This document shows positions 1-64,000 of a DNA stretch of 64,000 nucleotides, piece after piece. Location of the stretch: NCBI GenBank assembly GCA_031277805.1, contig JAITLR010000022.1:124001-188000 (forward strand). Direction: 5' to 3'. This stretch comes from Comamonas sp. (GTDB lineage Bacteria; Pseudomonadota; Gammaproteobacteria; Burkholderiales; Burkholderiaceae_C). Made by a program: the position numbers and the translations under genes. The notes below the pieces were generated by a model. That model was not told the origin of the DNA. It ran no database searches and worked only from the letters and a program-made list of their open reading frames with translations. Numbering within the stretch: position 1 is the first letter of the stretch; each line of letters opens with the position of its first letter.

Positions 1-1
1 G

Positions 2-1000
2 GTCACGGTGAGCGCGCAGACGCATCGCCTGCTGGGTCTGCTGCAGCGGATACTGGTCGTGCTGAGCCAGATCTATGTCTGGTCGCCGGTGCTGCCCGCG
101 CTGCTGCGCTTCAACGGCGTGGTGCTCTGGTATACGACCAACACGGGGGCTGACGGCATCGGCCATCCCGCCCCCGTGAGCCTGATGGATGTGCTGCTCA
201 CCGTGCTGCTGCTGCTGCTGACCGTCAGCCTGACGCGTAACCTGCCGGGCCTGATGGAAGTGGTGCTGTCGGCGTCGCTGCGTATCAGCAATTCGGCGCG
301 CTACACGGCCACCACACTGGCACGCTATGTCGTCGTCATTGCGGGCGCCATCACCGCGCTTTCGCTGCTGGGGCTGCGCTGGGGCCAGCTGCAATGGCTG
401 GCCGCAGCGCTGACCGTGGGCCTGGGCTTTGGCTTGCAGGAGATCTTCGCCAACTTCGTCTCGGGACTGATCCTGCTGGTGGAGCGACCCTTCCGCGTGG
501 GCGACGTCATCACCATAGACCGGCTGGATGGCACCGTCACACGTATCCGCACGCGTGCCACCACGGTGCTGGATTTCGACAACAAGGAAATCGTCATTCC
601 CAACAAGACCTTCATCACCGGGCAGGTGACGAACTGGACCCTGAGCGACGATGTGACGCGTTTGGTCATCGAGGTGGGCGTGGCCCACGGCAGCGATTCC
701 GCGCGGGTGCGCGAGCTGCTGCTGGCCATTGCCGGCGAACACCCCCAGGTGCTGCGCGAGCCTGAGCCCAATTGCTGGTTCATGGCCCTGGAGGGGCAGG
801 GCCAGAAGTTCGAGCTGCGAGCCTATGTGGGCGCCGTGGCGGACCGGCTGCCGGTGCGCAACGATTTGAACCGCAGCATCCGGGAGCGGCTGGCCGCCGA
901 GGGCATTGCCGTGGCCTTCCCGCAGATGGGCGTTCATGTGCGGGAGCTGCCGGGGCAGCCGTGGTCACACGAACCAGCCTCGAATACAGGTAGCAGATAA
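2..1000 (+). CDS. MscS-family mechanosensitive ion channel (5' end lies outside the window)
   Basis: TM segments followed by the MscS core 'LTVGLGFGLQEIFANFVSGLILLVERPFRVGDVI'; frame is open to the window start. Confidence 0.9.
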   Translation, partial: VTVSAQTHRLLGLLQRILVVLSQIYVWSPVLPALLRFNGVVLWYTTNTGADGIGHPAPVSLMDVLLTVLLLLLTVSLTRNLPGLMEVVLSASLRISNSARYTATTLARYVVVIAGAITALSLLGLRWGQLQWLAAALTVGLGFGLQEIFANFVSGLILLVERPFRVGDVITIDRLDGTVTRIRTRATTVLDFDNKEIVIPNKTFITGQVTNWTLSDDVTRLVIEVGVAHGSDSARVRELLLAIAGEHPQVLREPEPNCWFMALEGQGQKFELRAYVGAVADRLPVRNDLNRSIRERLAAEGIAVAFPQMGVHVRELPGQPWSHEPASNTGSR

Positions 1001-1175
1001 ATTTATCGGATTTGATAGCTGATGGCGACGAGAGGACGGGCGCTGGCGGCTGTTTTCATGCTTGCTCAATAGATGGCAAGCCGTGGCGCGCACCTGATGC
1101 CTCGCTCGATGCCTGTACGGCTATGGCGGCTGGCCTGCAAAGCGTGGCACTAGCGCTTAAAATCCGAGGTTCCGC

Positions 1176-1299
1176 CCCCAAGGAGCGCTGCAGCCAGCCG
1201 GTTGTTCATCACAACCCGCCCGTCAGGCTTGGGGGTGCGCAGATGGTCTTGAAACGTCAATACGTTCTTCTCCTCTGTCTCCATAACGGCGCTCACCTG
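1176..1299 (+). ncRNA. SAH riboswitch (ahcY-type motif) upstream of metH
   Basis: P1 CCCCCAAG/CTTGGGGG; conserved 'AAGGAGCGCTGCAGC', 'CAGGCTTGGGGG' and 'AACGGCGCTCACCT'; pseudoknot GAGCGC/GCGCTC. Confidence 0.88.
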
Positions 1300-1336
1300 T
1301 TCTCGATTCTGTCTGGTTTGTATACAGGTGAGCCCC

Positions 1337-4096
<2,760 letters not shown>

Positions 4097-4130
4097 TCCA
4101 GGCTCGCGCAGGTACGCTGTGCGAGTACAG

Positions 4131-4156
4131 AAAAGCCAGGGCGAGCCCTGGCTTTT
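4131..4156. terminator. Bidirectional intrinsic terminator between convergent metH and the GntR gene
   Basis: AAAAGCCAGGG-CGA-GCCCTGGCTTTTT stem-loop. Confidence 0.85.
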
Positions 4157-4864
4157 TCATTTGTGTGGCTGCGAACCCCGTTTGAGCACGGGCGCCAGCG
4201 TGGCGCGCAGGCGGTCGCCAGGATCGGTGGCGGCCTCGGGTGCACGGATTTCCAGCGAGCGTTCCACCGTGCCTATATGCTCCAGAAGCAGGGCCTTGGC
4301 GCCCTCGGTGTCACCACGCTCCAGGGCTGCCACGATGCGCTCGTGTTCGGCGCAGGACTGGTTGGCACTGTGGCTGGACTGATAGAGCGTGGCAGCAAGG
4401 GTGGTGCGCGCAGTCAGGTCACGCAGCGTATCGGCCAGCAGCTTGTGACCCATCTGCTCTGCCAAACAGACATGGAAATCCGCAAGCAGAAAGGCGCGCA
4501 TGGCACTGTCCACGCCTGCAATGGCCTTCTGCTCCTGGGCGATGTGGCGACGCAGCTGGGTGATGACGCGCTGCAGCGGTTTGCCGGCCTCCTGCAATAT
4601 GCCGGTCTCGATAATGCGCCGGGCGGAGAAAGCGTCCTTGGCTTCCGCGGCCGAGGGCTGGACCACATACCAGCCCTTGCGGGCCTGGACCTGGACAAAG
4701 CCACGGGCCTGCAGTTGCATCAGCGCTTCGCGCACCACGGTGCGGCTGACGTCGAAGTTGTTGGCAAGATCCTGCTCCCCCAGCCTTTCACCGGGCGCCA
4801 GTTTCTGGGCCAGGATGGCTTCTACGATGCGTTCTGCGATGTGCTGTGGAGAGGCAGGAGTCAT
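4157..4864 (-). CDS. GntR family (FCD-type) transcriptional regulator
   Basis: N-terminal wHTH 'LANNFDVSRTVVREALMQLQARGFV' with helical FCD C-terminus. Confidence 0.9.
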   Translation of the reverse strand: MTPASPQHIAERIVEAILAQKLAPGERLGEQDLANNFDVSRTVVREALMQLQARGFVQVQARKGWYVVQPSAAEAKDAFSARRIIETGILQEAGKPLQRVITQLRRHIAQEQKAIAGVDSAMRAFLLADFHVCLAEQMGHKLLADTLRDLTARTTLAATLYQSSHSANQSCAEHERIVAALERGDTEGAKALLLEHIGTVERSLEIRAPEAATDPGDRLRATLAPVLKRGSQPHK

Positions 4865-4872
4865 TGCTTGGT

Positions 4873-6207
4873 TTAGTGGCTGGTGTGGGAGGTTGCGGCA
4901 GACGGAACCTTATCAGATGCAGCGGTTTCTTCATCGTTCTGCGGCACGGCCCTGCCGTCGAGCACGGCATGGGCACGTTCGCGGTCGATGTCACCCTCCC
5001 AGGCCGCGATGGCCACGGTGGCCACGCAGTTGCCGATCAGATTGCCCAGAGCGCGTGCAATGCCCATGAACCAGTCCACCGACAGCACCAGCACCAGGCC
5101 GATGGCGGGGATGGCGGGAATCGCATGCAGTGTGGCAGCCAGCACCACGATGGCCGAGCCCGGCACGCCGTGTGCGCCCTTGGAGGTCACCAGCGCGATG
5201 GCCAGGATGGTCAGCAGGTCGGACATGCTGATCGGGGTATTGGTGGCCTGGGCGATGAAGACTGCGGCCAGCGTGATGTAGATCGAGAACGCGTCCAGGT
5301 TGAACGAGTAGCCGGTGGGAATCACCAGGCCCACGGTGGAGTCGCGTACACCCATGTTGCGCAGCTTGGCCATGATCTGGGGCAGCACGCTGTCGGACGA
5401 GGTGGTGGCGAAGACGATGGTCAGTTCCTCACGCAGGTAGCGCAGCAGCTTGATCAGGCTGAAGCCCGACAGGCGCATCACCAAGCCCAGAACCACGAAG
5501 ACGAAGATCAGGACCGCCACGTAGAACAGTCCGACAAGCATGCCCAGCTGCTTGAGCGAGCCTATGCCGTACTGGCCCACGGTGAAGGCAATGGCGCCCA
5601 GCACGCCCAGCGGTGCCAGCTTGATGATGATGCCCATGATCTTGAACAGCACCATGGACAGCGTGTCCACGAGATCGAAGACGGGCTTGCCACGCTCGCC
5701 CAGCAGGGTCAGTGCACAGCCGAACAACACGGCGAACAGCAGCACCTGCAGCACATCACCCTTGGCGAAAGCTTCCACCACGGTGCTGGGGATGAGTTTC
5801 ATCAGAAAGTCCACCGTGCCGCCGCTGGTCAGTTTGTCGGCATTGCTGGCGTAGGCAGCCATGGCCGAAGGGTCGAGCTTGCTGGTGTCCACGTTCATGC
5901 CGACGCCAGGCTCGAAGACAAAGGCCAGCACCAGGCCCAGGCCCAGAGCGATAGTGGTCAGCACTTCGAAGTAGATCAGGGCCTTCACGCCCACGCGACC
6001 TACGCGCTTGAGGTCGCCCGCGCCGGCGATGCCGTGCACGACCACGCAGAACACCAGTATGGGGATGATCATCTTGATGAGCTTGATGAAGCCATCACCC
6101 AGGGGTTTGAGTTTTACGGCCCACTCAGGGGCCAGCAGTCCGGCGAGCACACCCAGTATGAGTGCGATCACCACCTGTCCGAAAAGTGATCTGGCAAAGC
6201 GGCGCAT
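4873..6207 (-). CDS. dctA: C4-dicarboxylate:cation symporter, DctA family
   Basis: 'LGDGFIKLIKMIIPILVFCVVVHGIAG', 'TTSSDSVLPQIM', 'GYSFNLDAFSIYITLAAVFIAQATNT'. Confidence 0.93.
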   Translation of the reverse strand: MRRFARSLFGQVVIALILGVLAGLLAPEWAVKLKPLGDGFIKLIKMIIPILVFCVVVHGIAGAGDLKRVGRVGVKALIYFEVLTTIALGLGLVLAFVFEPGVGMNVDTSKLDPSAMAAYASNADKLTSGGTVDFLMKLIPSTVVEAFAKGDVLQVLLFAVLFGCALTLLGERGKPVFDLVDTLSMVLFKIMGIIIKLAPLGVLGAIAFTVGQYGIGSLKQLGMLVGLFYVAVLIFVFVVLGLVMRLSGFSLIKLLRYLREELTIVFATTSSDSVLPQIMAKLRNMGVRDSTVGLVIPTGYSFNLDAFSIYITLAAVFIAQATNTPISMSDLLTILAIALVTSKGAHGVPGSAIVVLAATLHAIPAIPAIGLVLVLSVDWFMGIARALGNLIGNCVATVAIAAWEGDIDRERAHAVLDGRAVPQNDEETAASDKVPSAATSHTSH

Positions 6208-6231
6208 AGTCGTCTTTCGCAAGTTGTGAAT

Positions 6232-6265
6232 CTTGTATGCAAGTAGTTTGAAACTTGCATACAAG
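6232..6265. promoter_or_regulatory. Twin GntR-type operators upstream of dctA
   Basis: CTTGTATGCAAG (6232-6243) and its exact reverse complement CTTGCATACAAG (6254-6265), centres 22 bp apart; each arm is itself near-palindromic. Confidence 0.7.
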
Positions 6266-6427
6266 AATATAGACAAGCAACATGCGCAGCCGCAGAGGGT
6301 ATTCCTGCGGATTTTGTGACTTATGGGAATGTCAGACCTGACTTTCGTGAGCGCAATCAGGGCGCCTCGCCTTGGTGTGAAACAGGTTCCATCAGTGGTG
6401 AGATGCCTCTGTGGGAGGGCTTGCCGC

Positions 6428-7876
6428 CTACAGTACCGGGCTCAAGGCGCTGAGCAGGTTGCTCCAGATGCGGTTGTGCAGCGGTATCGCCAGAACCTGC
6501 TCCAGGGTCACTGCGCGGGACTGGCTGATATAGCTTTGCTGGCGTGCACGTATGGCCAGGGTGGTGGCCTCGTCATGCAACAGCACATTGTTTTCAAAGT
6601 TCAGGTCGAAGCTGCGCAGGTCCAGATTGGTGGAGCCGATCAGACTGACTGTGTTGTCCAGGCATAGGGTCTTGGCATGCAGCAGGCCGGGGCGGAATTC
6701 ATGGATATGCACACCGGCCCTGAGCAGGCGCCAGTAGTGGCTGCGGCTGACGGCGCCAACGATCCACGAGTCATTGCGTGCAGGCAGGATCAGCGTGACT
6801 GACACACCTCGTAGCGCGGCCGCGCACAAGGCATCCAGGACAGTGGTATCCGGCACAAAGTAAGGGGTGGAAATCACCACTTCATGGCGGGCGCTGGCCA
6901 GCAGGCAGGAAACCAGCTGGGGTGTGGAACGTGCTCTCTCTGTCGGGCCTTCTGCGATGGTTACCGCGCTGAAACCGTGAGGGGATGGCAGGGCCTGCTC
7001 TGTGGACGGAGGAGCGATGGTGGTCGACGACTGTGCCCAGTCGCTGGCAAAAGTCAGCTGCATCTGGGCGACTACCGGGCCTTGCATGCGCAGCATGATG
7101 TCCACCCAGGGGGCATAGCGTGCTTTGACGTGAAAGGCTTCGTCGGCACAGTTCTGGCTGCCGATATAGGTGATGCGCTTGTCAATCAGCGTGATTTTGC
7201 GGTGATTGCGCAGGTCAAGTCGGCTGGTCAGCATGACGGTGAGCGGGCGGTTGATGGGCAAGGCCACGCTCAGATGCACGCCGCCTTGCTGCATTTCCTG
7301 CCATAGCGGCGAGCGGATCAGTGCACGCGATCCCAGTCCGTCCACCATGGCCCTGCAGGTCACGCCGCGCCGGGCGGCGCGAATCAGCGCCCGAGCCACA
7401 TGGGTGCCGGTCTCGTCGTCCAGCCAGATGTAATACAGAACGTTGATCTCGCGTTGCGCGGCGTCCATGTCGGCAACGAGTTGCGCACGTGCATGATCGC
7501 CGTCGCGCATCAGTTCTGCCGCCTGTCCAGGCAGGGGCAGAAAGCCGTTGATCGACGAGGCATAGCGAAATGCGGGCAACCACTGGGCGGGGATGCCGGT
7601 ACCGGCCTCCAGCGCGCAGGAGCTATTGCCGGCGACGTTGCTGCCAAGGGACTGGCAGAACTCGCGCACATTGAGCCGCTTGTGCCCAGGCACCCGGCCC
7701 AGTGCCACCTCACCAAAGAAGTAATAAAGGATGCAGCTCACATAAGGCAGCAGCACGATCACCAGCAGCCATGCTAGGCGCACATCGGGGCGCATATCTC
7801 TGCGCAGCAGAATGCGCAGGCCAAAGCCCGCAATCAACATCACATGAAGAGTCAGCAACAGCCAGGTCATGATCAA
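6428..7876 (-). CDS. cls: Cardiolipin synthase (phospholipase D family)
   Basis: Two HKD motifs 'NHRKITLIDKRITYIGSQN' and 'HAKTLCLDNTVSLIGSTNLD' plus N-terminal TM segments. Confidence 0.92.
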   Translation of the reverse strand: MIMTWLLLTLHVMLIAGFGLRILLRRDMRPDVRLAWLLVIVLLPYVSCILYYFFGEVALGRVPGHKRLNVREFCQSLGSNVAGNSSCALEAGTGIPAQWLPAFRYASSINGFLPLPGQAAELMRDGDHARAQLVADMDAAQREINVLYYIWLDDETGTHVARALIRAARRGVTCRAMVDGLGSRALIRSPLWQEMQQGGVHLSVALPINRPLTVMLTSRLDLRNHRKITLIDKRITYIGSQNCADEAFHVKARYAPWVDIMLRMQGPVVAQMQLTFASDWAQSSTTIAPPSTEQALPSPHGFSAVTIAEGPTERARSTPQLVSCLLASARHEVVISTPYFVPDTTVLDALCAAALRGVSVTLILPARNDSWIVGAVSRSHYWRLLRAGVHIHEFRPGLLHAKTLCLDNTVSLIGSTNLDLRSFDLNFENNVLLHDEATTLAIRARQQSYISQSRAVTLEQVLAIPLHNRIWSNLLSALSPVL

Positions 7877-8009
7877 TGCTCAACGATGAAGCTTTGAGCA
7901 TAACCAGCTGCCGCCGCTTCACAGTTTGCAGAGTCTGGAGATTCGACGCCTTGGGGGAGAAACGCCGGTCGTTTGCCCATGGCGTTCGGTTGGAGCATTG
8001 CTGAAAAGC

Positions 8010-8037
8010 ACAAAGCCAGCTGTACGCTGGCTTTGTG
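8010..8037 (-). terminator. Intrinsic terminator downstream of the GDPD gene
   Basis: CAAAGCCAGC-tgtac-GCTGGCTTTG stem with CTTTTC tail on the minus strand. Confidence 0.6.
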
Positions 8038-8059
8038 AATTTGAGTGGAAACCCACCTC

Positions 8060-8089
8060 AGCGCTTTATGTACAAGCGCCAGCTGCTAT
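8060..8089. repeat. Copy of short dispersed repeat (family B)
   Basis: GCGCTTTATGTACAAGCGCCAGCTGCTAT; compare GCGCTTTACCAACAAGCGCTGGCAGCTCT at 58291. Confidence 0.5.
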
Positions 8090-8103
8090 CTGAATATGAG
8101 TTC

Positions 8104-9477
8104 TCACTTGGCTTTCAATTCGGCGATATAGGCGTCGCGAGCCTTGACGCCGGTGGGAGTGAAGTCGGTGAACACGCCGTCGATGCCAAGGCGGTAGTAG
8201 GCGAGATATTCCTGCACAGGGTCACCCTTGAAGATGCCTGCCAGACGGCCGGCCTCGTTGCGGAAGGTAAAGCTGTGCACCACCAAGCCTGCCTTGTGGG
8301 CGTTGGCGATCAGACCCGTGTCCTTCAAGGTATTTACATCCTTGAGTCCTGCACCGTCTTTGTAGGGTACGACGGAGTGAGCGATGACCTGGGGCTTCCA
8401 GGGACCGATGCCGTCGGCGTACTGCTTGATCTCGGCCAGGCCGGCAGGCGTTTGCATGACAGCAAAAGTGCGTGCATCGCCAGCCAGCGTCCAGCTGTAG
8501 GGGCGACCGCTGATGAAGGTCCATTCGTCGCTGGTGATGTAGCCGACCGAGCCGTCCTTGAAGTTGTAGTCATTGCCGTCGATCAGCTGCACGCCCTTGG
8601 ACTTCATGCCTAGCTTGCGCAGGTATTTCAGGCTGTCGGGGTCAAAGCTCTGGATGTAGATGGGCGCATCCTTGCTGTTGAGCTTGTTCTTCTCCAGCAG
8701 CGCCATTACGGCATCTTCAAACGGATGATCGCCCGTGCCGCAGCTATTGGCGATGGCCTGCTGGTTGTTCCAATAGGGATTCTTGGTCTCTGCATAGACG
8801 GAGATGTTGCGGCCTGCAGCCTTGCCTTTGGCCACGGCGATGTCGATCACGTCCTGCGCACTGATCAGCGGCAGCTTGCCATTCCATTCCGTGGGCCGGT
8901 CGGCGCGGTTATCCAGTATGGTGCCGCCCAGCAGGGTGCGCAGCTCATGCAGGGTGAAGTCGGAGATGGACCAGTCGTTGGTGTGGTCCTCGCCGTCGAC
9001 AACCAGGGCCTGGAGCACGGATTTCTGGTTGTTGGGATCGATGCGGTCGCTCAGATACCGGGCAGGTCCGTTGTCCGGTGTCGCGGGGTATTTCACATTG
9101 ACCCATACCCCCGGTGTGGTGCGCTTGCGTGCGGCCACATAGGAGTTGATCTTGGCAACGTCGGCGATATTGGTGCTGTCGCTCAGCCAGGCGTTGTGGC
9201 GGGCCACCAGCTGGCAGTCACGCGTCATGTGCATGTCCAGCTCGATCATGTCGGCACCCGCCTCAATGGCTTTTTCATAGGCCATCTGGGTTTGCTCGGG
9301 GTACAGGCCCGAGTAGCCACGGTGGGCGATGACCTGGGGTTGTTTGCCATCCAGGGTCAGGAACTGAGGTTGGGTGTCCGGTTTGGGGCCGTCACCGCCG
9401 CCGCAGGCAGTCAACGCCAGGGCGGCAAGCAAGATCAGAGCAGGAGAAGCGTGGCGAGTCTTGAGCATGGATGTCAT
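8104..9477 (-). CDS. Glycerophosphodiester phosphodiesterase, lipoprotein (GlpQ-like)
   Basis: Lipobox 'LALTACGGG'; 'VIAHRGYSGLYPEQTQMAYEKAIEAGADMIELDMHMTRD' GDPD motif. Confidence 0.92.
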   Translation of the reverse strand: MTSMLKTRHASPALILLAALALTACGGGDGPKPDTQPQFLTLDGKQPQVIAHRGYSGLYPEQTQMAYEKAIEAGADMIELDMHMTRDCQLVARHNAWLSDSTNIADVAKINSYVAARKRTTPGVWVNVKYPATPDNGPARYLSDRIDPNNQKSVLQALVVDGEDHTNDWSISDFTLHELRTLLGGTILDNRADRPTEWNGKLPLISAQDVIDIAVAKGKAAGRNISVYAETKNPYWNNQQAIANSCGTGDHPFEDAVMALLEKNKLNSKDAPIYIQSFDPDSLKYLRKLGMKSKGVQLIDGNDYNFKDGSVGYITSDEWTFISGRPYSWTLAGDARTFAVMQTPAGLAEIKQYADGIGPWKPQVIAHSVVPYKDGAGLKDVNTLKDTGLIANAHKAGLVVHSFTFRNEAGRLAGIFKGDPVQEYLAYYRLGIDGVFTDFTPTGVKARDAYIAELKAK

Positions 9478-9539
9478 TAAGGGTAAGCAGGTGTGGATGC
9501 TTGCGGGGCTTGATGAAAACTGTGTGACAGCGGCAGAAA

Positions 9540-9565
9540 ACACAGGCTGGAATGTCCAGCCTGTT
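9540..9565 (-). terminator. Intrinsic terminator downstream of trpB-like gene
   Basis: ACAGGCTGGA-atg-TCCAGCCTGT hairpin with GTTTTC on the minus strand. Confidence 0.6.
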
Positions 9566-9580
9566 GCTTCCGAGTCAGGT

Positions 9581-10783
9581 TTAGAGGCCCAGTTTCTTCG
9601 CCACGTAATCCGCGTCCTTGTCGCCGCGACCCGAGAGGTTGACGAGGATGTGCTGATCCTTGCCCAGCGTGGGAGCCATGCGCATGGCCCAGGCCACGGC
9701 GTGAGAGCTTTCCAGGGCGGGGATGATGCCCTCCACGCGCGACAGCGTCATGAAGGCGTCCAGGCACTCCTTGTCATCCACGTACTGGTAGTCCACACGG
9801 CCAATGTCTTTCAGGTAGCTGTGCTGGGGGCCCACGCCGGGGTAGTCCAGGCCGGAGGCAATGCTGTGCACTGCTGAGGGAGTGCCGTCCTCGTTCTCCA
9901 GCACATAGCATTTCATGCCGTGAATCTCGCCGGGCTTGCCCATGGTGATGGTGGCCGCATGGCGCCCGGGCTTGTCCACGCCTTCGCCCGCTGGTTCCAC
10001 GCCGACCAGATGCACGGATTGGTCCTGCAGGAAGGCCGTGAAGATGCCCATGGCATTGCTGCCTCCGCCCACGCAGGCCGCCACATGGTCGGGCAGCTTG
10101 CCATGCTTGGCCTGGAACTGCTCGCGTGCCTCCCGGCCCACGATGGACTGGAAGTCTCGCACCATCATGGGGAAGGGATGGGGGCCGACCACGGAGCCAA
10201 TCGCATAGATGGTGTTGACGGGGTCCTGTAGGTAGACCTCGAAGGCACTGTCCACGGCCTCCTTGAGCGTGGCCGCGCCGCGCGTGACGGGCACCAGATT
10301 GCAGCCCAGAATGCGCATCTTGGTGACGTTGGGGTGCTCCTTCTCGATATCCACCTGGCCCATGTGAATCTCGCAGGGAATGCCCACCAGTGCACAGGCC
10401 GTGGCCAGGGCCACACCATGCTGGCCGGCGCCGGTCTCGGCGATCACCTTCTTCTTGCCCATGAACTTGGCCAGCAGTGCTTCGCCCAGGCAGTGGTTGA
10501 TCTTGTGTGCGCCGGTGTGGTTCAGATCCTCGCGTTTGAGGTGAATCTGCGCGCCGCCCAGCTGGTCGGACAGGCGCTTGGCGTGGAAGATGGGGCTGGG
10601 GCGGCCGACATAGTCGGCAAATAATGAGGCCAGTTCGTCCTGGAAGTCCTTGCGCTGCACGATCTCGGCATAGGCCGTGGCGATTTCATCCATGCATTTT
10701 TTCAGCTCTGGCGGCACCAGCTGGCCGCCGTAGGGACCGAAAAAGCCGTTGGCATCGGGCATGGACTGGGGGTTCTGGGTCAT
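9581..10783 (-). CDS. trpB: Tryptophan synthase beta chain-like PLP enzyme, stand-alone
   Basis: '[15 protein letters not shown]' PLP-lysine motif, '[10 protein letters not shown]', 'GGGSNAMG', '[14 protein letters not shown]'; no trpA or trpF adjacent. Confidence 0.85.
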
Positions 10784-10961
10784 GCTTGTCTCTCCTGTGT
10801 ATGCATGGTTTTTGGCAATTCGCATTCATATCACAGGCTGTGCGATTGTCAGATGCAGACAAGCCCCAGCAAGCGCATCAAAACAAGTCGCAACGCATCT
10901 GTAGTAAGCGCGGGCAGCTATTGTTTTTGTGAGTGCGTGAAGGCTGCAACACAATAGAGGG

Positions 10962-12431
10962 ATGAAAGCCAGTTCAGCCCGCGATATCGTCTTTGCGCAT
11001 GCCATGGAAACGGCGGCCCTCCATGAATCACTGCCTACCGCTGAGCGCTGCAGTGCCATTACCGCGCACAGCCTGCATGCCCTGGGCGGGGACAAGGCTG
11101 GCAGTCGTACGGCCTATCTGCGGTTTTTGCAGGACCGGGCCAGGCGCATCATCGAGGCGGCGCAGCTGCCCGCGGATATCAAGGCTTTGAGGCAACAGAG
11201 CTTTGGCGTGTCGCGCTGGCTATCGCTGGCTGTGCTGGCAGGGGCGCTGGCACTGGGATTTGCGGGGCATGCGATCACCGATCCGCACCGGGTCGACCTG
11301 CTTTCGCCATCGCTGATCGGCATCGTGCTGTGGAATGTGCTGGTTTATGCCTGGTTGCTGGTCAGCGGCATACGGGGCCTGGTCAGGCGCCGCCCATCCA
11401 TGGTGCAGGCTCTGGCTCCGACGCAGAGTGCCACGACCTCAGATGCCACCCACTGGTGGCAGAAGCTGCTGGCCCGCAAAAACGGCGTGGCGCGTGGCAC
11501 GGGTCTGCGCAAGATGGCTTTGAATTTCGAACAGAACTGGTGGCAGCTGCACAAGCGCTCGCGTCATGCTCAGTGGCTCATGCTCATGCATCTGGGGGCG
11601 AGCATGCTGGCGCTGGGCGCGCTGACCTCGCTATGGCTGACGGGCCTGACGAATGCCTACCAGGTGGGGTGGGAAAGCACGTTTCTGTCGCCCGCTGCCG
11701 TGCAGGTCTGGCTGAACACGCTGTTTGCGCCCGTTCACGCACTGGTTGGCCTGGCGCCTTGGAGCCTGGAGCAAATTCAGGCCTTGCAAGGCTGGACCTT
11801 GGGCGGTACGCCAGAGATGGAGCCCGGCCTGCGCCAGATTCTGGAATGGCCAACGCCAGGGCAACGCTGGGTGCAGCTCTATACGGTGCTGCTGTTCATC
11901 ATGGTGATTGCGCCACGGTGGGTGCTGGCCCTGTATCAGGGCGTGAAGCTCTGGTGGTTCAACCGGCATGTGGAGCTGCCGCTGCAGCAGCCTTACTTTC
12001 AGCAGCTGCAGCGTGACTGGGCCGGTCGGGCGACCGAGCTCAAGGTTCAGCCCTACAGCCTGGACATGACGCCTGAGCGCGAAGCCGCGCTGCGCCGTTA
12101 TGTGGCCTTGCACTATGGGGCAGGGGCGCAGCTGTCGCTGCAGCCTGTGCTGGCCTATGGCTCGCCTTTGCCCGAGGCCGACAAGGGAAGCGCTCAGCAG
12201 GTGCTGCTGTTGAATCTGGCCGCCACGCCGGAGGTGGAGATTCACGGTGCCTTGCTGAAACAAGTCTTTGCATACTGGGGCGCGCAGACGGATGTCTGGC
12301 TTTGGGCCGAGGATTTTCGTACACGCAATAGCGGAGCACCGTCGCGCGTGCAGGAACGAGAACATCTGTGGCGCGAATTTGTACGCAATGCGGGGTTGAA
12401 TGCCAGCCTGGTACCCGAGGCAGGAGTGTGA
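10962..12431 (+). CDS. DUF2868-type membrane protein
   Basis: Multiple TM segments; position directly upstream of and overlapping (TGATG) a DUF3482-type GTPase. Confidence 0.75.
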   Translation: MKASSARDIVFAHAMETAALHESLPTAERCSAITAHSLHALGGDKAGSRTAYLRFLQDRARRIIEAAQLPADIKALRQQSFGVSRWLSLAVLAGALALGFAGHAITDPHRVDLLSPSLIGIVLWNVLVYAWLLVSGIRGLVRRRPSMVQALAPTQSATTSDATHWWQKLLARKNGVARGTGLRKMALNFEQNWWQLHKRSRHAQWLMLMHLGASMLALGALTSLWLTGLTNAYQVGWESTFLSPAAVQVWLNTLFAPVHALVGLAPWSLEQIQALQGWTLGGTPEMEPGLRQILEWPTPGQRWVQLYTVLLFIMVIAPRWVLALYQGVKLWWFNRHVELPLQQPYFQQLQRDWAGRATELKVQPYSLDMTPEREAALRRYVALHYGAGAQLSLQPVLAYGSPLPEADKGSAQQVLLLNLAATPEVEIHGALLKQVFAYWGAQTDVWLWAEDFRTRNSGAPSRVQEREHLWREFVRNAGLNASLVPEAGV

Positions 12432-13981
12432 TGATGAGTGACGAGCAAGAACTGCACAGCACAGAGCACAGCATTCAGTGGTGCCTGCTGTCACACACCA
12501 ATATAGGCAAGACCACGTTGACGCGCACGCTGATGGCCGACGATGTGGGCGAGATTGAAGATGCCGCCCATGTGACCAGTCAGTCCCAACGCTATTTGCT
12601 GCAGAAAACACAGCAGGGCGACGAACTGTGGCTATGGGACACACCGGGCTTTGGTGACTCCGTGCGTCTTTATGAGCGCCTGCGTCAGCAGGGCAATCCG
12701 CTGGGCTGGTTTCTCAGCAACGTCTGGGATCGTTGGCGCGACAAGCCTTTCTACCTGAGTCAGCGCGCCTTGCTGGCTGCGCGCGATCATGCCGATGTGA
12801 TGCTCTACCTCGTCAATGCCGCAGAGGACCCGGCGGACGCCGGTTACTGGAGTGCCGAAATGAACATACTGGCCTGGCTTGAAAAGCCGGTCATCGTGTT
12901 GCTCAACCAGATCGGCGGCGACACCACGCAGGAGCAGGCGGCGCAAGATCTGCAGCGCTGGAAACAGGCGACACAGGGTTTTCGGAATGTGGTGCGCGAC
13001 GTGCTGGTGCTCGATGCTTTCACACGCAGTTGGTGGCATGAGCGCAGGATGATGCAAAGCATTGCCCCCTTGTTGCCCGCTGCAAAGCAAGAGGCTTACC
13101 AGCGTCTGTTGCTGCAGCGCGAGCAGCAGCAACAGCAGCGCGAGCAAGCCAGCCTGCAGGTCATGGCGGATCAATTGCAGGCGGCAGCGGGCTTGCACGA
13201 GAGCTTGGACCCGGAGCAGGGAAAGCTGCTGGCCAGGGCCTGGCAGGGGCTGAGTCAGCTCACCAGCAAGCTGAGCAAGTCCTCGGCGGCAGACGACAGG
13301 CTGAGCACCCAGGCCAGGGCTGCGGTGGAACGTTTGATGATGGATCTGCGTCAGTCGGATGTGCAGGCAACACAGCGCTTGCTGGAGATTCACCAGCTCG
13401 ATGGTCAGGCCGCCAGCCAGATTCAGGAGCAGCTGCGCAGCCAGTTGAAGATCAGCAAGCCTGTGGATGCGCAGGCCGCCAGCCTGTGGGGCGCGGTGAC
13501 TGCGGGCGCGGCCACCGGTCTGGGTGCGGATCTGGTGGCCGGAGGCTTGACCCTGGGGACGGGAGCCCTGGTCGGGGCACTGGTGGGGGCGCTGACCTTT
13601 GGCGGTGCAGCCTGGGGTGCCAACAAGATGTTCGATCAGGAGCAGCAGAGCTTTCAGCTATCGCAGGACTACCTGACAGGTCTGGCCAGCCAGGTGTTGC
13701 TCAAATACCTGCTGATCTCCCACTTCGGGCGTGGGCGTGGCCGCTACACCAGCCCTGCGGCCCCCAAGCAATGGAGCGGCGTGGTTCAGGCCGTGGTGCA
13801 GTCACAGGCTGGCCAATGGGCGGGCATCTGGGAGTCATTGCGCAGCGAGGTCCGGGAAGGCAACTCGGTCAATATGCACCAGCGTATGCAGCAGCAACTG
13901 GAGCAGGACTTGCAGCAGGTGATGACCCGTCTATATCCCGATTTGCAGGTGGCACTCAACAACGTGGAAAGCGCACGGTAA
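12431..13981 (+). CDS. GTPase with DUF3482-type C-terminal region
   Basis: P-loop-like 'SHTNIGKTTLTRTL', 'DTPGFGDSVRL', 'NQIGGD'; glycine-rich hydrophobic segment near the C-terminus. Confidence 0.8.
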   Translation: MMSDEQELHSTEHSIQWCLLSHTNIGKTTLTRTLMADDVGEIEDAAHVTSQSQRYLLQKTQQGDELWLWDTPGFGDSVRLYERLRQQGNPLGWFLSNVWDRWRDKPFYLSQRALLAARDHADVMLYLVNAAEDPADAGYWSAEMNILAWLEKPVIVLLNQIGGDTTQEQAAQDLQRWKQATQGFRNVVRDVLVLDAFTRSWWHERRMMQSIAPLLPAAKQEAYQRLLLQREQQQQQREQASLQVMADQLQAAAGLHESLDPEQGKLLARAWQGLSQLTSKLSKSSAADDRLSTQARAAVERLMMDLRQSDVQATQRLLEIHQLDGQAASQIQEQLRSQLKISKPVDAQAASLWGAVTAGAATGLGADLVAGGLTLGTGALVGALVGALTFGGAAWGANKMFDQEQQSFQLSQDYLTGLASQVLLKYLLISHFGRGRGRYTSPAAPKQWSGVVQAVVQSQAGQWAGIWESLRSEVREGNSVNMHQRMQQQLEQDLQQVMTRLYPDLQVALNNVESAR

Positions 13982-15128
13982 AAAGTGCCCCGCCGCGCTC
14001 GGACACACCGGTGCTGACGGTACCTCCTTGTGAGGTCACCAAGGCTTTGACAATGGACAGCCCAAGCCCCGACCCTTCCCTGCGACGCTTGCCGGGGGCC
14101 TGAGCGAAGCGCTGGAAGGGGTGAGCCTGCAGGTCGCCCGCCAATCCGGGGCCCGCATCGCCGATCTCCAGCGTGACCCAAGGCTGTCCTTGAGAATCGG
14201 CGATGGTCTGTACCGTGATGCCCAGCCAGCGGCCGCTGCTGGCATGGCGCAGCACGTTGCTGATGAGGTTGGTGATGATCTGACGAAGCCGGTCCGTATC
14301 CGCGCGGATATCGGTGCTGCCGTCGCCATCCTGCATGGGAAGGTCCATGGACAGGGCCATGGCGCTTTGCTGCAGCTGCGGCCGCAGCTCGTCCACCACT
14401 TCTCCCACCAGGGTGGCAAGATCAAGCCGCTCCCGACGCAGGGACAGCTGCCCCGCGTCGGCCATGGACAGCGTATGCAAGTCGCCGACCAGCCGTCCCA
14501 GGTGTTCGACCTGAGCCAGCAGTGTCTTCATCTCTGCCTGGTCGCTGCCTATGACGCCATCACAAATGGCATGCAGCCGCGCCTGCAACACGGTCAATGG
14601 GGTGCGCAGCTCGTGCGAGATGGAGGCTGCAGTCGCCAGGCGCTCGGCCTCCAGATTTTCCAGAGAGTCGACCATGCCGTTGAAGGCATCGATCATCTCG
14701 GCCATCTCTCCGTGGGCTGTGCCCTTGACGGCTCTGGCAGCCAGGTCGCCCTGCTCGACGCGTGCAGCGACCTCCACCATGGAGGCCAGCGGGCTGGTGA
14801 TGCGCCGTGAGATCCAGAAGCCCACGGCCATGCCAAAGGGCAGGCTGACGGCAAGACCTATGACCAGCGACCATTTCTCGCCAAACAGTCGGTCGCCTTC
14901 CCAGTACTCCGAATAGATTTGCAGGGCGCGGGGGCTGTCCTCTAGATCCTGAGATTTCAAGGACTCCAGCTCGGTTCTGACGGGGCTGGGCAGATGACGG
15001 TAGAAATCCCGGTACTGGAGTTCGGAAAACACCAGCACGCCAGCTGCCAGTGCGGCAATGGCAAGCAGTACGGCGGCCGTGATCCACAGGCCGAAGCGGA
15101 CCCAGATGCGGTTCAGTCCCAGGGCCAT
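13956..15128 (-). CDS. Sensor histidine kinase (HAMP, HisKA, HATPase)
   Basis: 'ISHELRTPLTVLQARL' H-box, 'LISNVLRHA' N-box, 'GSGLGLSIVKALV'. Confidence 0.93.
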   Translation of the reverse strand: MALGLNRIWVRFGLWITAAVLLAIAALAAGVLVFSELQYRDFYRHLPSPVRTELESLKSQDLEDSPRALQIYSEYWEGDRLFGEKWSLVIGLAVSLPFGMAVGFWISRRITSPLASMVEVAARVEQGDLAARAVKGTAHGEMAEMIDAFNGMVDSLENLEAERLATAASISHELRTPLTVLQARLHAICDGVIGSDQAEMKTLLAQVEHLGRLVGDLHTLSMADAGQLSLRRERLDLATLVGEVVDELRPQLQQSAMALSMDLPMQDGDGSTDIRADTDRLRQIITNLISNVLRHASSGRWLGITVQTIADSQGQPWVTLEIGDAGPGLAGDLQAHPFQRFAQAPGKRRREGSGLGLSIVKALVTSQGGTVSTGVSERGGALFTVRFPRC

Positions 15129-15862
15129 AAGCGGTAACCGATGCCACGCACGGTTTCGATCAGGCCCTCTTGTCCAGCGAGCTGGAGTTTGCGCCTGAGC
15201 TTGGAGAGGTGAGAGTCAATGACCCGCTCCAGAGCATCACTTTCCGGCAGGCAGTTCTCGATCAGATAGGCACGGGAAAAGCAGCGCCGGGGCTGGGCCG
15301 CAAGGCAGGCCAGCAGGCGAAACTCGGTCAAAGTGAGCGCCAGCGGCGTGGCATGGCCCGCGCTGTCATAGACGGCTGCGCTATGGGCCTCCACGTCGAT
15401 TTCGATGGGGCCTACCCGAATCGGCGCTGCAATCGCTGCGGGCTTGGCCTGGGTGCGACGCAGTACAGCCCGCACTCTGGCAACCACCTCAGGGGGGTTG
15501 AACGGTTTGACCACGTAGTCGTCAGCGCCCATGCGCAAGGCCAGCAGCTTGTCCACATCGTCGGCCAGAGCCGTTACCATGATGACGGGCACTTCGCTGT
15601 CATTGCGGATCATGCGCAGAACGTCCACGCCATCGACTTTGGGCAGGTGAATGTCGAGCAGCACCAGATCGGGGCGCAGCTGACGAAAGCTCTGCAGAGC
15701 CTCTTCTCCGTCCTGCGCCATGCGGATGCGCAGCCCATCCCGCTCCAGATAGGCGCTGAGTATGCTGGCAATGGCGGGCTCATCCTCAACGACAAGCACC
15801 AAGGGTGTGGAGGCAGGTTGAGCAAATGTATTCATGGTTTTTGGCGCAGCAAAGTCATGCAT
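15113..15862 (-). CDS. OmpR/BaeR-like response regulator (start may be 15835)
   Basis: 'LVVEDEPAIASIL', 'LVLLDIHLPKVDG', winged-helix C-terminus 'LTLTEFRLLACLAAQPRRCFSRAYLIE'; overlaps the kinase gene. Confidence 0.93.
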   Translation of the reverse strand: MHDFAAPKTMNTFAQPASTPLVLVVEDEPAIASILSAYLERDGLRIRMAQDGEEALQSFRQLRPDLVLLDIHLPKVDGVDVLRMIRNDSEVPVIMVTALADDVDKLLALRMGADDYVVKPFNPPEVVARVRAVLRRTQAKPAAIAAPIRVGPIEIDVEAHSAAVYDSAGHATPLALTLTEFRLLACLAAQPRRCFSRAYLIENCLPESDALERVIDSHLSKLRRKLQLAGQEGLIETVRGIGYRLWPWD

Positions 15863-16063
15863 TCGCGAGATCTCTGAAGCTTGTTAACTACACATTATGA
15901 GCTTTGCCATTGCAATCAAAGACTGCGGGCGGCTCTCCATAATTCCTACATAAATCTTGCAATCTTGCGAAAGCTTCCCGCCGTCCAATAGCGGAAGGTG
16001 GAAAGTTGTTTGTGCTTTCTGTGTGCTCTCCCAGGTGAAAACCGATAGTTCGCTAGCTGTCCT

Positions 16064-17485
16064 GTGATTCCTTTTTCCCGCGTCCCACGTACCCGCATGG
16101 CTTGCCTGTGCCTTTGCGCGATGTCATTGCTGGCAGGGTGTGCTGCGCCTGTCGAAGTGAAGCTGAACAAGGAAACTCCAGATCTATGGAGACAGCAGGC
16201 ACTTACTTCAAAGGTGGGGAGCACTGATTTGGCGCAGTGGTGGAGAGCATGGAATGACCCGAAGCTCAACGCCTTGGTCGATGAGGCTTTGGCGCAAAAC
16301 CTGGATGTGGCCCAGGCTGTATTGCGGCTGAGACAGCAGCGCTTGCTGGCTGGAACGAGCAATGCCCCTTTCATGCCTGTCGTCAGTGCGGGAGGCAGAA
16401 CCCTGCAGGATATTGCAGCGGTTGATTCCTATTTCCATGCCAGCATCGATGTGAGCTGGGATCTGGGCCTTTTTGGCGACTCGCAGGCAGCGCGTCGTTC
16501 GGCGGATGCGGGCTTGCTGGATGCGCAAGCCCAGCTGCACGCCGTGCGGGTGGCCCTGGTGGCCGATGTGGTGCATCGCTATCTGGATATCCGGCAGGCG
16601 CAAGTGCAGCATGGTCTGGCACTGCGTCAGCAGCAGCAGGCGCAGAGGCAGTTGGAGCTGCTGCAGGTCAGGCAAGCGCAAAGGCTGGCAGATACTCAGA
16701 CACTGGAGCAGCAGCTGCTGCAGCTGCGTAGCGTGCAGGCACAGTTAACCACGCTGGATGAAGCCCAGGCACGAGCGGCCCATGCATTGGCGGCCTTGTT
16801 GGGGCGGGATCGTCCCGAGCCGCAATGGCTGCAAGCCGATGCGGCGGCGGCCATGCCTCAGTTGCAAGCGATTGCGGTGTTGCCAGCCGATCTGCTGCGC
16901 AGGCGCCCCGATATTCAAAGCGCCGAGGCTGCGGTGGAGCAGGCAGCAGCAGAGGTCGGTGTATCACGTGCGGCGCTATACCCTCGTCTGACGCTGACGG
17001 GTTCGCTGCTGTTTGCCTACAACCTCACTCGCAATCATCGAACGACCGCGGACTACATACCCATGGTCGGACCGCAGATCGATATTCCGCTGTTTGACTG
17101 GGGCCGTCGCCGTGCAGTGGCCGATGGCAAGGAGCTGGCGCTGCAAGCCAGCATCAAGGCCTACCGCCAGGCGGTTCTCAACGGCATTGCCGAAGCCGAA
17201 GGCGCACTGGCGGCAATTGCAGCCCAGCAGCAACGTCAACAGGTATTGCTGTCTGCACAGCAGATTCATGCTGCGCGCGACAAGGCGCAGGCCGTGCGCC
17301 AGAAGCTTGGCCTTTCCAGCGAGCTGACCGGCCTGGACAACACGCGCGCCAGCCTGCAGGCACAAAGTGAGCTGGCAACGGCCAAGGCTGCAGAAGCCCT
17401 GGCCTATGTGGCGCTCTACAAAGCGGTGGGAGCTGCCCCGTTGGATGAGGCGGTTGTGGAGCACAAGGCTGAGGTGCAGCCATGA
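16064..17485 (+). CDS. NodT-type outer membrane efflux lipoprotein
   Basis: Lipobox 'SLLAGCAAP'; 'QWWRAWNDPKLNALVDEALAQNLDVAQA', 'LLRRRPDIQSAEAAVEQAAAEVGVSRAALYPRLTLTGS'. Confidence 0.93.
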   Translation: MIPFSRVPRTRMACLCLCAMSLLAGCAAPVEVKLNKETPDLWRQQALTSKVGSTDLAQWWRAWNDPKLNALVDEALAQNLDVAQAVLRLRQQRLLAGTSNAPFMPVVSAGGRTLQDIAAVDSYFHASIDVSWDLGLFGDSQAARRSADAGLLDAQAQLHAVRVALVADVVHRYLDIRQAQVQHGLALRQQQQAQRQLELLQVRQAQRLADTQTLEQQLLQLRSVQAQLTTLDEAQARAAHALAALLGRDRPEPQWLQADAAAAMPQLQAIAVLPADLLRRRPDIQSAEAAVEQAAAEVGVSRAALYPRLTLTGSLLFAYNLTRNHRTTADYIPMVGPQIDIPLFDWGRRRAVADGKELALQASIKAYRQAVLNGIAEAEGALAAIAAQQQRQQVLLSAQQIHAARDKAQAVRQKLGLSSELTGLDNTRASLQAQSELATAKAAEALAYVALYKAVGAAPLDEAVVEHKAEVQP

Positions 17486-18630
17486 TTGCACTGGCTCGCA
17501 AAACACTGATCCATGAGTGGCGGCGCTTTGTCCCCTCGGTGTTTGCCGTGGGGTTCTCCGGTGTGCTGCTGGCCATGCAGGCGGCACTGGTGCTGGGGAT
17601 TTTTGGCTCTGCTGCGATCTATGTGACAGCGTCCTCGGCAGATCTCTGGGTGGGCTATCCAGGCACGCAGAGCGTCAACTTCGGCCGCAATATCGGCAGT
17701 GATGTGGAGATGCGTTTGCGCATGGATCCCGATGTGGCGAACGTGGAGCCTTATGTCTGGCTTGATGGTGACTGGCGCTCGGGTTCTGTGGCACAGGGTG
17801 CTGCAGGAGGCGGTGTATCCGTCTATCTCTCCGGCGTCAGCACGGCCGAAGGCTCCATGATGTTCACCAAGGTGCTTACCTCCTGGCAGCGTCAGTTGCT
17901 GCGCGAGCCCGGAGCGGTGATTGTGGACCGTGCCGATCTGGGAACCCTGGGTGCCCAAGAGGGCAACACAGCCTGGATCAACAGCCATGCGGTCAAGGTT
18001 GTGGCTGCTGTGGATGGCCTGCGTGGATTGGGCGGCGTCAACGTTCTGGCTTCGCTAGCCACTGCACGCGAGATCGCCGAGACCCGTGCAGAACATGGCA
18101 GCACCTATTTTGTGGCGCGACTGAAGCAAGGCGCCAAGCTGAGCGCAGCCCAGGAGCGGTTGAGCCGGGCAGGCAGCAGCTTCGGGTCTTATGAGGTCTG
18201 GACGGCCGAGGCCTTTGCGCGCCGCTCGCAGCGCTACTGGATGTTGGACACGGGGGCAGGTGCAGGCGTGCTCTTCATGGCCATCATTGTTTGCCTCGTG
18301 GGGGCGATCGTGACCAGCCAGTCGTTGAAGGCCGTGGTCGCCGGCTCTGCCCGCGAGTATGCGGTGCTCAATGCCCTGGGGGTCAGCCGCGCATCGCTGG
18401 GCCGGGTGGTGGTGGAGCAGGCTTGCTGGATTGGTGGCCTGGGATTTGTTCTGGCCGCTTTGACCAGTGCGGTGCTGTTGAGCATTGCATCGAGCTACCG
18501 CGTGCCCGTGGCCATCAATTTGCCGGCGGTACTGGCTTGTGGAATTTTGATTGCAGTGCTGTCGCTGCTGTCTGGTCTGGGCGCCATGCGCAGTCTTCTG
18601 CGCGCCGATCCTGCCACCTTGCTGCGCTAA
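17482..18630 (+). CDS. ABC exporter permease (FtsX/DevC-like)
   Basis: Four predicted TM segments, periplasmic domain 'DADLGTLGAQEGNTAWINSHAVKVVA'-like region; overlaps upstream stop and precedes an ATPase gene. Confidence 0.85.
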   Translation: MIALARKTLIHEWRRFVPSVFAVGFSGVLLAMQAALVLGIFGSAAIYVTASSADLWVGYPGTQSVNFGRNIGSDVEMRLRMDPDVANVEPYVWLDGDWRSGSVAQGAAGGGVSVYLSGVSTAEGSMMFTKVLTSWQRQLLREPGAVIVDRADLGTLGAQEGNTAWINSHAVKVVAAVDGLRGLGGVNVLASLATAREIAETRAEHGSTYFVARLKQGAKLSAAQERLSRAGSSFGSYEVWTAEAFARRSQRYWMLDTGAGAGVLFMAIIVCLVGAIVTSQSLKAVVAGSAREYAVLNALGVSRASLGRVVVEQACWIGGLGFVLAALTSAVLLSIASSYRVPVAINLPAVLACGILIAVLSLLSGLGAMRSLLRADPATLLR

Positions 18631-18640
18631 GGCCTGGAAC

Positions 18641-19396
18641 ATGCAAGACCAGATCGTGGAACGTACCCCCAAAGCCGTGGCTGCAAAAGATGCAGCCCCC
18701 AGCCTGGAAGCCATTCGCCTAGAGAAGTCCTTTGTATCGGGCATCGTCCAGGTGCATGTGCTGCAAGGGCTGTCCGTAAGCCTTTATGCCGGTGAGCTGA
18801 GTCTGATATCCGGCCCCTCGGGCTGTGGCAAAAGTACGCTGCTGTCGCTGATGTCCGGCCTGCAGAAACCCGATGGCGGCCGTGCGCTGGCGCTGGGGCA
18901 GGATCTGGCCAAGCTCGGCACAGGAGCGCTGGAGAAATTTCGCCTGCGCCATACCGGCTTTGTCTTTCAGGGCTTCAATCTATTCCCTGCTTTGACGGCG
19001 CTGGAGCAGGTGCAGCTGCCGCTGGGCTATATGGGCCTTAAGAACGCCGAGACATTGCGCCGGGCCAAAGAGGCGCTGGATGAGGTGGGGCTTTCCCATC
19101 GTAGCCACATGCGCCCGGCGCAACTTTCGGGCGGTGAAAAGCAGCGTGTGGCCATTGCTCGTGCCATGGCCAAGCAGCCTCAGCTGCTGTTTGCCGATGA
19201 ACCCACCAGCGCATTGGACGCCGAGAGCGGTCAGCGCGTCATCGATTTGCTGCACAGAGCTGCGCGTACCCATGGCACCACGGTGCTGTGCGTCAGCCAC
19301 GACCCGCGACTGGTGCGTCACGCCGATCGCGTACTGGGCATGGAAGACGGCGCCATCCGTAGCGACTGGCGCCAGAACAGCCCCATCAAGGAATAA
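18641..19396 (+). CDS. ABC transporter ATP-binding protein (LolD/DevA-like)
   Basis: Walker A 'GPSGCGKST', signature 'LSGGEKQRVAIARA', Walker B 'LLFADEP'. Confidence 0.95.
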   Translation: MQDQIVERTPKAVAAKDAAPSLEAIRLEKSFVSGIVQVHVLQGLSVSLYAGELSLISGPSGCGKSTLLSLMSGLQKPDGGRALALGQDLAKLGTGALEKFRLRHTGFVFQGFNLFPALTALEQVQLPLGYMGLKNAETLRRAKEALDEVGLSHRSHMRPAQLSGGEKQRVAIARAMAKQPQLLFADEPTSALDAESGQRVIDLLHRAARTHGTTVLCVSHDPRLVRHADRVLGMEDGAIRSDWRQNSPIKE

Positions 19397-19399
19397 TTC

Positions 19400-20335
19400 A
19401 TGAAACGTAGCCCAACGAGTTTCAGCATCATGCAGGGGATGCCATTGCTGGCAGCGGCCCTGCTGGCGCTGGCTGGGTGCTCTCCTTCTTCGGACTCTGC
19501 ATCTGTGGTGACCTCGGCGGCAGCACAGGCCAAGCCACAGAGTCAGGTTGCCGTGGCCCGAGGCAAGATCGATGTGGAAGGTGGTTTGCTTGATCTTTCA
19601 TCGGCGGCTCCAGGCCTGGTGCAGCAATTGCTGATCAAGGAAGGTCAGACGGTGCAAAAGGGCCAGCTTGTGTTGCGCATTGCCGATGATGCTGCGCGTG
19701 CGGATCTGGCCGTTGCAGAGTCTGAGCTGCAACTGGCCCAGACCAAGCTCAAAACCCGGCAGGAGCGGCTGCCGGTGCTCAAGACCGCGCTGACACGCTG
19801 GCAGTCTGCGGCAAAGCAAGGTGCAGCCGATTTGCAGAATGTGGATGAAGCCATGCAGGCGCTGCGTGATGCACAGGCCGAGGTCGATATCGCAGGCGCA
19901 GAGGCCACGGTGGCAAAGCGCAAGGTGGAGCAGCTGCGAGCATTGCAGCAGCGCCATGAGCTGCGTGCACCCGAGGCAGGCACGGTGGTGCGCCTGGAAA
20001 CGCAGGTGGGAAGCATGTTGCAAAGCGGAAGCCATGTGGCTGTTCTGCTGCCACAGCGCCCGCTGATCGTGCGCGCTGAGGTCAACGAGAGCTTTGTTTC
20101 TGCCATCCGTGAAGGCATGAAAGCCCAGGTGGTCGTGGATGGCGATGCCGCTCCAGCGAGGCAGGACCTGCCGTCAGCGACGGTGCTGCGCATCAGCCCG
20201 GTATACGGCACGGCGCGCCTGCAGGACGACACACAGCGCGGCCCCGTGCGTATCGTCGAAACCGTGCTGGCTTTCGACCAGCCTCCAGTCAATGCCAAGG
20301 TGGGCCAGAACGTGAGGGTCAGCTTCCATGAATAA
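19400..20335 (+). CDS. HlyD/DevB-like periplasmic adaptor protein, lipoprotein-like
   Basis: 'LLALAGCSPSS' lipobox; biotinyl-lipoyl-like 'LLIKEGQTVQKGQLVLRI'; 'HELRAPEAGTVVRLETQVGSMLQSG'. Confidence 0.9.
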   Translation: MKRSPTSFSIMQGMPLLAAALLALAGCSPSSDSASVVTSAAAQAKPQSQVAVARGKIDVEGGLLDLSSAAPGLVQQLLIKEGQTVQKGQLVLRIADDAARADLAVAESELQLAQTKLKTRQERLPVLKTALTRWQSAAKQGAADLQNVDEAMQALRDAQAEVDIAGAEATVAKRKVEQLRALQQRHELRAPEAGTVVRLETQVGSMLQSGSHVAVLLPQRPLIVRAEVNESFVSAIREGMKAQVVVDGDAAPARQDLPSATVLRISPVYGTARLQDDTQRGPVRIVETVLAFDQPPVNAKVGQNVRVSFHE

Positions 20336-21041
20336 GCGTATTCCAATTTTTCAGTCCTCCTCCTCTCAATCCTCGACAGGCTGGATGGTTCAAAGCGACT
20401 TCGACGGCACCATCAGCCTGCTGGATGTGACCGATACCTTGCTCAACCGTTTCGGCAAGCCCGGCTGGCAGGAGCTGGAAGACGCCTGGGAGCGTGGCGA
20501 GATCGGTTCGCGCGAGTGCATGAAGGGCCAGGTAGCCTTGCTGGACATGAGCGAGCCTGAGCTGCAGAACCATCTGGACACTATCGAAATCGATCCGCAC
20601 TTCGCGGGCTTTGCGGCTGAAGCCAAGGCACTTGGCATCAAGGTGCAGGTGGTCAGCGACGGTATCGACTATGCGATTCGCCATGTGTTGGCGCGCCACG
20701 GTCTGGCGGACCTGGAAGTCATCGCCAATCGTCTGGTGCAGACAGGCGAGCGCAGCTGGCGCCTGGAGTCACCGTGGGCCAGTGCACGCTGTGCACGCGC
20801 CAGCGGCAACTGCAAATGCGAGCGGCTGGCCGAGCAGCAGGCGGTGCATGGCCGTGTGCTCTATATCGGCGACAGCACTTCGGACTTCTGTGTCTCCGGC
20901 AAGGCCGATTTCGTCCTGGCCAAATACAAGCTGATCGGTTATTGCGAGAGCCGGGGCATTGCACATGCCCGCTTCGAGCATTTCGGACAGGCCACGCAAT
21001 TGCTGGAGCAGGTCATTTTGGGTATGGAGCTGGTTGCATGA
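20328..21041 (+). CDS. HAD-IB/MtnX-like phosphatase
   Basis: 'SDFDGTISLLDVTDTLL' motif I, 'VSDGIDY', 'YIGDSTSDF'; overlaps the adaptor gene. Confidence 0.85.
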   Translation: MNKRIPIFQSSSSQSSTGWMVQSDFDGTISLLDVTDTLLNRFGKPGWQELEDAWERGEIGSRECMKGQVALLDMSEPELQNHLDTIEIDPHFAGFAAEAKALGIKVQVVSDGIDYAIRHVLARHGLADLEVIANRLVQTGERSWRLESPWASARCARASGNCKCERLAEQQAVHGRVLYIGDSTSDFCVSGKADFVLAKYKLIGYCESRGIAHARFEHFGQATQLLEQVILGMELVA

Positions 21042-21949
21042 ATGTCGCTGACGGGTATGCGCTGATGCAGCAGCAAAGCTTGCAGCAGCTGTGCCTCACT
21101 CCTCATGAATTCGTCATGCCCGGAAAGGGCAGGAATGCGCGCACAGGCGTGCTGCTGATTCATGGCTTGACCGGAACGCCGGCCGAGATGCGTCTGTTGG
21201 GCAAGGGCTTGAACAAGCAAGGCTTTACGGTCTACGGCGTACAGCTGGCGGGTCACTGCGGCAGCATGGAAGACTTGGTCGCCGCGCGCTGGACAGACTG
21301 GCTGGCCAGTGTGGAATCGGGTCTGCAGCGCTTTACCGAGCATGTGGACCATGTGGTGGTTGGTGGTCTGTCCATGGGCGCGCTGCTGTCGCTGGCCGTG
21401 GCCGAGCGCCACCCCGACAAGGTGGCGGGAGTCTGCGCTCTGTCCACGACCTTCCGCTATGACGGCTGGAGCATTCCCGCCTATACCAAGCTGGCATTTT
21501 TGCTGCCATTGTTCCGTCTGCTGGGCATTGGCCGCAACAGCGTCTTCATGGAGGCACCGCCTTACGGCATCAAGGACGAAGCCTTGCGTGCGCGGGTGGT
21601 GGAGCAGATGAACAGCGGCGACAGTTCGGCCGCAGGCTTGCCCGGTAACCCCTGGTGGAGCGTCATCGAGCTGCGAGCCTTGTCCGCCAATGTGCAGGCC
21701 CATTTGCAGAAGCTGGGCTCCCCTTGTCTGGTCATTCACGCCAAGGAAGACGATATTTCCTCGGTCAGCAATGCATACGACATTCAACGCGGGGCGGTGA
21801 ATGCCAATGTCGAACTGGTGCTGTTGGACAACTGCTACCACATGGTCACGATAGACCGTGAGCGTCGCACCGTGATTGCGAAGATGAACGACTTCATTGC
21901 GCGTATTGCCAGCTCCGCTGCGCCCGTCAAGGCTTTGTCAGAGGTTTGA
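21038..21949 (+). CDS. Alpha/beta hydrolase (carboxylesterase/lipase-like)
   Basis: 'LLIHGLTGTPAEMRLLGKGL', nucleophile elbow 'VGGLSMGALLSL'; overlaps HAD stop (ATGA). Confidence 0.88.
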   Translation: MNVADGYALMQQQSLQQLCLTPHEFVMPGKGRNARTGVLLIHGLTGTPAEMRLLGKGLNKQGFTVYGVQLAGHCGSMEDLVAARWTDWLASVESGLQRFTEHVDHVVVGGLSMGALLSLAVAERHPDKVAGVCALSTTFRYDGWSIPAYTKLAFLLPLFRLLGIGRNSVFMEAPPYGIKDEALRARVVEQMNSGDSSAAGLPGNPWWSVIELRALSANVQAHLQKLGSPCLVIHAKEDDISSVSNAYDIQRGAVNANVELVLLDNCYHMVTIDRERRTVIAKMNDFIARIASSAAPVKALSEV

Positions 21950-22321
21950 ATGGGCAGTGATCTCTCGCCTCTGGTTGTGACTCTGTGGGTGCTCAATGTG
22001 TTGGTGGACAGTGGCGGTCAACTGGCTTTCAAGGCCGCGGCCAGCGAACCGGGAGACCTGGATGGCATGGAGCGCTGGCGCTTCATGCTGGCCAGACCCT
22101 GGCTCTGGGTGGGCATCGCCTGTTATGTGGCCGAGTTTCTGGTCTGGCTGGCATTTCTGTCGCTGGTGCCGTTGTCGGACGGTGTGCTGCTGGGCTCCAT
22201 CAACATCGTGGCCATCATGATTCTGGGCCGTGTGCTGTTCAGAGAAAAACTGGCACCCATGCGTGTCATTGGCATTGTGCTGGTGTCCATCGGTGTGGCC
22301 ATTGTTGGATTGACCTCCTGA
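21950..22321 (+). CDS. EamA/SMR-type small multidrug-resistance-like transporter subunit
   Basis: About 124 aa, four TM segments, 'LSLVPLSDGVLLGSINIVAIMILGRVLFREKLAPMRVIGIVLVSIGVAIVGL'. Confidence 0.8.
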   Translation: MGSDLSPLVVTLWVLNVLVDSGGQLAFKAAASEPGDLDGMERWRFMLARPWLWVGIACYVAEFLVWLAFLSLVPLSDGVLLGSINIVAIMILGRVLFREKLAPMRVIGIVLVSIGVAIVGLTS

Positions 22322-22410
22322 GGCGCTTCGCGCCTTCCCCCAAGGGGGACGACAGCTTCGCTGCGGGGCGGCCCTTGCTCGCTGTCCCTGGCCCGGAACA
22401 GGCTCGTTTT
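22317..22410 (+). repeat. Dispersed intergenic repeat family A, copy 1
   Basis: CCTGAGGCGCTTCGCGCCTTCCCCCAAGGGGGACGACAGCTTCGCTGCGGGGCGGCCCTTGCTCGCTGTCCCTGGCC; the stop codon of the upstream gene lies inside it. Confidence 0.8.
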
Positions 22411-22448
22411 AAGCGTCGCGGTCAAACTCGACGCCATGGATAACAAAG

Positions 22449-22835
22449 ATGAAGCGTTTTTACATCATCGGCTTTCTGGTGCTCATGGCTTTTGACACGC
22501 TGGCGCAGCTCAGCTTCAAACAGGCCGGAGATTCCGCGCTGCCGCTGGAGTTCTCGACTGGCTGGCTGTTGCGCGTGTTTGGCCAGCCCTGGATCTATGG
22601 GGCGTTCGTTGGCTATATCGGTGCTTTTTTCACCTGGATGAGCCTGCTCAAACATGCCCCCATTGGCCCGGCGTTTGCTGCTTCGCATCTGGAGATCATC
22701 TCGGTGCTGGCCATCTCGTACTGGCTGTTCAACGAGCCCATCGGCTGGCCGCAGGTCATCGGCTGCCTGTTCATCGTGGCCGGCATCATGTGCCTGGCCG
22801 TGAGCGAGACCCAAGAGGTCGAAAAGGCGCACTGA
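22449..22835 (+). CDS. EamA/SMR-type transporter subunit
   Basis: About 128 aa, four TM segments, 'HAPIGPAFAASHLEIISVLAISYWLFNEPIGWPQVIGCLFIVAGI'. Confidence 0.8.
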   Translation: MKRFYIIGFLVLMAFDTLAQLSFKQAGDSALPLEFSTGWLLRVFGQPWIYGAFVGYIGAFFTWMSLLKHAPIGPAFAASHLEIISVLAISYWLFNEPIGWPQVIGCLFIVAGIMCLAVSETQEVEKAH

Positions 22836-22836
22836 G

Positions 22837-24054
22837 ATGCGCTCCATCACCGTACCGCCAACAGCTGGGCTGCCGCTGCAACTGGGCGATCTTTGGCCGT
22901 TTGGCGCGGGTAACTTTGCACAGCAACTGGCGACCTGGCTGGGCATTGAGGCGGTGCAACTTGAATGCTCGGGAACCTCGGCACTGATGGTGGCCCTGCG
23001 CAGCCTCAAATCTCTCAAACCGGGGCGTAGCGAAATCATCGCACCTGCCTATACCTGCCCGCTGGTGGCGCTTGCCATTGCGCAGTGCGGGCTGCAACTG
23101 CGCTTGTGCGATCTGCGCGCTGATGCGTTGGATATGGATCCTGCCTGTTTGCAGCGGCTGTGCTGCGAGCAGACGCTTGCCGTTCTTCCCACGCATCTGT
23201 GCGGGCGTGTGGCGGATGTGGACATGGCCTTGCACTGCGCGCGTGCCGTGGGCGCCTATGTGATTGAGGATGCTGCCCAGGCACTGGGTGCGCGCAACGA
23301 TGGTGAATCTCTGGGCCTCAAGGGTGACCTGGGTTTTTTCAGCCTTGCAGTCGGCAAGGGGTTGAGCACTTTTGAAGGCGGTGTGCTGATAGCGCGCGAG
23401 CCTGCCATGCGTGCTGCGTTGAGTGCAACTGGAGAAGGTGTCCGGTTCAGTCCGTGGTGGGAGCTGCGCCGCAGCGTGGAACTGCTGGGCTATGCCATGC
23501 TTTACCAACCATCCGGCTTGCACATGGCTTATGGTAAGCCGCTTGAACAAGCGTTGTCACGCGGCGATTGGGTAGAAGCTGCAGGCGATGATTTTGACGA
23601 CGGTATTCCCCAGCACCGTCTGGGATGCTGGCGTCAGCGTGTGGGAGCCAAGGCGCTACCGCGGTTGGCTGCGTTTCAGCAGCAGACCGATGAGCAGGCC
23701 AGAGCGCGCGTGGCGCAACTGCAGGCCTGTGGGCTGGAGGTCGTGCAGGACATCGCACCTCATGCGCAGGGTGTGTGGCCAGTGATCTTGCTGCGCATGC
23801 CCAGTCAACAAGCCAGAGATACCGTGCTGCGCGCACATTGGGCCGATGGCAGCGGGCTGTCGCTGCCCTTTGTCCATGTACTGCCTGACTATGGACGCTA
23901 TGACCATGTGCTGGCGTCCGCGCGCCATGACGATGTGAGCCAGGCACGGGATTGGGCGCAGCGTCTGCTGGCCATCAGCAACAGCCCTTGGCTGGATGAT
24001 GCGCGGTTTGTGAAGTTGTTGTCAGTTCTTGAGGGGGCATTGCAGCAAGGGTGA
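22837..24054 (+). CDS. DegT/DnrJ/EryC1/StrS-family aminotransferase
   Basis: 'CSGTSALMVALRSLK', 'IIAPAYTCPLVALAI', 'VIEDAAQALGA', 'GKGLSTFEGGVLIA'. Confidence 0.88.
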   Translation: MRSITVPPTAGLPLQLGDLWPFGAGNFAQQLATWLGIEAVQLECSGTSALMVALRSLKSLKPGRSEIIAPAYTCPLVALAIAQCGLQLRLCDLRADALDMDPACLQRLCCEQTLAVLPTHLCGRVADVDMALHCARAVGAYVIEDAAQALGARNDGESLGLKGDLGFFSLAVGKGLSTFEGGVLIAREPAMRAALSATGEGVRFSPWWELRRSVELLGYAMLYQPSGLHMAYGKPLEQALSRGDWVEAAGDDFDDGIPQHRLGCWRQRVGAKALPRLAAFQQQTDEQARARVAQLQACGLEVVQDIAPHAQGVWPVILLRMPSQQARDTVLRAHWADGSGLSLPFVHVLPDYGRYDHVLASARHDDVSQARDWAQRLLAISNSPWLDDARFVKLLSVLEGALQQG

Positions 24055-24085
24055 CACCAGTACCTGTGAGCAGCAATTTGTCCGC

Positions 24086-24114
24086 AATAACGATATAGGA
24101 ATCCATTCGTTCCG
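24086..24114 (+). promoter_or_regulatory. Possible sulfur-starvation-type (CysB/SsuD-like) promoter element
   Basis: AATAACGATATAGGAATCCATTCGTTCCG upstream of the flavoprotein gene. Confidence 0.35.
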
Positions 24115-24199
24115 TTTTGAAGACGCTGTTTCTACACTGAATTGGTACCGGGCTGAAGCGCTGCATGGCGTGGAGGCAGAGAGCCAAAGGAGTCGTGGA

Positions 24200-25828
24200 A
24201 TGGGTGCGAAAACATCAACAGAACAGAGGGCCGCAGGCATATCAACCGCCGTGCAGCACGATGTGGATGTGCTGGTCATTGGTGGCGGCCCTGCGGGAGC
24301 ATGGGCTGCCATCGGTGCAGCCGGGCATGGTGCCAGTGTGGTGCTGGTGGACAAAGGGTATTGCGGCACATCGGGTGCCACTGCGCCTTCGGGCTGCGGC
24401 ATCTGGCATGTTGAGAACAAGGGAGATCTGCGCGAGAAAGCCAAGGCCACCCGCTATGCCATGGGCGGCATGCTGGCAGAGCAAGCCTGGATGGACCGCG
24501 TGCTGGAGCAGACCTGGAGCAATATCGAGCTGCTGACCGAATGGGGCTATCCCTTTCCGGTGGATGCAGAAGGTGCGCTGCGCCGCAATTCACTGCAAGG
24601 CCCGGAGTACATGCGCCTCATGCGCAAGCAGGCCAAGGCCGCAGGTGTGCGCATTCTCGACCACAGCCCGGCGCTGGAGCTGTTGGTCGATGATGATGGG
24701 GCTGTCTGTGGTGCCAGCGGTGTGCGCCGCCAGGCGCAGGACAGTTGGCAGGTACGTGCAGGTGCCACGGTGATCGCCACGGGTGGTTGTGCGTTTCTGA
24801 GTCGAGCCCTGGGCTGCAATGTGCTCACCGGCGATGGCTATCTGATGGCCGCAGAAGCAGGGGCTAGGCTGTCGGGTATGGAGTTCTCCAATGCCTATGG
24901 GCTGGCGCCTGCTTTTTCTTCGGTCACCAAATCGCTGTTCTACAACTGGGCCAGTTTCTACTACGCCGATGGCCGTCCTATCGAAGGCGCAGGTTCCTCG
25001 CGTGGACGCAGCGTGATTGCCCAGACCCTGCAGACTCAGCCCGTGTTTGCGCGTCTGGACAAGGCCGATGCGCGCATTCAGGCCTGGATGCGCACGGCAC
25101 AGCCCAATTTTTTTGTCTCGTTCGACCGCCAGGGCATTGATCCGTTTCATGAGCTATTTCCCGTCAGTCTGAGATTGGAAGGCACGGTACGCGGCACAGG
25201 CGGACTGGATATCGTGTCCGAAGACTGTGCAACTTCTGTACCAGGCCTGTATGCAGCAGGCGATGCCGCCACGCGTGAGTTGATCTGTGGGGGCTTTACC
25301 GGCGGCGGTAGCCATAACGCAGCCTGGGCTGTGTCATCGGGCTTCTGGGCCGGAGTCGGGGCTGCTGATTTCGCCTCGCATAACCAGTTGGGTCGCAGAC
25401 CGTTGTACCGGGCGGGTCAGGCTGGCTTGCAGGAGCAGGGGTCAGCATCGCTCGACAGCCGGCAGCTGATTGCAAGCGTGCAGGCCGAGGTCTTCCCCTA
25501 TCAGCGCAACTGGAGCCGTCAGTCAGACGAGCTGCAACAGTCCCTGCTGAACCTCGACGGCCTATGGCAGCAACTGCGTGCAGGCTCTGTGGCGGGCGAT
25601 ACGACGGAGCGGCTGCGCCTGCGAGAAGCCGCAGCGATGCTGGCCACATCACGCTGGATGTACCGCAGTGCCTTGCAGCGCACGGAGACCCGTGGCATGC
25701 ACAGACGCCGCGACCATCAGCAGCAGGACCCGGCGCAAAGACATCGTTTGATTGCTGGCGGACTCGATGAAGTCTGGGTAAGCCGTCTACCTGTCAATGA
25801 CTCTCGGCCAAGGGAGGTGTTCGCATGA
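24200..25828 (+). CDS. FAD-dependent oxidoreductase, fumarate reductase/AprA-like flavoprotein
   Basis: 'DVLVIGGGPAGAWAAIGAAGHGASVVLVDKG', 'GLYAAGDAATRELICGGFTGGGSHNAAWAVSSG'. Confidence 0.88.
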   Translation: MGAKTSTEQRAAGISTAVQHDVDVLVIGGGPAGAWAAIGAAGHGASVVLVDKGYCGTSGATAPSGCGIWHVENKGDLREKAKATRYAMGGMLAEQAWMDRVLEQTWSNIELLTEWGYPFPVDAEGALRRNSLQGPEYMRLMRKQAKAAGVRILDHSPALELLVDDDGAVCGASGVRRQAQDSWQVRAGATVIATGGCAFLSRALGCNVLTGDGYLMAAEAGARLSGMEFSNAYGLAPAFSSVTKSLFYNWASFYYADGRPIEGAGSSRGRSVIAQTLQTQPVFARLDKADARIQAWMRTAQPNFFVSFDRQGIDPFHELFPVSLRLEGTVRGTGGLDIVSEDCATSVPGLYAAGDAATRELICGGFTGGGSHNAAWAVSSGFWAGVGAADFASHNQLGRRPLYRAGQAGLQEQGSASLDSRQLIASVQAEVFPYQRNWSRQSDELQQSLLNLDGLWQQLRAGSVAGDTTERLRLREAAAMLATSRWMYRSALQRTETRGMHRRRDHQQQDPAQRHRLIAGGLDEVWVSRLPVNDSRPREVFA

Positions 25829-26154
25829 TTGAAATCGTCAGTGTCCAGCGATGCACGGGCTGCAATATCTGCGTTCATGCCTGCCCTACCAATGTCTTCG
25901 AGATCGTGGCCGGAAAGCCGCCACGCATTGCGCGTCAGGACGATTGCCAGACCTGCTTTATGTGCGAGCTGTATTGCCCGGAGGACGCCCTCTATGTTGC
26001 CCCAGTGGCCGATGCACCTGCACGGACTGACGAGGCGGAGCCTGCGATGCAAGCTCTGATGGGTAGCTATCGAGCTTCCATAGGCTGGGGCAAAGGACGC
26101 GAGTCCACCGCCAGTCTGGACGCCAGCTTCGAGCTGTTGGCACGTGCGCACTGA
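25825..26154 (+). CDS. 4Fe-4S ferredoxin-like protein
   Basis: 'CTGCNICVHACPTNVF' and 'CQTCFMCELYCPEDALY' cluster motifs; ATGA overlap with flavoprotein. Confidence 0.93.
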   Translation: MIEIVSVQRCTGCNICVHACPTNVFEIVAGKPPRIARQDDCQTCFMCELYCPEDALYVAPVADAPARTDEAEPAMQALMGSYRASIGWGKGRESTASLDASFELLARAH

Positions 26155-26168
26155 AAGACTTTTTTCCT

Positions 26169-27173
26169 ATGTCAGAGCTTCAGCATTCTTTATTGCAGAC
26201 CGCAGCTGTGCCTTCTCTTCGGCGCCGCCAGTGGCTGCTGGCCGCATTGGCTTCGGCTGCGCCGGGTTGGACTATGGCGCAGACCGTGGCTGCCACGCAA
26301 AGCCTGCGCCTAGGCTATATCGGCCCTGGCAGGAAGCCGGCCTATGCCACAGGCTGGGCGCTGCAGCAGGGCATTCTGCAACGTGAGCTGGAGCCGCAAG
26401 GCATCACACAGGTGGTGACGCGTGTGTTTCCCAACGGACCCGATCTCAACGAGGCGCTGATATCGGGTCATCTGGACATGGGCATCTATGGCGATACACC
26501 CGCCATCGTTGCCCACGCGCAGGGCTTTCAGGGGCGCTTGCTGGGCTTTGATAGTGTGGGTATGAATGCCTGGCTGCTGACGCCGCGCAAGGGTGTCAAA
26601 AGCCTGCAGGAGCTCCAGGGCAAGGTGGTGGGTGTGGCACTTGGCTCCTACATGCATCGCTTTGTGCTGGGCCTGCTCAAGCTGCAAGGCCTGTCTGGCA
26701 AGGTCAAGGTCGTGCACATGTTGCCGCGTGATGGTGGCCCTGCGTTGGAGCGCGGGGATGTGGCGGCATTTGCGGCACCCAATAACCTTGGCCCCTTGCT
26801 GATCAGTCAGGGCTTTCCGGTATTGGCCGAAGCACTTCAGACACCGCAACTGCTGGGCACATCGGTAATCGTGGCGGCGCCCAGGCTGCTGGAGCGATTG
26901 CCGCAACTGCCGGCCGCCTGGGTGCGGGCTCGCAATGCTGCGCTCAAGGAAATACGCGCCGATAGCGAGACCTACTATGCGTTCCATGCCGAGGCCAGCG
27001 GCTTTCCATTGCAGGCCGTCAAGGCCGCCATACCTTTGTCCAACCTGCCTGATCAAAGCTATCCGCAGCAGGGCATGGATCTGATTGCACAGGCCAAGCG
27101 CTTTCTGCTCGAGGAGAGGCTGATACGCAAGGATTTTTCTGTCGAGCAGTGGAAGATCACGGGTCTAGTCTGA
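26169..27173 (+). CDS. ABC transporter substrate-binding protein, SsuA/TauA-like
   Basis: RRRQWLLAALAS signal region; 'LRLGYIGPGRKPAYATGWAL', 'NEALISGHLDMGIYGDTPAIVAHAQG'. Confidence 0.85.
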   Translation: MSELQHSLLQTAAVPSLRRRQWLLAALASAAPGWTMAQTVAATQSLRLGYIGPGRKPAYATGWALQQGILQRELEPQGITQVVTRVFPNGPDLNEALISGHLDMGIYGDTPAIVAHAQGFQGRLLGFDSVGMNAWLLTPRKGVKSLQELQGKVVGVALGSYMHRFVLGLLKLQGLSGKVKVVHMLPRDGGPALERGDVAAFAAPNNLGPLLISQGFPVLAEALQTPQLLGTSVIVAAPRLLERLPQLPAAWVRARNAALKEIRADSETYYAFHAEASGFPLQAVKAAIPLSNLPDQSYPQQGMDLIAQAKRFLLEERLIRKDFSVEQWKITGLV

Positions 27174-27182
27174 GGTCGGACT

Positions 27183-28484
27183 TCAAACCACGGACATGCT
27201 TTTCTCCGGTGCGGCAGGGGTATCAGCTGTGGTGTTACTAGAGCTGATCTCCCGTGCACGCAGCTGTGCCTCACGTTCAGCCACATAGTTGCGTGTCAGC
27301 GGTACCGCTTCCTGTCTGCGTGTCAGCTGGACCTGGAAGATGGCGATGTCCTGGTAGCGGAAGGCTGCCTCGGACATGGACAGATAGAACTCCCACATGC
27401 GGCAGAAGCGCTCGTCATACAGCGCTGCCGCTTCGGCGCGGCGGGCCATGAAGCGCTCGCGCCACAGGCGCAGGGTCTGTGCATAGTGCAGACGCAGCAC
27501 TTCGATATCGCAGATCACCAGGCCTGAGCGCTCGATGGCCGGCGTGAACTCCGACATCGATGGAATATGGCCGCCGGGAAAGATATAGCGCTCTATCCAC
27601 GGGTTGTTGAAGTCTGGCACATCGCTGTTGCCGATGAAGTGCAGCAGCATCACGCCATCGTCGCTGAGCAGCTCATGGCATTTGCGAAAAAAGGCATCAT
27701 GAAACCTTGTGCCCACATGCTCGAACATGCCGATCGAGACAATGCGGTCAAACGGCCCCTGGGTATCACGGTAGTCCTCCAGCCGGTATTCAAGCTGCCC
27801 GGATTGCGGTGACTGGCTGGCCTTGAGCTGGGCCCCGGTCAACTGCTCGGTGGACAGGGTGATGCCGGTGACATGCCCCGCACCGGCCACTTCGGCCAGA
27901 TAGCGAGACAGCCCACCCCAGCCACAGCCGATGTCGAGCACGCGCTGGCCCGGCTCTACCAGCAGCTTGGCCGCGATATGACGCTTCTTGGCGAGTTGCG
28001 CGGTTTCCAGGTCTTCATTGCCCTGTTCGAAATAGGCGCAGGAATACTGGCGTTCGCTGTCAAGAAACAGCTGGTACAGCCTGTCGTCCAGATCGTAGTG
28101 ATGCGCGACATTGGCGCGTGATTTATTGCGCAGATTGTTCTGTAGCAAGGGCCGCAGCTTCATGCGCCAGGCATCCAGCATCTGCACGGTGGCGCTGACG
28201 GGCACATGCTTGGCGCCGCGCAGTACCAGCTCCAGCACGTCGTAGACCGTGCCTTGCTCGACCAGCAGGCGCTGCTGCATGAACATCTCGCCAAAGTTCA
28301 GGTCGGGGTCGCGCAGCAGCGCGAAGATGGCGCGCCTGTCTGTGAACCGGATGCGGGCCTGGGGCTGGCCACCGTCACCAAAGGTCAGCGTGGCACCTGA
28401 AGGCGTGACGACTTGCAGCTGACCAGTCCTTACCAGTGGATCGAATGCGTGTTGCAGCAATTTTTCGGTCAACCGGTCCAGCAT
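27183..28484 (-). CDS. cfa: Cyclopropane-fatty-acyl-phospholipid synthase-like SAM-dependent methyltransferase
   Basis: 'VAHHYDLDDRLYQLFLDSERQYSCAYF', 'VLDIGCGWGGLSRYLAE', 'IVSIGMFEHVG', 'YIFPGGHIPS'. Confidence 0.9.
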   Translation of the reverse strand: MLDRLTEKLLQHAFDPLVRTGQLQVVTPSGATLTFGDGGQPQARIRFTDRRAIFALLRDPDLNFGEMFMQQRLLVEQGTVYDVLELVLRGAKHVPVSATVQMLDAWRMKLRPLLQNNLRNKSRANVAHHYDLDDRLYQLFLDSERQYSCAYFEQGNEDLETAQLAKKRHIAAKLLVEPGQRVLDIGCGWGGLSRYLAEVAGAGHVTGITLSTEQLTGAQLKASQSPQSGQLEYRLEDYRDTQGPFDRIVSIGMFEHVGTRFHDAFFRKCHELLSDDGVMLLHFIGNSDVPDFNNPWIERYIFPGGHIPSMSEFTPAIERSGLVICDIEVLRLHYAQTLRLWRERFMARRAEAAALYDERFCRMWEFYLSMSEAAFRYQDIAIFQVQLTRRQEAVPLTRNYVAEREAQLRAREISSSNTTADTPAAPEKSMSVV

Positions 28485-28529
28485 GTCAGCTCCTTGGAAG
28501 ATGTTTGCGCGAGGCGTTGAAAGTGATGT

Positions 28530-29426
28530 CTATCCCATGTGGCTGGCGGCAATGTGCGCTACCAGCCTTTGATTCAATCCATGTTGTCCGGCCTGCCACG
28601 CCGCCAGCGTGGCGGCATCAATTTGCGTGTCCTGTCCGTCTCCGGCACTCATCAGACGTTTCCACCAGGTGGCATAGTGCCATGAGGACACATCACCCGT
28701 GATGTCACTGCCTGTGATCTGTCCGTGCAGCGCATCAATCAACTGGATGGCCTGCTGTTCCAGCATCCGGCCCTGGTCCCAGTTGGTGCGCACAACCTCG
28801 GCGGCGAAAACATCCTTGTCTATGCTCAGATAGGTGTCCTGTGGCCAGTCATGCAGATGGCTGGACAGCGCTTTCACCAGTTCAGAGATATTGGCAAAGC
28901 TGCGCAATGCCTTGCCTGCGCCCACGCGCCTGGCCCAAGCCGTGTCCACACCGCAGCTCCAGTAGGTCAGTTTGCCCGCGCGCAGCGGTGTCAGATAGTT
29001 TTCCCAGGCATGGCCCGCACCAATATCCTGCGAGGTGATACCCGCCACATGGACTTGCGAAACCGCGGGGTGCATGGCCACGCGTCGCACCCAGGAGCCG
29101 CAGTGAACGCCCCAGGGAAAGCGCATATTGTCTGGATGGTTGTCCAGCACCACCACGCGCAGTGGATGCCTGGAGCTAAAGCCTTGCTGGGTAATACAGC
29201 GCTCAATCAGCGGCCAGCTCAGGTGATGGAAATCGCCACTGCCCATCAGCACTGTGCCATGCTGCTCGGGCAGGGCGGTCTGCATGGCCGCAGTGAAGCG
29301 TTTGAAAGTGCCAAGGCCGCAGCCAAAGCGCACCAGCTCCTGCCACGCCTGCAGGGGCAGGCGCAACTCGTCGACCAGTGGGCCCACCGAGTTATCAATA
29401 TCAAGCACTACAGGTTGCGCTGTCAT
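28530..29426 (-). CDS. Ureohydrolase (arginase)-fold-like protein
   Basis: 'VVVLDNHPDNM', 'YLSIDKDVF', 'DITGDVSSWHY' resemble the spaced Asp/His metal ligands of the arginase family. Confidence 0.6.
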   Translation of the reverse strand: MTAQPVVLDIDNSVGPLVDELRLPLQAWQELVRFGCGLGTFKRFTAAMQTALPEQHGTVLMGSGDFHHLSWPLIERCITQQGFSSRHPLRVVVLDNHPDNMRFPWGVHCGSWVRRVAMHPAVSQVHVAGITSQDIGAGHAWENYLTPLRAGKLTYWSCGVDTAWARRVGAGKALRSFANISELVKALSSHLHDWPQDTYLSIDKDVFAAEVVRTNWDQGRMLEQQAIQLIDALHGQITGSDITGDVSSWHYATWWKRLMSAGDGQDTQIDAATLAAWQAGQHGLNQRLVAHIAASHMG

Positions 29427-29479
29427 GTCAGGTCTCCATAGTGATCAACGCCCTCTAAAGCCAGCGTGGCGCAGGTGCG

Positions 29480-29558
29480 GGACGGCCAGCAAGGGCAGCC
29501 CCGCAGCAAAGGCCGTCGTCCCTCTGTGGGGGAAGACGCGAAGCAGCTCAGGGGGATG
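29480..29558 (-). repeat. Dispersed intergenic repeat family A, copy 2
   Basis: Minus strand CCCCCTGAGCTGCTTCGCGTCTTCCCCCACAGAGGGACGACGGCCTTTGCTGCGGGGCTGCCCTTGCTGG; supplies the TGA stop of the upstream gene. Confidence 0.75.
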
Positions 29559-30609
29559 AGTTCCATGCGCTATCGCTTTCAAAATGCCCGGCAAAACGCC
29601 GTCCCAGCGCGCGCAGCAAAGGGTTGCGGATAAACACCGCATGCTGCGTCATGGTGAAGCTGGCGCCAAGCTGGGCCTTGACCTCGGGGTCGGTCCAGCC
29701 CGCCACATAGTGGCTCAGACCGCGCTCCAGTGCGTATTCGAGATTGATCATCCAGCTCACAAAATACAGATTGGCTTCGCGGGCTGCGGGGTAGGACAGG
29801 CCTATGTATTTGTCGATCAGCTTGCCACCATGCTCGAAGCAGAGGTTCCAGCCCAGCAAGGCATTGCTTTGCCGATCCCGGTATTCGAACACCATGCCGC
29901 CGTTGTCCGCATCGCGCAGCAAATCGGCAAAGAAAGCGCGTGTGAGCTTGTCGAAATGAATTTCGCTTTGCGCATAGACGGCTTCAAACAGCGCGTAGTA
30001 CGCGTCCACACGGGCCTCGTCAGCAAACGCGGAGCCCGTGGGAATGCGCTGGATCGTCAATTGCGCGAGGCTTTTGAGCTTGCGCTTGAGGCTGCTGCGC
30101 CGGTTCTTGGACAGGCCGGACAAGTACTCCTCGGCGCTTGCAAAGTCAATGGGAACATAGGCCAGAGCCTGGCCTTCCACGGCGATGAAACCCTGCTCCT
30201 TCAGCGCCTGAAGCAGTGCAGCGGACGCAGCATTGTCTTCGCTGCCCAGCAGGGGCGACGCCTGAGGCAAGTCCTTGACGATGGTGAGCATCCTGCGCCC
30301 CGCATGGCTGCGCAGTTGCCGGGCCAGCTGCATGGCACCGCCAGCCTGTGGCAGCAACGCATATTCGCTGACCGTGGTGCCGACAAAGTCGGTCTGCAGA
30401 CGCAGCCGGGTACTCAGCCATGGGCCGCCCGGCAACGACAAAAGACGCGCCTTGAGCGCGTCATCTGCGGTGGTGAGCAAGTCGAATGGGGCCGTGAAGG
30501 CCGGCGCCGGCCAATCCTTGAGCAAGGCAAAGCCTTCGGGAGGATGGCTGGTGAACTGCTTCAACAGTCCGCTGGGCTCGAGCTGGTTGCGGAGATTTTC
30601 CGTAGCCAT
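29548..30609 (-). CDS. GNAT-fold acyl/aminoacyltransferase-like protein (FemAB/COG3146-like)
   Basis: 'YLSGLSKNRRSSLKRKLKSL', 'AYYALFEAVYAQSEIHFDKLT', 'LLGWNLCFEHGGKLIDKYIGLSY'. Confidence 0.65.
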   Translation of the reverse strand: MATENLRNQLEPSGLLKQFTSHPPEGFALLKDWPAPAFTAPFDLLTTADDALKARLLSLPGGPWLSTRLRLQTDFVGTTVSEYALLPQAGGAMQLARQLRSHAGRRMLTIVKDLPQASPLLGSEDNAASAALLQALKEQGFIAVEGQALAYVPIDFASAEEYLSGLSKNRRSSLKRKLKSLAQLTIQRIPTGSAFADEARVDAYYALFEAVYAQSEIHFDKLTRAFFADLLRDADNGGMVFEYRDRQSNALLGWNLCFEHGGKLIDKYIGLSYPAAREANLYFVSWMINLEYALERGLSHYVAGWTDPEVKAQLGASFTMTQHAVFIRNPLLRALGRRFAGHFESDSAWNSSP

Positions 30610-30664
30610 TACACCTTTTCGCAATCAGTTTCTGGCGTGCCTGCGCACGACTGCAGTATTTAAA

Positions 30665-30765
30665 ACTGGCACGGCCCAAGTCAGAGATGCCGAGCAAGGG
30701 CCGCCCCGCAGTCCCCCTCCCGAAGAGAGAGGGGGAAGCGGCAAAGCCGCTCAGGGGGTGTTTTA
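30665..30765 (-). repeat. Dispersed intergenic repeat family A, copy 3
   Basis: Minus strand CCCCCTGAGCGGCTTTGCCGCTTCCCCCTCTCTCTTCGGGAGGGGGACTGCGGGGCGGCCCTTGCTCGGCATCTCTGACTTGGGCCGTGCCAG. Confidence 0.8.
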
Positions 30766-41410: not shown

Positions 41411-42181
41411 ATGAATTCCCGTGCCGCCCCCTCCCGCTCCGCTGCCAGGTCCGGCCGCGACGTACCCGTCGCGCTGTACCAGCAGGTCAAAGACCATGTG
41501 CTGCAGAAGATCGGCAACGGTTCGTTGACCGCCGGCGCACGCGTGCCCTCCGAGCAGGAACTGGTGCAGGAGTTCGGCGTGGCGCGCATGACGGTCAACC
41601 GCGCGCTGCGCGAGCTGGCAGAGCAGGGCGTGATCGTGCGCGTGGCCGGTGTCGGCTCCTTCGTGGCCGAGGAAAAGCCCCAGTCCACGCTGCTGCGCAT
41701 CGCCAATATCGGCGAGGAGATCACGCAGCGCGGGCACGACCACCGCTTCGAGCTCATCAGCATGCGCCGCGCCTCGGCCTCGCCCGAGGTGGCGGCGGCG
41801 CTGGACCTGGCGGTGGGCGCTTCGGTCTTCCACCTGCAGGGCGTGCACTTCGAGAACGAGGTGCCGGTGCAGCTCGAGGACCGCTACGTGAATCCGCGCC
41901 TGGTGCCGGACTTCATGGAACAGGATTTCTCGGCCGTCCAGCCCTCGGTCTATCTGGTGCGCAACGTACAGTACGACCAGATCGAGCATGTGGTCGACGC
42001 CATCCTGCCCACCGCCGAGCAGGCGCACTGGCTGCAGATGGCGGCCGACCAGCCCTGCCTGATGCTGACACGCCGCACCTGGCTGCGCGGCGTCCCCATT
42101 ACCTGGGTGCACTGCGTGCATCCGGGCATGCGCTACCGGCTCGGTAGCCGCTTCCGCACGGACCCGGTACACGGCGGCTGA
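41411..42181 (+). CDS. hutC: HutC-family histidine utilisation repressor (HutC paralogue 2)
   Basis: 'QEFGVARMTVNRALRELAEQGVIVRVAGVGSFVAEEKPQSTLLRIANIGEEI'. Confidence 0.93.
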   Translation: MNSRAAPSRSAARSGRDVPVALYQQVKDHVLQKIGNGSLTAGARVPSEQELVQEFGVARMTVNRALRELAEQGVIVRVAGVGSFVAEEKPQSTLLRIANIGEEITQRGHDHRFELISMRRASASPEVAAALDLAVGASVFHLQGVHFENEVPVQLEDRYVNPRLVPDFMEQDFSAVQPSVYLVRNVQYDQIEHVVDAILPTAEQAHWLQMAADQPCLMLTRRTWLRGVPITWVHCVHPGMRYRLGSRFRTDPVHGG

Positions 42182-42225
42182 AGAACGCTGTAGAAAAGAG
42201 CTGTGCGGCTTTTTTGACTTCTTAA

Positions 42226-42237
42226 CTGTATAGACAG
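42226..42237. promoter_or_regulatory. HutC-type operator candidate upstream of hutH
   Basis: CTGTATAGACAG near-palindrome ending 8 bp before the hutH ATG. Confidence 0.55.
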
Positions 42238-42245
42238 GTATAGCC

Positions 42246-43805
42246 ATGAACACCATCACCACTCCAGGAATCTCTTCTTCCAAGCTGGAACTGTGTCCCG
42301 GTCAGGTCACGCTGGCCCAGTTGCGTGCCATTCAAGGCGGCGGTGTGCAGCTGAGCATGGCGGCTTCGGCCTACGAAGCCATGCGTGCCGCCCAGGCCCA
42401 TGTGCAGCACATCGTGGACGAGGACCAGGTGGTCTATGGCATCAACACCGGCTTTGGCAAGCTGGCCTCGACCAAGATCGCTCACGACCGCCTGGCCGAA
42501 CTGCAGCGCAACCTGGTGCTATCGCACAGCGTGGGCACGGGCGAGCCCCTACCTGACCATGTGGTGCGCCTGATCCTGGCCACCAAGGCTGTGAGCCTGG
42601 CGCGCGGCCATTCGGGCGCCCGGTCGGCCCTGGTCGACGCGTTGCTGGCCCTGGCCAATGCCGACGTGCTGCCCGTGATTCCGGCCAAGGGCTCGGTAGG
42701 CGCCTCGGGCGACCTGGCACCGTTGTCCCACCTGGCCTGTGTGCTGATCGGCGAAGGCCAGGCCAAGGTCGACGGCAAAGTGGTCTCGGGCCGTGAAGCC
42801 ATGAAGCACATCGGTCTCGAGCCTTTTGTGCTCGGCCCCAAGGAAGGCCTGGCCCTGCTCAACGGCACGCAGGTGTCGACTTCGCTGGCGCTGACTGGTC
42901 TGTTCCAGGCCGAAAGCGTGCTGGCCGCGGGCCTGGTGGCCGGCTGCCTGACGCTCGAAGCCATCCAGGGTTCGATCAAGCCTTTCGATGCCCGCATCCA
43001 TGAGGCGCGCGGCCAACTGGGCCAGATCGCCGTGGCCGCCGCCGTGCGCGAACTGCTCGACGGCAGCGCCATCGACCCCTCGCACCCCAACTGCGGCCGC
43101 GTGCAGGACCCGTACTCCATCCGTTGCGTGCCCCAGGTCATGGGCGCCTGCCTGGACAACCTCGGCCACGCGGCGCGCGTGCTGGCCACCGAGGCCAATG
43201 CGGCCTCCGACAACCCGCTGGTGTTCGACAACGGCGATGTGATCTCGGGCGGCAACTTCCATGCCGAACCCGTGGCCTTCGCGGCCGACATCATCGCACT
43301 GGCAATTGCCGAGATCGGCGCCATCTCCGAGCGCCGCATGGCTCTGCTGCTGGACACCGGCCTGTCGCGCCTGCCGGCCTTCCTGATCGAGGACAGCGGC
43401 GTGAACTCAGGCTTCATGATTGCCCAGGTCACGGCCGCCGCGCTGGCCGCTGAAAACCAGTGCCTGGCCAACCCCAGCAGCGTGACCAGCCTGCCCACCT
43501 CGGCCAACCAGGAGGACCATGTCTCAATGGCCACCTACGGTGCGCGCCGCCTGGCCGACATGGCCAGCAACACAGCCGTGATCGTGGGCGTTGAAGCCAT
43601 GGCCGCCGCGCAGGGCATGGATTTCGACCGCCGGCTCAAGAGCTCGGCACTGATGGAAGAGCAGTACGCGCTGATCCGCAGCAAGGTGGCCTATCTGGAC
43701 AAGGACCGCTATCTGGCCCCCGACATCGAGACCATGCGCCTGTGGGCCCTGGAAACCGACTGGCCAGCCGCGCTGCAGCGCATCCTGCCGAGCACGGTAC
43801 GCTGA
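42246..43805 (+). CDS. hutH: Histidine ammonia-lyase
   Basis: MIO motif 'GSVGASGDLAPLSHLACVLIGEG', 'YGINTGFGKLAS', 'QEDHVSMA'. Confidence 0.97.
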   Translation: MNTITTPGISSSKLELCPGQVTLAQLRAIQGGGVQLSMAASAYEAMRAAQAHVQHIVDEDQVVYGINTGFGKLASTKIAHDRLAELQRNLVLSHSVGTGEPLPDHVVRLILATKAVSLARGHSGARSALVDALLALANADVLPVIPAKGSVGASGDLAPLSHLACVLIGEGQAKVDGKVVSGREAMKHIGLEPFVLGPKEGLALLNGTQVSTSLALTGLFQAESVLAAGLVAGCLTLEAIQGSIKPFDARIHEARGQLGQIAVAAAVRELLDGSAIDPSHPNCGRVQDPYSIRCVPQVMGACLDNLGHAARVLATEANAASDNPLVFDNGDVISGGNFHAEPVAFAADIIALAIAEIGAISERRMALLLDTGLSRLPAFLIEDSGVNSGFMIAQVTAAALAAENQCLANPSSVTSLPTSANQEDHVSMATYGARRLADMASNTAVIVGVEAMAAAQGMDFDRRLKSSALMEEQYALIRSKVAYLDKDRYLAPDIETMRLWALETDWPAALQRILPSTVR

Positions 43806-43850
43806 AACTGCTGCCTACGACTCACGCCGCAAAAATCGCCAGCGCCTCAA

Positions 43851-43952
43851 GCCAGGGGCGCCGAGCAAGAGCCTCAGCCGGCCGCGCCGCCTCGCAGCGA
43901 GGGCGCCGTCCCCCTTGGGGGAAGTGGCGCAGCCGCTCAGGGGGGTCAAAAA
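43851..43952 (-). repeat. Dispersed intergenic repeat family A, copy 4
   Basis: Minus strand CCCCCCTGAGCGGCTGCGCCACTTCCCCCAAGGGGGACGGCGCCCTCGCTGCGAGGCGGCGCGGCCGGCTGAGGCTCTTGCTCGGCGCCCCTGGCTTGAGGCGCTGG. Confidence 0.8.
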
Positions 43953-44671
43953 CTTCCGGTGAACTTGTAGCGGGAGGCCGGATGCCACAGCGCCGACACC
44001 GAAGCCACCTGGCCCTGGGAGCGCGTGGCACGGCGCAGCACCAGGCAGGGCTCGCCGACCTCCATATGCAGCAGCTCGGCCACTTCAGTGCCGGGCATGC
44101 TGGCCTCGATGGAGAACTGCACGCCCTGCAGTGGCGCCACGCGCGTCAGATAGGCGTTGGGCGTCTGGCTGGCGAAATCCTGGGTCAGGTAGTCGGGCGC
44201 GACCGCAGGATTGACGTAGCGATCCTCGACCTGGATGGGCACGTCGTTCTCGAAGTGCACGACCACCGAGTGGAACAGGGTCTGGGCGGTGGACAGCTCG
44301 AACTGCCGCAGCAGGGCCGCATCGGCGCGGCAGCGCTCGAGCTTTTGCAGCTCGCCGCGGTGCCTGTGGCCGCGCGCCGCGATCTCGTCGGCGATGTTGC
44401 GCAGTTGGACCAGGGTGGACTGGTATTTCTGCTGGGCCACGAAAGTGCCCGAGCCCTGCACGCGCGTCAGCGTCTGCTCGTCGCTGAGCTCGCGCAGTGC
44501 GCGGTTGACCGTCATGCGCGCTACCTCGAACTGCCTGGCCAGGGCCGCTTCGCTGGGAATGGCATCGCCTTCCTGCCAGGTGCCGCTGTGGATCTGCTGC
44601 AGCACATAGTCTTTGATACGTTGGAACGCCGGGACGGCCGCCTGGGAGGTCGCACGAATGGGGCTGGGCAT
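43946..44671 (-). CDS. hutC: HutC-family regulator (HutC paralogue 3), divergent from the NCS1-hutU operon
   Basis: 'RQFEVARMTVNRALRELSDEQTLTRVQGSGTFVAQQKYQSTLVQLRNIADEI'. Confidence 0.93.
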   Translation of the reverse strand: MPSPIRATSQAAVPAFQRIKDYVLQQIHSGTWQEGDAIPSEAALARQFEVARMTVNRALRELSDEQTLTRVQGSGTFVAQQKYQSTLVQLRNIADEIAARGHRHRGELQKLERCRADAALLRQFELSTAQTLFHSVVVHFENDVPIQVEDRYVNPAVAPDYLTQDFASQTPNAYLTRVAPLQGVQFSIEASMPGTEVAELLHMEVGEPCLVLRRATRSQGQVASVSALWHPASRYKFTGSF

Positions 44672-44694
44672 AGGGTTTGTTCGGGTCAAAAAAC

Positions 44695-44780
44695 CTGTAT
44701 AGACGATTGACGGTGCGGGGAGTAAAACACAGAATTGTTCTATACAACTTTAGATGAATTACCTAGAAGTTGTATGCACA
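44695..44780. promoter_or_regulatory. Cluster of three HutC-like operator candidates in the divergent hutC3/NCS1 intergenic region
   Basis: CTGTATAGACG (44695-44705), TTGTTCTATACAA (44735-44747), TTGTATGCACA (44770-44780). Confidence 0.5.
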
Positions 44781-44817
44781 TAAAAGCACACCGAGGGAAT
44801 GACGGAGCATCCATCCC

Positions 44818-46284
44818 ATGAGCATTGAGACAAACGCGTCGGTCGCGACCGGCCCCATCGAGACAAGAACCATCGACATGGTTCCCGAGCGTGAGCGCCA
44901 CGGCTCTCCCTCCAGCCAGTTCACCCTCTGGTTCGGCGCCAACATGCAGATCACGGCCGTGGTCGACGGCGCCCTGGCCGTGGTCTTCGGTGCCGAGGCC
45001 ATGACGGCCATCCTCGGCCTGCTGATAGGCAACATCCTCGGCGGCATCGTCATGGCGCTGCACTCGGCCCAGGGCCCGCGCCTGGGCCTGCCGCAGATGA
45101 TCTCCAGCCGCGTGCAGTTCGGCGTCAAGGGCGCGGCCCTGCCGCTGCTGCTGGTGATCCTCATGTACCTGGGCTTTGCGGCCACGGGCACGGTGCTCTC
45201 GGGCCAGGCCATCAACCTGATGTTCGGCTTCACCAGCCCCGCCGCAGGCATTGCCATCTTCGGTGCGCTCACGGCCCTGGTCGCCATCGTCGGCTACAGG
45301 CTGATCCATGTGGTGGGCCGCATCTCCACCGTGATCGGCATCCTGGGCTTTGGCTATCTGGCCTGGCAACTGTGCCACCAGTACGACGTGGTCAGTGCCT
45401 TCGGCCAGAAGCCTTTCACCTGGACCAGCTTTCTGACGGCCATGGCCCTGTCGGCCGGCTGGCAGATGACTTTTGCGCCCTATGTGGCCGACTATTCGCG
45501 CTATCTGCCGAGCAAGACCTCGACGGCAGCCACTTTTTGGACCACTTTCGGCGGCAGCGTGATCAGCGCCCAGCTGGCCATGATCTTCGGCGTGCTGGTG
45601 GCCGCCCTTGGCGGCAACTTCATCAAGAACCAGGTCGGCTTCCTGGGCGAGCTCGCGGGCCCGCTGGCCGTGGTGATCTATCTGGTCATCGTGACCGGCA
45701 AGCTCACGGTGAACTGCCTCAACGCTTATGGCGGCGTCATGACCATGCTGACCACGGTCAGCGCCTTCAACGACAAAAAGCAGTTCTCGCCCGCCACCCG
45801 CCTGGCCTACATCCTGGGCTTTGTGCTGCTCACGGTGCTGGTGGCCCTGCTGGCCAGCTCCAACTTCCTGGCCACCTTCAAGAACTTCGTGCTGCTGCTG
45901 CTCACGGTGTTCGTGCCCTGGAGCGCCGTCAACCTCGTGGACTACTACCTGATCTCCAAGGAGAAGGTGGACATCCCCGCGCTCTACAACAGCCAGGGCC
46001 GCTACGGCGCCTACAACGGCGTGGCCCTGTTCAGCTATGTGCTGGGCATCGTCGTGCAGATCCCGTTCATCAACCAGGCCATGTACGAAGGTCCGCTGGC
46101 CAAGGCCATGGGCGGCGCCGACATCTCCTGGATCGTGAGCCTGATCGTCACCTCGCTCGTCTACTACCCGCTGGCCAAGAAGACCATGAAGGTCCCCGAC
46201 CAGATGATTTACCCGGCCGATCAGGCCGCCAACGCTCCCAACAGCAGCAATGCTGCCTACCTGAACACCGCATCCGCCGCCTGA
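44818..46284 (+). CDS. NCS1-family nucleobase/cytosine permease-like transporter, probable histidine or urocanate permease
   Basis: CodB-like TM protein, '[21 protein letters not shown]', '[15 protein letters not shown]'; in operon with hutU. Confidence 0.88.
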
Positions 46285-46330
46285 GCCACAGTGCCGAGCT
46301 TTTCACCGTTTTCTCATGAAGGATCAGACC

Positions 46331-48049
46331 ATGAACGCCAACGACGCCATCCTCCAAGCCGCAGCCGATCCCCGCTACGACGCCAGCCGCGTCATCCGCG
46401 CTCCCCATGGCAGCACGCTGCATTGCAAGAACTGGCTGGCCGAGGCCGCCTACCGCATGCTGCAGAACAACCTGGATCCCGATGTGGCCGAGAACCCCAA
46501 GGCCCTGGTGGTCTACGGCGGTATCGGCCGCGCGGCGCGCAACTGGGAATGCTTTGACGAGATCCTGGCACAGCTCAAGAAGCTGGAGGCCGACGAGTCG
46601 CTGCTGATCCAGTCGGGCAAGCCCGTGGGCGTGTTCAAGACCCATCCCGACGCACCGCGCGTGCTACTGGCCAACTCCAACCTGGTGCCCAAGTGGGCCA
46701 CCTGGGAGAAGTTCAACGAACTGGACCAGAAGGGCCTGTTCATGTACGGCCAGATGACGGCCGGCAGCTGGATCTATATCGGCAGCCAGGGCATTGTGCA
46801 AGGCACCTTCGAGACCTTTGTCGAAGCCGGCCGCCAGCACTACAACAACGACCTGACCGGCAAGTGGATTCTCACGGCCGGCCTGGGCGGCATGGGCGGC
46901 GCCCAGCCCCTGGCCGCCACCTTGGCCGGCGCCTGCTCGCTGAACATCGAGTGCAAGCAGAGCAGCATCGACTTCCGCCTGCGCACCCGCTATGTGGACA
47001 AGCAGGCCAAGGACATCGACGACGCACTGGCCCTGATCAAGCACCACACAGAAAAGGGCGAGGCCGTCTCCATCGCCCTGCTGGGCAATGCGGCCGAAAT
47101 CCTGCCCGAGCTGGTCAAGCGCGCCAAGGCTGGCGGCCCTCGCCCCGACATCGTGACCGACCAGACCTCGGCCCACGACCTGGTTAACGGCTACCTGCCC
47201 GTGGGCTGGACCGTGGCGCAGTGGGAAGCCGCTGCCGCCGACCCCAGCCAGCAAGCCCGTCTTACCAAGGCCGCGGCCAAGGGCTGCGCCCAGCACGTGC
47301 AGGCCATGCTGGACTTCCAGGCCATGGGCATCCCCACGGTGGACTACGGCAACAACATCCGCCAGGTGGCCTTCGACGAAGGCGTGAAGAACGCCTTCGA
47401 CTTCCCCGGCTTCGTGCCCGCCTACATCCGCCCGCTGTTCTGCGAGGGCAAGGGCCCGTTCCGCTGGGTGGCGCTGTCGGGCGATCCCGAGGACATCTAC
47501 AAGACCGACGCCAAGATCAAGGAGCTGTTCCCCGAGAACAAGCACACCCACCGCTGGCTGGACATGGCGCGTGAGCGCATCGCCTTCCAGGGCCTGCCCT
47601 CGCGCATCTGCTGGCTGGGCCTGGGCGAGCGCCACAAGGCGGCCCTGGCCTTCAACGAGATGGTCAAGAACGGCGAACTCAAGGCGCCCATCGTCATCGG
47701 CCGCGACCACCTGGACTGCGGCTCCGTGGCCAGCCCCAACCGCGAAACCGAAGCCATGAAGGACGGCACGGACGCCGTCTCCGACTGGCCGCTGCTCAAC
47801 GCCCTGCTCAACACGGCGGGCGGCGCCACCTGGGTCAGCCTGCACCACGGCGGTGGCGTGGGCATGGGCTACTCCCAGCACGCGGGCGTGGTCATCGTGG
47901 CCGACGGCACCGACGAAGCCGCCAAGCGCCTGGGCCGCGTACTGTGGAACGACCCGGCCACGGGCGTGATGCGCCATGCGGATGCAGGCTACGAAATTGC
48001 CGTGGAAGCCTCCAAGCGCCATGGCCTGAACCTGCCGATGATTAAGTAA
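46331..48049 (+). CDS. hutU: Urocanate hydratase
   Basis: '[17 protein letters not shown]', '[21 protein letters not shown]', '[23 protein letters not shown]'. Confidence 0.97.
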
Positions 48050-48051
48050 TC

Positions 48052-48160
48052 TCCCCCTGAGCGGCTGCGCCGCTTCCCCCTCTCTCTTCGGGAGGGGGAT
48101 GGCACCCTCGCTGCGAGGCGGCTCTTGCTCGGTGCCCCTGAGCTGGGCCGCGCCAGTTTT
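48052..48160 (+). repeat. Dispersed intergenic repeat family A, copy 5
   Basis: CCCCCTGAGCGGCTGCGCCGCTTCCCCCTCTCTCTTCGGGAGGGGGATGGCACCCTCGCTGCGAGGCGGCTCTTGCTCGGTGCCCCTGAGCTGGGCCGCGCCAG. Confidence 0.85.
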
Positions 48161-48179
48161 TACGGATATCCACCTCTTC

Positions 48180-48755
48180 ATGCAACGCTTTGACCTGAAC
48201 CAGATTGCGCCCAGCCCGTGGAAGAACGGGGGCGGCAGCACGCGCGAGATTGCCTGCTGGCCGCAGGGCGCGGGCATGGACAGCTTTGGCTGGCGCGTGA
48301 GCGTGGCCACGATCGCACAGGCCGGTCCGTTTTCGGCATTTCCGGGCATTGACCGGCAGATCATGCTGCTGGACGGCGACGGGGTGCAGCTCGCCAGCGC
48401 TGCGGCCGGCATCAACCATGCGCTGCAGCAGCGCTGGCAGCCGTTTGCATTTTCTGGCGATGCGGCGCTGGACTGCAGCCTGCTGGGCGGCACTTCCACC
48501 GATTTCAACGTCATGACGCGGCGCAGCCAGTGGTCGGCCGAGGTCGGCATCCATGAGGTCGAGGTACAGCCCGGCCGCAGCGCCGCGGGCCTGTGCCTGG
48601 TGCTGCAGAGCGGCTTTGCCCAGGGCCAGACCCTGCTGCAGGCCGGCCAGGGCCTGTGGTGGGATGCTGCCGAGGATGCCGAGCCTTTGCTGCCCTGCGA
48701 TGCACACAGCCGACTGGTGCTGGTGAGCCTGGAGCAGGCTACGCAAGCCGCATAG
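48180..48755 (+). CDS. hutD: HutD/Ves family protein
   Basis: 'SPWKNGGGSTREIACWPQGAGMDSFGWRVSVATIAQAGPFSAFPGIDRQIMLLDGDGV'. Confidence 0.92.
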   Translation: MQRFDLNQIAPSPWKNGGGSTREIACWPQGAGMDSFGWRVSVATIAQAGPFSAFPGIDRQIMLLDGDGVQLASAAAGINHALQQRWQPFAFSGDAALDCSLLGGTSTDFNVMTRRSQWSAEVGIHEVEVQPGRSAAGLCLVLQSGFAQGQTLLQAGQGLWWDAAEDAEPLLPCDAHSRLVLVSLEQATQAA

Positions 48756-48883
48756 ACCGCTATCTAAACAAGAGCTTTTGACGCACGGTACATAGGCCAT
48801 TCGATATGAATTCATATTGAAACCACTGCACAGCAAGCGCGAGAAGCTATCGAATCAGAGAATTATTCAAAGGAACCCACGCC

Positions 48884-50137
48884 ATGACGCAAGCCGCAAC
48901 GCCTCATCCTTCCGCCGACGGGCGCTGGCTAGCCCTGCGTCTGGCGCCCGAGCTGTTCGCGGCCGATGTGCCTGTCGCCGATGGGCAGTCGGCCTGCATC
49001 GTGGTGCAGCAGGGCCGCATCGTCTGGGTGGGCCCGCAGGACCAGGTTCCCGCCGCCTACCAGGCGCTGCCCGCGCATGACGGCGGCGCCCGCCTGGCCA
49101 CGCCGGGCCTGATTGATTGCCATACCCATCTGGTCTATGGCGGCGAGCGTGCCAACGAATTCGCCATGCGTCTGGCCGGCGCCAGCTACGAAGAAGTGGC
49201 GCGTGCGGGCGGCGGCATAGTCTCCAGCGTCAAGGCCACGCGCGAAGCTTCCGAGGAAGAGTTGATCGCCCAGGCCCTGCCGCGCCTGGACCAGCTGCTG
49301 GCCGAAGGCGTGACCGCCATCGAGATCAAATCGGGCTACGGCCTGTCGCTGGAGCATGAGCGCAAGCAGCTGCGCGTGGCCAGGCACCTCGCCGAGCTGC
49401 GCGGCGTGACCGTGCGCACCACCTTCCTTGGCGCCCATGCGCTGCCGCCCGAGTACGCGGGCCGCAGCCAGGATTACATAGACCTAGTCTGCCGCGACAT
49501 CATGCCCGCGCTGGCCGCCGAAGGCCTGATCGACGCCGTGGACGTGTTCTGCGAGCGCATCGCCTTTTCGCTGGCCGAGACCGAGCAGGTCTTCCAGGCC
49601 GCACAGGCGCTGGGCCTTCCCGTGAAGCTGCATGCCGAGCAGCTGTCGAATATGGAGGGGGCTGCCCTCGCTGCACGCTATGGTGCTCTGTCCTGCGACC
49701 ATATCGAGCATCTGTCCGAGAACGGCATCGCCGCCATGCGGGATGCAGGCACCGTGGCAGTGCTGCTGCCCGGCGCCTTCTACACGCTGCGCGACACAAA
49801 AGTGCCGCCTATCGACGGTTTGCGTGCCGCCAAGGTTCCGATGGCCGTTTCCACAGATCACAATCCAGGTACCTCCCCGGCTTTGAGCCTGCTGCTCATG
49901 GCCAATATGGCTTGCACGCTGTTCAGGCTCACGGTGCCCGAGGCCCTGGCCGGCATTACCCGCCATGCGGCGCTGGCCCTGGGCCTGCAGCACGAGCAGG
50001 GCCTGATCGCCGCGGGCCGGCCCGCCAACTTCGTGCTGTGGCCCGTGCGCCATGCGGCCGAGCTGGCCTACTGGTTCGGCAACAAGCCCGATTGCACCGT
50101 GGTGCGCCAGGGCCGGATTGCCCGGGTCGGCGGCTGA
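48884..50137 (+). CDS. hutI: Imidazolonepropionase
   Basis: '[35 protein letters not shown]', '[12 protein letters not shown]'. Confidence 0.97.
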
Positions 50138-50163
50138 GCACGGGGAGCCTGAAAGGCTAGCCG

Positions 50164-51558
50164 ATGTCACACGAACAATTTCTCGCTGAACTGATCTCCA
50201 CCCTGGGCGCCGATGTGGCGCAGCACGGCGCCGACGTGCCCGAGCGCTACCACACGGACTGGAGCGGCCAGCCGCCGCAGCGCCCCCTGGCCCTGGTGCG
50301 CCCGCGCAGCACGCAGGAGGTCAGTGCGGTGCTGCGCCTGTGCACGGAGCACAAGGTGGCCGTCGTGCCCCAGGGCGGACTCACGGGCCTGGCCGGCGCC
50401 GCCGTGCCCAGCCAGGGCGCCATCGCCCTGTCACTGGAGCGCATGAACACCATAGAGAACACCGACATCCGCGCCGGCCTGATGCAGGCGCAGGCCGGCG
50501 TCACGCTGCAGGCCGTGCAGGAAGCGGCCGTGGCCGCAGGCATGGTTTTCGGCGTGGATCTGGGTGCGCGCGGCAGCTGCCAGATCGGCGGCAATGTCGC
50601 CACCAATGCGGGCGGCAACGGCGTGCTGCAGCACGGCATGATGCGCGAGCAGGTGCTGGGTCTGGAGGTGGTGCTGGCCGACGGCACGGTGCTGCCCATG
50701 CTGCGCCCCATGATCAAGAACAACACGGGCTACGACCTCAAGCAGTTCTTCATCGGCGCCGAGGGCACGCTGGGCGTGGTCACGCGCGTGCTGCTGCGTC
50801 TGCGCCCCGCGCCCCAGGCCACGGCCACCACGCTGGTGGCCATGCCCGATTTCGATGCGGCCCTGGCCGTACTCAAGCGCATGCAATCGCGCTTCGGCAA
50901 CAGCGTGGCGGCCTACGAGCTGATGTGGGACAGCTTTGTGCAGGCTTCGCTGTCCTGGCTCAAGCTCAGCGCGCCGTTCGCCGAACGCCATCCGCTGCTG
51001 GCCCTGATCAATGTGGACGGCAAGAACGAATCCCAGCTGCAGGGCGACGTGCAGCAGGTGCTGGAAGAGGCCATGGAGGCCGGTGAGGTGCTGGACGCCA
51101 TCGTCGCCCAGTCCGTGGCTCAGGCGCAGACGCTGTGGAAGCTGCGCGAGGCGCCGGCCGAGCTCAACAACAACATGCACCCGGCTATCAACTTCGACGT
51201 GAGCCTGCCCCAGGCCGACATCGGCCGCTTCGCCGAGGCCTGCGAAGCCGCGTTCAGCGCGCGCTGGCCGGCCAAACATGCGCTGTACTTCGGCCATGTG
51301 GGCGACGGCAATCTGCACGTCTCGGTGGACGGCAAGACCGTGGGTGGCACACACGAGGCCATCGAGGCAGTGGAAGCCGAGCTCTACCACCTGGTGGGCG
51401 AATTCCAGGGCAGCGTCTCGGCCGAGCACGGCATAGGCCTGCACAAAAAGCCCTATCTGCAAGCCAGCCGCACGCAAGAGGAGCTGGCCGTGATGCGCTC
51501 CATCAAGCAGGCGCTGGACCCTTTGGGCCTGATGAATCCAGGAAAGGTTTTCGACTGA
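50164..51558 (+). CDS. FAD-linked 2-hydroxyacid oxidase/dehydrogenase (GlcD/Dld-like)
   Basis: FAD-binding_4 'VVPQGGLTGLAGAAVPSQGAIALSLERMN', 'NAGGNGVLQHGMMREQVLGLEVVLADG', C-terminal 'YFGHVGDGNLHVSV', 'GSVSAEHGIGLHKKPYL'. Confidence 0.93.
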   Translation: MSHEQFLAELISTLGADVAQHGADVPERYHTDWSGQPPQRPLALVRPRSTQEVSAVLRLCTEHKVAVVPQGGLTGLAGAAVPSQGAIALSLERMNTIENTDIRAGLMQAQAGVTLQAVQEAAVAAGMVFGVDLGARGSCQIGGNVATNAGGNGVLQHGMMREQVLGLEVVLADGTVLPMLRPMIKNNTGYDLKQFFIGAEGTLGVVTRVLLRLRPAPQATATTLVAMPDFDAALAVLKRMQSRFGNSVAAYELMWDSFVQASLSWLKLSAPFAERHPLLALINVDGKNESQLQGDVQQVLEEAMEAGEVLDAIVAQSVAQAQTLWKLREAPAELNNNMHPAINFDVSLPQADIGRFAEACEAAFSARWPAKHALYFGHVGDGNLHVSVDGKTVGGTHEAIEAVEAELYHLVGEFQGSVSAEHGIGLHKKPYLQASRTQEELAVMRSIKQALDPLGLMNPGKVFD

Positions 51559-52712
51559 TGACTGACTCTCTGATCGCCACGCTGGCGCGCCCCGAAGCGC
51601 GTCCTTTGCCCGCCTACAACGCAGGCCTGTCCAACGAGGCCGTGCGCGCGCGCTACGGCGTCACCGACATCGCGCGCCTGGCCAGCAACGAGAACCCGTT
51701 CGGCGTCAGCCCCGCCGTACGCCAGGCCCTGGCCGGGCTCGCGGGCGAGGTGGGCAACTATCCCGACGCCAACTGCACGGCGCTGCGCCAGGCGATTGCC
51801 GAGCGCAGCGGCATGGCCGCCGACCGCCTGGTGTTCGGCAACGGCTCGGAAGACCTGATCAAGATCCTCTGCGAGGTGTTTCTCTCGCCCGGCGATCTGG
51901 TCGTGACCCAGCGCCCCGTGTTCGGCCTGCACGAGATCTATCCGAAGATGATGGGCGCGCAGGTGCAGTTGCTCGAACTGAACGCCGAGCTGGGCTTCGA
52001 CATCGACGCCTGGTGCGCGGCCCTGGCCCGTGCGCCCAAGATCGCCTTCCTGCCCAACCCGTCCAACCCCGTGGGCTGCATGATGGACGTGGCCGCTTTT
52101 GCGCGCGTGCTGGAGGCCACGCCCGACAGCACGGTTCTGGTGGTGGACGAGGCCTATTACGAATACGCGCTGCATGACGATGCCTACCCCGACGTACTGG
52201 CCATACTGGCCGCCCGCCAGGGGCCGTGGATCGTGCTGCGCACCTTCTCCAAGGCCTGGGGCCTGGCCGGCCTGCGCGTGGGCTATGGCATGGCCGACAG
52301 TGCCGCTTTCGTGCACCTGCTGGACAAGGTGCGTTCGCCCTTCAACGTGAACCTGGCGGCCCAGCGTGCGGCGCTGGCGGCCTGGAGCGATCCCACGCAC
52401 ATGCGCGCCGGCGTGGCGACCACGGTGGCGCTGCGCGAGGCGCTGCGCCACGAGCTGCTGGCCCTGGCCGCGCCCGGCGGTCCGCTGCAGGGCCTGCGCA
52501 TCGCCCCCTCGGTGGCCAATTTCCTGTTCCTCGACATAGGCCGGCCCAACGGTCCCGTGACCGAGGCGCTGCTGCGCCAGGGTGTGATCATCAAGCCCTG
52601 GAAGGAGCCAGGTTTCGAGCATTTCCTGCGCGTCTCCATCGGTACCGAGCAGAACAACGCGCGCTTTGTTCAGGCCTTGCTCGTGGCGATGGCCGAGCCC
52701 GTTGCCGCCTGA
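51558..52712 (+). CDS. hisC: HisC-like (histidinol-phosphate) aminotransferase
   Basis: 'LASNENPFGVSPAV', 'FLPNPSNPVG', 'VDEAYYEYA', 'LRTFSKAWGLAGLRVGYG'; start overlaps upstream stop (TGATG). Confidence 0.9.
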   Translation: MTDSLIATLARPEARPLPAYNAGLSNEAVRARYGVTDIARLASNENPFGVSPAVRQALAGLAGEVGNYPDANCTALRQAIAERSGMAADRLVFGNGSEDLIKILCEVFLSPGDLVVTQRPVFGLHEIYPKMMGAQVQLLELNAELGFDIDAWCAALARAPKIAFLPNPSNPVGCMMDVAAFARVLEATPDSTVLVVDEAYYEYALHDDAYPDVLAILAARQGPWIVLRTFSKAWGLAGLRVGYGMADSAAFVHLLDKVRSPFNVNLAAQRAALAAWSDPTHMRAGVATTVALREALRHELLALAAPGGPLQGLRIAPSVANFLFLDIGRPNGPVTEALLRQGVIIKPWKEPGFEHFLRVSIGTEQNNARFVQALLVAMAEPVAA

Positions 52713-52741
52713 TTTCCTCCGCACTCTTTGAGCTGACTGCC

Positions 52742-54178
52742 ATGACCGCACCCTCTCTCGCCCCACGTACCTTGTTTGCTGCAGATGCTTTGCTGCCCGC
52801 AGGGTGGGCGCGCAATGTCCTGCTGAGCTGGGACGAAAACGGCCGCCTGACCGAGGTGCTTACCGATGTGGATCTGCAAAGCGGCGAGGCTGGTGAGGCC
52901 GAGGATGCGATCCGCGCCGCAGGCCCTCTGATTCCCGGCATGCCCAATCTGCACTCGCACGCCTTCCAGCGCGCGTTCGGCGGGCTGACCGAGTTCCGCG
53001 GCCAGGCGCAGGACAGCTTCTGGAGCTGGCGCAACCTGATGTACGGCTTTGCCAACCGCATGACGCCCGAGGCGCTGGAAGCGATCGCGACCTGGCTGTA
53101 TCTGGAGATGCTGGAAGCCGGCTACACCTCGGTCTGCGAATTCCACTACGTGCACCACGACGTGGGCGGCAAGCCCTATGCCGACGATGCCACGCTGTCG
53201 CTGGCCCTGCTGCGCGCAGCGCAGAAGACCGGCATTGCCATGACTCTGCTGCCGGTGCTCTACCAGACCAGCGGCTTCGGCGGCAAGCCGCCGCGCGAAG
53301 ACCAGGCGCGCTTCATCCGCAGCACGGACAATATGCTCTCTTTGTTGCAGCGTCTGGCGCCCGCCACACAGGGCCAGAACGCTGTTCTGGGCCTGGCCCC
53401 GCACTCGCTGCGCGCCGTGCCGCCGGACAGCCTGCAGGCGGCCGTGGCCGGCCTGCACGCCATGCTGCCCAAGGCTCCGGTGCACATCCATATCGCAGAG
53501 CAGACCCAGGAAGTCGATGACTGCCTGGCCTGGAGCGGCCAGCGCCCCGTGCAATGGCTGATGAACCATGCGGCGGTCGACGCGCGCTGGTGCCTGATCC
53601 ATGCCACCCACATGACGCCCGAGGAATACGCGGGCGCCGCCAGGAGCGGCGCTGTGGCCGGCATCTGCCCCACGACCGAGGCCAATCTGGGCGACGGCAT
53701 CTTCGACATGCCGTTGTGGCTGAAGAACGGCGGCCGCTGGGGTGTGGGCTCGGATAGCCACGCCACGGTGAACGCGGCCGAGGAGCTGCTGATGCTCGAA
53801 TACAGCCAGCGCCTGGACCTGCGCCAGCGCAATGTGCTGGGCGGCGGGTTGCAGCCCCAGGTGGCGACGGCCATGACGCTGCAGGCCGTCGCCGGCGGCG
53901 CCCAGGCCTCGGGCCGCGTGGCACAGGGAGGCATGGCGGGTCTCGTTGTGGGCCAGCAGGCCGATTTCGTGGTGCTGGATGAAGAGCATGTGGCTCTGGC
54001 CGGTCTGCCGGCAGACAGCGCCCACGCAGGCCATGTATTCGCCAGCCATCGCACTTCGGCGATTGCCGACGTCTGGGTGGGTGGCCGCCAGCGCGTGAGC
54101 CAGGGCCGCCACAACGGTCACGAAGTCGCCAAGCACGCATTCATCCAGGCGCGCAGCCAGCTGCTACAGTCCGCTTGA
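52742..54178 (+). CDS. hutF: Formimidoylglutamate deiminase
   Basis: 'PGMPNLHSHAFQRAFGGLTEFRG', 'DSFWSWRNLMY', 'GSDSHATVNAAEELLMLEYSQRL'. Confidence 0.95.
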   Translation: MTAPSLAPRTLFAADALLPAGWARNVLLSWDENGRLTEVLTDVDLQSGEAGEAEDAIRAAGPLIPGMPNLHSHAFQRAFGGLTEFRGQAQDSFWSWRNLMYGFANRMTPEALEAIATWLYLEMLEAGYTSVCEFHYVHHDVGGKPYADDATLSLALLRAAQKTGIAMTLLPVLYQTSGFGGKPPREDQARFIRSTDNMLSLLQRLAPATQGQNAVLGLAPHSLRAVPPDSLQAAVAGLHAMLPKAPVHIHIAEQTQEVDDCLAWSGQRPVQWLMNHAAVDARWCLIHATHMTPEEYAGAARSGAVAGICPTTEANLGDGIFDMPLWLKNGGRWGVGSDSHATVNAAEELLMLEYSQRLDLRQRNVLGGGLQPQVATAMTLQAVAGGAQASGRVAQGGMAGLVVGQQADFVVLDEEHVALAGLPADSAHAGHVFASHRTSAIADVWVGGRQRVSQGRHNGHEVAKHAFIQARSQLLQSA

Positions 54179-54186
54179 TTTTTGAG

Positions 54187-54270
54187 GACTTGCGCAAACA
54201 TGAATGCACAAAGACCGTTTCCATCCGGTGAAGGTCTGGGCTGAACCTGATTTGCGCAAGTCGTGTTTTT
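54187..54270 (+). promoter_or_regulatory. Nested hairpin with trailing T-tract between hutF and hutG
   Basis: GACTTGCGCAAA (54187-54198) with perfect complement TTTGCGCAAGTC (54251-54262), inner AGACC/GGTCT stem, followed by GTGTTTTT. Confidence 0.6.
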
Positions 54271-54288
54271 GAGAAAGACGCTCCATCC

Positions 54289-55104
54289 ATGAGCCAATCC
54301 ATCCCCCCCTTCGTTTTCCACCAGGGCACGGCACCGCTGCTGATTTCCATGCCCCATACCGGCACCCATGTGCCGGCCGACATCGCTGCCAAGCTCACGC
54401 CCGAGGGCCGCGAAGTCCACGACACGGACTGGCACATGCCCGCGCTCTATGACTTCGCCAAGGCGCTGGGCGCCTCCATCCTCGTGGCCACGCATTCGCG
54501 CTATGTGATCGACCTCAACCGTCCTCCAGACGGCGCCAGCCTCTATCCGGGCCAGAGCGTCACGGGCCTGTGCCCCGTAGACACTTTCGACGACACGCCG
54601 CTGTATGCCAGCAAGGCGGACGAGCCAGACGACGCCGAGATCGCACGCCGCCGCGAGGCCTGGTGGCAGCCCTACCACGGCCAGCTGCGCGCCGAGCTGG
54701 ACCGCATCAAGAGCGTGCACGGCACGGCCATGCTGTGGGATGCACACAGCATCCGTTCGGTGCTGCCGCGCTTCTTCGAAGGCAAGCTGCCCGACCTGAA
54801 CCTGGGCACGGCCGACGGCAAGAGCTGCGACCCGGCGCTGGCCCAGCAGCTGCTGGACATCGCCAGGCAGGCGCCCGAACACACCAGCGTGCTCAATGGC
54901 CGCTTCAAGGGCGGCTACATCACGCGCAACTACGGCCAGCCCGAGCAGGGCTTCCACGCCGTGCAGCTGGAAATGACGCAGTCCAGCTACATGCAGGAGC
55001 ATATGCCCTTCGACTATCTGCCCGAAGTCGCCGCGCGCATCCAGCCCACCATGCAGCGCATGCTGCAGGCCATGCTGGCTTTCGCGCACCCGCGCAAGGC
55101 TTGA
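54289..55104 (+). CDS. hutG: N-formylglutamate deformylase
   Basis: 'LISMPHTGTHVPADIAAKLTPEG', 'DLNRPPDGASLYPGQ', 'WDAHSIRSVLPRFFEGKLPDLNLGT'. Confidence 0.96.
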   Translation: MSQSIPPFVFHQGTAPLLISMPHTGTHVPADIAAKLTPEGREVHDTDWHMPALYDFAKALGASILVATHSRYVIDLNRPPDGASLYPGQSVTGLCPVDTFDDTPLYASKADEPDDAEIARRREAWWQPYHGQLRAELDRIKSVHGTAMLWDAHSIRSVLPRFFEGKLPDLNLGTADGKSCDPALAQQLLDIARQAPEHTSVLNGRFKGGYITRNYGQPEQGFHAVQLEMTQSSYMQEHMPFDYLPEVAARIQPTMQRMLQAMLAFAHPRKA

Positions 55105-55121
55105 GCCGCAAGGGGGCGATC

Positions 55122-55736
55122 ATGACTTCCCCTTTGCTGACCGCCCCAGTCCGCGCCCTTGAAGCGGTGGACGGAAATGGATATTTCCAAAAATGGAGGT
55201 GCAAAAAAATCAAAATATTGGTTGCTGCAATATTTTGTTTTTCATGCGCCCTATCTACCGCTCAAACAGAATTCGATTCCATTGAGTTTGGTGATATTTT
55301 TTTGAACAATAAGTCCTTGTACACAAAATTCAACCATCTCAAAAATATCATCAGCGACAAAGACAACCGAGCAAAGGCTTATCCATCAAAAGATATAAAT
55401 ATTCCTTTCGTGGAATTCAATGCCAATGAGGTGGTGTACAACGTAGCATCCGAGCATATCGTTTACAACTATTCAGAAGAGCGGCCGAACGATATTTTCG
55501 TCACCTACGTGCAACCCAGTAAAGATTTCAAAATAAATTTGGGTGGCAACCTTTTTTTGAGAAAAGGTATCAACGTATCTTCATTGAAGATGGCATATCC
55601 CAAGTCTTATAATATGCATTTAACCCATCCTGAAAACAACTTCAGACTGGTGGTAAAAAAGAATCATCAATCTGCTTTTCTGGACCTTGTCTTTAAAGAC
55701 AATCTTTTTCAGGAAATGTACCTGACAACGCAATAG
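55122..55736 (+). CDS. Hypothetical protein in an AT-rich segment, probable signal peptide
   Basis: ORF with 'KIKILVAAIFCFSCALSTAQ' signal-like segment; base composition much more AT-rich than its surroundings. Confidence 0.55.
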   Translation: MTSPLLTAPVRALEAVDGNGYFQKWRCKKIKILVAAIFCFSCALSTAQTEFDSIEFGDIFLNNKSLYTKFNHLKNIISDKDNRAKAYPSKDINIPFVEFNANEVVYNVASEHIVYNYSEERPNDIFVTYVQPSKDFKINLGGNLFLRKGINVSSLKMAYPKSYNMHLTHPENNFRLVVKKNHQSAFLDLVFKDNLFQEMYLTTQ

Positions 55737-55925
55737 GTTTTTCATTCGCAACCGACCCCGACCCCGACCAAGTGGAGTCAACTGCTGACTTGTCTGTTTT
55801 TTGCAAATCCTCTTTGCACAAGCCCCGCTTTTGGGGCTGTCCAGGCAGTTCAAGTGCACCGCCTGAAAAATGGGGCGTTCGCAAACGCTTGCCTCCCAGT
55901 AACATGGCGCGTAACTTCCCGCACC

Positions 55926-56150
55926 ATGCCCGCTACTACCTCCGCACAGCAACATCTAGCGCGCAGTCAGGCTGTCATTGAACGCCTGCTGCCCATGACC
56001 ACGCCTTTTTCCAATGCAGACAAGGCGCTCAGGGAGCATTTGCTGGCCGCCTGACTGGAAAAGCTGCAGGCCTTGCAGGAGTTGGAGCAGCATGCCGAAG
56101 CCGCACAGACTGCCGGTGCGCTGGCCAGCCGCCCATCACGCAGATGCCGC
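55926..56150 (+). pseudogene. Small hypothetical ORF interrupted by an in-frame TGA
   Basis: MPATTSAQQHLARSQAVIERLLPMTTPFSNADKALREHLLAA-*-LEKLQALQELEQHAEAAQTAGALASRPSRRCRR; natural-looking sequence on both sides of TGA 56052-56054. Confidence 0.35.
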
Positions 56151-56399
56151 AGATAGGCCGCAGTCGCAATGCGCTCGCTGCCGTGAAAAAGCGGCAGAGC
56201 CAGGTGTGCCAGCAGCAGCACGACGCCGGCCAGCACGGCCAGACCTGCGAACACGCCGTGCCAGCCCATGCGCGAGGCCAGCAGCAGCGCATAGCCGTTT
56301 GCCAATGCGGCGGCAAGATTGCAGACGATGAAAAAAACAGTGCCGCGCACAGTAGGCGGCGCACAATCACGGCGTCCATCCGTCCCGTCCCAGCCAACC

Positions 56400-57062
56400 A
56401 TGACCCTCTCGCTGTTCGATACCGAGCCCGCAGCCCCCGAGCGGCTGGACGTGGGTGCCGTGCTGCTGCGCGGTTTTGCCACGGCACAGGCTGGGCAATG
56501 GGTGGCCGAGGTGCAGGCGCTGCAGGCCGCATCGCCTTTCAGAATCATGCAGGTGCCCGGTGGAAAATCCATGTCGGTGGCCACCACCAGCTGCGGCGAA
56601 TGGGGCTGGATCAGCGATGCCGGCGGCTACCGCTACAGCGCTGCGAATCCGCAAACCGGGGGCTCCTGGCCTGCCATGCCCGTGTTTCTGGCCAGCCAGG
56701 CCCAGGCTGCGGCGCGCGCGGCCGGCTATGCGGGCTTTGTTCCAGATACCTGCCTGATCAACCGCTATCGGCCCGGCGCCAGAATGGGATTGCATCGCGA
56801 CCAGGACGAGGCCGACTTTGCCGCGCCGATTGTGTCGGTTTCGCTGGGCCTGGGCTGCACTTTTCTCTGGGGTGGCCTCAGGCGCCAGGACCCGGTCCGG
56901 CGCATTGCGTTGCTCCATGGCGATGTGCTGGTCTGGGGTGGGCCCACACGGCTGACCTATCACGGCGTCAGCCCGCTTAAGGAGGGACACCATCATTTGC
57001 TGGCCGATGAGCGCTGGAATCTGACCTTTCGCATGGCCAAGGCGGGCTACCCGGCCCGGTAG
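56400..57062 (+). CDS. alkB: Alpha-ketoglutarate-dependent dioxygenase AlkB
   Basis: 'INRYRPGARMGLHRDQDE', 'LLHGDVLVWGGPTRLTYHGV', 'RWNLTFRMA'. Confidence 0.93.
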   Translation: MTLSLFDTEPAAPERLDVGAVLLRGFATAQAGQWVAEVQALQAASPFRIMQVPGGKSMSVATTSCGEWGWISDAGGYRYSAANPQTGGSWPAMPVFLASQAQAAARAAGYAGFVPDTCLINRYRPGARMGLHRDQDEADFAAPIVSVSLGLGCTFLWGGLRRQDPVRRIALLHGDVLVWGGPTRLTYHGVSPLKEGHHHLLADERWNLTFRMAKAGYPAR

Positions 57063-57182
57063 CCGTCATCTTCGGGCACGGTATTTACCGTTGCGGTGCC
57101 GAATGGTCGATCACCCAGGGCATGGCTGGTTTACCCAGAAGCTGGGAACCGGGTCCGTTCAAGCTTCCTACAATGACGAGCT

Positions 57183-58259
57183 ATGAGCCAGCCGAAAAAC
57201 CTTCCCGCCTACACTCGGGCCCAAGAATTGCCCGCCACTCTTGCCCAGCGCATTGCCATTCTGGACGGTGCCATGGGAACCATGATCCAGCGCTTCAAGC
57301 TGGGCGAGGCCCAATATCGTGGCGAAGGTTATTCCGGCGCCGACGGAGCGGGTGACCGTTTCAAGGACTTTGCCTACGACGTCAAAGGCAATAACGAGCT
57401 GCTGTCGCTGACCCGCCCCGATGTGATCCGCGACATTCACGAGAAATATCTGGCTGCCGGTGCCGACCTGATCGAAACCAATACCTTTGGTGCGACCACG
57501 ATTGCGCAGGAGGACTATCACATGGCCGATCTGGCCTATGAGATGAACCTCAAGAGCGCCCAGCTGGCACGCGCGGCCTGTGACAAGTACAGCACGCCCG
57601 ACCACAAGCGCTATGTGGCTGGCGCCCTGGGCCCCACGCCGAAGACGGCATCGATCAGCCCCGATGTGAACGACCCTGCCGCACGCAACATCACTTTCGA
57701 GCAGCTGCGCCAGGCCTATCTGGAGCAGACGCTGGCCCTGATCGAAGGCGGCGCCGACGTGATCCTGGTCGAGACCATTTTCGACACCCTGAACGCCAAG
57801 GCCGCGCTGTTTGCCGTGGATGAAGCCTTTGAGCAGACCGGCCAGGTGTTGCCCATCATGATCAGCGGCACCGTGACCGATGCCTCGGGCCGTATCCTCA
57901 GCGGCCAGACCGTGACTGCCTTCTGGCACAGCGTGCGCCATTCCAACCCCTTGTCTATCGGCCTGAACTGCGCTCTGGGAGCCAGCCTGATGCGCCCCTA
58001 TGTGCAGGAACTGGTCAAGGCTGCACCTGATACCTTCATCAGCTGCTATCCCAACGCCGGCTTGCCCAATCCCATGAGCGATACCGGTTTCGACGAAACG
58101 CCCGAGATCACCAGCCGCCTTGTGCACGAATTCGCGGCCGAAGGTCTGGTCAACATCGTCGGCGGCTGCTGCGGCACCACGCCCGATCACATTGGCGCCA
58201 TCGCCAGGGCTGTGCAGTCCACGCCAACGCGCAAGCTGTTCTATCCGGCTGAAGCCTGA
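57183..58259 (+). CDS. metH: Homocysteine S-methyltransferase domain of cobalamin-dependent methionine synthase (split MetH N-terminal part)
   Basis: '[23 protein letters not shown]', '[15 protein letters not shown]', 'GLNCALGA', Zn-binding '[11 protein letters not shown]'. Confidence 0.95.
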
Positions 58260-58275
58260 CTCGGCAGATTTTTAG

Positions 58276-58325
58276 TAAAAAAGAGCTCTGGCGCTTTACC
58301 AACAAGCGCTGGCAGCTCTTTTTTT
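58276..58325 (+). terminator. Intrinsic terminator after metH N-terminal gene, containing a family B repeat
   Basis: AAAAAAGAGCTctGGCGCTTtaccaacAAGCGCtggcAGCTCTTTTTTT. Confidence 0.75.
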
Positions 58326-58377
58326 GATAGTCCTTTGCCGGGGCGGCACAATGGCCTGATTCTGGCTTTGATGCTGA

Positions 58378-58538
58378 AGAACATGTTTACGATCTCCACG
58401 CGGGTGTGTGGTCGCGGCCTCGGGCGGTCTGTGTTGTTGCAAATCCTCGCAATAGCCAAGCTATTGCTGCGGTTTGCGCCTAGCAGCCCATCCCGATCCG
58501 CACCCACGCACCTTCGCGCAAGATCGTAAACACGTTCT
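58378..58538. repeat. 161-bp palindromic (MITE/REP-like) element
   Basis: Ends AGAACATGTTTACGATCT / AGATCGTAAACACGTTCT (17 of 18 complementary); centre GCAATAGC-CAA-GCTATTGC exactly at the midpoint. Confidence 0.7.
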
Positions 58539-58554
58539 AAGCCCCGCTGACCGC

Positions 58555-59706
58555 ATGACTGCGCCCCTGCAACCCATCGCCCCTGTTCTGCCTGTGACCG
58601 TGCCCACGGGGCAAGCGGCTGCACCTGCCGGCAATGTGGATGCCGTCGGCGCCACAGGCGTATCTGCAGCCCGGCAGGAGCAAATCGCTCAAGTGGCACC
58701 CCCGGCAACCAGCGTCGTGCAGTGGTCGCCACAAACGCTGCAGAACCTCAAGCTCCAGGCCTTTGAGCATTTGATTGCCCAACTGGCCTTGCAGGTGCAA
58801 GGTCAGGCCGGTGTGCCTGCGGCAAGCTGGCCCAGCCAGGGCTTGCCTGCAGCCGTGCAGCAATTTGTGCAGAACCTGCTGGCGCAGATCCAGGTCAGCA
58901 TCCAGGGGCAGACCCAGCCATTGCAGCTGCTGGCGGGGCAGCAGGGATCGGTGGCACTGATGCAGGCTTTGGCGCAGGCCGCAGTGTCTGGCGCGCAACC
59001 GCCCGGCTCGGCCTTGCAGACGGCAGCGGCCCTGTCGCCCACGGCAGCTGTGGCGCTGGAGCAGGCACAGCATGGGACAACTCCCATGTCCCCATCTGCC
59101 AGCGCAGCTCCACGCTTGCCTCAGTTGCAGAACTGGCTGGTGCAGCAAGGCACGCTGGTCACGCCGCAGGGTGAACGCAGCTTCTCTCTGACACTGCAGG
59201 TGCCTGCCGCATGGGCGCAAGCTGTGGGCGCTGCATCCACCCAGGCTGTTCAGGGGCCGGCTTTGCGTCTGCCCGTGGCGGATCTGGGGGCTTTGAGCAG
59301 CGGCCCATTGGCACTGGTGCTGCAGCCGCAATCTTCAGCGGCGACCACCCCGCTGGCCACCAGCGCCTTGCTGTGGCTGGAGCTGCAGCCCATTGCAGCG
59401 ACCTCCGCCCAGGTGACGCCCGCGCAAATAGCCACACAAGCGGCCGGTCTGCCTCTGGCCATGCCTGCGCCTGTGCTGGCGCAGGAAGTGCAGCAGCTGT
59501 TGCAGAACAAGTCCGATCCCTGGCTGATGATGGCTGCAGCTCAGGCCGCCAATGCCTTGCCCGTGCCGCGCCGCAACAGCGAGCATCGATCGCATCTGTG
59601 CAGCACCGAAGGCTGCCAGTACCAGGGACAGGCACCCTGCGCACAGCCGTTTTGCAGCGAGATGAATCGCATCTGGGCCAGTACCCGCATCGCGCCCGGG
59701 GCCTGA
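58555..59706 (+). CDS. Hypothetical Gln/Ala-rich protein with C-terminal Cys motif (weakly FliK-like composition)
   Basis: Long ORF, Q/A/P-rich, C-terminal 'LCSTEGCQYQGQAPCAQPFC'. Confidence 0.6.
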   Translation: MTAPLQPIAPVLPVTVPTGQAAAPAGNVDAVGATGVSAARQEQIAQVAPPATSVVQWSPQTLQNLKLQAFEHLIAQLALQVQGQAGVPAASWPSQGLPAAVQQFVQNLLAQIQVSIQGQTQPLQLLAGQQGSVALMQALAQAAVSGAQPPGSALQTAAALSPTAAVALEQAQHGTTPMSPSASAAPRLPQLQNWLVQQGTLVTPQGERSFSLTLQVPAAWAQAVGAASTQAVQGPALRLPVADLGALSSGPLALVLQPQSSAATTPLATSALLWLELQPIAATSAQVTPAQIATQAAGLPLAMPAPVLAQEVQQLLQNKSDPWLMMAAAQAANALPVPRRNSEHRSHLCSTEGCQYQGQAPCAQPFCSEMNRIWASTRIAPGA

Positions 59707-59984
59707 ACCAAGCTGACGCGGGACTGGCCCTGTGGGGCAGGGGCTTTCATAATGGGCGCCGTTGCCTGCTTTTTGAGCAGGCTTCTCTGGCCGGAACTGG
59801 CAGCTGCGCTGCCTTCTCAGGGGCTTGCAGCTATGCAGCCGTCTCATGTTCCGTCTGTCTTTCGCTCGGCCGATCCGGCTGACTGTCTTTGTCACTTCTC
59901 GCAGGTCTTCGACCTCTTCGGCTTCAGTCACGCCCTGGCGGGCTGAGGCCGGCACGACATCACAATTCAAGGAGAACCCCCGGC

Positions 59985-60980
59985 ATGCGCTTGCGTCTCG
60001 GCATTGCTTGTTCCACATGTTTCACTCTTCTGGCGGCTGCCTTGCCTGCGGCCGCTCAGTCCTCCAATGTCAGCATCAGCGGCCTGATCGATGGTGGTGT
60101 CTATCGCGGCTTTGATGGCTCGGCTCAGGCTGGCACCATCCAGCGCAGCAATCTGGCCATTGCCGGCTGGGAAGATCTCGGAGGTGGCCTCAAGGCCACG
60201 TTCCGCCTGAGTGCCCGTTTCGACATCGACACCGGGACCATGGAGGGTGCGGGCAGCAAGCCGTTCTGGCACGATGAATCCACCGTTGGCCTGCAAGGCG
60301 GTTTTGGCCATCTGCGTCTGGGTCGCGCACTGTCGGCCATGTGGTCGCAGGACTGGAAGTTCGACCCCTGGGCCAACTTCAACCGCATATCCTCGCCAGC
60401 CTGGTATCAGTGGCATTACCTGACGCCCACGGACCGTTACAGCAACAACGGTACCGCCGAATATGGACGCATGGCCAACGGCATCTTCTATGACTCGCCC
60501 ACCATCGGCGGCTTCACGCTGCGTCTGAGTGCCTCACCGGAGCGCACCGAAGTGCCGGTGACCTTGCGCCGCGAGGGACGTGGCTACTCGGCCGCTCTCA
60601 ACTATGACTCGGACAGCCTGAGCGGCATGCTGGCCTTCGAGCGCAACGGCAGTGGTGACAAGGACACGTTCGCCGCCGCCAAGTACCGCTTTGGCGCAGC
60701 CGCCGTGATGGCCGCCTGGGACTATTCGCGCGTGGCCCATACAGGGCTGTCGGCCAAGGCTGTGACGCTGGGCGCCACCTACCAGATGGGGGCCACTACG
60801 CTGAAGGCCGGTTATGGTCGCCAGCGCATGCAGGAGCAGACCAACCACTTCTACTCGCTGGGTGCCGACTACGCGCTGTCCAAGCGCACCACGCTCTATG
60901 CCAGCCTGGGCCGCAAGAGCTATGAGTACGGCGCGGATTCGGGCACCTCGTTTGGCGTGGGTGTGGCGCACGCTTTCTAA
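59985..60980 (+). CDS. Gram-negative general porin
   Basis: Signal peptide AAALPAAAQ, 'SSNVSISGLIDGGVYRG', 'GFGHLRLGRALSAMW', C-terminal 'FGVGVAHAF'. Confidence 0.92.
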   Translation: MRLRLGIACSTCFTLLAAALPAAAQSSNVSISGLIDGGVYRGFDGSAQAGTIQRSNLAIAGWEDLGGGLKATFRLSARFDIDTGTMEGAGSKPFWHDESTVGLQGGFGHLRLGRALSAMWSQDWKFDPWANFNRISSPAWYQWHYLTPTDRYSNNGTAEYGRMANGIFYDSPTIGGFTLRLSASPERTEVPVTLRREGRGYSAALNYDSDSLSGMLAFERNGSGDKDTFAAAKYRFGAAAVMAAWDYSRVAHTGLSAKAVTLGATYQMGATTLKAGYGRQRMQEQTNHFYSLGADYALSKRTTLYASLGRKSYEYGADSGTSFGVGVAHAF

Positions 60981-60993
60981 GCAAAGAAGTCGC

Positions 60994-64000: not shown

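Follow-up and report, generated by a model that had tools for sequence, protein, structure and literature searches.

The window, a stretch of 64,000 nucleotides from Comamonas sp., was found to contain a hut cluster in which HutC, HutH, HutU, HutI, HutF and HutG exceeded their NCBIfam cut-offs and HutD its Pfam cut-off (Table 1). The joint occurrence of HutH, HutU, HutI, HutF, HutG and HutC above curated cut-offs identifies it as a hut operon. Between hutI and hutF lie two further genes, encoding an FAD-dependent 2-hydroxyacid dehydrogenase (hereafter OX) and a HisC-like aminotransferase (hereafter AT). Such an arrangement, with both genes joined by a TGATG overlap, had been described in the first-pass annotation and was borne out by open reading frames, domains and coordinates: a single base is shared, the A of the OX stop codon TGA (51556-51558) also beginning the ATG of AT. 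OX is separated from the end of hutI by 26 nt and AT from the start of hutF by 29 nt, the hut genes around the pair are all on the same strand as OX and AT, and neither a promoter-like site nor a terminator-like site on that strand was found in 48700-55300. The transcription unit opens with the gene of an NCS1-family permease and runs NCS1 permease-hutU-hutD-hutI-OX-AT-hutF-hutG.

Table 1. Genes and HutC-box-like sites of the hut cluster, in order of position in the window.
Feature	Coordinates	Strand	Matches and remarks
Perfect HutC-box-like palindrome TGTATATACA, 5' of ABC transporter	38641..38650		
ABC transporter, candidate importer, immediately 5' of hutC	38721..41384	+	NMT1/SsuA-like binding protein 38721-39728; permease 39697-40605; ATPase ~40602-41384
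hutC repressor	41387..42181	+	TIGR02018 303.5 bits, cut-off 220
HutC-box-like palindrome TGTATAGACA, 5' of hutH	42227..42236		Perfect or near-perfect
hutH histidine ammonia-lyase	42246..43805	+	TIGR01225 666 bits, cut-off 539
Second HutC-like GntR/UTRA regulator	43946..44689	-	PF07702 + PF00392
Three imperfect HutC-box-like sites, 5' of NCS1 permease unit	44696..44780		Sites at 44696, ~44736 and 44771
NCS1-family permease, putative imidazole-compound transporter	44818..46284	+	PF02133 185.5 bits
hutU urocanate hydratase	46316..48049	+	TIGR01228 950.5 bits
hutD	48099..48755	+	PF05962 172.5 bits
hutI imidazolonepropionase	48884..50137	+	TIGR01224 471 bits, cut-off 298
OX, FAD-dependent 2-hydroxyacid dehydrogenase, proposed (D-)imidazolyl-lactate dehydrogenase	50164..51558	+	464 aa; PF01565, PF02913
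AT, HisC-like class I/II aminotransferase, proposed histidine:2-oxoglutarate (imidazolyl-pyruvate) transaminase	51558..52712	+	384 aa; PF00155, NF003496
hutF formimidoylglutamate deiminase	52742..54178 (start approximate)	+	NF006684 689 bits, cut-off 525
hutG N-formylglutamate deformylase	54289..55104	+	TIGR02017 366 bits, cut-off 279

HutC-box-like sites were searched in related loci, where 33 were found against 2.06 expected, and every Burkholderiales locus sampled whose operon is complete carries one 5' of hutH. The transcription unit that contains OX and AT is preceded by imperfect sites only; C. testosteroni and C. terrae retain all three in part. Such sites also stand directly 5' of AT-OX in Acetobacter (position 9909, loci L069 and L070) and directly 5' of AT in S. 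meliloti pSymA. Binding of HutC to these predicted operators would place the OX-AT unit under the same control as the remaining hut genes.

OX matched PF01565 (129.6 bits) and PF02913 (177 bits), and was compared with D-2-hydroxyglutarate dehydrogenase using the residue roles given in PMC7801405; equivalents of R386, H434, H441, E475 and H476 were present in all 49 aligned OX sequences. Domains and catalytic residues together assign OX, at the sequence level, to the FAD-dependent D-2-hydroxyacid dehydrogenase subfamily (VAO/PCMH). Enzymes of this family act on D-2-hydroxy acids. OX has the two-domain build of D-2-hydroxyglutarate dehydrogenase, LDHD and GlcD together with every residue of subsite A (Arg, the two metal His, Glu and the base His), whereas the side-chain pocket is distinct: Thr-Lys-Tyr-Asn in D-2-hydroxyglutarate dehydrogenase (T390/K401/Y432/N443) is replaced by Ala-Asn-Phe-Ser/Thr in the hut-linked OX of Burkholderiales, and LDHD and GlcD have a large hydrophobic residue. 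The folds of OX and AT are already fixed by sequence relatives with solved structures.

More specific identities were considered for OX. With the GlcD model TIGR00387 it scored 277 bits, 290 bits short of the cut-off of 567.9, and no GlcE/GlcF partner occurs in the cluster, so that it was not taken for a glycolate oxidase. Lys401 and Asn443 of D-2-hydroxyglutarate dehydrogenase bind the C5 carboxylate (residues: PMC7801405); the OX of the window has Asn and Ser at these positions, and another OX paralogue in the genome keeps Lys and Asn, which argues against OX being that enzyme. The imidazolyl-lactate:NADP oxidoreductase EC 1.1.1.111 was discarded as well, since profile searches of OX found FAD-binding domains and no NAD(P) domain. 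OX is more likely a D-isomer enzyme, because its family is D-specific, whereas the classical work deals with imidazolyl-L-lactate and an NADP enzyme. An FMN or NADP enzyme may handle the L-isomer, and the genome has four FMN_dh genes outside the hut cluster.

AT matched PF00155 (181 bits) and exceeded the cut-off of NF003496/PRK05166 (586.6 bits, cut-off 540), but fell below that of the hisC model TIGR01141 (264.2 bits, cut-off 276.55). A search for a second hisC in a his biosynthetic operon, suggested in the first-pass annotation, located one on another contig (G000:C7:192461-193528). This true hisC is followed by hisB, hisH and hisA, exceeds the TIGR01141 cut-off and is 29% identical to AT. 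HisC and AT are alike in fold class, catalytic residues, membership of an imidazole-binding family and a score above the NF003496 cut-off; AT differs by its separate clade, by residues Glu98, Leu124 and Phe262, by its occurrence in hut clusters and by the presence of another, his-cluster hisC in the same genome. In the tree, the AT clade was split from HisC with support 99/98, the deepest HisC rows lying on long branches. The catalytic Lys, Asp, Asn, Tyr and Arg and the substrate-Arg are conserved in 57-58 of 58 sequences. E. coli HisC has Asp, Met and Tyr at positions 98, 124 and 262, the only signature positions that set the AT clade apart from it, and Phe at 262 is common to AT and Pseudomonas HisC. 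Residues of HspAT/ArAT considered as marks of an amino-acid (carboxylate) substrate (PMC4703992) were of no use as proof for AT: the HisC of this genome likewise carries Phe in place of Tyr127 and Lys in place of Arg337, so that they do not discriminate.

The neighbourhood is not a chance one, since OX and AT also occur within hut in Comamonas, Delftia, Acidovorax, Variovorax, Pseudorhodoferax, Hylemonella, Xenophilus and others, and in the sampled loci of the first three genera the pair is directly between hutI and hutF. When GTDB genomes were searched with AT alone, 57 loci were retrieved, nearly all of them hut clusters. AT-clade loci of at least 13 kb were compared with 18 HisC-clade control loci: hut enzymes were encoded in 50 of 57 versus none of the controls (Fisher p 5e-12, the loci not being independent), and a 2-hydroxyacid dehydrogenase in 44 versus none. 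The other 13 long AT loci, mainly from Variovorax and Giesbergeria, had neither OX nor an FMN-type dehydrogenase nearby, and an OX relative above 48% identity was absent from most of the OX-less genomes searched; Variovorax CF313 has a second AT adjoining an OX.

In some hut clusters the dehydrogenase partner of AT is of another type. AT is followed by an LldD-like alpha-hydroxyacid dehydrogenase (FMN_dh, PF01070), in place of OX, in the Serratia cluster and on plasmids of Klebsiella, E. coli and Enterobacter. FMN-type 2-hydroxyacid dehydrogenases of this kind are an L-specific family. The plasmid cluster, annotated as 'hisC' plus alpha-hydroxy acid oxidase, shares with the window the AT clade signature, the ABC transporter, the full set of hut enzymes and HutC-box-like sites, and differs in its FMN-type dehydrogenase, downstream of which an iron-containing alcohol dehydrogenase is encoded. 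The ABC transporter is 68-88% identical among Serratia, the window and the plasmid; that of the window is 68/72/81% identical to the Serratia transporter directly 5' of AT and the FMN dehydrogenase. Acetobacter has both arrangements, HutH with FMN_dh, and AT with another GlcD-type dehydrogenase and HutD. Such a replacement around one AT would represent a natural exchange of D- for L-hydroxyacid dehydrogenases, and provides the strongest evidence for the putative imidazolyl-lactate route.

OX and AT probably form a module that feeds the hut pathway by converting imidazolyl-lactate to histidine. OX would oxidize imidazolyl-lactate to imidazolyl-pyruvate with FAD, the D-isomer being the likeliest substrate, and pass electrons to some acceptor; AT would transaminate imidazolyl-pyruvate with glutamate to L-histidine. 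HutH would then deaminate the histidine to urocanate, and HutU, HutI, HutF and HutG would complete the route to glutamate and formate, the glutamate being able to repay the amino donor. We infer the substrate and stereospecificity, which way AT runs, the electron acceptor, HutC binding and the roles of the transporters. The sequence from imidazolyl-lactate through imidazolyl-pyruvate and histidine to HutH was the proposal of the first-pass annotation, to which gene linkage, phylogeny, catalytic residues, predicted HutC-box-like operators and dehydrogenase swapping combined lend good contextual support. Some observations run against the module reading, namely the NF003496 label of AT, histidinol-phosphate transaminase, the AT loci lacking OX and FMN_dh, the Rieske-linked AT-OX of alphaproteobacteria, and the NADP enzyme and L-isomer substrate of the classical work, set against the D-specific family of OX.

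Degradation of imidazolyl-lactate by Pseudomonas testosteroni and P. acidovorans was the subject of Coote & Hassall (1969, 1973), whose titles, as quoted in PMC6567437 and PMC9157411, name an NADP oxidoreductase (1969) and the L-isomer, imidazolyl-L-lactate (1973). These species correspond to Comamonas testosteroni and Delftia acidovorans, and both carry OX-AT in hut. Going by those titles, the classical system (EC 2.6.1.38, EC 1.1.1.111) has chemistry identical to that proposed here and comes from OX-AT-bearing species, but relies on an NADP enzyme and the L-isomer; OX, by contrast, is FAD-dependent and comes from a D-specific family. The pathway is hence not new, being already known biochemically in Comamonas/Delftia; as far as found in the literature, it has never been tied to genes. 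The novelty may lie in the assignment of genes, above all for histidine transaminase (EC 2.6.1.38; histidine + 2-oxoglutarate <-> imidazolyl-pyruvate + glutamate), the activity proposed for AT, and in the interchangeable D- and L-type dehydrogenases. Histidine transaminase has had the status of an orphan activity; a gene proposed for it was disputed because it is located in a his operon (PMC4084501). OX and AT thus offer specific candidate genes for imidazolyl-lactate use in the very species of the classical work, and suggest that the label 'hisC' is misapplied to many genes of hut operons and enterobacterial plasmids. Imidazole-lactate, the hydroxy-acid cousin of histidine, is frequent in human and animal metabolomics reports, and these genes suggest that it can be used by bacteria of the gut and the environment.

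Other readings of the pair were weighed. The alternative raised in the first-pass annotation, that the AT gene is merely a biosynthetic hisC copy moved into the hut operon, fails and is hardly credible: the NF003496 score speaks for it, but AT stays under the TIGR01141 cut-off that the hisB-hisH-hisA-linked copy reaches, its clade is apart from HisC, none of the 18 HisC controls is near hut, and a histidine-biosynthesis gene inside a catabolic operon would be wasteful. It is very improbable that the module acts on another 2-hydroxy acid arising from active hut, such as D-2-hydroxyglutarate via glutamate, with AT as a general aminotransferase. Glutamate is indeed a hut product and OX is related to D-2-hydroxyglutarate dehydrogenase (285.7 bits to 6lpn), but the carboxylate-binding Lys and Asn are Asn and Ser/Thr in hut-linked Burkholderiales OX and are retained by the genome's other paralogue, and exchanging OX for an L-type FMN enzyme beside the same AT would serve no purpose for D-2-hydroxyglutarate.

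The reversibility of transaminases, and the Variovorax and Giesbergeria hut clusters with AT and without OX, would fit an AT that turns histidine into imidazolyl-pyruvate for overflow or as a side reaction, OX recovering the resulting imidazolyl-lactate. We regard this as distinctly unlikely, since HutH of the same operon takes histidine away directly, and C. testosteroni NFYY023 keeps OX and AT beside a HutC-type regulator and HutG, the other hut enzymes being missing there. Somewhat less improbable, though still unlikely, is action of AT and OX on a decorated imidazole (e.g. histidine or imidazolyl-lactate bearing an N-methyl or acyl group), unmodified imidazolyl-lactate being only an intermediate or side substrate. 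Distant relatives occur with a VanA-type Rieske oxygenase and reductase, with formaldehyde-detoxification genes, with aspartoacylase/DUF2817 hydrolases or with 2OG-Fe(II) dioxygenases, and plasmid pLM20P5 joins 'vanillate', hut, 'D-lactate dehydrogenase' and 'histidinol-phosphate aminotransferase' modules (PMC4447125). However, Rieske, formaldehyde, hydrolase and dioxygenase genes are absent from the hut operon of the window, and the placement of the pair directly between hutI and hutF in sampled loci also counts against this reading.

Beyond the proposed imidazolyl-lactate module of the window, AT and OX relatives of alphaproteobacteria (~43% identical) adjoin Rieske demethylase genes where HutH is absent, and the AT clade may therefore serve further substrates. 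It is conceivable, if doubtful, that this clade serves as a mobile hub dedicated to histidine transamination, spread by plasmids, through which varied front ends channel many histidine-derived 2-hydroxy acids into hut. The front ends would then comprise FAD dehydrogenases specific for D-isomers and FMN dehydrogenases specific for L-isomers; alphaproteobacteria and some Burkholderiales would add Rieske demethylases together with formaldehyde detoxification, as well as dioxygenases and acyl hydrolases. Methylated or acylated histidine-derived 2-hydroxy acids would also enter hut, and the spread into Klebsiella and E. coli would be plasmid-borne. In wider class searches the AT clade was rare, appearing in 2 of 321 and 3 of 338 genomes at the thresholds used.

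The position of OX, a FAD-linked 2-hydroxyacid dehydrogenase, and AT, a HisC-like aminotransferase, between hutI and hutF had been noticed in the first-pass annotation and was confirmed by open reading frames, by domain and family searches, and by the one-base overlap of both genes within TGATG. The flanking gaps measure 26 nt (hutI-OX) and 29 nt (AT-hutF), and a sequence scan of both found no promoter-like and no same-strand terminator-like site. The accompanying idea, that imidazolyl-lactate would be converted via imidazolyl-pyruvate to histidine and consumed by HutH, is supported, though not proven, by independent genomic lines: linkage, clade, residues and dehydrogenase replacement.

Features of the hut region (window coordinates)
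Feature	Start	End	Strand	Remark
HutC-box-like site	38641			perfect or near-perfect; before ABC transporter
ABC transporter	38641	41384		NMT1/SsuA-like binding protein; span includes a perfect HutC-box-like palindrome; immediately before hutC
hutC	41387		+
HutC-box-like site	42227			perfect or near-perfect; before hutH
hutH	42246		+
Second HutC-like GntR/UTRA regulator	43946	44689	-	within hut cluster; also in C. testosteroni and C. terrae
NCS1 permease	44818		+
hutU			+	downstream of permease
hutD			+	after hutU
hutI		50137	+	after hutD
OX	50164	51558	+
AT	51558	52712	+
hutF	52742		+
hutG		55104	+
Low-GC island	55100	55900		GC 47% vs about 66%; flanked by hutG and an AlkB-like gene

GTDB genomes scanned with an AT alignment yielded 57 loci, nearly all within hut clusters and mostly with OX immediately upstream of AT. 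Both genes are found between hutI and hutF in Comamonas, Delftia, Acidovorax and Hylemonella, and after hutG in Variovorax, Xenophilus, Pseudorhodoferax and Xylophilus; the pair thus moves as a unit without leaving hut. In AT-clade loci 13 kb or longer, hut enzymes were present in 50/57 and a flavin 2-hydroxyacid dehydrogenase in 44/57, whereas both were absent from all 18 control loci of the HisC clade, which were about 20 kb long (for hut linkage, Fisher p = 5e-12, on related loci that are not independent and a set gathered by AT similarity). Some Variovorax and Giesbergeria carry AT in hut without OX, and a close OX sought elsewhere in these genomes was missing in most. The C. testosteroni NFYY023 locus is reduced to a HutC-type regulator (TIGR02018 score 282.9, cut-off 220), OX, AT and HutG; a site scan detected no perfect HutC box there. 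In genome G004 the oxidase copy (L016:156-1492) is frameshifted in an otherwise intact OX-AT-hutF order, which could be a sequencing error.

AT could alternatively be a biosynthetic hisC displaced into the operon, and it does score 586.6 bits (cut-off 540) against NF003496, an NCBIfam model labelled histidinol-phosphate transaminase. Against TIGR01141, however, AT reached only 264.2, under the cut-off of 276.55, a model passed (287.9) by another protein of the same genome (G000:C7:192461-193528) encoded ahead of hisB, hisH and hisA. In a maximum-likelihood tree of 94 proteins, AT of the window, which is part of a Comamonas genome, belonged to a clade of 70 beta-, gamma- and alphaproteobacterial sequences, its closest relatives being from a Comamonas MAG and C. 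terrae, and this clade was split from HisC proteins with support 99/98; the deep order of the latter is unsure because some HisC branches are long, the AT/HisC split itself being starred. The separate clade and the second hisC copy speak strongly against a role of AT as the HisC of histidine biosynthesis. According to the inferred residue mapping, the PLP lysine, Asp197, Asn170, Tyr200, Arg240 and Arg358 are conserved in 57-58 of the 58 hut-linked members, and Glu98, Leu124 and Phe262 are invariant in them, E. coli HisC having Asp, Met and Tyr. An earlier proposed histidine transaminase gene was argued to be HisC because of its location in a his operon (PMC4084501); the context of AT is the opposite. 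A second HisC-like aminotransferase, only distantly related to AT (29%), lies between hutH and hutU in Alicycliphilus (L067:511-1674).

OX comprises FAD_binding_4 and FAD-oxidase_C domains, and its nearest solved structures are 3pm9 and human D-2-hydroxyglutarate dehydrogenase (D-2-HGDH). Residues Arg386, His434, His441, Glu475 and His476 of the latter, which bind metal, alpha-carboxylate and hydroxyl (PMC7801405), had equivalents in 49/49 aligned OX proteins. Side-chain pocket residues Thr390, Lys401, Tyr432 and Asn443 correspond to Ala, Asn, Phe and Ser/Thr in Burkholderiales hut-linked OX, which therefore lack the lysine that salt-bridges the distal carboxylate in D-2-HGDH; another OX paralogue of this genome (L015:3694-5229, minus strand) retains Lys and Asn. 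With the catalytic set intact and Lys401 lost, OX is predicted to be a 2-hydroxyacid dehydrogenase with a roomy, polar, uncharged pocket. Since LDHD and D-2-HGDH are D-selective (PMC10589216, PMC7801405), the D-isomer would be the default expectation.

In Serratia, OX is replaced by an LldD-like FMN_dh (PF01070, 442.7 bits) following AT with a one-base overlap; an ABC transporter lies ahead (68/72/81% identity to that directly before hutC in the window), and HutF, HutD, HutC, HutI and HutG are nearby. Plasmids of Klebsiella, E. coli and Enterobacter carry a complete hut cluster whose last genes are AT, an FMN alpha-hydroxyacid oxidase and an iron alcohol dehydrogenase; some plasmids retain only this end. 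Acetobacter has FMN_dh after HutH and a separate unit of AT, a GlcD-type dehydrogenase (31% to OX) and HutD. AT is fixed in hut while its partner alternates between two unrelated families that both convert a 2-hydroxy acid to a 2-oxo acid, a swap that is hard to account for other than by this reaction; with HutH next to AT, imidazolyl-pyruvate is the expected 2-oxo acid. Complete or truncated hut with this trio is present in L138 (NZ_LR890294.1), L139 and about 60 plasmid records from enterobacteria, AT being annotated hisC; the L139 cluster adjoins a mercury resistance transposon.

This chemistry is known from classical work on imidazolyl-lactate (Coote & Hassall 1969, 1973, by their titles and the sentences citing them in PMC6567437 and PMC9157411) in what are today Delftia acidovorans and Comamonas testosteroni, both of which have OX-AT in hut. 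As far as those sources describe the classical enzymes, a mismatch in D/L and NADP suggests that OX serves the D-isomer and another enzyme the L-isomer. No paper uniting these enzymes into one route was found in the open-access literature, whose coverage is incomplete; what looks new is the assignment of genes to it, together with a dedicated clade of transaminases and the exchange between D- and L-type dehydrogenases.

A HutC box resembling TGTNTANACA precedes hutH in every Burkholderiales locus sampled whose operon is complete, and long loci contained 33 such sites versus 2.06 expected from base composition. Similar sites lie just upstream of Acetobacter AT-OX, of AT on S. meliloti pSymA and of the plasmid ABC-hutH-hutU-AT-FMN_dh operon; three weaker, partly conserved ones precede the window unit holding OX and AT. 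The window's ABC transporter likely belongs to the hut regulon; in Serratia and on plasmids of enterobacteria, close orthologues of it occur together with AT.

The alphaproteobacterial and Roseateles AT is found with a VanA-type Rieske demethylase, a reductase and hydrolases, joined once by genes for formaldehyde detoxification, which hints at methylated or acylated substrates. In loci L107, L109, L113, L114, L140 and L142, AT is beside a VanA-like Rieske oxygenase, a reductase, DUF2817/aspartoacylase-like hydrolases and ABC transporters, in most cases accompanied by a GlcD-type dehydrogenase; L142 also has formaldehyde-detoxification genes, and the loci may serve the catabolism of methylated or acylated histidine. 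For plasmid pLM20P5, a published description lists hut, 'D-lactate dehydrogenase', 'histidinol-phosphate aminotransferase' and 'vanillate' as separate modules (PMC4447125); there, the AT relative adjoins a GlcD-type dehydrogenase. Loci L110, L111 and L144 cluster HutC, a divergent HutH (57-59%), OX, AT, an amino-acid-type ABC transporter and an isopenicillin-N-synthase-like 2OG-Fe(II) dioxygenase, with HutU/I/F/G absent nearby. The low-GC island of the window holds an AT-rich ORF for a putative secreted protein.
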